Positions 1 to 64,000 of a stretch of 64,000 nt of DNA are shown piece by piece. Under the pieces are notes generated by a model, which ran no database searches, was not told where the DNA came from, and saw only the letters and a program-made list of their open reading frames with translations. Source of the DNA: Alicyclobacillus sp. SP_1 (GTDB lineage: Bacteria > Bacillota > Bacilli > Alicyclobacillales > Alicyclobacillaceae). How positions within the stretch are numbered: the first letter of the stretch is position 1; every line of letters begins with the position of its first letter. Location of the stretch: assembly GCF_024706985.1 (NCBI RefSeq), contig NZ_JAMCCX010000050.1, positions 62,001 to 126,000 of the forward strand, given 5' to 3'. Made by a program: the position numbers and the translations under genes.

Positions 1-393
1 GAAGCAGTGAAGCAGTGGAAGGCCGGTCAGCAGATAGCCGTTTTTGCAAGGCTGGAAAAGAACGAGTGGCGTGGCAACCTTCGGCCGCAACTGCGCGTCG
101 AGCGCGGGTTTTTACTGGATAATCCGCTACTCCGTGAGCAGTTTGCGCAGATGTATTTGTGGTTTCGCAGAAAAGGTGTTATCACCAAGTCAGAGATGGT
201 TGGAAAACGGGCGGAAACGGCGCGTTTGCCGTTGTTATTTCAAATTTTTTGTGAGCTCGGATTTGCTGAGGACGAAGGCACTGCGTATCATATAGTGCAT
301 ACACCGAAGCCGCGTGACTTGCGGCATTCCACCACGTATCAACGTCACTTGTGGCAGTGCATGCAAGCAGCGCTCAAGGGACCGTCGGCGTGA
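1..393 (+). CDS. recJ: RecJ single-strand exonuclease, C-terminal fragment
   Basis: The reading frame is open from the first base and ends with TGA at 391-393, so only about 130 C-terminal residues are present. The fragment contains a basic OB-like stretch followed by a winged-helix-like segment (around YLWFRRKGVITKSEM), as in the C-terminal domains of Firmicute RecJ, the 5'-3' single-strand DNA exonuclease used in mismatch and recombination repair. The call relies strongly on context: recJ lies directly before apt and rel in many Bacilli. No catalytic DHH motif can be seen because that part lies outside the window. Confidence 0.72.
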   Translation, partial: EAVKQWKAGQQIAVFARLEKNEWRGNLRPQLRVERGFLLDNPLLREQFAQMYLWFRRKGVITKSEMVGKRAETARLPLLFQIFCELGFAEDEGTAYHIVHTPKPRDLRHSTTYQRHLWQCMQAALKGPSA

Positions 394-411
394 GCTTGCA
401 AGGAGGACATC

Positions 412-930
412 ATGGGATTTGAAACGTGGATTCGAGATATCCCCAATTTCCCGAAAGAGGGAATTTTGTTTCGCGACATTACCCCGCTTCTGGCGGATGG
501 CAAGGCTTATCGAAAGGCTATCGAGCAGTTGTCCGACTTCGCTCGTTCTTGTCGAGCGGAGATGATTGTCGGCCCGGAGGCGCGTGGCTATGTGGTGGGG
601 GCACCTCTTGCAGTGATGACGGAATGTGGGTTTGCACCAGTCCGCAAGTCGGGCAAACTGCCAGGAGAGACCATCCGCGAAACGTATAGTCTAGAGTATG
701 GTGAGGATGCCTTAGAAATACACACAGATGCCATTCGACCAGGAATGCGAGTGCTGGTCGCCGACGACTTGTTGGCAACTGGAGGCACCATGCAGGCCAC
801 AGTCAAGCTGGTGCAACGGCTTGGTGGACATGTGGTTGGTGCTGCCTTTTTGATTGAGCTTGTCGCACTCGGCGGTCGCGCTCGACTCGAGGGCATTCCT
901 GTCGTCACTTTGGTGCAATACGATGGCTAA
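412..930 (+). CDS. apt: Adenine phosphoribosyltransferase
   Basis: This cytosolic salvage enzyme makes AMP from adenine and PRPP. The 172-residue length is normal for the family. The PRPP-binding loop [14 protein letters not shown] (about residues 114-127) with its acidic pair and TGGT tail is intact, and the N-terminal [15 protein letters not shown] segment is typical of Apt. An AAGGAGG ribosome site sits about 6 bases before ATG 412. The gene lies between recJ and rel, the usual Bacilli order, and is probably co-transcribed with them. Confidence 0.95.
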
Positions 931-950
931 ACAGAGAGGAGGAGACGGCA

Positions 951-3128
951 ATGGTGAGTGAAGAACGGACACTGGACGAGCTTTGCCGCATCGTCTCCGA
1001 TTACTGTGACCCACAGGAACTCGATTTGATTTGTCGTGCCTACCGTTTCGCTGCCAACGCGCATGAAGGGCAGTTTCGGAAATCTGGGGAACCCTACATT
1101 ACGCATCCTTTGGCCGTCGCCAACATCCTTGCCGAACTGCAAGTGGATTGCACCACCATTGTGGCGGGACTGCTTCATGATGTGGTCGAGGATACGCCGG
1201 TGACCGATGCCGATCTCGTTCAGTCTTTCGGCTCGGACGTGGCTGCTTTGGTGGATGGCGTGACGAAATTGAAACGTATTAAATTTGACTCGCGCGAGGA
1301 GCAGCAGGCGGAGAATTTGCGCAAGATGTTTATGGCGATGGCTCGCGACATCCGCGTACTTATCATCAAATTGGCGGACCGTCTGCACAACATGCGTACG
1401 TTAAAATATCAGCCGCCCGACAAACAATTGCGCACCGCGCGTGAGACATTAGAGATTTTCGCGCCTTTGGCACACCGCTTGGGAATTTATACTATGAAGT
1501 GGGAATTAGAAGACGTAGCATTTCGCTATTTGAACCCCACAGAATATTATCGCATTGTGGACTTAATGGCCGAGAAGAGGAAAGAGAGAGAGCGTTATAT
1601 TGAGGAGGTCATGAATCTTCTGCGCAACCGACTTTCCGAGTTAGACTTAGCCGCAGAAGTTTCCGGACGTGCCAAACACATTTACAGTATCTATCGGAAG
1701 ATGATCACCCAAAACAAAGAGTTTAACGAAATTTACGACCTATTTGCCGTCCGAGTCACGGTGGAAAGTATTAAAGACTGCTATGGGGTGCTCGGCGTGG
1801 TTCATACGTTGTGGAAACCCATGCCGGGTCGATTTAAAGACTATATCGCCATGCCTAAAGCGAATATGTATCAAAGCTTGCACACAACGGTGATTGGACC
1901 ACGCGGTGAACCGCTCGAGATTCAAATTCGCACCTGGGAAATGCATCAAACTGCCGAATTTGGTATTGCTGCCCATTGGGTCTATAAAGAAGATGGAGAA
2001 GGCAGTCGTTCCGAAGGGAAATTTTCGCAAAAATTGGCGTGGTTTCGCGAAGTGTTGGAGTGGCAGCAGGATTTTCGAGACGCGCAGGAATTTATGGAGA
2101 CACTTAAAATTGACCTCTTTGCGGATGAGGTTTTTGTTTTCACACCGAAAGGCGATGTTTACGATTTGCCAGCGGGTTCGGTACCCATTGACTTTGCCTA
2201 TCGGGTTCATACGGACATCGGCAATCGCTGCACGGGAGCGCGCGTGAATGGGAAAATGGTGCCGCTCGACTATCGACTGCGAACGGGAGACATCGTTGAA
2301 ATTCTGACCACGAAGACGGGTTACGGGCCGAGTCGCGACTGGTTAAAAATCGTCAAGTCGTCGCAGGCCAAGAGTAAAATTCGTCAGTGGTTCAAACGGG
2401 AAAAGCGAGATGAGAACATCGCTCGTGGGCGAGAAGTGGTCGAGAGGGAATTGGTTCGCCAACGGATTGACCCTCATTTAGTCTTGTCTGGGGCTTATCT
2501 TACGGACGTGATGCAAAAATTTTCGTTTACACGGGAAGAAGATTTGTATGCGGCCGTAGGGTACGGTGGAATTAGCGCCGGGCATGTGGTGACACGTTTA
2601 GTCGAAAAACTTCGCAAAGAGCAGCAGACGGTTCAGCAGGATACGCTCAGTCTGGAGCGAAAATCGGCTTCGAAACCCACCGAGATGGGCGTGCGCGTGC
2701 GCGGCGTGGACAATATGCTGATTCGGTTTGCTCGCTGCTGTCATCCCGTTCCTGGGGATGCCATCACCGGGTTTGTTACGCGTGGTCGAGGCGTGTCGGT
2801 TCATCGCGAAGATTGTCCGAATGTGAAAAGCTTGCTTGTGGACGGTAGTCGTCAAATCGACGTGGAGTGGGCGTCACACCGAGATTGGTCTTATCACGTC
2901 GCATTGGAGGTCACTGCGATGGATAGGCATGGGTTAATTAACGAGATGATGAACGCTATTGCCGAGACAAAAACCGACATCATGGGTGTGAGTGCTCGCG
3001 TTGACAGCCAAAAAGTGGCTCACGTGCATCTCGATGTGCGCATCCGCAATCTTGACCACTTGCGCAGTGTGACGGAGCGGTTGAAACGTTTGCGAGACAC
3101 GCTCACGGTGCACCGTGTGACGCAGTGA
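951..3128 (+). CDS. relA: Bifunctional (p)ppGpp synthetase/hydrolase
   Basis: This is a long RSH-type stringent-response enzyme of 725 residues that makes and degrades (p)ppGpp. Domains in order: HD hydrolase with HDVVED (H76, D77, E80, D81), the nucleotidyltransferase-like synthetase (about 230-345, with GRFKDYIAMPK and the QIRTWEMH strand), TGS (about 385-450, beginning DEVFVFTPKG), a conserved helical/zinc-finger region with RCCHPVPGD, and a C-terminal ACT domain. The RFKD motif in the synthetase is the form found in bifunctional RSH proteins rather than the EXDD form of synthetase-only RelA. Ribosome site GAGGAGAC precedes ATG 951. Confidence 0.96.
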   Translation: MVSEERTLDELCRIVSDYCDPQELDLICRAYRFAANAHEGQFRKSGEPYITHPLAVANILAELQVDCTTIVAGLLHDVVEDTPVTDADLVQSFGSDVAALVDGVTKLKRIKFDSREEQQAENLRKMFMAMARDIRVLIIKLADRLHNMRTLKYQPPDKQLRTARETLEIFAPLAHRLGIYTMKWELEDVAFRYLNPTEYYRIVDLMAEKRKERERYIEEVMNLLRNRLSELDLAAEVSGRAKHIYSIYRKMITQNKEFNEIYDLFAVRVTVESIKDCYGVLGVVHTLWKPMPGRFKDYIAMPKANMYQSLHTTVIGPRGEPLEIQIRTWEMHQTAEFGIAAHWVYKEDGEGSRSEGKFSQKLAWFREVLEWQQDFRDAQEFMETLKIDLFADEVFVFTPKGDVYDLPAGSVPIDFAYRVHTDIGNRCTGARVNGKMVPLDYRLRTGDIVEILTTKTGYGPSRDWLKIVKSSQAKSKIRQWFKREKRDENIARGREVVERELVRQRIDPHLVLSGAYLTDVMQKFSFTREEDLYAAVGYGGISAGHVVTRLVEKLRKEQQTVQQDTLSLERKSASKPTEMGVRVRGVDNMLIRFARCCHPVPGDAITGFVTRGRGVSVHREDCPNVKSLLVDGSRQIDVEWASHRDWSYHVALEVTAMDRHGLINEMMNAIAETKTDIMGVSARVDSQKVAHVHLDVRIRNLDHLRSVTERLKRLRDTLTVHRVTQ

Positions 3129-3158
3129 GACTAAGGACCATCGTGTGAGGCAGTGAGA
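3115..3158 (+). repeat. Imperfect 16-bp direct repeat at the rel stop codon
   Basis: GTGTGACGCAGTGAGA at 3115-3130 spans the end of rel and recurs with one mismatch at 3143-3158, followed by further GTGTGAG copies up to 3178. The repeat sits just before dtd. It looks like a local duplication, and no function is claimed. Confidence 0.7.
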
Positions 3159-3184
3159 TCGGTGTGAGGGGGTGTGAGTAGAGA

Positions 3185-3622
3185 ATGAGAGTCGTTGTTC
3201 AACGGTCTGGTCCAGCAAAGGTGTGGGTCGATGACCGTGTGGTTGGCGCGATAGACGGCGGACTCGTCCTCTTGGTGGGAGTTACTCACGGGGATACAGA
3301 GCGGGATGTCGACTATCTCGCAGAGAAGACGGCACACCTGCGCATTTTTGAAGATGAGTCCGACAAGATGAACCGGAGCGTACTTGATGTCGGCCTGTCC
3401 ATCTTGTCCATCTCCCAATTTACCTTGTATGGAGATTGCCGCAAAGGGCGCCGGCCGAATTTTATGGAGGCGGCCTCACCGCATTTAGCCGAGCCGCTGT
3501 ATGATTCCTTTAACCAAGCTCTCCGGCGACGAGGCCTCACCGTAGCCACGGGTGTGTTCGGCGCCATGATGAAAGTAGAATTGGTCAACGATGGTCCAGT
3601 CACATTGTTGCTCGAAAGTTAG
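3185..3622 (+). CDS. dtd: D-aminoacyl-tRNA deacylase
   Basis: This enzyme hydrolyses D-amino acids wrongly attached to tRNA. The 145-residue length is exactly typical. The two signature motifs that form the active-site cleft are present: [10 protein letters not shown] (about residues 75-84) and the C-terminal NDGPVT, the cross-subunit Gly-Pro motif. The ATG at 3185 follows a G-rich stretch with AGGGGG about 13 bases upstream. The rel-dtd order is common in Bacilli and suggests co-transcription. Confidence 0.95.
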
Positions 3623-3641
3623 TGGTCGAGGAGGAAAAGGT

Positions 3642-4286
3642 ATGCACATTCGAAAGTTTGTCGTCTCTCCCGTTCAATCCAACTGCTACGTTGTTTCGGA
3701 ATCTCAGGAGAGGGGTGCACAAGCAGTCCTTATTGACCCTGGTGACATCCATCTCGATGCGGTTTTCTCCTACATTGAAGACGAAGGGTTGCGCCTCGTG
3801 GCCAACTGGAACACGCATGCTCATTTCGATCACGTTGCAGGCGCCAACCTCGTCCGCTCGAAGTATGGTATCTCCGCTTGGCTTCACCCAGATGACTTGG
3901 TTGTCTGGGATGCGGTTCCCGCATCGGTCTTGCGATTCACTGGCGAGACCGTCGCCCCGCTCCTGCCGCCCGAACAAGAGTTAAGGGATGGCATGGAACT
4001 GCGCCTCGGCGATTTGACCTTTCAGGTCATGTCGACACCAGGGCATTCACCGGGATCGGTCATCTTGTATGATGAAACCGTCGCGTTTACTGGCGACACC
4101 TTGTTTGCAGGCACGATTGGCCGCACGGACTTGCCACATTCGAGTTCTCAGCAGATGGAAGCATCGTTGCAGAAGCTGTGGTCCCTGCCCGAATCTCTCC
4201 GCTGCTATCCTGGTCACATGGGGGAGACGACGCTTGCCTCAGAGCGGCAGTCCAACCCGTTTTTGTTAGCGCATCGTCCGAGGTAG
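3642..4286 (+). CDS. MBL-fold metallo-hydrolase (glyoxalase II-like)
   Basis: This 214-residue metallo-beta-lactamase-fold hydrolase carries the metal motif THAHFDH near residue 66, a downstream GHSPGS histidine, the GDTLF aspartate and a late CYPGHMGETT histidine, as in glyoxalase II/YqgX-type thiolesterases. An in-frame codon at 3591 exists, but ATG 3642 is preferred because GAGGAGGAAAAGG lies just upstream and the family begins near MHIRKF. It follows dtd with a 19-base gap. The exact substrate cannot be told from sequence. Confidence 0.9.
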   Translation: MHIRKFVVSPVQSNCYVVSESQERGAQAVLIDPGDIHLDAVFSYIEDEGLRLVANWNTHAHFDHVAGANLVRSKYGISAWLHPDDLVVWDAVPASVLRFTGETVAPLLPPEQELRDGMELRLGDLTFQVMSTPGHSPGSVILYDETVAFTGDTLFAGTIGRTDLPHSSSQQMEASLQKLWSLPESLRCYPGHMGETTLASERQSNPFLLAHRPR

Positions 4287-4403
4287 GTACAACCTGAGAC
4301 TCATTCTCTGCCAGCGCGGTACAGAAACCACCGTGAGGAGTGAGTCCGCCGTTTGCATGATGCCGGGAAACTGGCTATACTCGGACAAGCAAACTGTTCC
4401 CGA

Positions 4404-4500
4404 GGGAGCGGATGGGGTACTGGTGTCCTTCCCGGTCTTCAAAACCGAGTGCGTCCGGTGGTGCCGGATGGGTGGGTTCGATTCCCACGCGCTCCCGCCA
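4404..4500 (+). tRNA. selC: tRNA-Sec (anticodon UCA)
   Basis: This 97-nt tRNA encodes its own CCA (4498-4500). The anticodon loop CUUCAAA (4437-4443) carries anticodon UCA (4439-4441), which reads the UGA codon. The shape is that of bacterial tRNA-Sec. The acceptor arm is 7 Watson-Crick pairs plus a G-G at position 8 (4404-4411 with 4489-4496), and the T stem has 5 pairs (4472-4476/4484-4488). The D stem has 6 pairs, including G-U pairs, with a 4-nt loop (4414-4429). The long variable arm has a 7-pair stem (4452-4458/4464-4470). The anticodon stem has one C-A mismatch. A tRNA-Ser would read GA in the loop centre, so UCA argues for selC. No selA, selB or selD lies in the window. Confidence 0.9.
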
Positions 4501-4513
4501 AGGAGATAGGCGT

Positions 4514-5785
4514 ATGCAGGTGTTCTTCAAAAAATTCGAAAGCAGCAGTCCCTTGCGTTCTCGACCGGATTCACAGAACCGTTTTGGGGCGAACATCGTT
4601 CGATGGTGTCTCTATCTGTTGTTGGCGTATCCAATTGTGGATTATGCCATGGTTCGTTATGGTCTGCCTTTCGACCATTCGTGGAGTTCCATCGTGCTGG
4701 TCTTACTCGCACTGGTCGCGGTGGTTCGCTATGCACAAGGCTACCGTCCAGAAACCTTCTTTTGGTCGAAGTTTGCAGCATGGTACATTGTCTTTTGTTT
4801 GGCGTTGCTGATTATCGGAACTCCGAGCAGCAACGTCGATTATGGAGCTTTTTTTATTGATGTGAAGTACATTTTCGTGGGTCTTCTCCTGCCTTATCTC
4901 GTAGAGCCTGAAGAAGTTTTGAGCTACCTGTACGTAGGCGCCGTCGTTTCCCTCTTGCTCGGGCTGGACGGCGTCTTTCAATATATCACGAAGGTTCCAA
5001 TTCCTGTCGGTTGGACGGATGTCGGCGAGCACGTGCGGACACGCGTCTTTTCGGTCTTTGGTTCGCCCGCGGAGTTTGGTGCGCATATGGAGATGGCGGT
5101 TCCGCTCTTTCTAGGGCTGTTTGTCTATGACCAAGACTCTCGGCGTCGCTGGCTTTACGCGCTCGGAGCAATAGCTGGACTCGCCACGTTGCTGTTTACT
5201 TACGATCGCGGTTCGTGGCTGGGCCTATCTCTCGCTGCACTTTGTGTGGCGGTCTTTTACGACCGTCGAATTTTTGTCGGACTACTGCTCGCCCTGCTGG
5301 TTGCCTGGTTTGTCCCATCGATTCACCATCGCATTGTCGATTTGTTCAGCCCCGTATACTGGATGAAGTCTTCGGCGGGTGGACGAATCATGCGCTGGGA
5401 GACGGCGTTTAACCGCATGTCTAGAAATCCATTGTTTGGCGTGGGACTCGGCAAATATGGAGGAGGGTTAGCTTCCGTCTACCACTTTTCCATTTATTCG
5501 GACAATTACTACGCAAAAATTCTTGGCGAGTCTGGCCTTGTTGGATTGGTGCTCTTTGTTGGGATGCATCTCGCGATTGTGCGCGAGATGGTCCAGACGG
5601 TCGTTCGGCGGGCTACCGGCGCCACGCGCTATTTAGCACTGGGTGGCTTGATTGGGACGCTATCGATGCTGATTCACAGTTTTGTCGAGAATCTGTTCGA
5701 ATACTCCGCGACGGCTGTGTTTTACTTTTTGATGATTGGCTTGCTGTTGCTCTGGGGCAGAGTCTTGGATAAGTCGAAGCAATAA
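4514..5785 (+). CDS. O-antigen ligase/polymerase-family membrane protein
   Basis: This 423-residue polytopic protein has about ten hydrophobic segments, an FSVFGSPAEFGAHM motif that matches the conserved FG(N/S)P loop of Wzy/WaaL proteins, and a late HSFVENLFEYS segment, also conserved in the family. It probably ligates or polymerises glycans at the outer face of the membrane. ATG 4514 has AAGGAGAT directly before it and lies only 13 bases after the tRNA-Sec CCA end, so read-through from the tRNA promoter is likely. A larger frame starting at 4412 runs through the tRNA and is rejected. The next gene is a glycosyltransferase. Confidence 0.85.
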   Translation: MQVFFKKFESSSPLRSRPDSQNRFGANIVRWCLYLLLAYPIVDYAMVRYGLPFDHSWSSIVLVLLALVAVVRYAQGYRPETFFWSKFAAWYIVFCLALLIIGTPSSNVDYGAFFIDVKYIFVGLLLPYLVEPEEVLSYLYVGAVVSLLLGLDGVFQYITKVPIPVGWTDVGEHVRTRVFSVFGSPAEFGAHMEMAVPLFLGLFVYDQDSRRRWLYALGAIAGLATLLFTYDRGSWLGLSLAALCVAVFYDRRIFVGLLLALLVAWFVPSIHHRIVDLFSPVYWMKSSAGGRIMRWETAFNRMSRNPLFGVGLGKYGGGLASVYHFSIYSDNYYAKILGESGLVGLVLFVGMHLAIVREMVQTVVRRATGATRYLALGGLIGTLSMLIHSFVENLFEYSATAVFYFLMIGLLLLWGRVLDKSKQ

Positions 5786-5906
5786 GGTATGATAGTGGCG
5801 ATGCCTGTGTCCATCTACTCTGGCAGGAAAGTATTGAATTTTAGGCGGTACTGGTTTGCCTGACGTTGAATGGAGAAACAGCATATCGAATTCGTGGAGG
5901 ATCGCG

Positions 5907-7154
5907 ATGAATTCTGTCTATGTTTTCGTTGGCCTACTGTACTTGGTGTTGCTTATCATCACCGTGGTCACATCGATATATCAATTTGCTTTCTCGCTGT
6001 TCGGTATCAAAGAGGGAAGGACGGCTGTGGCGTCCCCGCCGGTTAAGCGTTTTGCAGTCATCATTCCTGGTCACAATGAAGAGCGTGTCATAGGACCTCT
6101 GATTGAGAGTATCAAGGCGCAACATTACCCGATGGAGCTCATTGACATTCATTTGATTGCCGATAATTGCACCGATCACACCGCAGATGTAGGACGCAAG
6201 TACGGTGCCATTGTGCACGAACGGTTTGACCCGGTTCATGCTGGAAAGGGCTATGCCATAGAGTGGATGATCGGTCAATTGCGCACGTATGGAGAGGCAT
6301 ACGACGCAATCGTCATGTTTGATGCAGACAACTTAGTGGACGCAGACTTTTTATCCATCATGAATGACAAGCTGTGCCGTGGTCATCGCGTGATTCAAGG
6401 CTATTTGGGGGTAAAAAATCCTTTTGACACTTGGGTCAGCGTGTCTCTGGCACTGTCTTATTGGTATGACAATCGCATGTGGCAGCACGCCCGGCAAAAC
6501 TTAAACCTGCCTTGTGCTCTGGGTGGCACTGGGCTGTGCATTGACTACAACTTGCTTCAAGAGATGGGCTGGGGAGCTACGGGTTTGACGGAGGACTTAG
6601 AGTTCGGGGTGCGCTGTGTGGAGCGGGGAGTCATTCCCACATGGGCTCACGAAGCCAAAGTCTTTGATGAAAAGCCGACTACGTTCTTCGCCTCGTTCCG
6701 TCAGCGCTTGCGCTGGCAACAGGGCCACTTTCAATGCGCGCATGACCACATGTTGCCGCTTTTCATTCAAGGCATCAAGGAGCGTAATTTGAGCAAGTTT
6801 GATACGGCAGTATATCTGTTTCAGCCAATGCGTGCCATCATTGTCCTGATGATGTCCGTCATACTCTTTGTAGCGGATTATCTTCTGCCCGCTCGAATTG
6901 CACATTTGATGATTTATCCACTTCCTGAAGAAATTTTGATTGTCACAGGTGCTGTGCTGTTTCTCCAAATTCCTTTTACGCTCTTGTTGGAGCGGAGCAA
7001 TTGGAGAGCTTATTTTGGACTCGTCATCATGCCACTGTTTTTGTGGACATGGGGACCAGTTTCGCTGCATGCGTACTTCACAAGGAACAATAAAAAATGG
7101 TATCACACTGTGCACAAACGCTCTCTGCGCTTGAGTCAAATTAAGGACAGCTAA
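5907..7154 (+). CDS. Membrane glycosyltransferase family 2
   Basis: This 415-residue processive-type GT2 has one N-terminal membrane segment (about 3-28), a catalytic domain and about four C-terminal membrane segments. Motifs: DADN (metal and sugar-nucleotide binding), TEDLEFG (catalytic Asp region) and QRLRWQQGH (the QxxRW-like motif of cellulose/hyaluronan/PgaC-type synthases). It should transfer sugars from nucleotide donors to an extracytoplasmic polymer. Start ATG 5907 has GGAGG about 7 bases upstream. It follows the O-antigen-ligase-like gene, suggesting a small exopolysaccharide unit. The product is unknown. Confidence 0.88.
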   Translation: MNSVYVFVGLLYLVLLIITVVTSIYQFAFSLFGIKEGRTAVASPPVKRFAVIIPGHNEERVIGPLIESIKAQHYPMELIDIHLIADNCTDHTADVGRKYGAIVHERFDPVHAGKGYAIEWMIGQLRTYGEAYDAIVMFDADNLVDADFLSIMNDKLCRGHRVIQGYLGVKNPFDTWVSVSLALSYWYDNRMWQHARQNLNLPCALGGTGLCIDYNLLQEMGWGATGLTEDLEFGVRCVERGVIPTWAHEAKVFDEKPTTFFASFRQRLRWQQGHFQCAHDHMLPLFIQGIKERNLSKFDTAVYLFQPMRAIIVLMMSVILFVADYLLPARIAHLMIYPLPEEILIVTGAVLFLQIPFTLLLERSNWRAYFGLVIMPLFLWTWGPVSLHAYFTRNNKKWYHTVHKRSLRLSQIKDS

Positions 7155-7175
7155 AAGGGAAAGGCTGCGTGTTCA

Positions 7176-7231
7176 AAGAGCATCGGCACCGCACATCTCT
7201 CAGCGAGAGACCCTGCGGTGCCGATGCTCTT
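7176..7231. terminator. Long nested hairpin between converging genes
   Basis: A perfect 18-bp inverted repeat (7176-7193 with 7214-7231) encloses a second 6-bp hairpin, TCTCTC-AGC-GAGAGA. It lies exactly between the converging glycosyltransferase and copper ATPase genes, so a bidirectional transcription terminator is likely, although the T-tracts are short. Confidence 0.8.
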
Positions 7232-7275
7232 CTGTTTCTAAAACTCTACGCCGTTGCCTGCTGGCAAAGCATCAC

Positions 7276-9468
7276 TTATCTGTAGACTGCAAAGCGAATT
7301 CTGCGGAGAAGAAGACTGTTTAGAACCACCGTGACAGAACTCAGAGCCATTGCTGCGCCCGCCAGCATGGGATTGAAAAATCCAAGTGCCGCAAAAGGTA
7401 TGATGATTAAATTGTAGAGTAACGACCCGAATAAATTTTGCCGAATCTTCCTCCTCATTTTCCTCGCAATGTCAAGAGACTCGAGAATTTTAGTTGGCTG
7501 ACCTTGAACAATCGTGATGTCTGCGGTCTGGAGTGCCAACTCTGCGCCCGTGCCGAGAGCGATGCCTAGATTGGCGGTTGCAAGGGCAGGCGCGTCATTG
7601 ATGCCGTCTCCAACCATCGCCACGACTCTCCCAGACTCCTTGAGGCTCTGAATGAGGCGAACTTTGTCGTCGGGTCGAGCATCGGCCGTGATGCGTTCAA
7701 TCCCGACTTGTTGTGCGATGTTTTGGCAAGCAGTCACATTGTCTCCCGAGACAAGATGAACCTCGAGTCCAAGTCGTCGCAGACGCCGAACGGCGGTCAC
7801 AGCGTCTGGTTTGAGTGGGTCGTAGAGCGCCATGACCCCCACAGGAATCCCGTCTCGTACGACCACCACAACGGACTTTCCTTCTCGTTCCCAAGCTTCT
7901 ACGTGTTCTTGAACGCCCCGTTCATAAAGCCTGTGAATGGCCCATTCCGCTCTGCCAATGCGGACCGATTTTCCGTCGACCATTCCGATGATTCCCTGGC
8001 CTACGAGGTTCTCTGCGTTTGTTTCGTTGGAAAAAGAAACGCCTTGCTGACGAGCAAATTTTTGAATGGCCACAGCAATCGGATGCGACACGGAGGATTC
8101 GAGACGGGCTGCTGCCGCGAGGACGGTGTTTGAGCGCACACCGGGAATTGTCCAGAAGTCCGTGACCGTCATTTTCCCTTCGGTAAGAGTTCCGGTTTTG
8201 TCCAAAACGACGGTATCGATATCGAGAGCGCGCTCCAAACACTCGGTGCTACGAACCAAGATGCCCCGGCTCGCCGCAACGCCAGTGCCGACCATGATGG
8301 CGGTCGGAGTCGCGAGTCCGAGTGCACAGGGACAGGCGGCGACGAGAACGCTGATGGCAGGTAGCCAAGCGTGCGGCCATCCAGCGCTGACCCCTTGGTA
8401 GAGGTACGTTGCCAGGGAAGCCAGCAGCACAGTCGGTACGAAGAGCGTACTGATGGTATCTACGAGTCGTTGTACAGAAGCTTTTGAGCCCTGAGCTTCT
8501 TCCACAATTCGAATCATTTGTGCGAGAGCAGTGGCGGATCCTGTTCGTGTAATGCGCACTAAGATGGGTGCTTCGTAGTTGAGTGCCCCGCCAATCACAG
8601 GGTCTCCGGGACGTTTCTGCAGTGGCGTGGTCTCTCCCGTCAAGAAGGATTCATCCACCGTGCTCACGCCTTCGATGATCTGTCCATCTTGAGGAACCGT
8701 TTCTCCCACCGCGACGGCGACGATATTGCCGACCGACAAGTCGTCCACGGATACCTCCCGGACGCCACTGTCGCTAAGGAGGCGCGCGGTTGGAACGGAT
8801 CTCTGTAGGAGGGCCTCCATCGCTTGGACGGAGGCCCTCTTGCCTCGTCCCTCCAAGTACTTGCCGATGACAATCGTGGTAATGACGGTGGCGGAGCAGT
8901 CGAAATAGACGTCTGTATGACCGCTGGCGAAGGACACCACACTGTAGAAGTAAGCGACGGTCGAACTGATGGTGACCAATAAATCCATAGTCGCGTGACG
9001 CGTTCGTAGAGCAGACCAAGCGCCTTGATAAAATCGTCGACCGATATAGAACTGCACCGGTGTAGCCAGTATCCACTCTGTCCATACGGGCATAAACGAG
9101 TAGCCGAACAGCATGGCAGTCATTTCGAGCACGAGCGGGATGGTTAACACCAAAGCGAGCCACAATTCGTTGGCGTCCGTGTTTTCAGTGCGGACTTGAC
9201 GAGACGAACTTGCCCGCACCGTCCGGTCGACTGGCTCTGCGCCGTATCCCGCTTTTTGCACGGCACTGAGGATGGCAGGCAGTGCGTCTGCTCCAGAAAA
9301 GTGACCCAGTACGACCGCGTGTTCCGTCGCTAGGTTGACGCGCGCGTCTTCCACTCCGGGAACCCGCTTGACGACCTTTTCAATCCGTGTGGCGCACGCC
9401 GCACAGTGCATGCCCGTGATAGCCAAGTCGATTTGTTCTAACTCGGCTTTGGCCGCAGATGATTCCAA
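7276..9468 (-). CDS. copA: Copper-exporting P1B-type ATPase
   Basis: This heavy-metal pump of about 730 residues has one N-terminal HMA domain with GMHCAACA, transmembrane helices, the CPC metal-transport motif (ACPCALGLATPTA), phosphorylation site DKTGT, HP motif (SVSHPIA) and hinge GDGINDAPAL. The CPC plus HMA combination indicates Cu(I) export. TTG 9468 is favoured as start because GGGAGGGGGG lies about 8 bases upstream on the minus strand. A longer frame to 9528 has no ribosome site. Copper-handling cupredoxin and oxidase genes lie 2-6 kb away. No CsoR-type repressor was seen. Confidence 0.93.
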   Translation of the reverse strand: MESSAAKAELEQIDLAITGMHCAACATRIEKVVKRVPGVEDARVNLATEHAVVLGHFSGADALPAILSAVQKAGYGAEPVDRTVRASSSRQVRTENTDANELWLALVLTIPLVLEMTAMLFGYSFMPVWTEWILATPVQFYIGRRFYQGAWSALRTRHATMDLLVTISSTVAYFYSVVSFASGHTDVYFDCSATVITTIVIGKYLEGRGKRASVQAMEALLQRSVPTARLLSDSGVREVSVDDLSVGNIVAVAVGETVPQDGQIIEGVSTVDESFLTGETTPLQKRPGDPVIGGALNYEAPILVRITRTGSATALAQMIRIVEEAQGSKASVQRLVDTISTLFVPTVLLASLATYLYQGVSAGWPHAWLPAISVLVAACPCALGLATPTAIMVGTGVAASRGILVRSTECLERALDIDTVVLDKTGTLTEGKMTVTDFWTIPGVRSNTVLAAAARLESSVSHPIAVAIQKFARQQGVSFSNETNAENLVGQGIIGMVDGKSVRIGRAEWAIHRLYERGVQEHVEAWEREGKSVVVVVRDGIPVGVMALYDPLKPDAVTAVRRLRRLGLEVHLVSGDNVTACQNIAQQVGIERITADARPDDKVRLIQSLKESGRVVAMVGDGINDAPALATANLGIALGTGAELALQTADITIVQGQPTKILESLDIARKMRRKIRQNLFGSLLYNLIIIPFAALGFFNPMLAGAAMALSSVTVVLNSLLLRRIRFAVYR

Positions 9469-9705
9469 GCCGTGTCCCCCCTCCCTGTCCAGTGGGCTCC
9501 GCCCAATGTGCGAGGCGGCAATGAGCAACGCTCGCGGTCACGACGGGTGGCCCACTTAGTACATGCTATTCAAGGCATGCTCGGACATGTCAGGTGGGTA
9601 GCGCTGTTCGCGTAGGTAGGTCTGCTACTATTTGGCCGCCACCGGGAAAGTATGCAGTAGAGGCACTGCGGTGATAATGACCACAGAAGAACAGGGGGGA
9701 GCTGT

Positions 9706-10077
9706 ATGCAGGATAATTTGCATCATCCGATTGTCGACTTCATTCTCAAAGCGTTTTTGGCGATTGTCGTAATAACTGGAGCAAATGCTGTGTTTACTCT
9801 GTATGACTACTACTGGGAAATTGTCGTCACGGGTATTGCCGTCGCCATCATTGGCGTGGCTTTGGATTGGCTTGTGCTGCCCCGGATGGGCAGCTTTCCT
9901 ACTCTTTACGTCGACAAGATGGCGTTTCTCATCGTCATTTCCTTACTTTCTCTGGGTCTCAGTCAGTTCACGATTGTTCCTTTTTACGTGGCGGAAGGCA
10001 TTGCCATCCTTCTTGCCGTGTTTGAGGGATGGCTCCACCGATTGGTGATGCCCGGTGGATTTCGCCTGGAGCGATAG
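9706..10077 (+). CDS. DUF2512-like four-helix membrane protein
   Basis: This 123-residue protein is almost wholly hydrophobic with four predicted membrane helices. Length and pattern resemble the YndM/DUF2512 family of Bacilli, a tentative match. A clear GGGGGAG ribosome site precedes ATG 9706. It converges with the YhcN-like gene with only 18 bases between them. No function is known. Confidence 0.7.
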   Translation: MQDNLHHPIVDFILKAFLAIVVITGANAVFTLYDYYWEIVVTGIAVAIIGVALDWLVLPRMGSFPTLYVDKMAFLIVISLLSLGLSQFTIVPFYVAEGIAILLAVFEGWLHRLVMPGGFRLER

Positions 10078-10095
10078 CGTTGTCCGTTCGGCTGT

Positions 10096-10584
10096 TCAGT
10101 GAGCGTTGGGAAACACCCGCTCGATGTCGTTCATAATCAAGTTGCTTCCCATCTTTTCTGCGTGTTCGCGCGCGACCGCAAATTGATGGAAGTGGTTGAC
10201 CAGACTTTCATCGCTGCTCACATACACTCGCTTGATGGTGGGAGCAGTGCTTCGGATAATCCGCTGTGCGTCCCTTTGGGCTTGTTTAGCATGGACTCGA
10301 GTCGTTGCCAAGGCAACATAAGCACTCTGGTGGCGCTGAAGTACCGTTACGTCGGAAACATCCTGCACACTCGAACGAATTTTTGCGGCGAGGTCTTGAC
10401 GAGGGACAAAGGCCGTATGATTGTCTCTTGTCTCAAAGGGTGCGTTCGTGTCTTTCAGTTGAGTTACCCGGACACTGGCACTGTCCCGGTCACGGACCAG
10501 TCCGCACCCCGTGGCCGCCGTGAGAATCATCGCCACGATGAGCACGGAGTGAGATAATTTTCGGGAATGTGTCGCGTTCCACAT
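10096..10584 (-). CDS. YhcN/YlaJ-family lipoprotein
   Basis: This 162-residue protein has a signal sequence ending in a lipobox-like ATGC (cysteine about residue 27) and a body resembling the YhcN/YlaJ spore-associated lipoproteins (VTVLQRHQSAYVAL, KAQRDAQRIIRS, VYVSSD segments). Family members are sporulation-linked lipoproteins of the spore membrane or coat region. The ribosome site GGAGGTCACC precedes the ATG. It is probably co-transcribed with the small membrane protein just upstream. Confidence 0.8.
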   Translation of the reverse strand: MWNATHSRKLSHSVLIVAMILTAATGCGLVRDRDSASVRVTQLKDTNAPFETRDNHTAFVPRQDLAAKIRSSVQDVSDVTVLQRHQSAYVALATTRVHAKQAQRDAQRIIRSTAPTIKRVYVSSDESLVNHFHQFAVAREHAEKMGSNLIMNDIERVFPNAH

Positions 10585-10599
10585 GTTCGGTGACCTCCT

Positions 10600-10800
10600 T
10601 CACTCTTCGTCATCGTATTCGTCGTGCTGTTCGTCTCCCCGCAGTCTGACAAAATCACGGTCAACGCGAAGCGCCACATTGCTCAAAAACCACAACAGAA
10701 GCGCCATCACTCCAAGTTGGAATATCCACCAAACGAGATCCCACCAATTGGGCATTCCAGGACTGTAGGGGATATAAAAAGGTGCAGTTGGCCATGTCAT
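10600..10800 (-). CDS. Small single-span membrane protein
   Basis: This 66-residue protein has a tryptophan-rich N terminus (NWWDLVWWIF), one membrane helix (about 20-42) and a highly acidic tail (EQHDEYDDEE). A good ribosome site (GGAGGGG) precedes the ATG at 10800. It ends 15 bases before the YhcN-like gene, so the two form a pair. I do not recognise the family. Confidence 0.65.
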   Translation of the reverse strand: MTWPTAPFYIPYSPGMPNWWDLVWWIFQLGVMALLLWFLSNVALRVDRDFVRLRGDEQHDEYDDEE

Positions 10801-10874
10801 TAATAAGCCCCTCCATTGTCGCGTCTATTCGCTCATTTTTCCTTATGCCATGTCCAGAGAAAACTCCCCGGACT

Positions 10875-11462
10875 TTAGAGCACGTCGAGAATAAAAAACA
10901 GATATGTCCAAGCGACCGCATTGAATGAAAAAACCCACGTGGCTGCTTCCAGACTCCACGGATTTTCAGCGGTGATGAGACGTTTGCCGATGCGTATCCA
11001 GACGCCGAAAACGACCAGAAACGAGATACACGCGTAAAACGAGGCAACGCCTAGACACGTCAAGTCGATTTCTCCAAAGCGGCTCATCCCATCAAAACTG
11101 TGATACCAGAGGGGAAGCAACAAAGTGATGAGAGCAGAGAGACAGAGCAGCAACGTCAGTGCCAGTTGTGTTTGTGCGCGAGCGGGCTTGTGTTGGTGCA
11201 GGGACGAACGAGCCATGACGATGGGCACAATGCCTACCAGTAAGAGCAGTGCTGGCAGCAGTCCGCCCATCCAGATGTTCAAATTCGCGGGTTTTTCGCC
11301 GCCTGCAAGCATGTATCGGACATTGGTCAGCAGGTAATATGGAACACCCTGCGAGATGCAAAAGAGTACAATTCCGAAGCGGTTTTTGCGCAGTGCGCGG
11401 GCCGAGAGCCCGACGGCCGTGGCTCTCGAGTTATGGTCGAGCAGTTCGTGAGACATCTTCAT
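10875..11462 (-). CDS. Haem-copper oxidase subunit III-like protein
   Basis: This 195-residue protein has five predicted helices, like the short five-helix form of cytochrome oxidase subunit III, though motif similarity is weak. Its ATG overlaps the stop of the subunit I gene by an ATGA junction, indicating translational coupling and a shared complex. Subunit III supports the stability of the oxidase and its oxygen supply. Another start (ATG 11456) is possible. Confidence 0.72.
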   Translation of the reverse strand: MKMSHELLDHNSRATAVGLSARALRKNRFGIVLFCISQGVPYYLLTNVRYMLAGGEKPANLNIWMGGLLPALLLLVGIVPIVMARSSLHQHKPARAQTQLALTLLLCLSALITLLLPLWYHSFDGMSRFGEIDLTCLGVASFYACISFLVVFGVWIRIGKRLITAENPWSLEAATWVFSFNAVAWTYLFFILDVL

Positions 11463-13312
11463 TCGTCCTTTCGTGACGGACCGTCTGCCGCGTAGTCATA
11501 GAAACCAGTCTCGACACGAGGCAGAGGGTGAAAGTTCTTTTCACCAGGCTGTGCTTCTGTTTGCCATTCGAGTGTCTGTGCACCCCACGGATTTTTCTTT
11601 GCAGGCTTACCTCGGTTCCACATCCAGGCAATGTGCAAGAGATTGAACAAGAATCCAAGACCGAGCAAAAATGCGAACATCGACACGGAGAAGTTCATGC
11701 TTTGCAAATATACTGGATAGGCCGCAGCCCATCGATTCATGCCGCGAAGGCCCAAGAAAAACATCTGTCCAAATGCTCCGTTGAAGCCAACAAATACCCA
11801 AATGGCGCCCAGAATTGCGAGTTTTTCGTTGTACATCCTGCCCGACAGACGCGGCATCCAGTAGTATGCGACGGCTAGCCACGTGAAAATCATCGCGCCG
11901 ATAATGGTGTAGTGAAAATGCGCAATGACAAAGAATGTATCGTGGGTTTGCAGGTTGACAACCGGGTCGGCCAAAAGTACACCTGTAATGCCGCCGATGA
12001 GAAAATTGAACATGCTCATCAGTACGAGAAGGGTCGGCGCCGTTAGACGCAACTTTGCCCGCCACAGAGTCCCAAGAACCACTAGATAGGCAAATCCAGT
12101 TGGGATGGAAATCATCTCGGTGAAGAAGGAAAACGGGAGCATCTCACTATTACGCATGTTCGTAAACATGTGATGGGCCCAGACCAACCCGCTAAAAAGC
12201 ATTACGAAGACGAGGCCTAGCACTCCCCACTGGCGAGCGAAGAGCGTTTTTTGACCCATCACCGGGATAATCTCCTGCCAGAGGGCGAAGGCTGGTACCA
12301 CGATGATGTAGACCTCCGGATGGCCAAAAAGCCAAAATGCTTCCATGTAGGTGAGAGGTGTACCGACTTCGGCGAAGAGCGGAAATGGCACAATGTTGTT
12401 GAGCAAAGCTAGAACGAATGTCATTTGAATTTCTGGAAGCCAAATGATGTTGAGCAGGCTCACAGCGAGAATTCCCCAGGCATACATAGGAAGGCGGTTC
12501 CAGGTAAGGCCTGGTGCGCGTTTGAAGAGAATCGTCGCAGTTAAATTGATGGATACCATGAGCGACGAGGTGGTGAGTGCAAATACACCCAAGTAGTAAA
12601 AGACAATACCCGATGGGTCCTGTCCCGAGAGTGGGGCATATCCGCGCCAGCCCGTGTCCCAAAGACCTAAAAGGGGACTCAACACGACGGTCGCTACGCC
12701 CGCCGGAAGAAGCCATTGACTGAGCCCGGACAGGCGTGGGAAAGCGGACGAGTTGGCTCCTATCATCATCGGAATGAAGTAGTTCCCGAATCCGCCGACG
12801 AGAGCTACCGTGCCCACAGAGAACATCATGACGGTTCCGTGGATCCCGACCGTGGCCAAGTATGACCCGGGATTGCTGAACACCCACAGCTTGGCGTGCA
12901 TCAATTCAAGGCGCATGAGCATTGCCGCAAAGCCAGCGACAAAGAAGCTGCCAGCGGTCGAAAAAATGTACTGCAATCCGACCACCTTGTGATCGGTGCT
13001 GAACATGAAATACCGCCGCCAGTCGTTTGGGACGTCCCACTCGACAGGATAGCCGAAGTAAGGTCGTACAATCACTTCCCAACCGCCTACGCCGAGGAGC
13101 CATCCAATCAGCGCTGCAGCCCAGCCGATGGCCACGGAGGGACGGGTGATAAACGGATCGAACGGTTGGCGGTCTAAGATTTGACTGACCAACGTATTGA
13201 ACACGAGGAAGCCGATGGCGGCCCACAACAATCCGCGGACAAGTGGCGGCAGCATGCGCCGACGGTGTTCAGCGAGTTGACTGCTGCCTAAATCCGTGAC
13301 ATGGGAACTCAT
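11459..13312 (-). CDS. aa3-type haem-copper oxidase subunit I, atypical
   Basis: This 617-residue catalytic subunit of a terminal oxidase reduces O2 to water. Haem ligands H158 (GIHGTVMMF) and H465/H467 (AHFHY) and CuB ligands H331 (GHPEVY with the Tyr335 partner) and H380/H381 (WAHHMF) are all visible. Two extra N-terminal helices (about 25-45 and 62-82) precede the usual core. Oddly, the Asp of the D-channel entry (normally APDMAFPR) is Ser188 (ANSSAFPR), and the K-channel Lys (normally PTGIKIF) is Ala408 (PTGFAYL). The gene is the fourth of a minus-strand cluster with subunit II and two cupredoxin-fold proteins. A similar architecture serves iron or sulfur oxidation in acidophiles, which is inference here. 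Confidence 0.93.
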   Translation of the reverse strand: MSSHVTDLGSSQLAEHRRRMLPPLVRGLLWAAIGFLVFNTLVSQILDRQPFDPFITRPSVAIGWAAALIGWLLGVGGWEVIVRPYFGYPVEWDVPNDWRRYFMFSTDHKVVGLQYIFSTAGSFFVAGFAAMLMRLELMHAKLWVFSNPGSYLATVGIHGTVMMFSVGTVALVGGFGNYFIPMMIGANSSAFPRLSGLSQWLLPAGVATVVLSPLLGLWDTGWRGYAPLSGQDPSGIVFYYLGVFALTTSSLMVSINLTATILFKRAPGLTWNRLPMYAWGILAVSLLNIIWLPEIQMTFVLALLNNIVPFPLFAEVGTPLTYMEAFWLFGHPEVYIIVVPAFALWQEIIPVMGQKTLFARQWGVLGLVFVMLFSGLVWAHHMFTNMRNSEMLPFSFFTEMISIPTGFAYLVVLGTLWRAKLRLTAPTLLVLMSMFNFLIGGITGVLLADPVVNLQTHDTFFVIAHFHYTIIGAMIFTWLAVAYYWMPRLSGRMYNEKLAILGAIWVFVGFNGAFGQMFFLGLRGMNRWAAAYPVYLQSMNFSVSMFAFLLGLGFLFNLLHIAWMWNRGKPAKKNPWGAQTLEWQTEAQPGEKNFHPLPRVETGFYDYAADGPSRKDE

Positions 13313-13417
13313 GGAAAACTCTCCTTTGCGGCCAGCGTCAGACGTGCCGACCGAATGATGCAGAAAACGGTCCAGGACCGAAACGGGTTTACTTTCTCGG
13401 CGAACACAAGAAAGGGA

Positions 13418-14224
13418 TTACGATTGTTGCAGTTTCTTTTGGACCTGAATCCATTTGGCGAAGTCGGTTTGAGAGACCACGTGGACCGGTGCCTCCATGT
13501 ACGGATGCCCGGGTCCGCACACTTCCGCACACTGTACGCGAACCATGGGGTCCACATCGTAGGATGTGATTTTGTTGGTATGCACGTATTCGTAGCGCGT
13601 CTCACCAGGAATGATGTCCTGTTTGAGGCCAAACGCCGGCACCCAGAAGTCGTGGATGACTCCGATATAAGGGGCGTACGTGTGATACGGGTCATAGGAG
13701 CGCAGGACAAAGCGCACATTTCGGTTCACCGGTAAATAGAGCGTGCTGTTTCCATTGGTGTCTTGTGCGTACTGAATTCCGTATTGTGGGTAGCTGAAAA
13801 TCCACTCCCACTGGCGGGCGGTGACATTGACAACGAGATCGTTTCGGTTGAAGCGGGCTTCTTCGCTGTTGAACATCTGCTCCACAGCCGAGGCCGATGG
13901 ATGTACGAAGAAGAGAATGTTCAAGGCGATGCTGAGAATCACCCAACTGCCGATGAACAGCTTGTTGTCACGAAACTGGTGTCGAGACAGGATGGGCTTG
14001 TTCGAGCGAGATCGAAACCGGATGGCATTGTAGACGAGTAGCACGATGACGAAAGAGATGACCGGGACGAGTACGGTCAAGATAAAAGCGACCGCCTTTT
14101 CGCCAGCTATGGCCTGTGCACTCGCTGTGTAGTAATAGAGACCCAGGTGCTCCAAGGCGTGCAGTCCCCATTCTCCGAGGAGGGAGACAATCACCCAGAT
14201 AATTGTAAACCAGAGGAGATCCAT
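13418..14224 (-). CDS. Cytochrome oxidase subunit II with CuA site
   Basis: This 268-residue subunit receives electrons from a donor and passes them to subunit I. Three N-terminal hydrophobic segments (about 5-20, 45-65, 90-108) precede a periplasmic-side cupredoxin domain. The binuclear CuA ligands are complete: H191 (VIHDFWVP), C232, E234, C236, H240 and M243 (in QCAEVCGPGHPYM). ATG 14224 is chosen over a longer frame to 14320 because it starts 5 bases after the upstream cupredoxin stop. Having three helices rather than two is unusual. Confidence 0.92.
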   Translation of the reverse strand: MDLLWFTIIWVIVSLLGEWGLHALEHLGLYYYTASAQAIAGEKAVAFILTVLVPVISFVIVLLVYNAIRFRSRSNKPILSRHQFRDNKLFIGSWVILSIALNILFFVHPSASAVEQMFNSEEARFNRNDLVVNVTARQWEWIFSYPQYGIQYAQDTNGNSTLYLPVNRNVRFVLRSYDPYHTYAPYIGVIHDFWVPAFGLKQDIIPGETRYEYVHTNKITSYDVDPMVRVQCAEVCGPGHPYMEAPVHVVSQTDFAKWIQVQKKLQQS

Positions 14225-14229
14225 GTTCT

Positions 14230-14871
14230 TTACACCTGCTTCTGTGGGAGAATGGTGATTGTTCCACGCATGCCGTCCAAATAATGGATGTATTGCTGGA
14301 CGAAGCAACCGTAATACCATTTTCCGGGCTTGTTCGGAACTGTGAACGTGATGTCAATTCCACCTTTGGGTTGAATGGTAGGACTGAAGTCTCCGCCCGT
14401 CTCGATGTTTGGTTTTGGTCCAATATAAGTTGGGATGGCTTTGTTGACGACTAAGTTATCCACGTGATTGGCGTGGCTGAAGGTGACGTGGACGCCGTCC
14501 CAAAAATCTTCCTTGAATTGCGTGGCGATCGGACCGAACGTGCTCGGTGTGTTGTCAAATCCGCGCCCAATCACCATTTCATGCCAATGTGTATCGCTCC
14601 GATTGCGAAGCTGAATGGTGACGCGGTCCCCCACGCGCCACGTGATGTGGCGAGGTTCGTAGTCGTAATCGAATTGGTAAATCCGGGTGATGGGTTCGTC
14701 AAGCTTGCGTCCGAAGACCGAGGCGGCAACTTCAGACACGGGCTTTTGCCAGAATAGAGCAAATAACCCGACAATAAAGGCGCATCCAAAGACGATGAAG
14801 AAGGTGCTTGCGCGCCATCTTGAATCGCGTTTGTTCATCCGCCGGTGCGATGAGGCAGAATGGTCTTGCAT
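14230..14871 (-). CDS. Membrane-anchored type-1 copper cupredoxin
   Basis: This 213-residue protein has one N-terminal membrane anchor (about 21-42) and an extracytoplasmic cupredoxin domain. Plausible blue-copper ligands are H97 (or H95, in THWHEMV), C189, H196 and M201 in a C-x6-H-x4-M loop ending GMRGTITIL, similar in shape to the loop of multicopper oxidases and nitrite reductases. Start ATG 14871 has GGAGG 8 bases upstream; an earlier frame start at 14913 lacks one. It is the likely electron donor to CuA of the next gene. The exact family is not recognised. Confidence 0.82.
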   Translation of the reverse strand: MQDHSASSHRRMNKRDSRWRASTFFIVFGCAFIVGLFALFWQKPVSEVAASVFGRKLDEPITRIYQFDYDYEPRHITWRVGDRVTIQLRNRSDTHWHEMVIGRGFDNTPSTFGPIATQFKEDFWDGVHVTFSHANHVDNLVVNKAIPTYIGPKPNIETGGDFSPTIQPKGGIDITFTVPNKPGKWYYGCFVQQYIHYLDGMRGTITILPQKQV

Positions 14872-14972
14872 CGAGGAAACCTCCAGCGTCGTGGTGAGTA
14901 GACGGATGTACATCCAGTCAGTTGCAAAGATGAGTCTCGGAAATCCGTCACAGACGTTTCCGGGAGCATGGT

Positions 14973-15515
14973 TTAAACGCTTTTGACTTCGGCTTTGCCG
15001 CTTTGAGTCACGTTAAATTGTGCCCAGAGGCCCAGCGGAGTGTGAGTTGGATGGTGCGATGGGTAGCGGTAAAGCAGACTTTCCAGACGATAGTGACCGA
15101 CTTTGTTCGCAGTAAAAGTCAATTTGGCAGAGTTTCCCGGCATGATTCCGGCGGTTGGACTATTGACAAGATTTGCAATGGCATCTCCGGAGCCTGGAAA
15201 AGCGACTTGCTGTTCCTTTGTGTAGACACCACTTGTGAACGGAATTCCTCCGTCATTTGTGATGTGAAGAATGACCTTGGACCCCACTGGTACTGAGATA
15301 AGTAGGTGCCCGTTGGCAAAGCCATTGTAGTTCGCGTCTAGATTTTCGCTCTTGTGGCCCATGCTTAAAAAGAGTTGGACGGTGTTCGCGGATGGATTGG
15401 CATCCATGATGGACGCGAGAGCTTGTTCCGCTGGACGTCCGCACGCGGTGAGCAACAGGGGAACGCCAACTAAGAGTGCTGCGACTTTCAGTTTTTTCCG
15501 CGGTCTCGTTTGCAA
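14973..15515 (-). CDS. Sulfocyanin-like lipoprotein lacking copper ligands
   Basis: This 180-residue protein has a signal peptide and lipobox LTAC (C25). The NGFANGHLLISVPVGSKV stretch followed by the NDGG loop matches sulfocyanin, the blue copper protein of acidophiles. The expected ligands are absent: the usual PHS histidine is F93 (IPFTSG), the C-terminal Cys is replaced (LESLLYR, about 144-150), and the Met region reads PLGLW. The only cysteine is the lipidated one. The start is a TTG with GAGGTG close upstream. It is the first gene of the oxidase cluster and may have a structural or assembly role rather than electron transfer. Confidence 0.75.
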   Translation of the reverse strand: MQTRPRKKLKVAALLVGVPLLLTACGRPAEQALASIMDANPSANTVQLFLSMGHKSENLDANYNGFANGHLLISVPVGSKVILHITNDGGIPFTSGVYTKEQQVAFPGSGDAIANLVNSPTAGIMPGNSAKLTFTANKVGHYRLESLLYRYPSHHPTHTPLGLWAQFNVTQSGKAEVKSV

Positions 15516-15728
15516 TCACCTCACTTTGCCCTCTGTAGCTATAATTTCCCTCGAATTGAAATGTATACGCGGGAACGAAATATGGGCTAAAATTCTCGGT
15601 TAACAGGGGTTCTGGAATTTGCGTTACTTGATTAAAGTGAGTAGGCTGTCATCAAGAAGCATGGGTCTGTGTCCATACTGCCGCTCGTCTATGGGTTCGT
15701 CGATACACAGTCAGGAGGCGATTAGAGC

Positions 15729-16703
15729 ATGAAAGCAGTGCGCATTGTCAGTCCTTGCAATCCACCGTCTGTCGAATTGACCGAGGTGCCGCGCCCGGAG
15801 AGTTGTGACGGAGATGCGCTCATTTCTGTGCATGCAGCGTCCATCAATCCGAGTGACGCGAAAAATGCCATGGGCTTTTTTTCAGAGACTCGATTTCCGC
15901 GCACTCCAGGTCGGGATTTTGCTGGAATCGTCGTTGACGGGCCAGCCAACTGGAGCGGGAAAGAAGTGTTCGGTATGCATGCCGAACTTGGATTTAAACG
16001 CGATGGAACGCATGCGGAATATGTGGTGGTTCCGTCCGCTTGCCTGGTGGAACGGCCGTCGCAGTTGCCAGCAGAGCAGGCGGCCGCTATGGGCGTGGTC
16101 TACAGCACCGCTTGGTATGGCGTGGTGCAGAAAGGTGAGGTCTGTGCTGACATGTCCGTGCTGGTGACGGGCGTCACAGGAAGCGTAGGACGAGCGGCAG
16201 CGGAAATTGCCGCGGCGCACGGGGCTCAGGTTTTTGGTACCATCCGCTCCGAAGCGGCGCGTCAAAGAGCACCCTTGCCCGTCCTGGCGGACATGGTCTC
16301 ATTGGACGATCCCGCTTGGCCGACAAAGATTCGCGAATGGACCGGCGGTCGAGGAGTCGACGTAGTGTTTGATGCGGTGGGAGGTCCTCTCTTCAATCCC
16401 TCGCTGTCCTGCCTACGTCAGCGGGGGAAATATGTGGTTATCGCCTCTGCCGTTACGCCAAGTGTGTCGCTGAACTTAATCGATTTCTACCATCGAGAAG
16501 CGCATCTCATCGGTGTGGACAGTCTGAAATTAACTGCCGAGGAAACTCAGGCTGTGTTGACACAGGTCTCCACTTTGGTCTGCACAGGACGTTTGACACC
16601 GCCTACAGTTCATTGCTGCTCCTTCGAGGAAGCACCGCTCATGTATCAGCGGTTAGCTGCCGGAGAGGAGCATCGAAAATTGGTCTTGGTATCGGGTCGA
16701 TGA
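15729..16703 (+). CDS. Zinc-independent MDR-family NAD(P)H:quinone reductase
   Basis: This 324-residue medium-chain dehydrogenase/reductase has an N-terminal GroES-like catalytic domain (GRDFAGIVVDGP) and a Rossmann nucleotide-binding domain with VTGVTGSVGRAA (about 140-151). The structural-zinc cysteines of alcohol dehydrogenases are absent, so it is of the quinone oxidoreductase type. AGGAGG precedes ATG 15729. Its stop overlaps the start of the next MFS gene (ATGA). It is divergent from the oxidase cluster. The substrate is unknown. Confidence 0.87.
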   Translation: MKAVRIVSPCNPPSVELTEVPRPESCDGDALISVHAASINPSDAKNAMGFFSETRFPRTPGRDFAGIVVDGPANWSGKEVFGMHAELGFKRDGTHAEYVVVPSACLVERPSQLPAEQAAAMGVVYSTAWYGVVQKGEVCADMSVLVTGVTGSVGRAAAEIAAAHGAQVFGTIRSEAARQRAPLPVLADMVSLDDPAWPTKIREWTGGRGVDVVFDAVGGPLFNPSLSCLRQRGKYVVIASAVTPSVSLNLIDFYHREAHLIGVDSLKLTAEETQAVLTQVSTLVCTGRLTPPTVHCCSFEEAPLMYQRLAAGEEHRKLVLVSGR

Positions 16704-17932
16704 GCGTCTTGAAACGCGGCGGTTCTTTTTGGACAGTACTTCTCGGTGCATACGTAGCGGGATTGGCTGGGACGATGGCACAGTTTGCTGATCCGCCCAT
16801 TCTCCCAACACTCACCGCATATTTCCGCATTTCGTCTGCCACGTCTGGGTGGTTTATGTCCGTCTATGCCTTGGCGACTCTGGTGACCGCACTGCCCGCT
16901 GGCTTGGTTATCAAGCGGTTTGGAGAAAAACTAATGGGAGGAACGGGGCTTTGTTTGCTGGTCTTGGGTGAAGCGCTGTTTTGGTTCGAATTTTCGGCGC
17001 ACTCTTTGACCGGAGTGCTCGTTGCGCGCGGACTGCAGGGGTTTGGTTTTGGCCTCGTCGCCGTGGCCGCACCTGCTTCGATTGCTGCTTTTATCTCCGA
17101 AAAGAGAATGTCGCTCGCGATGAGTATTTGGGCCACTTGGGTTCCATTTGGAAGTGTTCTGATGTTTTTGTTTGCACCTCTGTTGACCCATGATGGAGGC
17201 ATCGCATCCCTATCGATTTTTCTCCTTGCGGCTTCTGTCGTTGCTTGCGCACTTTTTTGGGGTGCTATTCCCCGGCGCACAAAGGCATCTCTGAGATTGT
17301 CTCGACTGCCGTCAGAGTCAACCCCATCTCTTGCTGTGCTCATCCAGGCGTCATTTTCGGGCCGCCAGCGCATGATTTGGTGGGTGGCAAGTTCATTTGC
17401 TTGTTTTACGGTGGTGTTTTTCTCTTTCAATACCTTTTTGACTACATACTTGACGTCTAGGTACGCGCTGTCGCTGGTCTTTGCCAGTTCAATCGCGGCG
17501 GTGGCTAGTGTTGCCAATGCACTCGGCAACTTTCTTACTCATTTTGTGGCTAAGCGGTGGCGAAGGACTCTGTTTCTACTGCCCTCGTTACTACTTGCGG
17601 CGTCTTGGCTTGCTTTTGCTTGGGGGGATGTCGGGTGGAGTGTAACCGTCATTTTGTGGGTTGGCTTTGTCGGAGGTTTCATTCCCAGTCTCGTCTTTTC
17701 AGCGCCGCCTAGTCTGGCGCTCAGTTCGTCTTCCGTTCCACTGCTGACTGCAGTTGTGATTCTTGGCGAAAATATTGGCATTGTCGTCGGACCCGTCTTA
17801 TTTGGGGCGGTGGCAGGCAAGTACGGCTTTGAACGAGCATTTCTCCTACTCATTCCTTTCAGCTTGTGGATGGGTGTCGGACTTTGGAGATTGTATCGTC
17901 AACAGAACGTTTCCCTATCTATCCATTCATGA
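16700..17932 (+). CDS. MFS transporter (12-helix, drug/efflux type)
   Basis: This 410-residue protein has about twelve hydrophobic segments and the MFS loop GLVIKRFGEKLMGG after helix 2. ATG 16700 overlaps the stop of the quinone-reductase gene by four bases, so translation is coupled and the pair may act together, for example in reducing and exporting a quinone-like compound (inference). A longer upstream frame from 16613 lies inside the preceding gene and is not needed. The substrate is not predictable. Confidence 0.88.
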   Translation: MSVLKRGGSFWTVLLGAYVAGLAGTMAQFADPPILPTLTAYFRISSATSGWFMSVYALATLVTALPAGLVIKRFGEKLMGGTGLCLLVLGEALFWFEFSAHSLTGVLVARGLQGFGFGLVAVAAPASIAAFISEKRMSLAMSIWATWVPFGSVLMFLFAPLLTHDGGIASLSIFLLAASVVACALFWGAIPRRTKASLRLSRLPSESTPSLAVLIQASFSGRQRMIWWVASSFACFTVVFFSFNTFLTTYLTSRYALSLVFASSIAAVASVANALGNFLTHFVAKRWRRTLFLLPSLLLAASWLAFAWGDVGWSVTVILWVGFVGGFIPSLVFSAPPSLALSSSSVPLLTAVVILGENIGIVVGPVLFGAVAGKYGFERAFLLLIPFSLWMGVGLWRLYRQQNVSLSIHS

Positions 17933-18085
17933 GCACCATTGGGCTAATACAGACTATGGTGGAGGTTTTTTTTCGACTGCATCGGTGATATTGTGAAACC
18001 AATTGAATCTAGCCAATGGGAAGCAGGGGGCAACTTTCCGGCGACATCATCCGAAACTAGGCGGAGTGTGGCGGAGGTGACATCC

Positions 18086-18511
18086 TTGTCGTTTGCCAAT
18101 TGTCGAATTTGTGGGAAACTCTTTTATCGGACGACCCGAGATATTTGTCTTGACTGTCGAACGGATGAAGAGGGAAAGTTTTTACGGGTAAAAAAGTACT
18201 TGCATGCGTATCCCAGCGCCACGATTGACGATGTCACATTGGGAACTGAAGTGGAGTTGAGGTTAATTATTCTCTGGATTGAGCAGAGGAAGTTGACTCT
18301 CGAGCAGAATCCAAATATCGTTCTTGAGTGTGAACGTTGCGGAGCAGACACAAGAACTGGACGCCTTTGCCCCGAGTGCCGCAGTGAGCTGCGGCAACAG
18401 CTTGTGCACCAAGATGAGCGGACTATGATGGGGGAACAGCCGTCTCTTGCCTCGGCAAAGTCCGAGCTTTCCGCTAAATATCACCTGTCTCGTCGCCGAG
18501 ACAGGCGCTAG
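18086..18511 (+). CDS. yvyF: YvyF-like flagellar-region zinc protein
   Basis: This protein of about 141 residues resembles the TIGR03826/YvyF family from Firmicute flagellar operons: NCRICGKLFYRTTRDICLDC (CxxC...CxxC zinc pair), a helical middle (LRLIILWIEQRKLTL) and a second CxxC pair (CERCG, CPEC). TTG 18086 is preferred because GGAGG lies 8 bases upstream and the family starts just before the NCxxCG motif. A GTG at 17993 would add 31 unconserved residues. No flagellar genes are nearby, so it is an orphan copy here. Its coding end contains a 9-bp hairpin (CCTGTCTCG/CGAGACAGG). Confidence 0.75.
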   Translation: MSFANCRICGKLFYRTTRDICLDCRTDEEGKFLRVKKYLHAYPSATIDDVTLGTEVELRLIILWIEQRKLTLEQNPNIVLECERCGADTRTGRLCPECRSELRQQLVHQDERTMMGEQPSLASAKSELSAKYHLSRRRDRR

Positions 18512-18604
18512 TCATCCCTGGCTTGCTAGGCCAATCGTCATGGTCGAGAGAATCGGGACTGTGTCGTTTTTGTTGTCGCCCACAATATTGGACGAATTAG
18601 GTCG

Positions 18605-18634
18605 TTGACAAAATTCGACCAGGCCACATATAAT
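18605..18634 (+). promoter_or_regulatory. Consensus sigma-A promoter
   Basis: TTGACA (18605-18610) and TATAAT (18629-18634) are both exact consensus hexamers, separated by 18 bases. Transcription would run into the structured stretch and on towards the NYN-domain gene at 18932. Confidence 0.75.
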
Positions 18635-18639
18635 GAGGC

Positions 18640-18890
18640 CATGATAAGCTCTACAGTTCAGCAAAGGCCACACGCTCCGAGAGGAGTGTGTCAGGGTACT
18701 TTGTGAGGACTGTAGATTTTATTATAATGAGACGTATGCAGGAAAGAAAACAAGGTTTGCTTTTGCTTCTGGTATTATTAAGGCTTTGAATGTGACAGTC
18801 GGCTTCGAAGGCATAAAGGCGCAGACCTGCACATCAGGTTGTGCCTCCAGAGACGAGGTGGCCGACATCGACTGACTTCGCGAAGACGGG
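18640..18890 (+). ncRNA. Candidate structured leader or small RNA
   Basis: Directly after the consensus promoter, the transcript could fold into a closing stem CTACAGT/ACTGTAG around a 9-bp GNRA-loop hairpin, then an A/T-rich stretch and a second 11-bp interrupted hairpin near 18820-18846. It does not match the cores of RNase P RNA, tmRNA, 6S or SRP RNA as I know them. It could be a leader of the NYN gene, a short independent RNA, or chance structure. Confidence 0.3.
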
Positions 18891-18931
18891 GTAGAATGGT
18901 GGATGGTGGTCGATGGGAAGGTTGGTGTTCG

Positions 18932-19495
18932 ATGAATCGTTGCGCAGTTTTTATGGATGGAGGGTATATCGACAGTATTCACAAAGGTCTTGGAAGTCCA
19001 CAAATTGATTTTGTGCAATTAGTCGAGAGAGCTACGGAGAATTGTCCATTATTGAGGGTGTATTATTACAACTGCCTTCCTTATCAATCACAAACTCCGA
19101 CGGAAGTGGAGAAAAATCTCGTTTCCAGTAAACAGCGATTTTTTGCCGCAGTAAGCAAACTGCCTTACTTTACAGTTCGTGAAGGGAAACTGGCTTATCG
19201 GGGCCATGACCGGGAAGGTCGGCCGATTCTCGAACAAAAACGGGTCGATGTGATGCTTGCGACGGATTTGGTGATGCACTCCACCAAACATCTGATTTCG
19301 TATGCTATTTTGTTGGCAGGGGATAGCGATTTTATACCTGCTGTGGAAATTGCGAAGAACGAGGGTGTCAATGTCCACCTGTATTCCGTCGGTGGAGTCA
19401 GTGCGCGTCCTCATGATGAACTCATTATGGCGTGCGACCGACACACTATCATCTCACGAGAGGAATATTTAGCCTTTGAACGGCATGTCGGTTGA
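18932..19495 (+). CDS. NYN-domain (PIN-like, LabA/DUF88) protein
   Basis: This 187-residue protein has the NYN nuclease-like fold. Acidic motifs MDGGYID (D9), KRVDVMLATDLV and AGDSDFIPAV form the expected metal-binding cluster of this PIN-like RNase family. Start ATG 18932 is chosen for the conserved N terminus MNRCAVFMDGG; GGGAAGG lies about 12 bases upstream. The stop overlaps the start of the next MFS gene. Its RNA target is unknown. Confidence 0.85.
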   Translation: MNRCAVFMDGGYIDSIHKGLGSPQIDFVQLVERATENCPLLRVYYYNCLPYQSQTPTEVEKNLVSSKQRFFAAVSKLPYFTVREGKLAYRGHDREGRPILEQKRVDVMLATDLVMHSTKHLISYAILLAGDSDFIPAVEIAKNEGVNVHLYSVGGVSARPHDELIMACDRHTIISREEYLAFERHVG

Positions 19496-20993
19496 CACAG
19501 GTCGACTTTCAAATGGGGTTCGGAGATGGCTGCTCGCTGTTCTGTTGGCAGCCATTTTTCTGGACGCCATGGATTATACCATTGCCAATACGGCTATGCC
19601 TGAGATTGTGCGCCATCTGGGCGGTGTTAGACTGTTCAATTTGGTTCTTGCGGTGTACACGTTATCTACGAGTTTGTTCCTTCCCTTGTTTGGGAGGCTT
19701 TGCGATCGGGTCGGACGCAAGCCGATGTTTCTGCTTGGACTGACCACGTTCCTTGTGGGTTCCATTCTGTCCGGTCTCAGTGCCAATATGGTGAGTTTGA
19801 TTGTCTTTCGAGCCATTCAGGGGATTGGCGCTGGTGCGCTCGTACCAGTGACCCTAACGATTGTCGGAGACATCTACCAGGGGCAAGCGCGTGGTCGCAT
19901 CCAGGGAGTCGTGAGTGCGGTTTGGACAAGCGCTGCGTTGCTTGGTCCTCTCGCAGGTGGGATACTCGTTGAGACTGTCGGCTGGAGGTATATTTTCTTT
20001 TTGAACATCCCCATATCAATTCCCGCACTGTTCTTATTTATTCGCTTCTATCCAACGAAGCGCATTCTGCAAACATCCTCCTCTTTTGACTTGCCTGGCT
20101 TCTTTTTGTTCACTGCACCGACGCTCGCGATGTTGTTAGGATTTATTTCTTTGGGTTACCCAGAAACGATTCCCACGGAAATGTCGTGGATACTGATTGC
20201 CTTGTCTGCCTTTGCCTTTTTCTTTACGGTGCGACACGGTCTTGATCGCCGAGAGGCATTCTTCCCAAGTTTTTTGTTTCGTCAGCGAATGGTGTGGGTG
20301 TCCAATTTCACCACGTTTTTGGCTACCCTGTTTATTGCTGGTGTCGAAATTTATACACCTCTTTGGATCCAGGGCGTCTGGAGGGAAACTCCAGTTGTAT
20401 CGGGGTTATGTTTGGTGCCCGTATCTGTCTGCTGGACTCTCGGTGCTATTTGGAGTTCGCGCCTTCTTGCAGGACGGAGCATGCGCGTGCCGGTTTATCT
20501 CGGTGTTGGGCTTGTGTTTCTTTCCGCCACAGGGATGTTGCTCTTGCAGGTGGACAGTCCACTCATTCTGCTCGTGATGTGGCTGAGCGTCGGCGGATTT
20601 GGGATGGGTTTATGCACCACCATATTTACAGTTGTCATTCAGTCCGTGGTCGGTGATGAGCTGCGGGGGACTGCTACCTCCTCCAACACTTTTATGGTGT
20701 CGGTTGGCCAAACATTCGGTGTGGGACTGTGCGCGTGGATGTGGAGTTCCACGTTGGCACGCCAAAGTGCGCGCGTGCATGGCGTATCCTTAGAGACGGT
20801 GCGACGCTTTCTGTCCGTTGCCTCTGAGGCGCCGGCCCAATCCGTCATCAAAAGTGTCGTCTATGCAGTGTCTTCCGCACTGCACCATGTCTATATTGTG
20901 ACGTTCGTCGCAGCCGCTTTGGCCGTGCTCTGTGCCTTGTTCATTCCCTCGCGCCAGTTGTTTTCTCATGACCAGTCGGAGAATCACGGATAG
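19485..20993 (+). CDS. MFS transporter, DHA2 (EmrB/QacA) type
   Basis: This protein of about 502 residues with fourteen predicted helices belongs to the DHA2 drug:H+ antiporter family. FLDAMDYTIANTAMPEI is the typical helix-1 motif D/C, and LFGRLCDRVGRKPMFL is the loop 2-3 motif A. It overlaps the NYN gene end by about ten bases. ATG 19485 is chosen, though TTG 19476 lies nearer the GAGAGGA ribosome site. The substrate is unknown; multidrug or toxic-compound efflux is likely. Confidence 0.9.
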   Translation: MSVDTGRLSNGVRRWLLAVLLAAIFLDAMDYTIANTAMPEIVRHLGGVRLFNLVLAVYTLSTSLFLPLFGRLCDRVGRKPMFLLGLTTFLVGSILSGLSANMVSLIVFRAIQGIGAGALVPVTLTIVGDIYQGQARGRIQGVVSAVWTSAALLGPLAGGILVETVGWRYIFFLNIPISIPALFLFIRFYPTKRILQTSSSFDLPGFFLFTAPTLAMLLGFISLGYPETIPTEMSWILIALSAFAFFFTVRHGLDRREAFFPSFLFRQRMVWVSNFTTFLATLFIAGVEIYTPLWIQGVWRETPVVSGLCLVPVSVCWTLGAIWSSRLLAGRSMRVPVYLGVGLVFLSATGMLLLQVDSPLILLVMWLSVGGFGMGLCTTIFTVVIQSVVGDELRGTATSSNTFMVSVGQTFGVGLCAWMWSSTLARQSARVHGVSLETVRRFLSVASEAPAQSVIKSVVYAVSSALHHVYIVTFVAAALAVLCALFIPSRQLFSHDQSENHG

Positions 20994-21013
20994 TCACCGT
21001 CTCAGACAATCTG

Positions 21014-21040
21014 CTGACCTTTCGCTAAAGTCGGGTTTTT
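21014..21040. terminator. Weak hairpin with T-tract between converging genes
   Basis: CTGAC at 21014-21018 pairs with GTCGG at 21030-21034 (one G-U pair) with further A-T pairs inside, followed by TTTTT at 21036-21040. It lies between the converging MFS and DedA genes. The stem is short. Confidence 0.4.
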
Positions 21041-21049
21041 GGACGCGGG

Positions 21050-21712
21050 TCACATTCCGGGTTTGTCGGTGGGCTGGACGTCTTTGTCTTCTTTTTTTTG
21101 CCTAGACAAGTTTTTCATGGAGTGACTCATTTTTCGGTGGAAATACACGTAGGCGACAATGAGAATGGCCGCGATTGCAATGGCTGGAATCAAGTCTGTG
21201 CGCCAGTTGCGAATGACGATGCCGACGAGGGCAGCTAGTGCTCCACCAGCCGCTAAAAAAGTGGTCGTCCAAACGGCGGACATAACTAAGATGATTGGGA
21301 TGAATACGCGCAATCGCACCTTTTGAATACCAGCGATATATGGGACAATATCTCGGGCCACAGGAATATAGCGCGACACAATGAGTGTCAAAATGGTGTA
21401 CTTTTCGAACAAGATTTCGCTTTGCTCCAGCCGCTCGGGAGTCAGAAACACGTATTTTCCATATCGGAGGATGACGGAGCGGCCTAGAGTTCGACCGATG
21501 ACATAGGCTATCATGGCCCCGGAAAACGTACCTAAAGTCGTAGCGACAATCATCCAAGGCAGTTGCAGATGGTCTGCACCGCTCCGCCACAAAGCGCCAG
21601 CCGTCGTCAGAGTTGTTTCGCCAGGGACGATGAGAATGAGATATTCAAGTAGCAGCATGGCATACAGGCCAACGTATCCATATTCGGTAATCAGTCGTGT
21701 GATATCGCTCAA
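21050..21712 (-). CDS. DedA-family membrane protein
   Basis: This protein of about 221 residues has the DedA/SNARE-associated pattern: an EYLILIVPGET segment, the re-entrant RTLGRSVILRYGKY region, and the conserved VSRYIPVARDIVPYIAG motif with its arginines. DedA proteins are membrane transporters or scramblases linked to lipid and polyprenyl-phosphate recycling and to proton-motive-force homeostasis. A longer frame to 21835 has an untypical N terminus with no ribosome site. TTG 21712 is preferred, with GGGAAGG about 13 bases before it. Confidence 0.85.
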   Translation of the reverse strand: MSDITRLITEYGYVGLYAMLLLEYLILIVPGETTLTTAGALWRSGADHLQLPWMIVATTLGTFSGAMIAYVIGRTLGRSVILRYGKYVFLTPERLEQSEILFEKYTILTLIVSRYIPVARDIVPYIAGIQKVRLRVFIPIILVMSAVWTTTFLAAGGALAALVGIVIRNWRTDLIPAIAIAAILIVAYVYFHRKMSHSMKNLSRQKKEDKDVQPTDKPGM

Positions 21713-22054
21713 TGCATCGGTGCCACCTTCCCGAGTCGGGTACGTTCCCTTAGGATAACAGAGATTGCTCCTACTGCGTAGCTTTAGAGACAAGTTGAAA
21801 AAGAGTGTCACAAAGTCCTCATACCCTCGTTTCATCAGTCGTCGTCTGCGTGTCTATGCTGTAAAGAAGAGTTCGGACGCCCGTCATTCGCGCTTCGGTC
21901 TCTGTGATATGCGACTTCTTGGGACAATTCATGGTATATTCAAATCGGTGTGCTTTCCATAACTTTGGTGTACGGTCGTTGTATTTCTGGTCTCGGGCAC
22001 ACGGCCGAGCGTTTTAGGGAGACAAAAAGAGTGTGGACAAGGAGGAAGTAGAAC

Positions 22055-22900
22055 GTGCATTCCTATTGGTTTTGGATTGGGTCGTTTCCGGTCCGGTCTT
22101 ATAGTACGATATTCGCCGCAGCATTCTTGCTCGGCTTTGGAGTAACTCTGTACTTTGCAAAAACTCGAGGTAAACCTGGCGATGCAGAACACTGGTGGAA
22201 TTTGGCGCCGCTCTGTTTGCTGGGCGGTATCGTCGGTGCGCGCGTATGGCAAGTATTCTTCTTTGACTGGCCTTACTACAGAGCACATCCTGGCCAAATC
22301 CCTCTCATCTGGCATGGAGGATTGTCCATTCAGGGTGGTATCGTCGGAGCTTGTGCGATTGGATATTGGTATTTGAGACGGCACAAGTTAAGCTTTTGGC
22401 GTTTTGCCGATCTCGGTGCACCTGGCATCCTGCTTGGTCAGAGTATCGGTCGTGATGCCGACTTTATGAATGGCAGTGCTTACGGCGCTCCAACTCATCA
22501 AGGCTTTGGTATTGTCTTTCCGCCAGGCACGCTGGCTCATGCACAATATGGTTCACATCCGCTGTGGCCGGCGGTCATTTGGGAAGGCCAAGCGGATGTC
22601 ATTCTTTTTGCCGTACTCTTGATTCTCATGCAGCGAAAAAAAGGTTGGCCTCCTGGATTTGCCATTGCCTATTACTTAGTGGCTTACGACACGCTGCGTT
22701 TTTTCATCGAGATGTTGCGTGGGGACTCCCCGCGATTTGCGTTGGGATGGGACGCTGCTCAGTACACCGCATTGCCGATGATTGCCATCGGGATCGTCAT
22801 TTGGATCTATGGATTTCGCAAGAAAAGACGTGTCTTGCTTGATGGAAGTGAAGTGGAGGATTTTACGAAGAACTCCGATGAAGATTCGACCGAGCAGTAA
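22055..22900 (+). CDS. lgt: Prolipoprotein diacylglyceryl transferase homolog, variant active site
   Basis: This 281-residue, about seven-helix Lgt homolog transfers diacylglycerol to the lipobox cysteine of prolipoproteins. Kept are HGG (H87), R133 of the Lgt signature, N139, the HPLW/WE region and RFFIEMLRGDSP. The signature reads GRDADFMNGSAYG instead of the usual GRxGNFxNGExxG, so the residues equivalent to E. coli N146 and E151 are Asp136 and Ser141. It may be a second, divergent paralog. The GTG start at 22055 has AAGGAGG upstream. It is divergent from DedA. Confidence 0.82.
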   Translation: MHSYWFWIGSFPVRSYSTIFAAAFLLGFGVTLYFAKTRGKPGDAEHWWNLAPLCLLGGIVGARVWQVFFFDWPYYRAHPGQIPLIWHGGLSIQGGIVGACAIGYWYLRRHKLSFWRFADLGAPGILLGQSIGRDADFMNGSAYGAPTHQGFGIVFPPGTLAHAQYGSHPLWPAVIWEGQADVILFAVLLILMQRKKGWPPGFAIAYYLVAYDTLRFFIEMLRGDSPRFALGWDAAQYTALPMIAIGIVIWIYGFRKKRRVLLDGSEVEDFTKNSDEDSTEQ

Positions 22901-23223
22901 GCTTGCCATTCTGTCTCTGTATTCCCATGGCGAAGGCGAGCCGTGCCCACGTGCATGAAGAAGGTGCTTCGAAGCAATGCTTCGTTTTGCAGTGGATGGC
23001 TTTTGGTGCCTTCGCCTTGACGGGTGGAATTTGCATCATCCAGAAGGAATTTGTGCGAATGCGGCGAAGTAGTGCAGTGATAACTCAGTTGAAATGATGT
23101 GAAATTTGATTTGGATTGACGGTCGCATGCAGTCTATCCTTGCATTTGTTGGACTGTTGGAGAACCGTGTTCTTGTTGGTGCAATAAGGCGCCGCTTCGT
23201 GAATGGTATTGGAGGGAGACAGA
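22901..23223. other. Intergenic stretch without a clear gene
   Basis: The stretch holds an inverted repeat GGCGAAGGC/GCCTTCGCC (about 22930 and 23008). It also holds a weak 50-65 codon frame (see the 22927 entry). Towards the end is the ribosome site of the GAF-GGDEF gene. No terminator or promoter of good quality was seen. Confidence 0.5.
22927..23097 (+). CDS. Doubtful small membrane protein
   Basis: This frame starts at ATG 22927 and codes for about 56 residues with one hydrophobic segment (FVLQWMAFGAFALTGGICII) and a basic tail. No ribosome site precedes it and no family is recognised. It overlaps an inverted repeat, so it may be non-coding. Confidence 0.22.
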   Translation: MAKASRAHVHEEGASKQCFVLQWMAFGAFALTGGICIIQKEFVRMRRSSAVITQLK

Positions 23224-24377
23224 ATGACCGACGACAATCATCAGGTCTTTCCCGAGCGACTTGTTTCTCATGGAACCACAGATGTCTTGTGGATGCTGGA
23301 AGAACTTAAAAACTATGAGTGGTTAGAGCAATGTACCGTCAAAGCTATGGAGAGTCAATCGGTACTGCAATTGATGGAGAACGTTCGCGCATTGTTTCTG
23401 GAACGGTTTGATTTTGACAGGTTTGGAATTCTCCTCGGTGCCTTTAATGACCGCTATTGTGTCATTCACGAGTTAGTCACCCGGGACGGAGTGGAACCTA
23501 TTCCAGTTGGCTCACTCATGATTGTTAAAAATACCGGTTTGGAGTGGGTTTATCGACATCAAGTGCTGCATTACAACCCGGACTTAATGTCTCATCCCGA
23601 ATTTGTGGAAGACGAAGAAATGGTTCGGCTTGGACTTCGCAGCATGTTCGCATTCCATTAGTCTTCCAAAAATCTGTGTTCGGAGTCATGACGTTAAAAA
23701 TATCCCATGCGGATTTCTATTCGCCTGCGGACTTGCGACTGATGGAGAAAGTGGCTCTGCGCCTCAGTGTTTTTCTCCATTCTGCGAAATTAGTCTATGA
23801 ATTGCGGCAACAGGCATACACGGATGCTTTGACGGGAACGTTGAATCGTCGCTTTTTGAGCGAGTTGGAGGAAGTTTCTAAATCCTCAGGCGGTAGTGGT
23901 GTTCTCGACTACTTAGAGCAACACGCTGGGTTTTCCTTTGAGGAGAGCGAGGCAGTTTCCGTTCTTTTTGTCGATATTGACTCGTTTAAGTCGATGAATG
24001 ACGAATATGGTCACGCGATGGGAGACAAGTATCTCTTTGAAGTAGCCAAACTCCTGCTTGGGTCCGTTGACAAGAAAGGTTTTGTCGTTCGCTATGGTGG
24101 GGATGAATTTATCGTTGTACTTCCAGGAGTACCCTTGCATGAAGCAGAGCAGCATGCACAATTACTCAGGCAACGGATGAAAGCCGGCGAGTTTGTGGTC
24201 GATTTGCGCGCAAGTTCGATAACCTTCGATACAACGTTGTCCATTGGCTGTGCATCGGGTCAGTGGTCAGAGCTTTCCGATATTCTAAAACGCTCGGATG
24301 AAGCGATGTACGTGCGAAAACAAGGTGCGGAGACCCTCGAACTTCTCCGCGGAGAGAGTACTGGTCGACTGATGTGA
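23224..24377 (+). pseudogene. GAF-GGDEF diguanylate cyclase split by a frameshift
   Basis: The first frame (23224-23661) codes for the front of a GAF sensor and stops at TAG 23659. The second frame continues the GAF domain (RIPLVFQKSVFGVM) and a GGDEF domain with VRYGGDEF to 24377. Adding one G after 23646 (ATG-TTC to ATGG-TTC) restores a single protein of about 385 residues reading LRSMVRIPLVF. The intact protein would make cyclic di-GMP under control of a GAF ligand. No RxxD inhibitory site was seen before GGDEF. Either a real mutation or a sequencing error is possible. GGAGGGAG precedes ATG 23224. Confidence 0.85.
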
Positions 24378-24394
24378 CGTTTTTTTGGTTCTAG

Positions 24395-24637
24395 TCATCC
24401 TCGGTGTCGTTCGTGAGCACGATAGTCAACGTGAAATTGGTTGACAGCGCCGCACTCAGGGCACTGGAGTTGGACACCAAGTCCTACAACACCCTCGTCA
24501 TTTGCAGCGGATGTTACGGAAATAGTCGCCGATACTTCATGTCCGTGACCAATGTATAAATTTCCGCAAATGTCGCCTGCCCATGACATTGTATGCCCAC
24601 AAAGGTGGCAACTGTGTTGGTTGTGGATTTCTGGCAC
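24395..24637 (-). CDS. Small zinc-ribbon-like protein
   Basis: This protein of about 80 residues has two CxxC pairs (CHLC near the N terminus, CPECG near the C terminus) and several histidines, compatible with a zinc ribbon. GTG 24637 lies 9 bases after GAGAGG. An ATG at 24646 abuts that ribosome site directly and is less likely. It converges with the GGDEF gene and is downstream of the antiporter gene on the same strand. The family is not recognised. Confidence 0.6.
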   Translation of the reverse strand: MPEIHNQHSCHLCGHTMSWAGDICGNLYIGHGHEVSATISVTSAANDEGVVGLGVQLQCPECGAVNQFHVDYRAHERHRG

Positions 24638-24734
24638 GTGATTCATCCTCTCAGACTTTCTCCAGTTAATGCCTAGTGTATCTTACCTAGGTATTTTATA
24701 TCCGTCTTTCTTTGTCTAACACTCCCTTTCTTCG

Positions 24735-25949
24735 TCATGACATGTTCGTGGTTGGCTTCTTGAGAACGGTGACAAAAGCCACGGGTGCAATCAGTGCCGT
24801 AATGGCCGCTACCAAGAGAATACCGTCGGCGAGCTCCTCTGGAAGTAAATGGAGAGACACGCCGAGTTGGGCGGCCGCCGCGATCAGCGACAGTCTTGCA
24901 GATAGCAGACAACCAGCCGCCAAGGATGCGCGCTGACCGTGTTTCTTTGCTAGCATGAGTGCGGGAATGATTTTTGAGAGTACGGCAATCACGAGCAGGA
25001 GCGGCAACCAAAGAAGTGCGTCTCTCGACTGAAACGTTCGTAAATCGAAGTCCATACCGACAGACAAGAAAAATAGTGGTATGAGAAAACCGTAGCCAAG
25101 GCCGTGACTGTATTCTCGGATTCGAGACTTTTCTCGACTTGGGAGTGCGGCTACTAGCATGCCGATGAGAAAACTTCCGAGTATTGGCTCGGCGCCCGTT
25201 GCGTCCGCCAGTAGACAGGTGGTTCCCAAAATAGCTAGTATTGCTCTGAGGCGAGCTTTGGCGTCGCCAGCCCATGCTCGGACTTTAGGAAAACGCTGAA
25301 TGGCTCTGAGTACCAGATAGAGGATCGCGGTGAAAGGAAGAATGGCCAGCGTCCGCAGCGTCATACCGGGGCCGTCTCCCGATACGTGGCCGACGAATAC
25401 CGATAGAAGAACCATCGTTAAAAAATCCGATAAGAGTGCTGTCGTCAAAATGGCTTGGCCGTAGGACCCGTGCACTAAATTCATCTCTTCGAGTACAGGT
25501 AATACCACGCCGAGAGACGTGGTGGTAAACAAAAGGCATAGGTAGTATGGGTTGGCGGAATGTGCAAATAAGGTTACGAAAGTATTCGAAAGTAAGAATG
25601 AGATGAGGAACGTCGAAAAAAACAACAGAGAGCCAACCCAGATAGGACTTCTCTGACTTTCGGACGCATTTTTCGGTGGGACTTGCTCTTTGCGCTGAAA
25701 AAGCATGGTAGTTAGGTCGATTTCCAGACCGGATACGTACATCAGGAAGAGAAGTCCAAACTCCGCCAAATGATTGATCCAATCCCGTAACGCGTCAGAT
25801 AAAGGAATCCATCCCGTCTGCAGAAGAATACCAAAGAGTAGGTATGATACAGTAGTGGGAATTCGAAGTACAGGAATTCGACTGGTCAAGAGACTAAATG
25901 CATATCCGGTTGCAAGAATCAACAGAAAGGATGCCGTGGTCGAATTCAT
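24735..25949 (-). CDS. Cation:proton antiporter, CPA2 family
   Basis: This 404-residue protein of about twelve to thirteen helices belongs to the CPA2 (KefB/NapA-like) exchangers. The segments EFGLLFLMYVSGLEIDL (helix 3-4 region) and ATGAEPILGSFLIGML (discontinuous helix region) are typical. No C-terminal TrkA-N domain is present, so it is a short form. It exchanges Na+ or K+ for protons, useful in cytoplasmic pH control of an acidophile (inference). GAGGTG precedes ATG 25949. Confidence 0.87.
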   Translation of the reverse strand: MNSTTASFLLILATGYAFSLLTSRIPVLRIPTTVSYLLFGILLQTGWIPLSDALRDWINHLAEFGLLFLMYVSGLEIDLTTMLFQRKEQVPPKNASESQRSPIWVGSLLFFSTFLISFLLSNTFVTLFAHSANPYYLCLLFTTTSLGVVLPVLEEMNLVHGSYGQAILTTALLSDFLTMVLLSVFVGHVSGDGPGMTLRTLAILPFTAILYLVLRAIQRFPKVRAWAGDAKARLRAILAILGTTCLLADATGAEPILGSFLIGMLVAALPSREKSRIREYSHGLGYGFLIPLFFLSVGMDFDLRTFQSRDALLWLPLLLVIAVLSKIIPALMLAKKHGQRASLAAGCLLSARLSLIAAAAQLGVSLHLLPEELADGILLVAAITALIAPVAFVTVLKKPTTNMS

Positions 25950-26086
25950 TTCAACACCTCACCTCACTCTAGTGCATGGTATGTCCTTCTGGGACAAAAC
26001 ATCCCCGAACGTTTTGTGCACTAGGTCGGAAGAACGCTATGCGAAGCGAAGTGTGTGAAATGGTCGTCTAGAGGTGTCGGACATGC

Positions 26087-26854
26087 TCAGTGTGGGATGA
26101 ATAATTGATACAATTGTTGGCTAATCATGGCAAATGTGATACAAATAAAGATAGGGCGAATATATTTGACCCCGTGTCGGATGGCCACTTGAGACCCTGT
26201 GAAGGCACCTATCATCATTCCGGCACCGAGGATGAATCCGTCGGCATACGCCACATCTCCTGCGATAACAAAGGTCAGAAGAGCACCGATGTTAGAGGCA
26301 AGATTGACGGACTTTGCATTGCCGGATGCCTGGATGTAGTCGAATCCGAGCAAGAGAAAGCTTAAAATGAGAAAGGAGCCAGTGCCAGGTCCAAAAAATC
26401 CGTCATAGAACCCAAGCAGTGCCGATGCAACACAAGCACCCATAAAAGTGGCTTTACGACCTTCGATATAGGTGTTCACGGTACCTAGGCGCCTGCGTAC
26501 TATCGAGTAGGCTGCGACCACGACGAGCATGATGACGACAATCGGCCGCAAAAAATCGGGAGATATGTGCCGAACCACGGTCGCACCTAAAATGGCTCCC
26601 ACAAAACCGAACGGCACTAACCAGCGGATTAAGCGGAAATGCACATGTCCGGTTCGGGCGTAGTTCGTAAAACTCGTTACAGCAGACATGGTACCACCAA
26701 GTTTATTGGTTCCAAGCGCAATCGTGGGTGGTAATCCCAGAAGCAGGAGAGTGGGTAGCGAAATGAGTCCGCCTCCGCCGACAGAGGAGTCGATGAATGC
26801 TGCGACGAATCCAAACAACAGCAAAATTGAATCCGTGACCCAAAATGTGTGCAC
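26087..26854 (-). CDS. TSUP-family (TauE/SafE) anion transporter
   Basis: This protein of about 255 residues and eight helices belongs to the sulfite/organosulfonate exporter family. FIDSSVGGGGLISLPTL near the N terminus and FYDGFFGPGTGSFL in the middle are the two family signature loops. GTG 26854 is preferred because AGGAGG lies 6 bases upstream and gives the usual length. A frame to 26959 exists but lacks a ribosome site. The substrate may be sulfite, sulfoacetate or a related anion. Confidence 0.88.
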   Translation of the reverse strand: MHTFWVTDSILLLFGFVAAFIDSSVGGGGLISLPTLLLLGLPPTIALGTNKLGGTMSAVTSFTNYARTGHVHFRLIRWLVPFGFVGAILGATVVRHISPDFLRPIVVIMLVVVAAYSIVRRRLGTVNTYIEGRKATFMGACVASALLGFYDGFFGPGTGSFLILSFLLLGFDYIQASGNAKSVNLASNIGALLTFVIAGDVAYADGFILGAGMMIGAFTGSQVAIRHGVKYIRPIFICITFAMISQQLYQLFIPH

Positions 26855-27005
26855 AAGAGCCCTCCTGAGGGGAGACATGGGGCAAACATTCGTTGCGAAC
26901 CTCATTGTAATCGACGGTTGCGTATGGGGCAATGCAATTTGACATGCGTGACTGGACATTCTAACGTAGACGACACTCTGTGTTCTCGAAAGGGGTAGAA
27001 TTGCA

Positions 27006-27551
27006 TTGAAAGATTGGTATGAAGCTTTGGAGTCCTATTTTCCAGAGAGTGAAATGAAGCATCGCGGACAAATGGAAGAGCTTCTTGAAAAGCATGAAGC
27101 GTACTTTAAACATGTTACGGACGATGTTGTTGTGACGTACGCAGACTTCCCCGACTGTGTCTTCATTGATTATCTCTTGGTCAAGCCAACGGCACGCGGC
27201 CGCGGAGTTGGGGGAGCTGTTCTGGATGCGTTTAAGCGCAAAAATAAAATCATCATTGTTGAAGTGGAGCCAGAAGAGGCTGAGGATGCAGATACCGTTC
27301 GGCGTGTGCGGTTTTATGAGCGGCATGGCTTCGTCCGCGCAGATAGAATCGATTATGTGCGGGAGACACAATCCGGTGAGCCGATTCCAATGGACATTTA
27401 CTATTGGAGCCCGGCAGATGTCTCCGAAGAGACTATTCTTCAACAGATGGCCACGATTTATCAAGAAATACACAATTTCAAAGCCAGTAAGTATTATCGT
27501 AAACCTTTAGCGGACTCGGACGACGTCTTGACCTTGAAATCTTTAGACTAG
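27006..27551 (+). CDS. GNAT-family N-acetyltransferase
   Basis: This 181-residue protein has the acetyl-CoA binding motif VKPTARGRGVGGAVLDAF (about 59-76) and motif-B region VRFYERHGFV. The start is a TTG with AAGGGG about 13 bases upstream; no better start is seen. It is divergent from the TSUP gene. The acceptor substrate is unknown. Confidence 0.82.
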   Translation: MKDWYEALESYFPESEMKHRGQMEELLEKHEAYFKHVTDDVVVTYADFPDCVFIDYLLVKPTARGRGVGGAVLDAFKRKNKIIIVEVEPEEAEDADTVRRVRFYERHGFVRADRIDYVRETQSGEPIPMDIYYWSPADVSEETILQQMATIYQEIHNFKASKYYRKPLADSDDVLTLKSLD

Positions 27552-27640
27552 TTTTATGCGGTTTTCCTTGGAGCAACTTGGTTTCGGGGCGCCGTCGCGT
27601 CTTTTAGGTGGCTTGGAGAACCGAGAGTGGGGGAGATACT

Positions 27641-28603
27641 GTGTCGGATATTCAGTCTATGCAACAGAAACTAGGGAGAGTATTGCAGGTGACCGCAGAG
27701 AGAATGGTTGGACAGTCTCTGGTCACACGTCACGCATTTGCAGCATGCCTGGCCGGGGGGCATGTGTTGTTCGAAGATGTTCCTGGTACTGGTAAGACGA
27801 CCTTGGCCCTCACTCTCGCACAAACGCTCGGACTGACTTTCCGGAGAATCCAAGGGGCTCCGGATTTGTTGCCGAGCGACGTGACAGGAACCATGATTCT
27901 CCAACCAGGCACGGGTACTTTTGAATTTCGACCAGGACCAGTTTTCACTCAGCTCTTGTTGATGGATGAAATTAATCGTGCCACGCCGCGAGCGCAGTCC
28001 GCACTGCTCGAAGCGATGGCTGAGCGCCAGGTTTCTGTAGATGGTGAAACAAAGTCCTTACCACGCCCATTTTTTGTGCTGGCAACCGCCAATCCCGTAG
28101 AGTCACAAGGAGTATTTCCGCTTCCTGAGGCACAACTCGATCGATTTTTGGTTCAGCTAAAACTCGGATACGTGACTGAGACCGAGGAAATAGAGATGGT
28201 CAGACGGCAAGAAAGCGGTCGTGGAGGTATTGTTTCTTCTGTGATGACGGCGGATGAGCTTATCCTTGCTCAGCAACTGCTTTCTAAAGTAACTATTGCA
28301 GACGATGTTTTGCAGTATTTAGTTCGAATGTGCCGAAAGACTAGAGAGCGCTCGGACGTAATGCTCGGAGCCAGTCCACGTGCCGTGATCGCACTGACAA
28401 AATTTTCGCAAGCATTGGCTATGCTTGAAAATCGCGACTTTGTCACACCCGATGATGTCCGTGAAGCGTGGTTTCCAGTGTTGCGTCATCGACTGCGCTT
28501 GGAGTCTTGGGACATTGATCGCGGCAGCGTAGCTGCTGAAAAAATACTTCAGCAAGTGTTGGATGCTGAGCCGGTTCCGTCAGAATTTGTGGAGGCAAAG
28601 TGA
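27641..28603 (+). CDS. MoxR-type AAA+ ATPase
   Basis: This 320-residue AAA+ ATPase of the MoxR/RavA clade has Walker A DVPGTGKTTLA (about 43-53), Walker B LLLMDEIN, sensor I LATANP and a C-terminal lid. MoxR proteins act as chaperone-like remodelling ATPases with DUF58 and VWA partners. The start is GTG 27641 with GGGGGAG six bases upstream. It is followed after 12 bases by the DUF58 gene, a standard MoxR-DUF58 pair. Confidence 0.92.
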   Translation: MSDIQSMQQKLGRVLQVTAERMVGQSLVTRHAFAACLAGGHVLFEDVPGTGKTTLALTLAQTLGLTFRRIQGAPDLLPSDVTGTMILQPGTGTFEFRPGPVFTQLLLMDEINRATPRAQSALLEAMAERQVSVDGETKSLPRPFFVLATANPVESQGVFPLPEAQLDRFLVQLKLGYVTETEEIEMVRRQESGRGGIVSSVMTADELILAQQLLSKVTIADDVLQYLVRMCRKTRERSDVMLGASPRAVIALTKFSQALAMLENRDFVTPDDVREAWFPVLRHRLRLESWDIDRGSVAAEKILQQVLDAEPVPSEFVEAK

Positions 28604-28615
28604 GGTGTCATCACC

Positions 28616-29761
28616 ATGTGGTTCTGGGCCTTTCCAGTCTTCATTCTTCTTGCCATCGCCATGTGGCCCGATTTTTGGCATCACGTCGTTCGCAATCAGT
28701 TAAGCGTCTCTGCCAGTCTCGACCAGACCGTTTGTGCTCCGGGTAGCCCTGTGAGCATGAAAATTATTGTAGAAAATCATTCTTGGCTGCCCCTCCCTTT
28801 TATTCAACTGGATTTGAAACTGCCCGAAGGTCTTTCTTTTGAAATGTCGCAAGTGAATCAGACTATGGAGTTTGTCACCCATCTTTGGCCAAATCAAGAG
28901 GTTGAACTCGCGTGCAAAATTTATGGTAGCCAGCGCGGACCGTTTTCCTTGCGCGAGACGGCTCGCGTTCAAATTCACGATGGGTTCGGCTTGCGCGTCA
29001 TCCCACAAACACCTTCGTTAGATGCTGAATTGTGCGTTATGCCACCCATACTCCATGGCCAACAAGAGGCGGTTCCCGCCTTCGCAGTCGACGGACAGCG
29101 CGAAATCTTGCGCTGGCTGTTTCCGGATGAATCGCGGTTCCGCGATGTTCGGCCTTACATTCCGGGCGATCCGGTCAAGTCTATTTCCTGGAAGGCCTCT
29201 GCACGAACGGGAGAGTTGTGGACCAAGCAGTTTCTGTCTTCGACGGAGGCGGATTATACCCTTGTTATCAATGCGCAAATGGCGGATCCTTATTGGATGG
29301 GATATAACTCCGATGTTTTCGACCGGCTGTGTTCTGTAGCTGCAGGAATGGCATATCGCCTGCAGAGCGAAGGTGGCTCGTTAAAATTTGCTACCAATGC
29401 ACTCCTGAAAGGCAGCGGAACGCGTTCCTGGTATGGAGTGCAGACTGCCTCGTCCCTGCGTGTGTTGTTAGCACGGTTACGTCCATACCCTGTCCAGTCT
29501 TTCGACACACTACTGCCGATGGTATTGAATCAAGCTAGTGCGCGAGAACCCATTGTCGTCATTGGAATCTTTTTCACTAAGAGCCAGCGGAGATCCATGG
29601 ATCGACTGCGTCAGAGCGGGAGACCCATCGTTCTTATCGAAGTGCCAGTGTCGGATATGATCGATGATTTAGTTTCTCCTCCGGACGAACGAGAGCTAAC
29701 AAGTGAGGGATTGCCCCTTGATGCCGGGGCTAGTCATGCGATGGCTAGTCACGCGCTGTGA
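28616..29761 (+). CDS. DUF58 domain protein
   Basis: This 381-residue protein has an N-terminal hydrophobic segment, a beta-rich region (about 30-140) and the DUF58 signature RDVRPYIPGDPVKSISWK followed by SARTGELWTKQF. DUF58 proteins have a VWA-like fold and work with MoxR ATPases. Start ATG 28616 has GAGGTG about 9 bases upstream. The C terminus ends in a short duplicated GASHAMASHAL, encoded by a GGCTAGTCA direct repeat. Confidence 0.9.
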   Translation: MWFWAFPVFILLAIAMWPDFWHHVVRNQLSVSASLDQTVCAPGSPVSMKIIVENHSWLPLPFIQLDLKLPEGLSFEMSQVNQTMEFVTHLWPNQEVELACKIYGSQRGPFSLRETARVQIHDGFGLRVIPQTPSLDAELCVMPPILHGQQEAVPAFAVDGQREILRWLFPDESRFRDVRPYIPGDPVKSISWKASARTGELWTKQFLSSTEADYTLVINAQMADPYWMGYNSDVFDRLCSVAAGMAYRLQSEGGSLKFATNALLKGSGTRSWYGVQTASSLRVLLARLRPYPVQSFDTLLPMVLNQASAREPIVVIGIFFTKSQRRSMDRLRQSGRPIVLIEVPVSDMIDDLVSPPDERELTSEGLPLDAGASHAMASHAL

Positions 29762-29863
29762 GCGGTATCATGGTACACATCGTCGTGTGTCACTGCATCG
29801 TGTAGGAAGTGGCTGTGAGTACGTTGTGTGTGAGTGCCTGTGAGTGCGACTCACAGCGCGTGA
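29749..29863. repeat. 14-bp inverted repeat flanking the DUF58 gene end
   Basis: TCACGCGCTGTGAG (29749-29762) and CTCACAGCGCGTGA (29850-29863) are exact inverted copies about 87 bp apart. A second small palindrome, CTGTGAGT-GCG-ACTCACAG, overlaps the right arm (29838-29856). The segment lies between the DUF58 gene and the next membrane gene and could attenuate transcription within the operon. Confidence 0.65.
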
Positions 29864-29982
29864 AGCTGGACAATCTCGAGAGATGCTGAACGAGTGGTTG
29901 CATTGCATGTTCGCGTGAGAATGACAGGGCTGATTGTAGCCCTTGCATTGCCTCGCCAGACATTCTCGTGGGAGGTGCAAGA

Positions 29983-31182
29983 GTGTTGAGTTCAAGTCCA
30001 ACTCCCGACAAGCCGATGCCCGCATGGAATGGATTTTCTCCTTTGGTGAAGCTGGTTCTCGGAGTGTTAAGTGTTGGCTCTTGGGGACTATTGTATCTGG
30101 ATGTGACCCATCGAAGTCCGCTGCTGTCGGTCACTCTCTGTTTGATGTTCTGTGTCATGGGTGTCGTTACAGCAGCGCTATTGCGGCTTAGTGCGTCGCA
30201 TGGGCGCCTGCGCCCATTTCAAACAGGAGGACTGTCTGCCATCGTGGCCATCGCGGCTGTCGGTTTCGCCTTTCATAACATCGGATTGGCTGCGGCGGGA
30301 ATCGTCATACTGTTGTTGGCTTTAATGCGTTTGCAAAGACTGTGGACACCACGAAGTATTCTGGCAGAAAATCGTCTGCAAATCGGCATTGATGCAGTGC
30401 TCGGTATGATGGCTATGGTCTTTGCGTTGGGTGATGCGCCGAATTTTGAATTGGCGCGTTTAATTTCTGCACTGACCGTGCTCGTTGTCTTAATGCGGCT
30501 CAGCGTGTCATGGCATCTGTCGGGCAGTCAACTGCAGGGTTCGGGCAAATTTGTAGCCTGGACCATTGCCGCGATTGTCTTGTTTGGGTTAACTTTGGTG
30601 GTCGCTACTCCCTATGTCATCTGGGGTGTCATCGGAGGCTTAGGAGCGGCTGTCTTCTATGTGTTGGGTCCCGTTCTCGAATATGTTGAACATGTCATCG
30701 CATTGCTAGTCGCGAGGATAGAGGGGCACATTCGGCATATCAGCCCCATCCATAGCGTAGAAAGCGAGTTGTCCAAACACGGTCATAAGGCTGCCTCTGG
30801 GAGCACCAGTCACCCGTGGGTTGGCATCCTATTTATGTTGATTTTGGTCGCCATGTTAGTGTATCTACTGTGGCGCTCTAAGAAAAAATTTCTGCAAGTC
30901 CCGCCACGTCGGGTCAATCGCCTTGTTTCGGTGACAAGACGGTCCCTCCAAGTCCGCAAGGCGAAACAGTTTGTTGCCACGGACAATGAAATTCGGCTGA
31001 AAATGCAGAGTTGGCTTCGAGAACGCGCTTCAAAGGACGAAGACAAGGACAAAATTCAGGACACAAGGACGATTCGCGCTATGTGGACGGAAAGCGCTCC
31101 AACAGACCGACCCGACGCATCCGTTTTGTCTTTGGAGGAATATGAACGCGTGCGTTACGGGTCGTATGACCACAATTCTTGA
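29983..31182 (+). CDS. Membrane protein with DUF4129-like tail
   Basis: This protein of about 399 residues has eight to nine hydrophobic segments and a cytosolic C terminus ending SLEEYERVRYG, resembling the DUF4129 tail found after transglutaminase domains in MoxR-DUF58 operons. No transglutaminase Cys-His-Asp core is visible, so the catalytic part is missing or never present. GTG 29983 follows GGAGG by 7 bases. It is placed 221 bp after DUF58, a wider gap than usual. The function is unknown. Confidence 0.65.
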   Translation: MLSSSPTPDKPMPAWNGFSPLVKLVLGVLSVGSWGLLYLDVTHRSPLLSVTLCLMFCVMGVVTAALLRLSASHGRLRPFQTGGLSAIVAIAAVGFAFHNIGLAAAGIVILLLALMRLQRLWTPRSILAENRLQIGIDAVLGMMAMVFALGDAPNFELARLISALTVLVVLMRLSVSWHLSGSQLQGSGKFVAWTIAAIVLFGLTLVVATPYVIWGVIGGLGAAVFYVLGPVLEYVEHVIALLVARIEGHIRHISPIHSVESELSKHGHKAASGSTSHPWVGILFMLILVAMLVYLLWRSKKKFLQVPPRRVNRLVSVTRRSLQVRKAKQFVATDNEIRLKMQSWLRERASKDEDKDKIQDTRTIRAMWTESAPTDRPDASVLSLEEYERVRYGSYDHNS

Positions 31183-31244
31183 AGAACCGCTGGATTGTGC
31201 GTGAATTTTGCACACGGTGACAAAGCAGTCATGGTTGCACTTGC

Positions 31245-31325
31245 CTTCGTAAGGATGCATTGGCTTCGTAAGGATGCATTGGCTTCGTAAGGATGCATTG
31301 GCTTCGTAAGGATGCATTGGCTTCA
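31245..31325. repeat. 19-bp tandem repeat, four copies
   Basis: CTTCGTAAGGATGCATTGG occurs four times head to tail (31245-31263, 31264-31282, 31283-31301, 31302-31320), with a degenerate fifth start. There are no spacers, so it is not a CRISPR. It lies between converging genes (DUF4129-like and MGMT). Confidence 0.92.
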
Positions 31326-31344
31326 TACGGGTGCGAAACTTGAG

Positions 31345-31851
31345 TCAAGAACTTTCTATATTCAGTAGGTAGCGTTTGAGTTCCAGTCCACCGCCATACC
31401 CGCCTAGTCCACCGCCATGGGACACAACGCGGTGACAAGGCACGATAACGGGTAGTGGATTGGAACCGTTTGCTGTTCCGACGGCACGAATCGCGGTGGG
31501 ACGCGCAATCAAAGATGCAAGCTGAGAGTAGGACACTGTTTCGCCATAGGGTATTTCGAGCAGCGCTTTCCAAACAATTTGTTGAAATTCTGTACCGTGA
31601 TACGCGAACGGAAGGTCGAAGTGCTTGCGCGTGCCAGCGAAGTACTCTCTGAATTGCAGTACATAAGGCGACAGGTACTGCTCATCCTCGACGGTCGTCC
31701 AACCTTCCGGGTAGTGACGGTCTGCATAGCGCTCAAAGTGTTCATCCAGCACATTGGGCAATCTCACATAAAAGAGTCCCCGTTCGTTCGCCACCAGTTG
31801 AAAAGGTCCCATCGATGTGCTGAGTGTCGTGTGGACGAGCGTGATTGGCAT
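31345..31851 (-). CDS. ogt: Methylated-DNA-[protein]-cysteine S-methyltransferase
   Basis: This 168-residue suicide repair protein removes O6-alkyl groups from guanine onto its own cysteine. The active-site motif VIVPCHRVV (Cys about residue 136) and the helix-turn-helix region IPYGETVSYSQLA are intact, followed by GGLGGYGGGLELKRYLL. Start ATG 31851 has AAGGGG about 9 bases upstream. A longer frame to 31902 lacks one. Confidence 0.93.
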   Translation of the reverse strand: MPITLVHTTLSTSMGPFQLVANERGLFYVRLPNVLDEHFERYADRHYPEGWTTVEDEQYLSPYVLQFREYFAGTRKHFDLPFAYHGTEFQQIVWKALLEIPYGETVSYSQLASLIARPTAIRAVGTANGSNPLPVIVPCHRVVSHGGGLGGYGGGLELKRYLLNIESS

Positions 31852-31998
31852 ATGGTTCGCACCCCTTTCACAAGGAAGTTGAGTCGTCCTCTCATCGAAC
31901 AAAGAAGGGCTCGGCTTAAATCCATCCTAAACGGATCGACACGAGAGGGAAAGAGTGCATGCGTACAAGAGTGTGCCGATCCGCTATGTTGTCCAACA

Positions 31999-33630
31999 TT
32001 ATGTCTGCTTGTGCTCACCCTGCGTTGGGTCAGAGTGCATTGTGAGCGCCGCTATCAGCCGCAATGTGCGTAGCCAGACGTACGTGCTTCCAGAGAGAAC
32101 TGCCGCACATGCGACGTCGAACAGGGAAAATGACACAACTCGATAGACCAACGTGCCAGAGATGTTTAAGGAATACCAGAGTAGCGCGTAACGCAACGCA
32201 AAAAGGACGAGTGGAAGCGTGACAGCTCCGGTCAGGAATCGCAGCCATAGTCGACTTTTCATTTGCGGATAGATGTCGTTCAAGTCCTCTAGACGCAGAC
32301 CGTAGCGCACCACACGATAGAACCAGACTCCAAGAATGAAGACGGTGGTAGCAATGCTGAAGACAAATGGCCAAAGTGCCAGGTGTAAGCTTACCCTAGA
32401 CTTGGCCAGTGCGTGAGCGGGCCATTTGGATAGGTCTTTGACAAACACTGCGGGGTTTGGATTGCCCAGTCCCTGGTAGGGCTGCCACAAAGGGCGATTC
32501 TTGACCCCCCGATTGAATGCGTGAGGGTGCTTGAGAGCCAGTTCATAGAGCAAGCGGTTGGCGTTCGCTGGCAAAGGGTGGCCAGTTTGGGCGACGTGCG
32601 CTGCGTCTGCGAGTGCAAAGAGTGCTGCGAACGTTGGTGATGCCAAGGAAGTCCCTTCAACTCCACCGAGAAAACCACGAGTGTCTGAGATGAATACTCC
32701 AGGATTGCCTCCAAACCACACAACGTCTGGAACCTGGCGATAGAGCAAAGGACGCCCTGCCGCTTGCCGCTGCAGAGGAGAAGCAAATGCAGTCCAGACA
32801 GCCGGGCCCTGCCCTTCCCAGGGAGTAGGCTCCAAGGATTTGCCCACGAATTGACTGGCACCGACGAAAACAGCTTGAGGAGCAATTGTGGCAGAACTAA
32901 CATGGCCCGGCTGGTCGCCGGATGCCAAGAACAATGGATAGTGGCTGGCTGTCCATAGAAGCATGGCGCGACTTCCGAAAGTTCGCTCTTGGAGAAGTGG
33001 ATTGTGGGACATGAGCGGTTGAATGCCCTGTTCCACCGAAGAACTGAGAACGTTCACATGAGCGTTGTGGAGAAGTTGTTTCAGTCGAGCCAGCGTGAGT
33101 GGATAAGGAACACCGGATTGATGGATGTCAATCAAGAGCAAGTTCGCTCGCGGTGCCACTACGTGAGCCCATTCGGCATCCAGCAGCGCCTCCGAATTAG
33201 GCCGAATCACTTGCGATGAGCGGGAGAGTGCATGAAGTTGACCGTCTGTCCAGATGGAGACGTGATTGGGGTACATCAACTCGGGTTCTTCAGCTGCGAA
33301 TGCTTTACAAAATGCTAGGTAAGCTGGCATGCTGAAATCAGCGTCGGTCTCAAAAAGTCCAATCGTCTCGCCTTGCCCATATCGGCCTTCCTGTTGCGCT
33401 CGCCGGAAATGCATTTTTTGCAAAAAGCTTAACGGCGTGAGGCTTTGAGTGTAAACTTTGAATTTCTTTGCCGTCGTATAAGTGGGGAAAGAGGGTGCAG
33501 CTTGAATGCCTGTCCCGCCGCCATAGACACTGTCACTCCAAAGATTGAGACCATCACTAAGGGCCGTGAAATAGCCGAACAGCAAGAGTACAGCAAAGAA
33601 AGCGAAAAATCGCAGCCGCAATCGGCTCAT
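31999..33630 (-). CDS. Membrane-anchored S53 (sedolisin-like) peptidase
   Basis: This 543-residue protein has an N-terminal membrane segment (about 8-24), a serine-carboxyl peptidase-like domain (about 80-395) and three to four C-terminal helices (about 415-525). The catalytic set is visible: E147 and D151 in EALLDAEWAH, D239 in ASGDQPG, and S328 in GTSLASPTF. The usual prodomain of about 170 residues is missing and the C-terminal calcium site is changed (PYQGLGNPN lacks the typical Asp). Sedolisins are acid-stable proteases, fitting an acidophile. ATG 33630 has GGAGG 9 bases upstream. It could be an active cell-surface protease or a degenerate homolog. Confidence 0.8.
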   Translation of the reverse strand: MSRLRLRFFAFFAVLLLFGYFTALSDGLNLWSDSVYGGGTGIQAAPSFPTYTTAKKFKVYTQSLTPLSFLQKMHFRRAQQEGRYGQGETIGLFETDADFSMPAYLAFCKAFAAEEPELMYPNHVSIWTDGQLHALSRSSQVIRPNSEALLDAEWAHVVAPRANLLLIDIHQSGVPYPLTLARLKQLLHNAHVNVLSSSVEQGIQPLMSHNPLLQERTFGSRAMLLWTASHYPLFLASGDQPGHVSSATIAPQAVFVGASQFVGKSLEPTPWEGQGPAVWTAFASPLQRQAAGRPLLYRQVPDVVWFGGNPGVFISDTRGFLGGVEGTSLASPTFAALFALADAAHVAQTGHPLPANANRLLYELALKHPHAFNRGVKNRPLWQPYQGLGNPNPAVFVKDLSKWPAHALAKSRVSLHLALWPFVFSIATTVFILGVWFYRVVRYGLRLEDLNDIYPQMKSRLWLRFLTGAVTLPLVLFALRYALLWYSLNISGTLVYRVVSFSLFDVACAAVLSGSTYVWLRTLRLIAALTMHSDPTQGEHKQT

Positions 33631-33717
33631 CTGCAATAACCTCCGAGCTTGGATATACTCGCCATTATACTCGATGCAATGCCCGTGTGTGGGCTACTGA
33701 CAGAGGAGACGATTTCA

Positions 33718-34677
33718 CTGAAGACGAGAATTACACAACTACTTCACATTCATTACCCTGTCCTTCAGGGAGGATTGGCGCATTTAGCGCACGCGGATCT
33801 CGCTGCCGCCGTTTCCAACGCGGGTGGACTGGGTCAGGTGACCGCCACGTCCTTGGCTAATCCAGAGGAGCTTCGGAAAGAAATTAGGGACGTGAAACGG
33901 TTGACGCAGCGGCCGTTCGGGGTCAACTTTGCGATTTCCGAGTATCGCGCCATCGACTCTATGCTGAAGGTAGCACTGGAAGAACAAGTTCCGATTGTCA
34001 CTTTGACAGGTGGCAATCCGGCGCCTTTGATGCCGCTTCTCCGTCAATCTGAAACCAAGGTGCTGGTACTCGTTAGTTCCGTACGCCAAGCAAAACACGC
34101 GGAAGAACTAGGTGCGGATGCGGTGATTGCCGTCGGCCAAGAAGGAGGAGGTCACATTGGGCGGGACGATGTCGGTTCCCTCGTCTTGACCGCGTCCGTG
34201 GTCGACGCAGTCTCTATTCCAGTGGTGGCGAGCGGTGGCTTCGCAGATGGGCGCGGTTTGGTCAGTGCCCTGTCTCTGGGCGCAGATGGGATAGAAATGG
34301 GCACACGCTTTGTGGCGACGCAAGAATGTCGAGCCAGTCAGGCCTATAAAGATGCACTCTTGGCAACCCCGGCAGATCGAACCAAAGTCGTTCAGAGGAG
34401 CGTGGGAACACCGGCGAGAGTACTACCTTCCGCATGGGTTCAAAAAATTCTGGAGGTAGAGCAGGAGCAGCCAGAGAAGCACATTTTGTATCCACTGGTC
34501 GCACGTGAAAACAATGTTGTGGCCGCCATCGAAGGCCGTATGCAAGAAGGGTATGCGTACGCGGGGCAGTCGGCAGCTTTCATTCACGATATTCCTGCCG
34601 TCTCTGAGTTGATGCAGCGGTTGATAGCCGAAGCTTATCGGAGCTTCGACCGGATTGACCATGTTATGAACGAATGA
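33718..34677 (+). CDS. Nitronate monooxygenase / FMN-dependent enoyl reductase-like
   Basis: This TIM-barrel flavoprotein of about 320 residues belongs to the 2-nitropropane dioxygenase/FabK-like family. Motifs: PVLQGGLAHLAH, SNAGGLGQ, VTLTGGNP, AVGQEGGGHIGRDD, VASGGFADGRG and GADGIEMGTRFVAT (FMN phosphate site). The start appears to be the rare codon CTG 33718. GAGGAG lies 9 bases upstream, and translation from there gives KTRITQLL, the usual family N terminus. The in-frame ATG at 33679 has no ribosome site. It is divergent from the S53 gene. The substrate is uncertain. Confidence 0.85.
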   Translation: MKTRITQLLHIHYPVLQGGLAHLAHADLAAAVSNAGGLGQVTATSLANPEELRKEIRDVKRLTQRPFGVNFAISEYRAIDSMLKVALEEQVPIVTLTGGNPAPLMPLLRQSETKVLVLVSSVRQAKHAEELGADAVIAVGQEGGGHIGRDDVGSLVLTASVVDAVSIPVVASGGFADGRGLVSALSLGADGIEMGTRFVATQECRASQAYKDALLATPADRTKVVQRSVGTPARVLPSAWVQKILEVEQEQPEKHILYPLVARENNVVAAIEGRMQEGYAYAGQSAAFIHDIPAVSELMQRLIAEAYRSFDRIDHVMNE

Positions 34678-34864
34678 CGTGCTCTTTTCAGAAAGATCCA
34701 TCGATCCTGTCCGACAGCGGTCGACGGCGGTCGCGTTCCTTCGCAAATCTTTGTGGAATGTCGGGTCTTACATGGTAGGGATTTGGCAGGGCGTGTCGTA
34801 TTAATAAATTTGGTGCGGTTGCGTGCCGAATTTTGCAGATCGACACGGATTGGGGTTGTGATGG

Positions 34865-36031
34865 TTGCGTTCCGTTTCTCGGTTGGCAGCTTCCATTTTA
34901 GCGGCGCTTTTTTGCGCATGGCCGCTGCACGGCGTGGTCCGTGCGGATTCACTTTCGCAAGACAAGAATCTGTTGCAACAACTACAACAGCAGTCTCAAG
35001 CCATTTACGAGCAGATTTCAAAAGAGAAAGCGACGGAAAACGTGGATGAAAGCAAGTTGACAGAATATCGGAATTCCTTGGAGAATGTTCAACATGCCAT
35101 GACGGAGAATGCTGCCCAAATGCAGTCGCTCCAGTCGCAAATTCAGGCGCTCCAAGTGCAAATCCACGCTACGGATGTCAAGTTGGCGAGTTACAGGACA
35201 GACCTCGAGGCGAGGTTGCGTCTCATGTACGAAGACGGAAATGTTCAGTACTTGGAAGTCATCTTGCATGCGACCAGCTTTAACGACCTGTTGAATCGGT
35301 TGCATGGGCTGGCAGTGATATCGCAAGAGAATAAAGATTTGTTGCAACAAGTTCAACAACTACAACAAGAACTTGCCCAACAAAATGCGCAGAAGGCAAA
35401 GGCGTATCAGACACTCGCTAAAAAACACCAAGAGCTAAAAACTTTGCAACAGACGGATGCTATCCTCGCGGCGGATGAAAAGGCTACCTTAAAAGCAGCT
35501 CAAACATCAGTGGCGGCTGCAGAGGAGAAACACGGTTTGTTGGAAAGTCAGATTCATTTGACGCAATCGCAAATTCAAGAGATTCAATTGCAGACAGAAG
35601 AAGCCAATGCCCTCATGGAGAATAAGTCCTATGTTGCCGAGACGGCAGCTCAAATGAAGTCAGCGCCAGTGCACCAATTGATTGCTTACGCCGAAAGTTA
35701 TTTAGGAGTGCCGTACGTCTGGGGCGGGACAAGCCCGAGCGGCTTTGACTGCTCTGGATTTACGCAATATGTTTTAGCTCATTTTGGAATTGATATTTAT
35801 CGGACTTCAGAAGAACAGTTTGCTGAAGGGGTGCCTGTATCTGAGAATGATTTGCAACCGGGTGACTTAGTCTTTTTCACCACGTATGCTCCAGGAGCTT
35901 CCCATGTAGGCATCTACATCGGCAATGGGCTCATGGTAGATGCGCAGGATATGGGCGTGAGTATTGACAGTGTGTTCAATTCGTATTGGGGACCAAAATA
36001 TCTCGGAGCACGTCAGATGTTCAATCCGTAA
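34865..36031 (+). CDS. Secreted coiled-coil NlpC/P60 endopeptidase
   Basis: This 388-residue secreted cell-wall hydrolase has a signal peptide (about 1-27), a long coiled coil (about 30-255, rich in Q, L, E and A; PcsB/CwlO-like), then an NlpC/P60 catalytic domain with C296 in GFDCSGF and H347 in SHVGIYIG. It would cut DL-endopeptide bonds in peptidoglycan, with the coiled coil probably controlling activity (FtsEX-type control in relatives). The start is a TTG at 34865 with GGGG about ten bases upstream. Confidence 0.88.
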   Translation: MRSVSRLAASILAALFCAWPLHGVVRADSLSQDKNLLQQLQQQSQAIYEQISKEKATENVDESKLTEYRNSLENVQHAMTENAAQMQSLQSQIQALQVQIHATDVKLASYRTDLEARLRLMYEDGNVQYLEVILHATSFNDLLNRLHGLAVISQENKDLLQQVQQLQQELAQQNAQKAKAYQTLAKKHQELKTLQQTDAILAADEKATLKAAQTSVAAAEEKHGLLESQIHLTQSQIQEIQLQTEEANALMENKSYVAETAAQMKSAPVHQLIAYAESYLGVPYVWGGTSPSGFDCSGFTQYVLAHFGIDIYRTSEEQFAEGVPVSENDLQPGDLVFFTTYAPGASHVGIYIGNGLMVDAQDMGVSIDSVFNSYWGPKYLGARQMFNP

Positions 36032-36190
36032 TGTAGCTTTACCTCAAGTGCCCTTTGCGAGATGGAATCTTAAAGGTTCCCGTCTGACAGGCGTTGCGGG
36101 TGGCGCTTTGGTTTCGGCTTCAATTGCGATGCGCGATATGTCAACCTCTTCTCATCAGTCGGATGGTTTGTAGCGGCTGATTTTTGATGC

Positions 36191-36221
36191 AATGAGACCC
36201 GCTCAGAGAACGGGTCTCATT
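36191..36221 (+). terminator. Hairpin downstream of NlpC/P60 gene
   Basis: AATGAGACCCG (36191-36201) pairs with CGGGTCTCATT (36211-36221) around a 9-nt loop. It is followed by only a short T run, so it is a moderate terminator between the NlpC/P60 gene and the converging P450 gene. Confidence 0.6.
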
Positions 36222-36325
36222 TCGGAGGGTGTTTAAAGCACTCCGGTTTTAGAGAATACGCGCTGAATATCTCCTTTTTTAGATCATATCCTTTTTTAAA
36301 TCATATCAAGCCAATCATTCTGGTG

Positions 36326-39300
36326 CTAATTCGCTGTCCAAACATCCTTCGCATAGCGTCCACTGGCAAGAAGTCGTTCGAACCAGTTTTGAGCCTCCTG
36401 CTCTCCGACACCGCGAACAGCCTGATACTCTCTGCGTAGTTCCATTTCTACATCCGGAGCCATTTTGCTGCCATCTCCACACACGTATAAGCGTCCTTCG
36501 CGTTCCAGAATGTCCACAATTTTGTCGGCATCATGAGCCATCCGGTGCTGGACGTATGTCTTCTGCACTCCTGCCTCACGTGAGAAGGCGATGTGCAGTG
36601 TAACAACACCGCTCGCTTCGAATTGTTCGAGTTCTTCCCGGTAGATGTAGTCCGATTCATTGCGACAACCAAAGTAAAGATGCGCTTCGCCAAGTTGTTT
36701 CCCCTGCTGTTTGGCCATGGCTCGCGCTTGCAGAAAGCCACGGAAAGGTGCCAGTCCGGTGCCGGGACCGACCATGATGATTGGGCATAAAGGGTCATCC
36801 GGAAGTTGAAATCCAGATTCGGGTGTCCGAACGAATACCACAATGTCGTCACCCGCTTTTCGATCCGCTAAGTAATTCGAAGCGACGCCACGATATTCGC
36901 CGCGGTCGCTCCAGGACGGACTTCGGACAACGGCAACCGTGATACTGGCACGCCGCGCATTGACCTGCGGAGAACTGGAGATAGAATAATATCTTGGTTT
37001 GAGAGCTGGTAAAAGTTCCAAAAAGCGTTCAAAGGGCATTTCGCACGCTTCGTATGTTTCTAAAAGGTCCAGCATCGTAACTCGTTTCGCCAGCACCTGT
37101 GTTTGATATGCCTCGTCTGCCAACAAATTTTCCAACTCCCGTTTGTGTGGTGGGCAAACGGTGAATGCGGCTATTTCACGTATTTGAGACCGAGTGGCAG
37201 CCTCCTGTAGCTCGACGCTCTGTCGAAGCACATCGATGAGCGAAACCGGTCTATCCAATGGAAGGTGAGACCCACTGGCGCCACTGGCTGTTAAAATGAC
37301 TTGGTCTTTGTCATTCAGGTGGAATCTGGAGAGAACTCGACGCACATTCTCCTCTCGGTTGCGCGCGAAGACCCCTAGATGGTCGCCTTCTTGATAGGAC
37401 ACTCCCTCGGGCAGTTCGACTTCAATGTGTCGTGTGCTACGCCCGCTGTCCATTTGCTGAAGTTCTCGATTCTCTGTCACCCATGCGTGAACCGCTCTGT
37501 ATGATTCAGCAAGCGGGGTTTCGGCAAAGCCGCTCACGAAGGTCACGTTCAGTGTGCTTCTTTCTTTTTCTGCATTCTCATTCAGTTTTAAATCGAATGT
37601 TTGCATGGCATCCGTCCACATCTGAGTTTTCCAGTCATCCAATTGCTTCTCAAAGTCGCCACTCGCGTCTGCTTCTCCGCGGAGAGAGAATCTTGTGGCG
37701 CCTTTCTCGACCAGTTTCTCATCAATCCATCGTGGTACCGCTTGGTACGTGCTAGCCCAATTATGGTCACCACAGCCGAATACCGAAAAATGCACACCCT
37801 CGAGTTCGCCAGGCTCCAACTGCTCCAGCCATTGAATGAATTGCCGAGCATTGCTGGGCGGCTTTCCATTGTACGATGAGGTGACGATTAAAAGGGCACC
37901 GTCTGTAGGCAACTTGCCGAGTCGCTCATTCAGGGTGGCTACTTCCGTCTGAATTCCGTGCATCCGGGCAAGGTCAGCCAACTCTTTAGCAATTCGTTCT
38001 GCCGTCCCCATGTCCGACCCATATAGAACCAGTAAGGGACGATTATCGAGACCAATGATTGATGATGTTAACGGTGCAGCTTGGTGCATAGCGGCGGGTG
38101 TTGGCGAAGTTTCGGGTGCACCACTGTACGGTTCGTCCTCGATGTTTCGCTCTCGGCGTTGCACACGGATGGTAAAGTCCTTTGGCTTGAGTGTGAGCGT
38201 CTGTTTGATTTTGAGTTGATAATTCATGTGATCGATCAATTCGAAACGCTGCAAGACCATGGCGAGTACTAAAGTTGCTTCATGGAGTGCGAATTGCATT
38301 CCAATGCAGGCACGTTGCCCGTTTCCAAAGGGTTTGTAGGCGTCACTTGGGACTTTTTCCGAATTCTCAAACCTTTCAGGACGAAATTGTTCAGCATCGT
38401 CCCCCCACGCGTCTTTATCACGGTGAAGCTTAGGTATGTGAACAAAGACCATTTCTCCCTTTTTGACTTCGTATTTTTCGGCAACGGTGGTATCTTCGGT
38501 CGCGGTTAGTGCAAAGCCCGGGGCTGTTGGAAACAACCGCAGAGATTCGCTCAAAATCATCCGCAGATATTTAAGTTGCAACACCTCTGAATACGTGGGC
38601 ACGGAACCTGCAATCACGGTATCGACTTCTTCGTACGCCTTTTTGAGAACAGACGGATGCTTTAACAAAAAATAAATTGCAAAAGACAGTAATCCACTTG
38701 TAGTTTCGTGTCCAGCAATGAGGAACGTGATGATTTGGTAACGAATGTTGGCGTCGTCTAGGGGCTCTCCTGTCTCCGCATCGGTCACATTCAGCATTCG
38801 AGCGAGTAAGTCTGTCTCGCCTTGGTCTCCTCTCGATTTGCGTTCGGAAATAATCTTGTCCACGAGTGCGAACATACTCTGAATGTCCCGCTCAAATTGG
38901 CGTCTTTGTCGTATCATCATTTGGTCTTGGAGCGGCAAACGATTGTTTTTGTGCATTGCTTCATCCAACGCACGAACCATACTCACAATGAAGGGATTCG
39001 GTGTCTCCCTGTAGTAGCTGTTAAAGCGATAGCTAAAAGCGCATAAGCCGATAGTGTCGAGAGTCAGTCTCGTCATATCATCCGGTACATCGATGCTTTC
39101 ATCTGTGTTCAGTCGATTCCACTTTTGCACCAATTGCATCGCGATGTCCACCATCATGGCATGGTAGCCTTTCATGGCGGGCTGACTGAAGGAGGGAAGC
39201 AAAATTCTGTGTGCCTGCTGCCAATTTGGCTCCTCCGTCAAAGCAGTGAACAGTCCGTCTCCAGTGAAGGAGCGTACATTTCGCAAATGACCGATGTTTT

Positions 39301-39511
39301 TGTCAAAGCGGGACTCGTTGCAAACGCTCGCAACGACTTTCGGTTCACTTGTGACAATGTATGACTTTCCCGGTAGCTCAAGGCGAAACGTGGGTCCGCA
39401 TTGGTCGACAATTTTGTCAAACGATATACTCGGAGAGTCTTTGTCAATTAAGGGCAGGTTTCCGAGTGGACCAAATTTTTGGGGCTGGGGAATGGGTAAC
39501 GTTTTTTCCAT
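36326..39511 (-). CDS. CYP102-type self-sufficient P450:reductase fusion
   Basis: This 1061-residue cytosolic fatty-acid hydroxylase fuses a P450 domain (1-450) with FMN flavodoxin-like (about 478-620) and FAD/NADPH reductase domains, like P450-BM3. Haem ligand is C402 in [11 protein letters not shown]; the oxygen-activating helix reads AGHETTSG (T270, T271). F88 matches BM3 F87 above the haem, whereas BM3 R47 and Y51, which hold the fatty-acid carboxylate, correspond to Lys and Val, suggesting a shifted substrate range. FAD/NADPH motifs include YYSISSSP and [14 protein letters not shown]. The gene diverges from a TetR regulator with palindromic operators between them. Confidence 0.96.
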
Positions 39512-39567
39512 AGAAAGGTCTCTCCTTTGTTTCTAGGACGTAACGATCCGGTCTCAGAGTCGAAGAT

Positions 39568-39583
39568 ATGAGCTTTTACTCAT
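39568..39583. promoter_or_regulatory. Palindromic operator 1 in CYP102-TetR intergenic region
   Basis: ATGAG-CTTTTA-CTCAT, an inverted repeat with 6-base centre, lies 57 bp upstream of the P450 start. It is the same design as two further copies and is probably bound by the TetR protein. Confidence 0.7.
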
Positions 39584-39593
39584 GTATCATTAT

Positions 39594-39609
39594 ACGAGTA
39601 AAAACTCGT
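39594..39609. promoter_or_regulatory. Palindromic operator 2
   Basis: ACGAG-TAAAAA-CTCGT, an inverted repeat of the same length as operator 1. Its start is 26 bp from that of operator 1, which suggests cooperative or same-face TetR binding over the P450 promoter. Confidence 0.68.
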
Positions 39610-39714
39610 GTTTGCAAAATGTTTTTTGAAACGGGGCGTTCCCATCAATCGAGCTACACGGGGATGAAAGAAGGTTATCGTTGAATTTGCTCCTGTACTG
39701 GCACGTGATATGAT

Positions 39715-39730
39715 ATGAGTCAAAGCTCAT
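39715..39730. promoter_or_regulatory. Palindromic operator 3 upstream of the TetR gene
   Basis: ATGAG-TCAAAG-CTCAT repeats the operator-1 half-sites exactly and lies 42 bp before the chosen TetR start. It probably mediates autoregulation. It also contains a spurious in-frame ATG. Confidence 0.7.
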
Positions 39731-39771
39731 GTTTCTTGAAGGTGGTCCTCACAATCGACAACAGGATAGGT

Positions 39772-40356
39772 ATGCCCTATGAAAAACCGAAAACGGCACG
39801 CGGTCAGCAACGAGTGGACCGAATCTTGGATGCGGCCGCGCATCTTATCGTCGAAGATGGGATTGACACCATAACAACGAATGCTATTGCAAAGCGCGCC
39901 AAGACATCCATCGGATCGCTGTACCAATTTTTTCCTAATAAAGAGAGTGTGCTGGTTGCTTTAGCAGACCGGTATCGAAAGTCTCTCCAAACAATTCTTG
40001 ACAAGGCGTTGGAGGAGAATACAGAGTCTGTAGATTTCACGGATTTACTGGAGAGTATTATCGACAATGTGGTTCAGTTTCAGTTAGACAATATAGCTTT
40101 TCGTGCCATCTTTCCGCCGCCTTCCGGCGTGCCGGCGGACTCCTTATTTCATGAAATCATGTCAAGGTTAATGGATTTGTTTTCAATATGGGCACCGGAA
40201 ATGTCACAAGAAGACAAGAGCTTGCATGCGGAAATTTGCCTCCGTGTCATGGCCGCCTTGCTTCCTTTGACTCACGACCAGTCGGAGGTTCGTGAAGAGG
40301 GAGTGAGGGAATTGAAGAGGATACTCAGAGCTTACTTAGAGCCTCTGATTCGATAA
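39772..40356 (+). CDS. TetR-family repressor of CYP102 (FatR-like)
   Basis: This 194-residue TetR regulator has an N-terminal helix-turn-helix (ITTNAIAKRAKTSIGSLYQFFPNKESVLVAL) and a variable ligand domain. ATG 39772 is favoured over ATG 39715, which lies inside an operator. In B. subtilis the TetR protein FatR represses its CYP102 partner and is released by fatty acids. The divergent arrangement and three operators suggest the same logic here, which is inference. Confidence 0.88.
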   Translation: MPYEKPKTARGQQRVDRILDAAAHLIVEDGIDTITTNAIAKRAKTSIGSLYQFFPNKESVLVALADRYRKSLQTILDKALEENTESVDFTDLLESIIDNVVQFQLDNIAFRAIFPPPSGVPADSLFHEIMSRLMDLFSIWAPEMSQEDKSLHAEICLRVMAALLPLTHDQSEVREEGVRELKRILRAYLEPLIR

Positions 40357-40386
40357 GTGGCACGCCAGATTTTCTCGCGTTTGGCT

Positions 40387-41112
40387 CTAAAGTTTCACCA
40401 GTCCAAGTTTCACGGCATACAGAACGGCTTGCGTTCGGTCGAAGACATTCAGCTTTCCGAGAATGTGGCTGACGTGAACCTTGACGGTTTTTTCACTAAT
40501 GCCAAGATTCATGCCAATTTCTTTGTTCGACAGACCTCGTGCTAATTCTTCGAGTACGTCTCTCTCGCGTTCTGTGAGTGGGTCTGCCAGTGTCGTTATC
40601 GCGGGTTGGTCGTGTTTGTCTGAAGACGACATAACGTCCGCAGTTTGAGTTGGCGGAACTGCTGGAGAGACTTCGTTGATTGCGTTGGCGGCGGCCCACG
40701 CTGACTGCTCCATCACCATTCGGCCCGCAGCGGCTTGGCGAATACTCCCGAGTAACAAATCCGGCGGGACGTCTTTTTGAAGATACCCAATGGCACCAGC
40801 AGACAGGGCGGCGATGGCCGCCTCGCTGTCGGAAAAAGAAGTGAGAGCGAGCAATCGAAGGGCCGGCCGCAGTGCATGCAGTTGCCGAATGGCCGCAATG
40901 CCGTCGCAAGGTCCCGGCATTTTGAGGTCCATGATGACCACATCTACCGAGAGTTGTGAATCTTGCAACATGCGCACGGCCGTTTCGCCGTCTTCGAACT
41001 CATGGACGATCTCGATGTCCGATGCCAATTGCAGAAATGCTCGCAGCCCTTCCCGAACGACCGGATGGTCGTCGACCATAGCAACTCGGATTTTTTCTTC
41101 GCGGCAGTTCAT
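40387..41112 (-). CDS. NarL/LuxR-type response regulator
   Basis: This 241-residue regulator has a receiver domain with acidic pocket VDDHP, phosphoacceptor Asp in IMDLKMPG (about 58), the ALTSFSD switch Thr/Ser and Lys in YLQKDVPP. A linker of about 45 residues leads to a LuxR helix-turn-helix (LTERERDVLEELARGLSNKEIG). ATG 41112 follows AGGAGAG. It starts 5 bases after the kinase stop, so both form an operon. Confidence 0.92.
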   Translation of the reverse strand: MNCREEKIRVAMVDDHPVVREGLRAFLQLASDIEIVHEFEDGETAVRMLQDSQLSVDVVIMDLKMPGPCDGIAAIRQLHALRPALRLLALTSFSDSEAAIAALSAGAIGYLQKDVPPDLLLGSIRQAAAGRMVMEQSAWAAANAINEVSPAVPPTQTADVMSSSDKHDQPAITTLADPLTERERDVLEELARGLSNKEIGMNLGISEKTVKVHVSHILGKLNVFDRTQAVLYAVKLGLVKL

Positions 41113-41117
41113 CTTTC

Positions 41118-42710
41118 TCACTCTCCTAGAATCTGCACCGGTACGGTCATGGTCACACGAGTTCCCTGCCCCATTCGGCAGTCGATGTTGACTTCGCCGT
41201 GAATGGCAAAAGCTCTTTCTACTATGCTTCGCGTACCCAGTCCGCTACCAATTGCAGAGGAATCGCATCCCTTTCCATTGTCCTCGACAGCGAGTGTCAG
41301 GGTACCAATACGGTTTTGCTCCAGTCGTATTGAAATGGTCTCTGCTTCCGCATGCTTCAGGGCATTGTGCAAGGCTTCGTCGACCATCGCCAAGAGCGCC
41401 GCTCGAACCTTTGCAGACGGTTCGGGAACTGGTTCTTGCAAAACTGTCAGAGTGACTCGAGGACGTGCCTGCAGAGAGAGGGTCGCGACGCGTTCACTCA
41501 AGCTGGCCATCAAAGAGATGGGCTGGTCGAGCGGCCGCAGGGCGTGAATGAGGCGACGCATTTCTTGTTGACTCTCTACCAGGAGCTCTCCAACTCGCTC
41601 TATCGTCGCGCTGGGAGTGGGCTGTCCGTCGCACATCTGTACACTCGCTGTTCGCAGCAACAGTTGTGCTGAGAAGAGACGCTGACTGACCGAGTCGTGG
41701 AGTTCAGCGGCAATTCGGCGCCGTTCTTCGAGTTGCGTGTGACGCATCGCTTCGTGATGCGCTAGAGTCCCTGCGTATGCTGCCGCGAGTTGCCACGCAA
41801 ATGTCTGTAACAATTCCTTATCGGCCTCATCGAATGCGTTCGCGAGACGACTTTCGAGTCGTAATTCGTACTGCGTCCATGGCAGAGGAGTCGTGATAGC
41901 GGAGCGCGCTTCGGAGAGCAGAATGCTTTCACACCCCGTCTCTGGTGCGTCACTTCGCGGATAGACGTACGCTTTTGCACGGTCGTCCGCCGACTGCGTT
42001 GCTTCGGCAACGGCGACAATTTCTGCATGGCCGCGGGCGTCACGGGTCAAGGCACCACAGGCCGAATGGGGGAACATCTCAACGTAGAACTCCAAAGCTC
42101 GTTGCAGCAGTGCCTCCGGAAGCAAATGCCCGTTCCAATCCGCAGGCATTTTTGCCAGTCGCTGCAAGCGCGTTGATTTGTCGCGCTCTAGTTGGAACAT
42201 CCGAGCGCGGTCGACCGCGACCGCTACTTGCTGGCCGACTGTCTGTAAAAATGAGAGCGCATCGTCGTCAAACACGGTGCGGCCAGGAGCCGCAAGGTTG
42301 AGAATACCTAAGGGCATGCCTTTACTGCGTAGCGGGACGCTGGCGTGAAAGTGCAAATTGCCGGTATCTCCCTGTGCAGCTTTGAGTCGGCTACAGCGAA
42401 CAATATTGACGGCTTCTCCGAGTTCGCCGCGTACAAATTGGTCTTGGCATTCACACCACCCGGTGCGGAGTGGCGCTTGTTGGCAGGTGTCCAGAGCTGG
42501 CGGCAAGCCGCTCGCACCCACTTCCACGAAGGAGCGCTTGTGCTCGTCAAAGCGGAAGGCCCAGCCTGTTTCCAAGCCGAGAGCGTCACCCAGGCGCGGT
42601 AGTATGGCTTCGATGGCGGCGGATAGATCGTTCGCTTGATTGAGTGCCTCCGCAATGTCCCGAAACACTTCGATTCGGTTCGGAGACGGATGGAAACCAC
42701 GTTCCTCCAC
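41118..42710 (-). CDS. GAF-containing HisKA_3 sensor histidine kinase
   Basis: This 530-residue soluble kinase of the NarX/DegS/LiaS type has a first GAF domain (about 10-175), a second GAF-like domain (about 200-325), a HisKA_3 domain with ERRRIAAELHDSVSQRLF (phospho-His) and an ATPase domain (N-box DEALHNALKHA, G-boxes EDNGKGC and GLGTRSI). There is no membrane segment. The first GAF holds four cysteines, C76, C86, C88 and C106, spaced C-x9-C-x-C-x17-C, as if to bind a metal or Fe-S cluster. The start is GTG with GGGGGTG upstream. It partners with the downstream response regulator. Confidence 0.9.
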   Translation of the reverse strand: MEERGFHPSPNRIEVFRDIAEALNQANDLSAAIEAILPRLGDALGLETGWAFRFDEHKRSFVEVGASGLPPALDTCQQAPLRTGWCECQDQFVRGELGEAVNIVRCSRLKAAQGDTGNLHFHASVPLRSKGMPLGILNLAAPGRTVFDDDALSFLQTVGQQVAVAVDRARMFQLERDKSTRLQRLAKMPADWNGHLLPEALLQRALEFYVEMFPHSACGALTRDARGHAEIVAVAEATQSADDRAKAYVYPRSDAPETGCESILLSEARSAITTPLPWTQYELRLESRLANAFDEADKELLQTFAWQLAAAYAGTLAHHEAMRHTQLEERRRIAAELHDSVSQRLFSAQLLLRTASVQMCDGQPTPSATIERVGELLVESQQEMRRLIHALRPLDQPISLMASLSERVATLSLQARPRVTLTVLQEPVPEPSAKVRAALLAMVDEALHNALKHAEAETISIRLEQNRIGTLTLAVEDNGKGCDSSAIGSGLGTRSIVERAFAIHGEVNIDCRMGQGTRVTMTVPVQILGE

Positions 42711-42757
42711 ATGGTCACCCCCATAGTCGCAGGGAAGTGGATTGCTAATGATTCACG

Positions 42758-42797
42758 TCAGAAAGTCGATTGCCTTCAGAAAGTCGATTGCTTTCAG
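42758..42797. repeat. Two-copy 18-bp tandem repeat
   Basis: TCAGAAAGTCGATTGC at 42758-42773 and 42776-42791 (period 18) plus a TCAG stub at 42794-42797. It lies between the QueA-like gene end and the sensor kinase start. Confidence 0.85.
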
Positions 42798-42803
42798 TGT
42801 ACA

Positions 42804-43913
42804 CTACAAAATCAGATTCGAGTCGCCAAATTCGTGCCATAGATACTCGCGGTGCAACGCTTCTTCGTAGGCTTTGTGCAACTGTTCTGGAGTCACGAAA
42901 GCATAGAGCATCGCCAGGTGACTGGTGGCGTCGTGATGTAGCCCGGTCAGCAAACTGGTGACGGACACTGGTGGATTGTTCGGAGTGATGACAACCGTCG
43001 TCCAGCCAGACTTGTTTCCCATCACCAGTCCGTCTCGGCCTGTTGCCGCGGCGAGAGCACGGACGACCGTGGTTCCTGCGGCGATGACGCGGCGACCGTC
43101 GCGGTTTGCACGATTGACCACGTCTGCCGTGGCTTGGGGAACGGAAAACCACTCCGGGAGGAACGGATGGTCGTCGAGGGAGCCAACCACTTCGTGGCTG
43201 GACACGCCAGTGTGCAACGTGATGTTTGTGATGGCCACGCCATTTTGGCGAAGTTCGCTCAGCACCCGGTTCGAGAATGGTCGGGCCGCCGATGGCATTT
43301 CGGCCGATCCGCTGTGTTTCGCAAACACAGTCTGGTACGCGTCCAAGTCGGGCCGCGATTGCAGATACTCATACCGGATGGGCTGTCCGCAAGTCGCTGC
43401 CGCCTGCCACAGGTCTCCACGGCTTTCGACGTACCAAAGACGACTGTTGGGATGGAAATGGCCAAGGACCGTCGTCGCGACGCCGCCTATGAACAGTTGT
43501 TCGCCGATGTCAAAAGGTTGTTCGTCGGCCAGCCCATCCATCGTCCGACGTTCGACCACATAGACCGTCGGAGTGAGACAAAGGGCGAGGTGGATGCGCA
43601 GATGACTACCCGTCTTGACCCGAATGGCGGGCATGCTTGCAGGAAGCGTCTTCGAGTCGTTGACCACGAGGACATCTCCAGCACGCAGGAAGTCCGTCAT
43701 CTTGAGAAATTGAGTGTGTTCAATACGGCCCGTGGCTCGGTGGAGTACGAGCAGCCGTACTTCATCTCGTGCCAATCCGCGCTCTTCTGGGGTTTGTCGA
43801 GCAGGGGTAGGCACACCGGAAAGATGAAGAGACAAAGGGAATGGGTTGGGAATATTATGAAATACCCGTTCCGGCGCTTTGGAGTAAGGTGCCACAGTTT
43901 CACGTTGCCTCAT
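42804..43913 (-). CDS. Divergent QueA-like SAM:tRNA ribosyltransferase-isomerase homolog
   Basis: This 369-residue protein follows the QueA fold throughout: PEERGLARDEVRLLVL, VLVVNDSKTLPA, LDAYQTVFAKHSGS, a ThxG motif region, VIAAGTTVVRALA and the C-terminal EFGDSNLIL (usually FGDAMLIL). Key loops differ: PTAGLHF is PSAARPFS (207-214) and HVGLGTF is HTGVSSHE (234-241). Canonical QueA makes epoxyqueuosine in tRNA wobble position 34. This paralog may have another substrate. Its ATG overlaps the SDR stop (ATGA), with GGAGG upstream. No other queuosine gene is in the window. Confidence 0.85.
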   Translation of the reverse strand: MRQRETVAPYSKAPERVFHNIPNPFPLSLHLSGVPTPARQTPEERGLARDEVRLLVLHRATGRIEHTQFLKMTDFLRAGDVLVVNDSKTLPASMPAIRVKTGSHLRIHLALCLTPTVYVVERRTMDGLADEQPFDIGEQLFIGGVATTVLGHFHPNSRLWYVESRGDLWQAAATCGQPIRYEYLQSRPDLDAYQTVFAKHSGSAEMPSAARPFSNRVLSELRQNGVAITNITLHTGVSSHEVVGSLDDHPFLPEWFSVPQATADVVNRANRDGRRVIAAGTTVVRALAAATGRDGLVMGNKSGWTTVVITPNNPPVSVTSLLTGLHHDATSHLAMLYAFVTPEQLHKAYEEALHREYLWHEFGDSNLIL

Positions 43914-44683
43914 GACGCGGTCACCTCCAGAACTCCATGACCAGCCACCCGCAGTCGCGTGCCACTTTGGAACGGAAAAGCGACGTCGTCCTCTAGCGGC
44001 TTGAAGAGCGGCCAGAGAGTTTCTGCGACGCTCAGCGGATCGGCCAAACCATCAGCATCGCTGTCCACAGAGCGGTGCATGGCGGTATCCATGTCGCCTG
44101 GGTCGACGCTATAGACGTATACGGGACGGTCGCCAAGTTCGGCTGCGAGCGTTTTGTGAAGGAGATCTAACGCGGCCTTCGAGGCACCATAGATACCCCA
44201 TCCCGGATATCCGCCGGTCGCGGCATCGCTCGAGATTCCGACGATCACGCTGCGCCGGCGCTCCTCTAAATGCGACAGCGCGTGGCGGAGCAGTTGGTTG
44301 GGAGCCACGACGTTCGTCTCGAAGACGCTACGGTCGTTTGCGGCGGTGCTGTGAAGCACGTACGGCAGTGGCAACAGCCCAAGCGTCGATGCGTTGTTGA
44401 CGATGGCGTCAATGTGCCCGAAGGCGCCTACGGCCTCCTCTATGAAACGGCGCTGGAATGCAGGGTGGGTCACGTCCCCGACGAGTGCGACGAGTGGGTA
44501 ACGACTATCGACAGACGCCTTTAACGCCTCGATGCCCGCTTTCGTACGCGCACAGGTGCAGACTGCAAATCCCTGCCTCAACAGCATCTGCGTCAGCGCG
44601 TAGCCGAGGCCTTGCGTTCCTCCGGTAATGACTGCAACCGGGCGCTGCTCGCGGTCTTGTTCAATAGTATCCATAGTGGACAT
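43910..44683 (-). CDS. Short-chain dehydrogenase/reductase coupled to QueA-like gene
   Basis: This 257-residue classical SDR has cofactor motif TGGTQGLG (about 20-27), NNAS, a catalytic Ser region (VGISSDAATGG) and YGASK. GGAGGATTTTT precedes ATG 44683. Its stop overlaps the QueA-like start by 4 bases, so the two products are probably made together. The substrate is unknown. Confidence 0.9.
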   Translation of the reverse strand: MSTMDTIEQDREQRPVAVITGGTQGLGYALTQMLLRQGFAVCTCARTKAGIEALKASVDSRYPLVALVGDVTHPAFQRRFIEEAVGAFGHIDAIVNNASTLGLLPLPYVLHSTAANDRSVFETNVVAPNQLLRHALSHLEERRRSVIVGISSDAATGGYPGWGIYGASKAALDLLHKTLAAELGDRPVYVYSVDPGDMDTAMHRSVDSDADGLADPLSVAETLWPLFKPLEDDVAFPFQSGTRLRVAGHGVLEVTAS

Positions 44684-44815
44684 AAAAATCCTCCTCGCTC
44701 ATTGGGGGGAGTTTCGCAGAACCAGTTCGGGTCGCTCAACTCACGCCTTCATCGTAGAGGAGGAGGTGCAAAAAAAACGTCCGACAATTGTCTTACTGCG
44801 CATAGGACTTTGGTC

Positions 44816-46234
44816 TTACAAATGACTGGTCAGCCATACTTCATTGGCCGCGTTCTGCCCCTGCTGAATGCAATCGGGGATGCCTACGCCGTGGTAGGGT
44901 GCTCCAGCCAGCACCAATCCGGGAGCGTTTGATTTAAGCTCTGTCTCGACTGTGTTGATTCGGTCTAAATGGCCAACGTGATATTGAGGCATGGCATCAT
45001 TCCACCGAGTTATCTTCGAAAATACGGGGGGTACCTGGATTCCAACGAGACTCTGCAATTCGTCGCGGACAAGCTGGAGCATCTGCTCGTCGCTTAACTC
45101 GAGATACTGTTCTTGACCACTTCTTCCAACATAACAACGGACGAGAACATAATCCTCAGTCGTCGTGTGCGGCCACTTGCTGGATACAAAAGTGCTTGCC
45201 GTAATGCCGCGGTTCTCGGAGCGGGGGATGACAAATCCAGACGCATCCAGTTGCACATCGATTTGATTCGACCGAAACCCGAGAATGACGGTGGCAGTGG
45301 ACACGGCTGGAATCGAGTGAATCCAATGCCAATGAGGAGCAAACGGCTGAATCAGTTTTGCCGCGGGCTCTGAGGGTGTGGTGACCACCACGCCGTCATA
45401 CAGGCAATCCAGGGAAGCGTCTCCTGCGAAAGCGTATCGTCTGTCGTGTTTCGAAATGCTGGAAACCGGCGACTCTAAGTGAAACGTCGCTTCAGGAGCG
45501 AGAACTTCCGCCACTCGGTCTGTCAGTGAGGCAAGACCTCTCCGCAACGTGATAAAGGCGCTTCGCCCTGTTTCCGGCACCGAGCCTGCTGATTTTGAAG
45601 CGGCTCTGCGCAAGCCCAAAATGACGCTACGATGGTTCTGCTCCAATAGGCCAAATTGCGGAAACGTCGCAGCCAGGCTGAGGTCGTCAATTTTCCCGGA
45701 ATAAATCCCTGCTAAGAGAGGTTCGCACAGAGAATTGACGAGTTCGTCTCCGAACCGGCGGCGTAAAAATCCCCCCAGAGACTCGTCGGATGTTTCCTCG
45801 CGCCGTGGCAAAATCAAGTCGGAAAATACGCGAGCTTTCGCAGATGGAGACAAGAGATTCGTCTCGAAAAATGGCTGGAACTGCACGGGTATTCCCATGT
45901 TTGTGCCTTTTGGCATGGGAATGAGGTTTCCCTCTTTCACGATATAGGTCTTGTTCGCCGCGAGACTTTGGTCGACAACTTCTGACTCCATCCCCAAGTC
46001 GCGGATGAGACCCATGCCCGCAGGTTTGCGGCGAAGCATGGAGTCCGGCCCCGCTTCGAGCGTCAAGCCCTGTTCGCGGTAGGTGAGAATTTTGCCACCG
46101 AGTCGGTCACTGGCTTCGTACAGGTGGCAGTCTATTGGTTCGCCGGCAGCGAGGGCAAGCTTATACAGTTGATAGGCTGCCGACAGACCGGTGATGCCGC
46201 CGCCGATGACCGCGAAGCGCCGCCGCCGATTCAT
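44816..46234 (-). CDS. hemY: Coproporphyrinogen III oxidase (HemY/CgoX type)
   Basis: This 472-residue FAD enzyme oxidises coproporphyrinogen III to coproporphyrin III in the Gram-positive haem route. N-terminal FAD motif VIGGGITGLSAAYQL (8-22), ASDRLGGKI, LEAGPDSML and the C-terminal LAGAPYHGVGIPDCI are characteristic of HemY/PPOX. Its ATG overlaps the hemH stop (ATGA), so it is the third gene of the hemE-hemH-hemY operon. Confidence 0.95.
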   Translation of the reverse strand: MNRRRRFAVIGGGITGLSAAYQLYKLALAAGEPIDCHLYEASDRLGGKILTYREQGLTLEAGPDSMLRRKPAGMGLIRDLGMESEVVDQSLAANKTYIVKEGNLIPMPKGTNMGIPVQFQPFFETNLLSPSAKARVFSDLILPRREETSDESLGGFLRRRFGDELVNSLCEPLLAGIYSGKIDDLSLAATFPQFGLLEQNHRSVILGLRRAASKSAGSVPETGRSAFITLRRGLASLTDRVAEVLAPEATFHLESPVSSISKHDRRYAFAGDASLDCLYDGVVVTTPSEPAAKLIQPFAPHWHWIHSIPAVSTATVILGFRSNQIDVQLDASGFVIPRSENRGITASTFVSSKWPHTTTEDYVLVRCYVGRSGQEQYLELSDEQMLQLVRDELQSLVGIQVPPVFSKITRWNDAMPQYHVGHLDRINTVETELKSNAPGLVLAGAPYHGVGIPDCIQQGQNAANEVWLTSHL

Positions 46235-47166
46235 TGCGCCTCTCCTCTCGACTCGCGCTCGCGAACTACACTTTGCAGGGCCTTTAAAAAAGCGGGATCG
46301 TCATTCAATTGCCGCGTTCTCTCGAGGTGCAGGCCAAGTTCCTTGGCTACCGCTTGTGCTTCAATGTCAATGTCGTAGAGAACCTCCAAGTGGTCGGCAA
46401 CAAAGCCTTGAGAGCAGGATAATACGTTGTCGATCCCGTTCTGTGCAAGCTCCCTCAACTTGTCCAAAATGTCTGGGCCGAGCCACGGTTCCCCGGTTTG
46501 ACCAGCACTCTGCCAGGCAAAGTCATAATGGACAAGGCCCAACTTCTTGGCCACTGCCTCGCCGGATTCGCGGAGTTGGGCAGGGTAGGGGTCGCCTACC
46601 GTGAGAATTCTCTCAGGCAGCGAATGAGCGGAGAAGACCGTGGTCACTTTGTCCGGTTGGGAAAAACGGCGCAGTCCTTCTGTGACTCTGTCTGCCAGTA
46701 AGTCAAGAAAGAGGGGGTTCATATGCCAGTTGTCAATGAGTCGCAGTTTGGGGCCGCCAAGCTGTTCGGCTTTAGCCTTTGCTGAATTTTGATACGATTG
46801 AATGCTCATCGTCGAATAGTGCGGTGCGAGGACAATACCCACACATTCCTCAATGCCATCTCTATGCATGGCTTCGACTGCGTCCTCAATGAACGGACTG
46901 GCATGTTTTAGTCCGATGTACAGTTGCACCGGGCGTCCGCCGTCTTCATTGAGCAGTCGCGCGAGGCCTTCTGCTTGGCGAATTGTAATCTCAGCCAACG
47001 GAGACACACCGCCAATGCTTTCATAGCGGCGTGTCAAGTCGTCGAGTTGCTCCGCACTGGGCGCACGCCCTCGGCGGATGTGCGTGTAGTAAGGGAGTAT
47101 TTCTTCGCGGCTACGCGGAGTGCCATAGGCCATGACGAGTAACCCGAGTGGACTTTGTGAACTCAT
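46231..47166 (-). CDS. hemH: Ferrochelatase (coproporphyrin ferrochelatase, HemH/CpfC)
   Basis: This 311-residue enzyme inserts Fe2+ into coproporphyrin III. The motifs SAHSLPER (metal-binding His) and WQSAGQTGEPWLGPD (conserved Glu region) are intact. It overlaps both neighbours by ATGA, giving tightly coupled translation of three haem enzymes. The absence of a human-type C-terminal Fe-S extension fits a Bacilli enzyme. Confidence 0.95.
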   Translation of the reverse strand: MSSQSPLGLLVMAYGTPRSREEILPYYTHIRRGRAPSAEQLDDLTRRYESIGGVSPLAEITIRQAEGLARLLNEDGGRPVQLYIGLKHASPFIEDAVEAMHRDGIEECVGIVLAPHYSTMSIQSYQNSAKAKAEQLGGPKLRLIDNWHMNPLFLDLLADRVTEGLRRFSQPDKVTTVFSAHSLPERILTVGDPYPAQLRESGEAVAKKLGLVHYDFAWQSAGQTGEPWLGPDILDKLRELAQNGIDNVLSCSQGFVADHLEVLYDIDIEAQAVAKELGLHLERTRQLNDDPAFLKALQSVVRERESRGEAQ

Positions 47167-48248
47167 GAAATCACACCATCCTTTGCTGATGAAGACATGA
47201 CTTGGGAAGATTGAAAGTGGCGGGCACTGTACTCATGCACAAATTCGGTCACTCGGCGCAAGACATTGACGTCGACCGATGGGCGCACGCCGTGGCCTAA
47301 ATTAAAGGTGTATCCAGGATATTCCATGCCTGCGTCGAGAATGCGCCGAATTTGATTCTCGAGCACGGGCCAAGGGGCATGCAGCAGGGCGGGGTCTAGG
47401 TTGCCCTGTAAGGCGACGTCATGACCTACGCGTAGGCGCGCCGTCGGAAGGGGAACACGCCAGTCCACCCCGATGACCGTGGCTCCTGCAGAGCGGAATT
47501 GCGATAGCAGTTCTCCTGTTGTCACGCCGAAATAAATGAGGGGAACCTTCAAGGAGCGAAGGTTTTCAAAGATGTAGGACATGGTGGGAAACACATAGGT
47601 CGCGTAATCTTCGGGCGACAAGCTGCCCACCCAAGAATCGAATAACTGCAGTGCAGATGCCCCGGACTGTACCTGAGCCTGTCCATAGGAGACAATCATT
47701 TTCGCCAGTTTGTCCATCAATGCGCCCCACACGGCTGGGGACTCATACATCATTTGCTTCGTCCGAGCATATTCTCGCGAGGGTCCACCTTCAATCATGT
47801 AACTCGCCAAAGTGAACGGTGCTCCGGTAAAGCCGATGAGGGGCACGCGTAAGTCGCTCGTCAGCAGTTCGATGGTTTCTAAAACGTGCGGCAACGAGGT
47901 GCGCGGGTGAAAGACGGTCAGCCTGTCCACGTCTTCTCTGGTTCGAACTGGAGAAGCGATGATTGGGCCGACGTTTTCGCGAATCTCAAAAGGTAAGCCC
48001 ATGGCGCCAATGGGAATCATGATGTCGGAAAACAAAATAGCCGCGTCCACGCCCAATTTTTGAACAGGCATGCGCGTGACATCTGCACAGACTTCGGGAT
48101 GTTCGCAAATCTCTACCAGTGTATACTTCTGACGAATGGCGCGATAATCGGCATCATACCGCCCCGCTTGACGCATGAACCAGACTGGAATCTGGTTAAC
48201 GGACTCCAATCGACAAGCTTTCAGAAAGTTAGAATCTTCTTTTTGCAT
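47163..48248 (-). CDS. hemE: Uroporphyrinogen decarboxylase
   Basis: This 361-residue enzyme converts uroporphyrinogen III to coproporphyrinogen III. The N-terminal signature PVWFMRQAGRY and the GFTGAPFTLASYMIEGG region are intact, as is NLGHGVRP near the end. ATG 48248 is chosen because family members begin near MQKEDSNFLKA. The frame extends upstream to 48314 without support. It is the first gene of the haem operon. Confidence 0.95.
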   Translation of the reverse strand: MQKEDSNFLKACRLESVNQIPVWFMRQAGRYDADYRAIRQKYTLVEICEHPEVCADVTRMPVQKLGVDAAILFSDIMIPIGAMGLPFEIRENVGPIIASPVRTREDVDRLTVFHPRTSLPHVLETIELLTSDLRVPLIGFTGAPFTLASYMIEGGPSREYARTKQMMYESPAVWGALMDKLAKMIVSYGQAQVQSGASALQLFDSWVGSLSPEDYATYVFPTMSYIFENLRSLKVPLIYFGVTTGELLSQFRSAGATVIGVDWRVPLPTARLRVGHDVALQGNLDPALLHAPWPVLENQIRRILDAGMEYPGYTFNLGHGVRPSVDVNVLRRVTEFVHEYSARHFQSSQVMSSSAKDGVIS

Positions 48249-48395
48249 GAGTAACCTACGTCTCCTCCGGTCATTGCCTCTCTTCGTTATACCGATGTCG
48301 ACAGGTCCATGCAACTTTCACGACCAAGAAAGTCACAGGGACGGATGGTGTTTCAGGAAACTGTCATGGATTTCGGGAATTTGTGCAACTTCGAT

Positions 48396-48425
48396 TTGGC
48401 GTGGTGACGAGTTGCGCTCTATAAT
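48396..48425 (+). promoter_or_regulatory. Probable sigma-A promoter of bacilliredoxin gene
   Basis: TTGGCG (48396-48401) and TATAAT (48420-48425) are spaced by 18 bases. The start codon at 48448 would give a very short leader with AAAGGAGGGG as ribosome site. Confidence 0.65.
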
Positions 48426-48447
48426 GAGAGCAAAAGGAGGGGTTTGA

Positions 48448-48876
48448 ATGAGCCTCGAGTTAGATTTTTATGCGATGATGGTACAGCCCATGCGCGATGA
48501 ACTGACGCAGCTCGGCTTTACCGAACTTCGGACGCCGGAAGCGGTCGATGAAGCGCTGCAGAATAAAAACGGCACGACCTTGGTAGTGGTCAATTCGGTG
48601 TGCGGTTGTGCAGGAGGCATTGCACGGCCAGCAGTCGCCTTGGCTTTGAACAACGACAAGCGCCCAGACCAGTTGACAACGGTGTTTGCAGGGCAGGACA
48701 AGGACGCGACGATTCGCGCACGCCAGTATTTTGAAGGCATGCCGCCATCCTCGCCATCCATGTTTTTGTTCAAAGACGGACGGTTGTCCGGCGTCTTGCA
48801 CCGCAGTGACATTGAAGGTAGTGACGCGACGCACGTAGCGGCGAAACTCGTCGCGTTGTTTGACCAATATTGCTAA
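48448..48876 (+). CDS. brxA: Bacilliredoxin BrxA/BrxB (YphP/YqiW family)
   Basis: This 142-residue thioredoxin-fold protein with the CGC active site (VCGCAGG, C52 and C54) reduces bacillithiol mixed disulfides on proteins. It indicates that bacillithiol is the main thiol of the cell, as in Bacilli. The promoter and ribosome site are excellent. It is divergent from hemE. Confidence 0.93.
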   Translation: MSLELDFYAMMVQPMRDELTQLGFTELRTPEAVDEALQNKNGTTLVVVNSVCGCAGGIARPAVALALNNDKRPDQLTTVFAGQDKDATIRARQYFEGMPPSSPSMFLFKDGRLSGVLHRSDIEGSDATHVAAKLVALFDQYC

Positions 48877-48959
48877 GTCGGTAGCTTTTATGGCCCGGTG
48901 GAGTGAAATGACTCTGCAGCGCCGTTGGTATGAGGGAAAGTGACATGGTCAAGAGCGTG

Positions 48960-49015
48960 CATGACACATAAACGCCCTCCTGGGCGAAGGCGGCCTCGGT
49001 GCCGCCTTTGTCATG
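48960..49015. terminator. Two hairpins inside an outer stem (three-way junction)
   Basis: CATGACA/TGTCATG (48960-48966/49009-49015) encloses CGCCC-TCCT-GGGCG (48973-48986) and AAGGCGGC-CTCGGT-GCCGCCTT (48987-49008). The second hairpin with following T/G residues may end the brxA transcript. The closed three-way shape is also compatible with a small regulatory RNA upstream of glycerate kinase. Confidence 0.55.
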
Positions 49016-49089
49016 AAAGGGCGACGATTTCAGGGCCGAAAGACGAGTCCTGAGGGCGCATGGGCGCCCGGAAGGTGGAGCGAAGAGTG

Positions 49090-50265
49090 ATGCGTGTTGT
49101 GGTTGCACCCGATTCCTACAAGGGAACGCTGTCCGCGACCGATGCGGCGCATGCGATGGCGCAGGGCTTGCGGCGCGTTCCGATGCGTCTCGACATCGAT
49201 ATGGCGCCGATGGCTGACGGTGGCGAAGGTACCTTAGAAATTCTACAACGTGCCGTCGGTGGTGCCTGGGTTCGCGTGCTGACGACGGATGCTCACGGTC
49301 AGGCGAAGAGCATTGCCTATGTTCGCGGGGGGCACAAGGCAATGGTGGAATTGGCGGCGGTCGCCACTTTCCAAAAGTTGATAGGGCCAGTGGCAGAGCG
49401 CGACCAAATGGCACAGGCGGCACATACTTACGGGGTGGGTCAAGTTATCGTCGATGCGCTCGAAAGAGGCGCTGAGCACCTCGTTTTGACACTGGGCGGC
49501 AGTTCTACGACCGACGGAGGATATGGGTTGCTGCGGGCGCTTGGAGCCCAATACCGCGACGCGGATGGCAATCTGCTGAGTGGACGAGATGCTCGGGAAT
49601 TGTCGCGAGTGCGAGAGATTGATTTATCAGGCCTTCATCCTGGAGTCCGCACGCTGCGTGTGGAATTGGTGGCGGACGTCCAAAATCCGTTGCTCGGTCC
49701 GCGTGGGACGACAGCGGTGTATGGTCGTCAAAAAGGCTTAATGGAGTCATCCGCACGGACGCGTGAAGGAGACTTGGCCACTTTCGCCTTGCTGCTCGAG
49801 AAGGCCTTTGGACAGTCGCAGCTTGCACTCCTTCCAGGCTGTGGAGCTGCTGGCGGCGCCGGGTTGCCGCTGTTGGCAATGGGGCGTGCGCAAGTCGTGC
49901 AAGGTGCACAGTATGTCGGAGAAGCCATCGGCTTACCGCAGCGTATTGCTGCAGCCCAGTTTGTTCTGACGGGTGAAGGGTGCGCGGATGCATCGAGTTC
50001 GGAAGGAAAAGTACCGTGGTACGTCGCGAGTCTCGCGCACCATCAGAAAAAACTCTGTGCGCTCGTTGCGGGTAGTATTGGTGAGGGCTATGAAGTCCTG
50101 TTCGCGGCAGGCTTGACGCATATGGTCGAAGCGGCTCCAACCGATGCCGCAGACGATGCTGCGCGGCTGCGCGTGCAGCAGGGTGCGTATCAAGTCGCTT
50201 TAGAGATGATGCGCGATTTGGAACTGTCGCGCAGGAAAGAACAAGGAGGAAAAGCCGATGCCTGA
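49090..50265 (+). CDS. glxK: Glycerate 2-kinase (GlxK/GarK family)
   Basis: This 391-residue kinase phosphorylates D-glycerate. It begins MRVVVAPDSYKGTLSA and has MADGGEGT, LGGSSTTDGGYG, LPGCGAAGGAGLPLLA and TGEGCADASSSEGK, all conserved in the family. ATG 49090 is preferred over 49060 on family length. Its end overlaps the hemQ start by 8 bases, so the two are in one operon although their functions do not obviously connect. Confidence 0.92.
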   Translation: MRVVVAPDSYKGTLSATDAAHAMAQGLRRVPMRLDIDMAPMADGGEGTLEILQRAVGGAWVRVLTTDAHGQAKSIAYVRGGHKAMVELAAVATFQKLIGPVAERDQMAQAAHTYGVGQVIVDALERGAEHLVLTLGGSSTTDGGYGLLRALGAQYRDADGNLLSGRDARELSRVREIDLSGLHPGVRTLRVELVADVQNPLLGPRGTTAVYGRQKGLMESSARTREGDLATFALLLEKAFGQSQLALLPGCGAAGGAGLPLLAMGRAQVVQGAQYVGEAIGLPQRIAAAQFVLTGEGCADASSSEGKVPWYVASLAHHQKKLCALVAGSIGEGYEVLFAAGLTHMVEAAPTDAADDAARLRVQQGAYQVALEMMRDLELSRRKEQGGKADA

Positions 50266-51007
50266 GGCACCACAAACTTTAGACGGATGGTATGTTTTGC
50301 ACGATTTTCGAACGCTCGACGTAAAAGCATGGCAGTCCGCGAGTGCGGCGGAACGGACCGAAGCATGGGACAGCTTGGAAGAACTGCTGTTGCAATATGA
50401 CGCCATCAACAGCACGTCACAGGGTAGTTTTGGTTTTTACCAGATGGCTGGACATAAAGCGGACGTTCTCTTTTTGCATTTTCGGCCTACGGTAGCGGAA
50501 CTCATCGACGTCAAGACGAAATTGCAGAAGACGTCGATGGCCCCTTACTTGCAATCGCCGTATTCGTATGTATCCGTGGTCGAACTGGGAGGGTATTTAG
50601 CTAAGCCTGGGGTTGATGTGGAGACAGACGAATATCTACAAAGTCGCTTGAAACCACGGATTCCAGAAATGGACCAAATCTGCTTCTATCCCATGTCGAA
50701 ACGGCGAGATGGGCAGGACAATTGGTACATGCTCCCTACGGAAGACCGCGCCAAACTGATGCGTAGCCACGGTATGATAGGTCGCACCTACGCGGAAAAA
50801 GTCAAGCAAATTATCAGCGGATCGATGGGATTAGACGACTGGGAGTGGGGAGTCACGTTGTTTGCTCACGACCCACTCGAATTCAAAAAAATTGTACAAG
50901 AGATGCGATTTGATGAAGTGAGCGCCCGCTTTGCAGATTTTGGGGTATTTTTGGTCGGGTGCCGCGTCAAGGTCGAGGACGCGAAGCGCTCATGGGATAT
51001 TCTGTAG
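50258..51007 (+). CDS. hemQ: Coproheme decarboxylase HemQ/ChdC
   Basis: This 249-residue chlorite-dismutase-like enzyme does the last step of the Gram-positive haem route, coproheme to haem b with H2O2. The catalytic Tyr lies in ICFYPMSKRR, the proximal His region is LMRSHGMIGRTY, and the GLDDWEWGVTLFAHDP core is complete. AAGGAGG precedes ATG 50258. It complements hemE-hemH-hemY 2-3 kb away on the opposite strand, so the window encodes all late steps after uroporphyrinogen. Confidence 0.96.
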   Translation: MPEAPQTLDGWYVLHDFRTLDVKAWQSASAAERTEAWDSLEELLLQYDAINSTSQGSFGFYQMAGHKADVLFLHFRPTVAELIDVKTKLQKTSMAPYLQSPYSYVSVVELGGYLAKPGVDVETDEYLQSRLKPRIPEMDQICFYPMSKRRDGQDNWYMLPTEDRAKLMRSHGMIGRTYAEKVKQIISGSMGLDDWEWGVTLFAHDPLEFKKIVQEMRFDEVSARFADFGVFLVGCRVKVEDAKRSWDIL

Positions 51008-51119
51008 TGTACTAGGATGGGGCGGACGGTCGGCATTACCCTAGGGCCGGTCGTCGCCACGCGGAGTCTACTCTATGATATAATTTGGTTGTCGGTCGTA
51101 ATCGGAGAGAAGGTGTGGA

Positions 51120-51800
51120 ATGTCCTCGAAAATATGGAATCGGGATGAACCTTGGTTGCTCTCAACCGAGGCGATAGAAAAGATTCGAAATATTTTTTGC
51201 GTTGGGCGAAATTACCGAGACCACGCCACGGAACTTGGCAATGAGGTGCCGGCAGAGCCCCTTATTTTTGGGAAATCGACGCACGCGTTGGCTTCTGCAA
51301 GTCATCCCATCAAGCTCCCTAGAGGTCGCGCCAACATCCATCATGAATTGGAATGGGTGTTGTTTATCGCTCGGGACCACGTCGTTTCGAGACCTTTTTC
51401 GGACTGCGTCGGAGGCGTCGCCCTCGGCCTTGATTTGACGGATAGAGACGCTCAGAATCGTTTGAAAGCGGCGGGACAGCCGTGGGAATTGGCGAAAGGA
51501 TTTCCTGGTTCTGCAGTTGTTACAGATTTTTATACGGTGCAGGACTGGGAAGAATTCTCCCATCTCTCCTTTTCACTAGCAAGTGACGGGCGTGTCCTAC
51601 AGCGAGCGACGGCTGCTGAAATGATTTTTCCATGGCAGGTGCTCGTGGACTATGTTGGTGAGCATTTTGGACTGCAAGCGGGAGATATTCTCTATACAGG
51701 CACGCCAGCAGGTGTTGGTCGATTGACGGCAGGACAAGTTCTCGAGTTTCATGTGGACGGCCTGATGATGGCAAGGACCACCGTCGAAAAGATGGGCTGA
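51120..51800 (+). CDS. Fumarylacetoacetate hydrolase family protein
   Basis: This 226-residue protein of the FAH/YisK-type family has GRNYRDHA, the metal-binding HHELEW Glu pair, LDLTDRDAQ Asp, KGFPGSAVVTDF and GDILYTGTPAGVG. Members hydrolyse or decarboxylate 3-keto acids such as oxaloacetate or acylpyruvates. A TATAAT sequence at 51079-51084 may be part of its promoter. The DtxR-like gene follows after 13 bases. Confidence 0.9.
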   Translation: MSSKIWNRDEPWLLSTEAIEKIRNIFCVGRNYRDHATELGNEVPAEPLIFGKSTHALASASHPIKLPRGRANIHHELEWVLFIARDHVVSRPFSDCVGGVALGLDLTDRDAQNRLKAAGQPWELAKGFPGSAVVTDFYTVQDWEEFSHLSFSLASDGRVLQRATAAEMIFPWQVLVDYVGEHFGLQAGDILYTGTPAGVGRLTAGQVLEFHVDGLMMARTTVEKMG

Positions 51801-51813
51801 GAGGAAGAAGTCG

Positions 51814-52521
51814 ATGACACGGACGCACGGGATGGATGCTTACTTAGAAGCTATCTACGTATTGGAGGCGGAAGGCGAATCCGTTCTGTCTTCAAAGGTC
51901 GCTGATTATCTCGAAGTGTCTCGTCCCACGGTAACTCAAACCATGCAGCGTCTAACTGCTGCTGGGCTCGTGGAAGTGGGCGACAGCAAGGAGATTCTGC
52001 TGACAGAGGATGGCCGCATGAAAGCCGAGTCGCTGGTGCGTCGGCATCGTCTGCTCGAGCGCTGGTTAACGGATGAATTAGGTTTGGATTGGGCCGATGC
52101 CCATGTAGAAGCTGGGCGCCTAGAGCATTCCATATCTCCTTTGGTAGAGCGCCAACTGTTTGAGCGTCTTGGGCACCCAACCACGTGCCCACACGGAAAT
52201 GTCATTCCCGGTACAGGGTTTCGGCAACCGAACGGGATCCCCCTGAGTCATCTTCGTCCTGGCGATGAGGCGAAAGTCGTGCGGATTGTGGAACTGGCCG
52301 AGGAGGATTTGGATTTGCTACGGTACTTTCACAAGTCTGGAATTGTTCCGAGTGCCACTTTGACGGTTCAGGCTCCGCAAAGTGCGTACGACCCGAGTGT
52401 GACAGTTTTGGTGGTTCAGGACAGCCGGGCTTTGCCTGTGTCTTTGAGTCCAGATGTGGCGAAAAGGGTGTTAGTCGAACGGGTGGTCAAAGACGGCGTC
52501 AATGAACATTGCGCCACCTGA
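51814..52521 (+). CDS. DtxR/MntR-family metal-dependent repressor
   Basis: This 235-residue regulator has an N-terminal winged helix (LSSKVADYLEVSRPTVTQTMQRLTAAG), a dimerisation/metal domain with HRLLERWL, EAGRLEHSI and CPHGNVIP, and a C-terminal FeoA/SH3-like domain (about 150-228). The three-domain length is closer to IdeR/DtxR than to short MntR. It senses Fe2+ or Mn2+ and controls metal uptake. No target operator was found in the window. Confidence 0.9.
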   Translation: MTRTHGMDAYLEAIYVLEAEGESVLSSKVADYLEVSRPTVTQTMQRLTAAGLVEVGDSKEILLTEDGRMKAESLVRRHRLLERWLTDELGLDWADAHVEAGRLEHSISPLVERQLFERLGHPTTCPHGNVIPGTGFRQPNGIPLSHLRPGDEAKVVRIVELAEEDLDLLRYFHKSGIVPSATLTVQAPQSAYDPSVTVLVVQDSRALPVSLSPDVAKRVLVERVVKDGVNEHCAT

Positions 52522-52604
52522 GGACTACTTCGTTGGACGTGTTCGGATATTTTTTGTGATTTTCGCACATCCTCAACTCGTCGGAATGGCGAGGGAGGTA
52601 GCGT

Positions 52605-53501
52605 ATGCAGGTTTGGAAGCAACATCGAAGAGTTCAGATGCGGCGCCATGTCGTCGCTTTTTTTGTCTCTATCCTCTGTGTTTTCGCGGTGAGCACGGTG
52701 AGTGCCATCGGCACGGTGACGCATGCTAGGGAGATTTCTTCGCGGTCCTCTGTACCGCAAGCTCCTCACGTCAATGCCAAAGCTGCAATTGTCTACGACG
52801 CAACCAGTGGTCAAGTGTTGCTCGATAAGTCGGCGGATGTTCCCGTCTACCCCGCGAGTACTACAAAATTAATGACGGCCATCTTGCTGGTCAAACACAC
52901 TGTTCCGACCGATGAAATCTATGTGAGTAAAAGGGCAACTCGTCAGCCCAAAGTGAGGCTGGGGCTGACACCGGGTACAACGCTCAGTGCAGATGAGGCA
53001 CTCCGAGCTCTGTTGATGAAAAGCGCCAACGATGTCGCCTATGCGGTGGCCGAGAGTATCGGCGGTTCTCAAGAAGGATTTTCGAGAATGATGAACGTGG
53101 AAGCGCGCTTGCTCGGCTGTCGCAATACATCGTTTGTGACTCCAAACGGATTACATCACCTCGACCACAAGACGAGCGCCCACGATATCGCCATCATTTT
53201 GGCGGAAGCAGTTCGCTATCCACGCATTGTCGAAGCCATGCAGACGAAAAGCGCGACGATAGCGGGCAAGACCATTCATAATGGAAATCGCCTCATGTAT
53301 GTCCATCCAACGCCGTTTGGCACCGTCATTGGAGGCAAGACTGGTTTTACTTCGAAGGCAATGTACTGCCTCGCTTTTGCTGTCAAGCAGCATGGCCACG
53401 TGCGAATTTCGGTGGTACTGGGAGCTCCGAGGAAAAGCCTCATGTACAGCGAGACACGGAGACTGTTGCAGTGGTCAAACAAAGTCATTCCCAGAAATTA
53501 A
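52605..53501 (+). CDS. D-alanyl-D-alanine carboxypeptidase (DacF-like)
   Basis: This 298-residue secreted penicillin-binding protein has a signal peptide (about 1-40), catalytic SxxK in YPASTTKLM, SxN in KSANDVAY and KTG in GGKTGFT. It trims the terminal D-Ala of peptidoglycan stem peptides. It lacks the long C-terminal PBP5 beta-domain, so it is a short form. GGGAGG precedes ATG 52605. Confidence 0.92.
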   Translation: MQVWKQHRRVQMRRHVVAFFVSILCVFAVSTVSAIGTVTHAREISSRSSVPQAPHVNAKAAIVYDATSGQVLLDKSADVPVYPASTTKLMTAILLVKHTVPTDEIYVSKRATRQPKVRLGLTPGTTLSADEALRALLMKSANDVAYAVAESIGGSQEGFSRMMNVEARLLGCRNTSFVTPNGLHHLDHKTSAHDIAIILAEAVRYPRIVEAMQTKSATIAGKTIHNGNRLMYVHPTPFGTVIGGKTGFTSKAMYCLAFAVKQHGHVRISVVLGAPRKSLMYSETRRLLQWSNKVIPRN

Positions 53502-53607
53502 AACATCGCCCGCCTGAGAGTAGTTGAAAATTTTTCTATTTCATGCAGACGAGCTGCCGATGCATATCCTGCAGCAACAAGTTTGATTTTGCAGGAGGAT
53601 GAAATGG

Positions 53608-53838
53608 ATGCAGCGATCTGTCGCCTTGGCGTACGTATTGTGGTTCTTTCTCGGCTATTTTGGGATACACCGGATATATTGTGGACGTGTAGGCAGCGGA
53701 CTTGCTATGCTGGCATTGACGGTACTCGGGTCGATCACGTTTGTCACGGGCATCGGTCACTTGTTTTTGTTCATCGTTGGCGTGTGGTGGCTGATTGATT
53801 TGTTTCTCACCGCGAATATGGCTCTGGGCAGACGCTGA
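53608..53838 (+). CDS. TM2-domain small membrane protein
   Basis: This 76-residue protein has two membrane helices and the TM2 signature: LWFFLGYFGIHRIYCGRVGSG, then a second helix ending in WWLIDLFL. ATG 53608 is favoured because AGGAGG lies 9 bases upstream; ATG 53599 abuts the ribosome site. The function is unknown. Confidence 0.83.
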   Translation: MQRSVALAYVLWFFLGYFGIHRIYCGRVGSGLAMLALTVLGSITFVTGIGHLFLFIVGVWWLIDLFLTANMALGRR

Positions 53839-53988
53839 GAGGTGTGCAAAGGAGGATCTTTTGCTGCGAATCGGACGGGGTGAGAGAGTCATCCTGGTTT
53901 TCGAAAGCATCATTGTCATCCGACCAGTTTTTTGATAGCCTACCGGGAGATGTGGATACGACTTTTTGTACTTGAGGAGAGTCTGGAC

Positions 53989-54966
53989 ATGCTGAACATT
54001 GGGGACGTGACCCTGGACAATCCGGCTATTCTGGCACCGATGGCCGGCGTATGCAATCCTGCTTTTCGCATTCTCGCCAAAGAACTCGGCGCAGGGATGG
54101 TCTGCGCAGAAATGGTCAGCGACAAAGCGCTTGTGCATGGAAACGAAAAGAGTCATCGGATGTTGACTGTTTTGCCAGACGAGCATCCTGTATCGCTACA
54201 ACTGGTAGGGTATGATAAGGAATCCATGGTCCAAGCTGCGGAAATGGTTGGAGAGACGAACGCAGATATTATCGACATTAATATGGGATGTCCAGTGCTG
54301 AAAATATATAAAAATGGCTCGGGGGCTGCGCTTGCGCGCAATCCGGACTATGCCGCTTCGATTGTGCGAGAAGTTGTGGCGAGAGTCGATAAGCCGGTGA
54401 CCGTCAAGTTTCGCAAGGGTTGGGATGATGATCATGTCAATGCTGTGGAAGTTGCCAAAGCCGTCGTGGATGCGGGTGCAGAAGCGGTGACGGTGCATGG
54501 TCGTACGGCTTTACAATTGTATAGCGGAGTGGCCGATTGGTCCATTATTCGCGAGGTCAAAGCGGCTGTTTCAGTCCCGGTGATTGGGAATGGTGATGTT
54601 GCCTCTCCGGCAGACGCCCTGCGGATGATGGAGGAGACGGGCTGTGATGGGGTGATGATTGGTCGCGGAGCCTTGGGATATCCGTGGGTTTTCCGGGAAG
54701 TCGCGGAATTTTTGAAAACAGGACAATTGCTGGAAGGCCCAGGAGCGGATGAACGTGTTCAGGTGGCCATTCGCCATCTACATCTGTTGGTAGAGTTAAA
54801 AGGTGAAGTTATCGGTGTGAAGGAAATGCGCAAGCATGCCGCTTGGTATCTAAAGGGCCTACGCGGCAGTGCAGAGTGGAAGCCAAGAATCAATGAGCAG
54901 ACGACGTTACGGGGTATGGAGAGTACCTTGCAACAGTTTCTCTCAGAATTCGAGGCTGTCGTTTGA
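53989..54966 (+). CDS. dusB: tRNA-dihydrouridine synthase
   Basis: This 325-residue FMN enzyme reduces uridine in the tRNA D-loop. ILAPMAGVCNPAFR, INMGCPVLKI with the catalytic Cys, TVHGRTALQLYSGVADW and MIGRGALGYPWVF are conserved DusB/Dus1 features. Start ATG 53989 follows GAGGAG by 9 bases. Upstream in-frame ATGs (53932, 53950) have no such site. Confidence 0.95.
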   Translation: MLNIGDVTLDNPAILAPMAGVCNPAFRILAKELGAGMVCAEMVSDKALVHGNEKSHRMLTVLPDEHPVSLQLVGYDKESMVQAAEMVGETNADIIDINMGCPVLKIYKNGSGAALARNPDYAASIVREVVARVDKPVTVKFRKGWDDDHVNAVEVAKAVVDAGAEAVTVHGRTALQLYSGVADWSIIREVKAAVSVPVIGNGDVASPADALRMMEETGCDGVMIGRGALGYPWVFREVAEFLKTGQLLEGPGADERVQVAIRHLHLLVELKGEVIGVKEMRKHAAWYLKGLRGSAEWKPRINEQTTLRGMESTLQQFLSEFEAVV

Positions 54967-55313
54967 CTGTGGCGAAACGTTCAGCGGGTGGTTTGCGCCA
55001 CCTGTAGAGCCGCTCTGCGGTTATGGGACGGCACTCTGCGGACGACCCGCGACCCGAAGCGCAACGCTTGTGGGTTGTGAGTATGGCCGAATGAGTCTCT
55101 TGACACAAAGTTAGTGGTAGCCAGATGGCAGTATGCCATCCGGCTCTATCTGCATTTCTGTAACTTTTGACCTGACTGTATGGCTGCTAAAAGGTTGCTT
55201 CCAAAAGGTTGCTTCCAAAAGGTTGCTTCCAAAAGGTTGCTTCCAAAAGGTTGCTTCCAAAAGGTTGTTTCCAAAAGGTTGTTTCCAAAAGGTCCTATAA
55301 GGTCATGCGACAG
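54967..55313. other. Intergenic stretch with hairpin and repeats
   Basis: Besides the 14-bp tandem repeat, the stretch has an 11-position hairpin with one mismatch (55119-55129 with 55135-55145, AGCCAGATGGC/GCCATCCGGCT) that may end the dusB transcript. No gene is supported. Confidence 0.5.
55189..55286. repeat. 14-bp tandem repeat, seven copies
   Basis: AAAAGGTTGCTTCC repeats seven times without spacers from 55189 to 55286. Copies 1-5 are identical, while copies 6 and 7 carry GTTTCC instead of GCTTCC. A partial AAAAGGT follows. It lies between dusB and the MFS gene end. Confidence 0.95.
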
Positions 55314-56534
55314 TCAGTCGATGCTTTGACCTATCGTCTCACGCCCCAGTATCAAGACAACAAGGAAACCGACCAGTGTGACTGCAAAGAAGAGACCAAA
55401 AATGATGGGAAAACCTACGCTGTGGGCAATCATCAATCCCGTGACAAATGGGGCCACAATGGCACCAATGCGGCCAAAACCAGCGGCCCATCCCATCCCT
55501 GATGCTCTCGCTTGCACGGGGAATTGTTCGACGGTAAAGACGTATGTGGACGCGAATGCAGCGAGCATGAAGAAAGACAATAGCAGTCCAAAAATTAGCA
55601 ATGAAGCGGTCGAGTGCGCAAAACCAAAACCGAGAGCCGAGCCAGCAGCGAGGAGCATAGACGGAACCAGCGTCCACTTCCGCCCAATCTTTTCCACGAG
55701 CCAAGCTGCTACTAGATAGCCCGGCACTTCTGCGAGAGTCATGATTAGAACATATCCAATGGAGTTTACCAAGGAGTATCCGTGCAATGCCATTACGGAC
55801 GGAAGCCAGAGAAACATGCCATAAAATGCGAAATTCATCACAAACCAGAGAACCCAGGTTACGACGGACTGTTTTGCGAGGCCTTTACTCCAGATAAGAC
55901 GGAAGGATTCTCCCATCGACAGGCGCTTCTGAATCGACCGGTATTTTGGTGTCTCTGGCAAACTCCTGCGCAGAACCAACGTGTACAGTGCCGGAATGGC
56001 ACCAATTAAAAAGACAATTCGCCAACCCCAGGTCGGCAAGACGAAGAACGAGATGAGGGCTGCGACAATCGAGCCGAATGCATAAAACATTTCGAGAAAA
56101 ATGGTACGTCTGGCGCGTACTGCCTCTGGCGACATTTCCAGCACATATGTTGTGGCCACCGGCAATTCACCACCGAGACCAAGTCCGACAAAGAAACGTA
56201 GCACGAGAAATACGGCGATACCCATGGCCAGGGCGGACAAGCCTGTTGCAAGACTGTATACCAGAAGCGTGATGAGAAAGATGGATTTGCGGCCGAATCG
56301 GTCCGCGAACGCTCCGGCTAATGCGGAACCGACCGCCATTCCGACAAAGGACATACTGCCGACAATACCAGTCATCGTCGCAGACATGTGCCAGACTCGA
56401 GCCAAGGACACCAACACGTAAGACAGAAGACCGATATCCATAGCGTCAAACAGCAGTCCTAACCCGGAAGCGACGATGACTCTCTGCGCGCTTGGCGCGC
56501 CGCGGCCAACTGCATTGGCTGTGGAGCTTTGCAC
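55314..56534 (-). CDS. MFS transporter, aromatic acid/niacin-type
   Basis: This 406-residue, twelve-helix transporter is of the SV2/NiaP/aromatic-acid:H+ symporter type. GLLFDAMDIGLLSYV is the typical first helix of that group, GAFADRFGRKSIF is the loop 2-3 motif, and LPETPKY is the central-loop motif. The start is GTG 56534 with AAGGAGAGG upstream. The substrate is probably an organic or aromatic acid. Confidence 0.87.
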   Translation of the reverse strand: MQSSTANAVGRGAPSAQRVIVASGLGLLFDAMDIGLLSYVLVSLARVWHMSATMTGIVGSMSFVGMAVGSALAGAFADRFGRKSIFLITLLVYSLATGLSALAMGIAVFLVLRFFVGLGLGGELPVATTYVLEMSPEAVRARRTIFLEMFYAFGSIVAALISFFVLPTWGWRIVFLIGAIPALYTLVLRRSLPETPKYRSIQKRLSMGESFRLIWSKGLAKQSVVTWVLWFVMNFAFYGMFLWLPSVMALHGYSLVNSIGYVLIMTLAEVPGYLVAAWLVEKIGRKWTLVPSMLLAAGSALGFGFAHSTASLLIFGLLLSFFMLAAFASTYVFTVEQFPVQARASGMGWAAGFGRIGAIVAPFVTGLMIAHSVGFPIIFGLFFAVTLVGFLVVLILGRETIGQSID

Positions 56535-56745
56535 GGTGGACCTCTCCTTTTGGTGAGTTTCTCGCGGGCGGGCGATAAATCGCCGAAACCCTTAAAATTG
56601 TGGATAATCCGTCTATATGCCGCCCGGGATGATTCGGTTCCTAAAGTGGAGAGAGGGATTTTGATGAGGGTAACGAATTTTCCCAAGGACAGTCCATGGG
56701 CGGGACAGGTGCGACACACGGTTCGATGAGGAGATGCGAAGAGAA

Positions 56746-59700
56746 ATGGGGAAAGCGGAAATTTGGGTGGGTCCGAGCGGCTCAGAAAAGTCGCAAACGA
56801 TTGCACGAGAGATTCGACAAGCATCACTGCAACAGCCGTTTGGCCCTCCAATATACTGGGTGACACCGGCAAGTATTGCTTTTTCTGTAGAAAAGCGATT
56901 GCTTTCATGGCTTCCCTCAACCATTCGGGTGCAAGTTTTGCCGCTTGAGAGATTTGCAGAACAAATTCTTCTTCAAAGCGGTCAGGTTCTGCCTGAACTT
57001 AATCGGACCGGCAAGCGGTTTCTACTCGGACAAGTCTTCGAAGAAGTTGCTCCGAAACTCTCTGTATTGAAGCGAAAACGGCCATCGGTCTCTTTTTTAG
57101 ACAGTATTCTTGAGGCATTTGAGGAGTTTGCGAACTATGCCGTTCCGGAAGAACAACTGCAGACGATTGTGGAGTCGGCGCCCAGTGTTGCAGAATTGGT
57201 GCGGTTCTTGGACTCTCCGGGAACTTCCGAGGATGTGCGCCGTATGTCGAAAGTGCGCGACTTGGCTCTGCTCTATCTGTCGTACCAATCCAAACTACGC
57301 ATTGCACAGTGGAGAGATGCATCGCAAGTGGTGGCCGATGCCAGTCTGCATCTGAAATCTTCAACCGTGCTCGACAGTGCGACCGTCTATTTCGACGGTT
57401 TCGTGGAGTTGCCGTCGACGGGTTTATTCTTTGTGAAGAGTGTCGCAGAGGCAGCAGCGCGAACGGTGGTCACGGTGCGCGCCAATCGGGATGTTATTCA
57501 GCATCCTGAGTTTCAATTCTGGTGTGGAGAATACCATGCAAAGCGGGTTTCACCCTACTCTGTGGTCGAATGTGTCGAACGAATGCGAACTGAGCGTGCC
57601 GACCTCTATGCCAGCGGACTGAGGTTATTTGCGAATTTAGAACAAATGTTCACAAATGCTACCACTCGATGGTTTTTTCGTTCCGGTACAGAGTGGGACG
57701 CCAGTTGCCGTCCGCAACTGGTAGTGAGCGCAAATCCATTCGATGAAGTGGAAAATGCCGCACGATATATCTTTGCCCTGCACGTTCGTAAACGAGTGCC
57801 GTATGACCAGGTGATGGTCGTGGTGCCGTCTATTGAAGAATATCGTCCACACATCGAAGAACTTTTTCGTGAACTAGACATTCCGATGTATTTGGAGGAA
57901 TTTCCATCTCTGGCTACCCATCCTTTAGCTCGTTTCTTGTTGTCGGTGTTGCGCGTAGTTCGAGACGACTTCTCACTGAATGCCATGAGGTGTCTCGGGC
58001 CATCGCCGTTTCTTCAAATGGCAGACGCCGAGTGGGATGAACTAATACTTTACGCTGAGCGGCATGAATTGTCCGGACGGGTAACGTGGTTGGGAAAAGA
58101 GGCGTGGTCTTATGCTTTGCGGGCGCTGGACACGGATGCCGGGCAGGATGTTCTGGACAGAGCGGTCGCGGAGGACCGGCGTATCGAGCGTGTCCGACAG
58201 AGTCTGGTTGGGCTGTTGTTGCCATTTGTCGAGAGTATGGAGGAAGACTTGTCCATAGAGGTCTTTTCGAATGCTGTCTGGTCTTTATTTGAGTCAGCGC
58301 GTGCACCTGGCATCATGGCGGAATGGATCGTCGATGCGGGTGGGCAAGGCGGACCGCAAAGTGCAAGTCGTCACGAGCAAGCATGGGATAAAATTGTCGC
58401 ATTATTAGATAATCTTTCCCAAATTGGAGCTTCCCAATCCATTTCCCGAGATATCCTCTTTCAAATCGTTGTCGAAGACATTCAGCAGGAGACCGTAGCC
58501 AGCGTTCCTGCAGGGCTTTCTCAAGTGACAGTGACTACGGTCTCGCGAGTTGCAGGGATGCAGTCTGAATTCCTGATGGTCCTCGGTGCAATTGATGGAA
58601 GTCTGCCGAAACACGTGCGGCGCACCGTGCTCTTCGATGAAGACGATCGGGAGTGGTTTTGGAATAATTTATACATTCGAATCGGTCTGTCTGAGGAAGA
58701 GTTGCGGATGGACGAAGAAGAGCATGTTCTGGAGTTGCTGAAAATGCGAGGTTCCCAGGTCATCTTGTCTGTTCCCCGCGTCAGCGGGGACGGGCGCGAG
58801 ACGCGACTATCGACTTTTGTTCAGCGACATCTGTCGACGTGGTCACGCATACCAGAAAAGGCATCCCATGAACTGTCTCAGCGGATGGACGGTGATTTAG
58901 AACTTCAGGATTTTTCAAGTCTATCGGTTTCGGACGGAAAGTTGACGATTACCTCCGCCGTGGCCACGCGTTGGCTCGTACAGTCGCTGCGCGACGTGGT
59001 CGAAATGAAATCTGCACGGTATTTTGCGCCGCTCATGAAAGCCGTTCATACGGACGCTGGTTTTCGCCAACTGGCGTTGCCCTCCTTGCAAGGATTCCTA
59101 CACCGAGTAGAGCGAGAGGCTTTACCGGCCGATTTGGCTGAGAAAATGTATGGAGAAGTACTCAGTACGAGCGTTCATTTGCTAGAAGACTATTACAGTT
59201 GTCCGTACCGTCACTTTTTGCGAAAAGGACTCGCCATTTCTGAGACGTCGCCTGTTTGGCAAGCGAGTCGCGAGCGCGGAATTTTGATGCACGAGACTTT
59301 GGCGACGTTCGCTCGTTACTATATAGAACGGCCCGACCAGTGGTTTCGATTGTCCGAGCCAGAGGCGGTGCGGCAGATGCGGTCTGCACTGGATGAGACG
59401 CTGCTTCAGTCGCGGTTTCAACGCTTTGCGAACTCCCCCACTCGCCGGATGGAAGTAGCGAATACTGCGAGGCTACTGGACTTTATTGCTACAGTACAAG
59501 CAAACCATGCGCAGAACAGCGCCTTTATTCCGTCACTGGTTGAGGTGTCCTTTGGTTTGGAAGGAGACTCGCGTCAACACTTTCCAGCTTGGACGGTAAG
59601 CGATGCAACGGGCCGCGCGGTACGTGTGCGCGGTCGCGTCGACCGCATTGACGTACACTCAAGTCTCCCGATGTTTCGCGTTATCGATTACAAGAGTAGG

Positions 59701-60309
59701 TCGCGGCCTTTGGATTTGACTCGCATGTTTTATGGACTCCAAGTGCAACTTCCTTTGTACGCAAACGCTTTAACAGAACTATCACCCGACTGGGGAGGAC
59801 GTTCTCTGGAGGCCGTGGCGCTTCAATATTTCCCAATATCTCTGTCACCCACGTTAGAATTGGCGCCGCCTACAGAGGCTGAGAGTCGGGCTCTCGTGCG
59901 CAAGCAACTTCGTCCTTCCGGCCTTGTACTCCAGCGTGCATCCGTCGTGGAGGGGCTTGATGCGCGGCTTAGCCAGGGCCAAGAGAGCGACTTGTATGCG
60001 CCGTTCTACAACAAAGACGGCGAGTGGGCCAAGAATGCGCCAGTGGTTTCCAACTCGGATTGGAAGATGATTCAGCGAAAATCGGTCGAACATGTTCAGA
60101 ATTACAGCGATGCCGTTCGCAGTGGTGATATAGCCGTCGCTCCATATCGCTTAAAGAACGGAGAGATGCCCTGCCATACCTGTGACTTTCAAGCAGTGTG
60201 TCATTTTGACATAAAGCACCATGCGCCACTCGCGCGGCGCTTGCAGCCAGTGACGAAAAATCAGTTTTATTCGCGAACAGAGTTTTCAGAGCGGGAGGTG
60301 ACGGAATGA
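56746..60309 (+). CDS. addB: ATP-dependent helicase/nuclease subunit B (AddB)
   Basis: This 1187-residue subunit of the AddAB complex processes double-strand breaks for RecA and reads Chi. It has an N-terminal degenerate Walker A (VGPSGSEKSQT), an inactivated helicase-like core, and a RecB-type nuclease domain with GRVDRID and FRVIDYKS (catalytic DxK). Four iron-sulfur cysteines are present, one in YYSCPYRHF (about 819) and three in PCHTCDFQAVCHF near the C terminus. ATG 56746 is chosen; ATG 56734 abuts the GAGGAG ribosome site. It overlaps addA by ATGA. Confidence 0.93.
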   Translation: MGKAEIWVGPSGSEKSQTIAREIRQASLQQPFGPPIYWVTPASIAFSVEKRLLSWLPSTIRVQVLPLERFAEQILLQSGQVLPELNRTGKRFLLGQVFEEVAPKLSVLKRKRPSVSFLDSILEAFEEFANYAVPEEQLQTIVESAPSVAELVRFLDSPGTSEDVRRMSKVRDLALLYLSYQSKLRIAQWRDASQVVADASLHLKSSTVLDSATVYFDGFVELPSTGLFFVKSVAEAAARTVVTVRANRDVIQHPEFQFWCGEYHAKRVSPYSVVECVERMRTERADLYASGLRLFANLEQMFTNATTRWFFRSGTEWDASCRPQLVVSANPFDEVENAARYIFALHVRKRVPYDQVMVVVPSIEEYRPHIEELFRELDIPMYLEEFPSLATHPLARFLLSVLRVVRDDFSLNAMRCLGPSPFLQMADAEWDELILYAERHELSGRVTWLGKEAWSYALRALDTDAGQDVLDRAVAEDRRIERVRQSLVGLLLPFVESMEEDLSIEVFSNAVWSLFESARAPGIMAEWIVDAGGQGGPQSASRHEQAWDKIVALLDNLSQIGASQSISRDILFQIVVEDIQQETVASVPAGLSQVTVTTVSRVAGMQSEFLMVLGAIDGSLPKHVRRTVLFDEDDREWFWNNLYIRIGLSEEELRMDEEEHVLELLKMRGSQVILSVPRVSGDGRETRLSTFVQRHLSTWSRIPEKASHELSQRMDGDLELQDFSSLSVSDGKLTITSAVATRWLVQSLRDVVEMKSARYFAPLMKAVHTDAGFRQLALPSLQGFLHRVEREALPADLAEKMYGEVLSTSVHLLEDYYSCPYRHFLRKGLAISETSPVWQASRERGILMHETLATFARYYIERPDQWFRLSEPEAVRQMRSALDETLLQSRFQRFANSPTRRMEVANTARLLDFIATVQANHAQNSAFIPSLVEVSFGLEGDSRQHFPAWTVSDATGRAVRVRGRVDRIDVHSSLPMFRVIDYKSRSRPLDLTRMFYGLQVQLPLYANALTELSPDWGGRSLEAVALQYFPISLSPTLELAPPTEAESRALVRKQLRPSGLVLQRASVVEGLDARLSQGQESDLYAPFYNKDGEWAKNAPVVSNSDWKMIQRKSVEHVQNYSDAVRSGDIAVAPYRLKNGEMPCHTCDFQAVCHFDIKHHAPLARRLQPVTKNQFYSRTEFSEREVTE

Positions 60310-63300
60310 GGAGCTATCGACCCACACATTATTCGGAGACGCAGCGCATGGCCATGGATACGTGTGGCATGGACGTACTCGTGTCGGCAGGAGCGGGGTC
60401 AGGAAAGACATCGGTATTGGTCGAGCGAGTCGTGACGTGCTTGTTTCGTGAGATACCGGTCGACATCGACCGGATGCTTATTGTCACGTTCACGGAGGCC
60501 GCTGCGGCCGAAATGAGAGAGCGCATTCTCACGCGCCTGACGGAAGTTCGGAGCATGGCCTGGGCGGCTTCCGATGAAGAGGCGCTGCGACGCGTAGACA
60601 GAGTTTTTAGCTTGTTTGACCGCGCCCAGATTTCCACTCTACACGCCTTTTGCATGGATGTTGTACGTAGGCATTTTCTCTTTCTCGGCCTCAATCCCGA
60701 CCTGCGCCTGATGGACGACGCAGAGCAGTCTGCCATGCGCCGACACGTGGCGGCCCAAACGGTGGCGGCTGCTTTTGATGATGACCAAACCGCGCTGATG
60801 CTGGTTGCCGACGCGCTTCATGTGCGTTCGGAGGACATCGGTGACCTACTTCTGCGGCTCGATGAATTTGCTGGTAGCCAGCCCAATCCTACCGCCTGGC
60901 TGCAGTCGGCAGCCAGTACGTTTGGAGCGGCGGATCGTCTCTCCAGTGAACCATGGTATGCGGACTTTCTCCACTTTATAGAAGACCGAGTGTCGTTTGT
61001 CCGGCAGCTTTTCGACGAAGCGCTCCATCTCGCGGCACAGAACTCACTGTTAGACCCTTATCATCGGTCGCTTGCGCAGGGATGCACACTTCTGGAGGAC
61101 GTCTTCACTGCGCTGTCCGAGGGTAATCTCCCGAAAATGGTTGCAGCGATTCATCGCGTTGTGGCAGAGAAAGGTAGGCCTGTGGTACGCGGTGAAGTGG
61201 AAGGAAAGGCGGAAGTTCAGCGGCTTCGAACGGAGGCCTATCACGAGCTTACCGATTTAAATTTAATTTTATCTCGCGGAGAACTCGCTCTACATGCCGA
61301 TGTCCTCGAATTACGACGGCCAGTTCAAACTGTGTTGAATCTTGTTCAAAGCTTTCGGGACTCGTTTCAGGATATGAAAAAGTCGCGTTCGCTGCTCGAT
61401 TTTTCAGATTTGGAGCACTTTGCCCATCGTGTTCTCAGCGACGCTAGTACCGGAGAGGCAGAGCGGCTGCGAGCGCGGTTTGAAGAGATTTTTGTGGACG
61501 AGTATCAGGACACCAGTCCGATTCAGGCGACGCTGCTCAATTCTTTCCGGCGTCCGCAGGGAAATTTGTTTCTCGTCGGAGATGTCAAACAGAGCATTTA
61601 TCGTTTTCGCATGGCCGAACCGACTTTGTTTTTGAATGCTTACGAAACCTTGGGAGTCACTCGTCCAGGGACAGTTATTCCATTGTCAGACAATTATCGC
61701 AGTCGGCGAGAGGTCGTCGATTGCATCAATTGGCTGTTTGAATACCTGTTTCAATACGAGACGGTCGGCTACGTCTACGATGAGCGCGCCAAGATGAACG
61801 TCAGCGCTCCTTATCAGACTGGTCAAGGCTCCGTCCAGTTGCACCTCTTAGACGGCAGGATGGAGGAGGTAGATGCGGTCGATCCGCCATTGATAGAGAC
61901 CTACGAGGATATGACTTCGTTTGAGAGGGAAGCCAATTGGCTGGCAGACCGTGTCTTCGAAGCCCTCGGTCATGGAGAACAGCCTCCTTTGCAGGTTTGG
62001 GACAAAGCCATCAAGTCCATGCGCGATGCTAAGCCTTCCGACATCGTCATTTTGTTGCGGTCGATGCAGGGCAAAGCAGATGTGGTTCTGGAGGCTCTGC
62101 GTGCCCGCGGTATTGCCGCAGAAGCAAAAACATCGGGCGGTTTTTACCAATCTCTTGAGATTCGTTGGTGCTTTTCACTGATGGGTGTTCTTTCAAATCC
62201 CCGGCGAGACCTCGACTTCGTCACGCTCATGCGGTCTCCTTTGGGTGGGTTTACAGATGTACAAATCGCGACTCTCCGCACCTTCGCTAAAGGCCCATTC
62301 ATTGAGGTGCTGCGGAAAGTGGTGCGGTCGGCGGTGCGTTCGGACAAACTTTCAGAGGATGGGGCATCCCTACATCCATCCCTTGGCAATCCCGATGCAC
62401 TGCGCTCATTCGCCACGTTTCTGGAGCGGTTGGAGCGCTGGCGAGTTATGGCCCGCGAACGTACTGCAGGCGAGACATTGCGACAGATATTTGCGGAGAT
62501 GCAATATCTCGACTACGTGACGGCCATGCCCGGTGGTACGCTTCGACGAGCCAACGTGAGACGCTTGCTGGAGCGGGCAGATGCCTTGGATTCGTCAGAC
62601 AAAGGGGGGCTAGTCGCTTTTTTACTGACGGAGGAAGCACTCATGGAGTCGGCTACTCTGATTGGAGAGGCGAGAGATGTGGGAGATGAGAATGCCCCCG
62701 TTCGTGTGATGTCTGTGCATGCGAGTAAGGGATTGGAGTTTCCCATCGTCTATTTGCCGGACCTCGGACGGGCCTTTCGGCGTGAAGGCTCCAAACAGAA
62801 CATTCTCATTCATCGTGAGCTCGGAATGGGGCCGAATTTTTCCAATCCGCAACACAACCAACGCTGGCGGACGGCGATAGCCTTAGCTATTGCGACTCGC
62901 GAAGATGCCGACGCCTTGGCGGAAGAGGCGCGCATTTTGTATGTTGCGATGACGCGGGCGAAAGAGCATCTGATTATGAGCGGATCGTCCAGAGATTGGC
63001 AGCGCATTGCGGCGCGCCAGCTGGCAGGCACCTCGGTTTCAGGAGGAATGACGGGGACGCTTTTTCGGAGCAGTCGGTCCATGATGGATTGGCTGCTCCG
63101 GGCGTTGTCTTCAACGAAAGAGGGATTTGCTTGGTTGGAGCGCGTGGCGGACGGGTGCAGTGAGGGGCAAGTTGCCGTTCGAGCCATGGATGTGTCCTTG
63201 TGGCTCATGAAAGATATCGCCAACGCGGTGCCCGCCCGGGACATGGCGGCGGATTCGTCCGACGCCAAGGCTGAGTGGGTAGTTTCAGATATTCCGCAAT

Positions 63301-64000
63301 TTCTCGAACGCATGTCGCAGCGCATTGAGGATAGTCAAGGACGAAATCAGCTATCATTAGAGATTTTTCGACCGCTATCGAGGCCATCGATTCCGGCCAA
63401 AGTCTCTGCAACAGAACTTCGGCGCTTGTGGGTCGCTGCCAAAACGCCCGGCACCGCCGTGAAAAATGCGGAAGATGCCAAGGAATTTCAACCGAGCCAG
63501 AGAGCTACGGAACGTCTGCTGACGATACCAGCGTTTGTGGACAGTGGCCAAATGGCAGGCAAGCAACGGGGTAGCGTGATGCACCGGATTTTTCAGCATT
63601 TGCCACTCAGTGTGGAACCTACGCAGGATAGTGTGACCGACGCTCTGTGGCAACTCTGTGAAGCGGGTCAAGTTCGCCGAGACGATCTCTCGAAAGTCGA
63701 CACGGAACTTTTGATAGGATGGTTAACATCCGACTTGGCAAGCAGAGTTCGCAGTGCCCGTCGCATTTGGCGGGAACAGCCCTTCTTTTCGCGACTGATG
63801 GTTCCCCACGATGCTGTGCAGAGTGACCGTACAGACGTGCGAATGGACAACCACTCGCGATTTGTCACGTTGCAAGGTGTCATAGACGTACTTGCAGAAG
63901 AGGAACGTGGCTTTTTAGTGGTCGATTTTAAGACGGATGCGGTGTACAACTCAGATGTGAAGAAGCTTACTCAGGAGTATGAGGCTCAGATTGCAGCGTA
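60306..64000 (+). CDS. addA: ATP-dependent helicase/nuclease subunit A (AddA), truncated by window end
   Basis: About 1231 residues are present, with no stop before the window ends. Helicase motifs: SAGAGSGKTSVL (Walker A, about 28-39), VDEYQDTSP (about 397), DNYRSRREV, MSVHASKGLEFP (about 802) and MTRAKEHL (about 882). The C-terminal RecB-like nuclease shows VVDFKTD near 1205. Spot checks at several motifs stay in one frame (start 60306). AddA is the active 3'-5' helicase and one of the two nucleases of the AddAB repair enzyme. Confidence 0.93.
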   Translation, partial: MRSYRPTHYSETQRMAMDTCGMDVLVSAGAGSGKTSVLVERVVTCLFREIPVDIDRMLIVTFTEAAAAEMRERILTRLTEVRSMAWAASDEEALRRVDRVFSLFDRAQISTLHAFCMDVVRRHFLFLGLNPDLRLMDDAEQSAMRRHVAAQTVAAAFDDDQTALMLVADALHVRSEDIGDLLLRLDEFAGSQPNPTAWLQSAASTFGAADRLSSEPWYADFLHFIEDRVSFVRQLFDEALHLAAQNSLLDPYHRSLAQGCTLLEDVFTALSEGNLPKMVAAIHRVVAEKGRPVVRGEVEGKAEVQRLRTEAYHELTDLNLILSRGELALHADVLELRRPVQTVLNLVQSFRDSFQDMKKSRSLLDFSDLEHFAHRVLSDASTGEAERLRARFEEIFVDEYQDTSPIQATLLNSFRRPQGNLFLVGDVKQSIYRFRMAEPTLFLNAYETLGVTRPGTVIPLSDNYRSRREVVDCINWLFEYLFQYETVGYVYDERAKMNVSAPYQTGQGSVQLHLLDGRMEEVDAVDPPLIETYEDMTSFEREANWLADRVFEALGHGEQPPLQVWDKAIKSMRDAKPSDIVILLRSMQGKADVVLEALRARGIAAEAKTSGGFYQSLEIRWCFSLMGVLSNPRRDLDFVTLMRSPLGGFTDVQIATLRTFAKGPFIEVLRKVVRSAVRSDKLSEDGASLHPSLGNPDALRSFATFLERLERWRVMARERTAGETLRQIFAEMQYLDYVTAMPGGTLRRANVRRLLERADALDSSDKGGLVAFLLTEEALMESATLIGEARDVGDENAPVRVMSVHASKGLEFPIVYLPDLGRAFRREGSKQNILIHRELGMGPNFSNPQHNQRWRTAIALAIATREDADALAEEARILYVAMTRAKEHLIMSGSSRDWQRIAARQLAGTSVSGGMTGTLFRSSRSMMDWLLRALSSTKEGFAWLERVADGCSEGQVAVRAMDVSLWLMKDIANAVPARDMAADSSDAKAEWVVSDIPQFLERMSQRIEDSQGRNQLSLEIFRPLSRPSIPAKVSATELRRLWVAAKTPGTAVKNAEDAKEFQPSQRATERLLTIPAFVDSGQMAGKQRGSVMHRIFQHLPLSVEPTQDSVTDALWQLCEAGQVRRDDLSKVDTELLIGWLTSDLASRVRSARRIWREQPFFSRLMVPHDAVQSDRTDVRMDNHSRFVTLQGVIDVLAEEERGFLVVDFKTDAVYNSDVKKLTQEYEAQIAA

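Follow-up and report, generated by a model that had tools for sequence, protein, structure and literature searches.

The window analysed here, a 64,000-nucleotide stretch of DNA from Alicyclobacillus sp. SP_1, contains a haem-copper oxidase operon on its minus strand. The genes, all on that strand, are transcribed in the order sulfocyanin-like protein, AcoP-like cupredoxin, CoxB, CoxA and a 195-aa membrane protein (CoxC). The first gene (14973..15515) encodes a sulfocyanin-like blue copper protein, which is likely to be an electron carrier. It matches PF06525 with 28.8 bits (cut-off 21) and TIGR03094 with 28.6 bits, the latter being under the cut-off. The AcoP-like cupredoxin (14230..14913) matches PDB 7z3b with an E value of 2e-19, and its Cys-His-Met ligand loop is aligned. 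In Acidithiobacillus ferrooxidans, AcoP is the copper protein that attaches to cytochrome c oxidase (PMC4059628). CoxB, which is subunit II (13418..14320), keeps the CuA ligands (H, C-x-E-x-C-x3-H-x2-M), and its true start is likely to be an internal ATG near 14224. CoxA, or COX1, is subunit I of an A-family haem-copper oxidase (11459..13312); its open reading frame of 617 aa runs from 13312 to 11459 and matches PF00115 with an E value of 5e-105. CoxC is a divergent subunit III (10875..11462) that overlaps the coxA stop by 4 bp, with an hhalign probability of 98.5% to canonical COX3. PF00510 is matched by 18 of 21 CoxC homologues at E values up to 1, the best being 3e-25.

The order AcoP-CoxB-CoxA-CoxC is repeated in nearly all relatives of which the flanking DNA was compared. 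The sulfocyanin-like gene heads the operon in the Alicyclobacillales relatives and is mostly missing from this place in Sulfobacillus, in whose oxidase clusters AcoP homologues were known earlier (PMC4059628). The system resembles the CoxBACD and AcoP system of A. ferrooxidans (PMC4059628) in having an AcoP gene in the oxidase cluster, directly upstream of coxB-coxA-coxC, as well as a CuA oxidase and a link with iron oxidation in acidophiles. This likeness is one of gene content, and the present host differs in being a member of the Bacillota with a sulfocyanin-like carrier. Two further genes lie close to the operon. A 123-aa membrane protein that matches no Pfam or NCBIfam family (9706-10077, plus strand) is found beside the operon, on the opposite strand, in many relatives with 61-67% identity. 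A copper-exporting P-type ATPase is encoded at 7276-9528 (minus strand), and homologues with 31-34% identity lie near several related operons.

CoxA scored 441 bits with the CtaD model TIGR02891, which is under the model's own cut-off, and 66 bits with the SoxB model, pointing to the A type rather than to B or C. The structures that it matched are also A-type oxidases. The AF2 model of CoxA (mean pLDDT 72, pTM 0.79) superposes on R. sphaeroides aa3 with a Z score of 37.8 and an rmsd of 3.2 over 477 aligned residues. Helices 23-46 and 57-85 of this model precede the core, in agreement with the two extra N-terminal helices described in the first-pass annotation, and the pre-core region has at least 92 residues in CoxA relatives, compared with 53-55 in two canonical oxidases. 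The haem and copper ligands are all in place, as that annotation had also stated: H158, H331, H380, H381, H465, H467, E333 and Y335 are present and invariant among the members of the group defined below. The fold, the six His ligands, Glu286, Tyr288 and CuA are common to the CoxA system and the A1-type aa3 oxidases of R. sphaeroides, P. denitrificans and bovine mitochondria. However, D132, N139, K362, S299 and E101 of subunit II are all replaced here, and two helices are added. Because the Asp has become Ser188 and the Asn gate Ser195, though N177 and N256 are kept, CoxA is, as judged from its residues, an A-type oxidase by descent, yet not a canonical A1 enzyme.

The Lys of the K-channel and the Asp of the D-channel are essential in model oxidases. 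The D-motif of CoxA is MMIGANSSAFPRLSGL, and the stretch around it, GFGNYFIPMMIGANSSAFPRLSGL, aligns to the model oxidases without gaps. G185, F191, P192 and N177 are in register with the canonical motif, and Ser188 (codon 12749..12751) stands at the position of R. sphaeroides D132, the D-channel entry. The K-motif is SIPTGFAYL, compared with SVPTGVKFF in model oxidases, which places Ala408 (codon 12089..12091) at the site of the K-channel Lys, K362 in R. sphaeroides. Both replacements had been read from the sequence beforehand and are borne out. An Asp or Glu moved to a nearby position of the D entrance, which would have spoken for a functional substitute, was sought within residues 174-200 of CoxA, and none is there; Glu188 is confined to L080, L121 and some of the Sulfobacillus-type paralogues. 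The annotation had further claimed that the Asn residues after FPR are lost. This is right for the first, the Asn gate (R. sphaeroides N139), which is Ser195 in CoxA (codon 12728..12730); the second does not count as a loss, as most canonical oxidases have Ala or Met there. In CoxB, the K-channel entry Glu of subunit II (R. sphaeroides E101) is replaced by Ile123, in the numbering of the reading frame as called.

COX1-type genes number three in the host genome (3.4 Mb, 105 contigs), namely CoxA, a second gene of the same kind (L002) and a canonical oxidase with both Lys and Asp (L001). The L002 operon (G000:C13:22062-26342) encodes a CoxA that is 62% identical, with Thr at the D position and Ala at the K position; an AcoP-like protein is encoded within this operon too, and close by lies a gene for a sulfocyanin-like protein. 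Relatives of CoxA with 59-81% identity are found in Ferroacidibacillus organovorans, Sulfoacidibacillus thermotolerans, Alicyclobacillus ferrooxydans, A. mengziensis, A. tolerans, Sulfobacillus thermotolerans, S. benefaciens and MAGs. A Deinococci MAG and Neobacillus sp. PS3-12 stand at 47-49% identity, and genome searches added further relatives of this distant kind. A third, more distant paralogue (L121, 51%; G049:C9:214000-216500) occurs in a genome of the Ferroacidibacillus family and has Glu in place of the Asp, Gly as its gate residue and Met instead of the Lys; CoxB was not found beside it within the short stretch of DNA there. L068, a candidate relative from Proteobacteria with the two extra helices, turned out to be an ordinary oxidase bearing Lys and Asp. 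CoxA is closest to Ferroacidibacillus, which belongs to another family (80-81%), and is 74% identical to Alicyclobacillus of its own family, and a genome of the same genus (G001) is without the operon. It is therefore possible that the operon was acquired through gene transfer.

The group was defined as K-less oxidases with Glu399, a criterion by which L127 and L132, both K-less but unrelated, were the only sequences left out. Its 58 non-redundant members, chiefly from acidophilic iron-oxidising Alicyclobacillales and Sulfobacillus, were aligned with 17 Lys-bearing oxidases; the alignment and the tree are without Acidithiobacillus CoxA. Position 408 is A, S, G or hydrophobic in all 58 members and Lys in all 17 Lys-bearing oxidases. 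The entry Glu of subunit II is missing from all 51 distinct aligned CoxB of the K-less kind and is present in the eight others. The positions of R. sphaeroides S365 and S299 are also altered in the K-less clade. At position 188, Asp is found in six of the 58 members (L060, L061, L074-L077), all of them K-less, and the other 52 have S, E, T, G, K, R, N or H. Since the same losses are fixed in relatives across dozens of genomes, the observation is far beyond chance, and conservation across 58 sequences rules out sequencing error or decay as its source.

In a maximum-likelihood tree of 55 sequences, from which the channel columns had been removed, the K-less clade and the Asp-less clade each have support of 100/100. 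On this tree the Asp position changes once and the Lys position twice, the second time in the L127/L132 pair. With the Lys-bearing oxidases as root, the sequences place the loss of the K route first, in an ancestor that bore the D-channel, and a single later event, basal to the iron-oxidiser clade, removed the Asp. If the root is instead put among the K-less sequences, as in the tree of Degli Esposti et al., the K-less state becomes the older one and the single Asp change stays where it is. L127, with L136, is from a plasmid of Dinoroseobacter shibae, and L132, with L137, from a plasmid of Paraburkholderia sp. PGU19; this independent COX1 pair keeps the D-channel Asp. It has Gln or Ala at the K-channel Lys, with a subunit II that is without the entry Glu of the E-x-x-W motif. 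In L132, the motif HPWVY replaces the D-channel Glu by Trp.

The first-pass annotation had suggested that an acidophile with a large natural pH gradient may dispense with canonical proton entry or rebuild it. The absence of the canonical entry residues of both channels stands. Acidophily as the cause of the K-channel loss does not, because this loss predates the iron-oxidiser clade and is also present in D-intact relatives, among them Neobacillus sp. PS3-12 and the Deinococci MAG; the Asp-bearing K-less relatives and the tree both contradict it. The Asp-less clade is a single event, and its association with iron oxidation therefore counts as one observation.

Some of these features have been described before. 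Degli Esposti et al. (2021; PMC8239418) reported a basal group of COX1 with two extra N-terminal helices that includes iron oxidisers, listed iron-oxidising Alicyclobacilli in the table of haem A synthases and marked K- and D-channel variants on archaeal oxidases. CoxA resembles this '2TM' clade in the two helices, in its position basal to the Lys-bearing COX1 and in its iron-oxidising hosts, so that the clade and the channel variants as such are previously known. The order of the losses, the loss of the subunit II Glu, the change of Asn139 to Ser and the invariant E399 and E294 were not found in the main text of that paper, whose supplement may hold some of them.

The upper part of the D-channel is kept in the Asp-less clade, where the equivalents of N121, S200, S201 (S or T), N207 and E286 are retained. 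Position 188 is the 20th most variable of the 502 core columns of this clade, in which E333, N177, N256 and S249 are invariant. Ten Asp-less members have Glu at 188, five have Lys and two have Arg; a position as variable as this, open even to Lys and Arg, does not require an acid. The N139 position (195) is Ser in 51 of the 52 Asp-less members, and the six K-less members with Asp and the 17 Lys-bearing oxidases invariably have Asn there. The position of R. sphaeroides G204, which lines the D-channel, is Val in 50 of the 52, and Gly, Thr or Ser elsewhere. Glu294 in helix V (codon 12431..12433) is invariant only in the Asp-less clade (52/52), the six Asp-bearing K-less members having Val or Phe.

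According to a review, the mutations N98S, N98T and N98D (in bovine numbering), which affect the residue equivalent to N139 of R. sphaeroides, keep O2 reduction and lose pumping (PMC12901375). K319M blocks the reduction of haem a3, and mutants of the D-channel block later steps (PMC12901375). Taken with the published effect of N98S, the change to Ser on the branch of Asp loss indicates at the sequence level that the iron-oxidiser enzymes carry a natural version of the decoupling change, in a background that is missing the usual channel residues.

A second set of polar residues distinguishes the whole K-less clade. Glu399 (codon 12116..12118), Ser402, Asn436, Asp449 and Thr469 are present in 58 of 58 members and Ser433 in 56 of 58, the clade having been selected on Glu399. 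The 17 Lys-bearing oxidases have mostly other, largely nonpolar residues at the same positions, and Glu399 is missing from all of them. By bovine numbering, Asn436 (bovine L347) and Thr469 (bovine V380) would lie at equal depth, a turn below the pair formed by the proximal His ligand of haem a3 and its helix IX partner, and Glu399 and Ser402 would lie on the neighbouring helix VIII. With this placement, a cluster of polar residues proximal to haem a3 is plausible. Glu399 is unsupported as a general substitute for the Lys, since the independent K-less pair L127/L132 is without Glu at 399.

We favour, with a probability of about 50%, the reading that CoxA is a charge-separating, probably non-pumping terminal oxidase for a high-potential electron source, namely iron; from sequence comparison we infer both its pumping state and its proton route. 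Ferrous iron would be the source of electrons, which would pass from sulfocyanin and the AcoP-like cupredoxin to CuA of CoxB, then to haem a and to the haem-copper centre of CoxA. In its canonical form the K route is missing along its whole length, and the D-channel is without the Asp antenna and has Ser as its gate residue. The cytoplasm would supply the substrate protons for water by way of an Asp-free entrance and the upper D-channel that is left, and the clade-specific buried polar cluster (E399, S402, S433, N436 and T469) probably assists this route. Without pumping, energy would be stored only by protons taken up from the inside and electrons from the outside, at one charge per electron. 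This may be all that ferrous iron oxidation at low pH can pay for. The textbook potentials of the O2/water couple at pH 2 (1.11 V) and of iron (0.77 V) leave about 0.34 V per electron, and the proton-motive force is about 0.2-0.25 V. One charge per electron is therefore affordable and two are not, which supports the absence of pumping. A role for CoxA in an iron-oxidation chain is probable, judging by hosts like Ferroacidibacillus organovorans and Alicyclobacillus ferrooxydans, and is assumed for the present organism; the operon with AcoP, and often a sulfocyanin-like protein, in iron-oxidising species counts for it.

Several points speak against a non-pumping enzyme. Strict conservation extends over the E286 equivalent and much of the upper D-channel, and the route may still do regulated work. 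The ten Asp-less members with Glu188 are another such point. No canonical D-channel is needed for pumping in B- and C-family oxidases. The effect of N139S, moreover, is known from enzymes that retain Asp132 and would apply here by analogy. No measured proton stoichiometry for any iron-oxidiser oxidase was found in the literature. The first-pass annotation had offered an alternative path or a lack of pumping. Its second option has gained a specific argument in the decoupling nature of N139S and the little energy available from iron, and sequence cannot choose between the two.

The main rival, which we regard as possible but unlikely, is that pumping continues through a rebuilt channel. Here, the proximal cluster between helices VIII, IX and X, joined by E294 in the Asp-less clade, would form the path. 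The fixation of E399, S402, N436 and T469 in the K-less clade, the rise of E294 on the branch of Asp loss and the inferred depth of N436 and T469 below the proximal His pair speak for such a channel, and B- and C-family oxidases do pump via one path. However, the K-less members represent one event, so that this association too is a single observation, and the independent loss of the K route in L127/L132 took place without Glu at 399. It is rather improbable that Glu399, Ser402, Asn436 and Thr469, with Glu294 in the iron oxidisers, make up a third proton path, proximal to haem a3, that replaces both the K and D entrances in a working and possibly pumping A-family oxidase.

Distinctly improbable is a single modified K-type route, as in the B and C families, in which T405, Y335 and a polar residue at 346 carry all protons. 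The T359 and Y288 equivalents are invariant, and 39 of the 52 Asp-less members have a polar residue, Asn or Gln, at position 346. In the B and C families, Thr312 and Gly286 stand where the Lys would be (PMC12901375), in a path that still conducts. Like CoxA, the ba3 and cbb3 oxidases have no working D-channel and no Lys at the K362 position, but they belong to other families by sequence and keep a conducting K-type path, whereas CoxA keeps the A1 Glu. Against this route, every aligned CoxB of the clade has lost its entry Glu, the S365 position is mostly Val or Ala, and the six K-less relatives with Asp all have Leu at 346.

Both inside entry motifs are lost and protons are abundant outside, so the substrate protons could be drawn from the acidic exterior in an electroneutral reaction. 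This is very unlikely: iron oxidation would then yield no proton-motive force and would not remove the protons that enter with ATP synthesis, and the upper, inside-facing D-channel residues remain invariant. A decaying or non-catalytic homologue, suggested by the loss of residues essential in model enzymes, is hardly conceivable given the invariant metal ligands and active-site Tyr, the intact operon, several paralogues per genome and strong conservation elsewhere.

On the favoured reading of CoxA as a charge-separating enzyme, the iron oxidisers may possess a natural non-pumping version of the mitochondrial-type oxidase. Two residues that are essential in model enzymes have been removed by nature from an oxidase that still looks to be working. 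The relatives form a natural series, with both channels, with the D-channel only and with neither entrance, so that an old debate, over the channel residues needed for chemistry and those needed for pumping, can be put to the test in living enzymes. If the reading is true, natural decoupling in iron oxidisers would link the loss of the pump to the small energy yield of iron.
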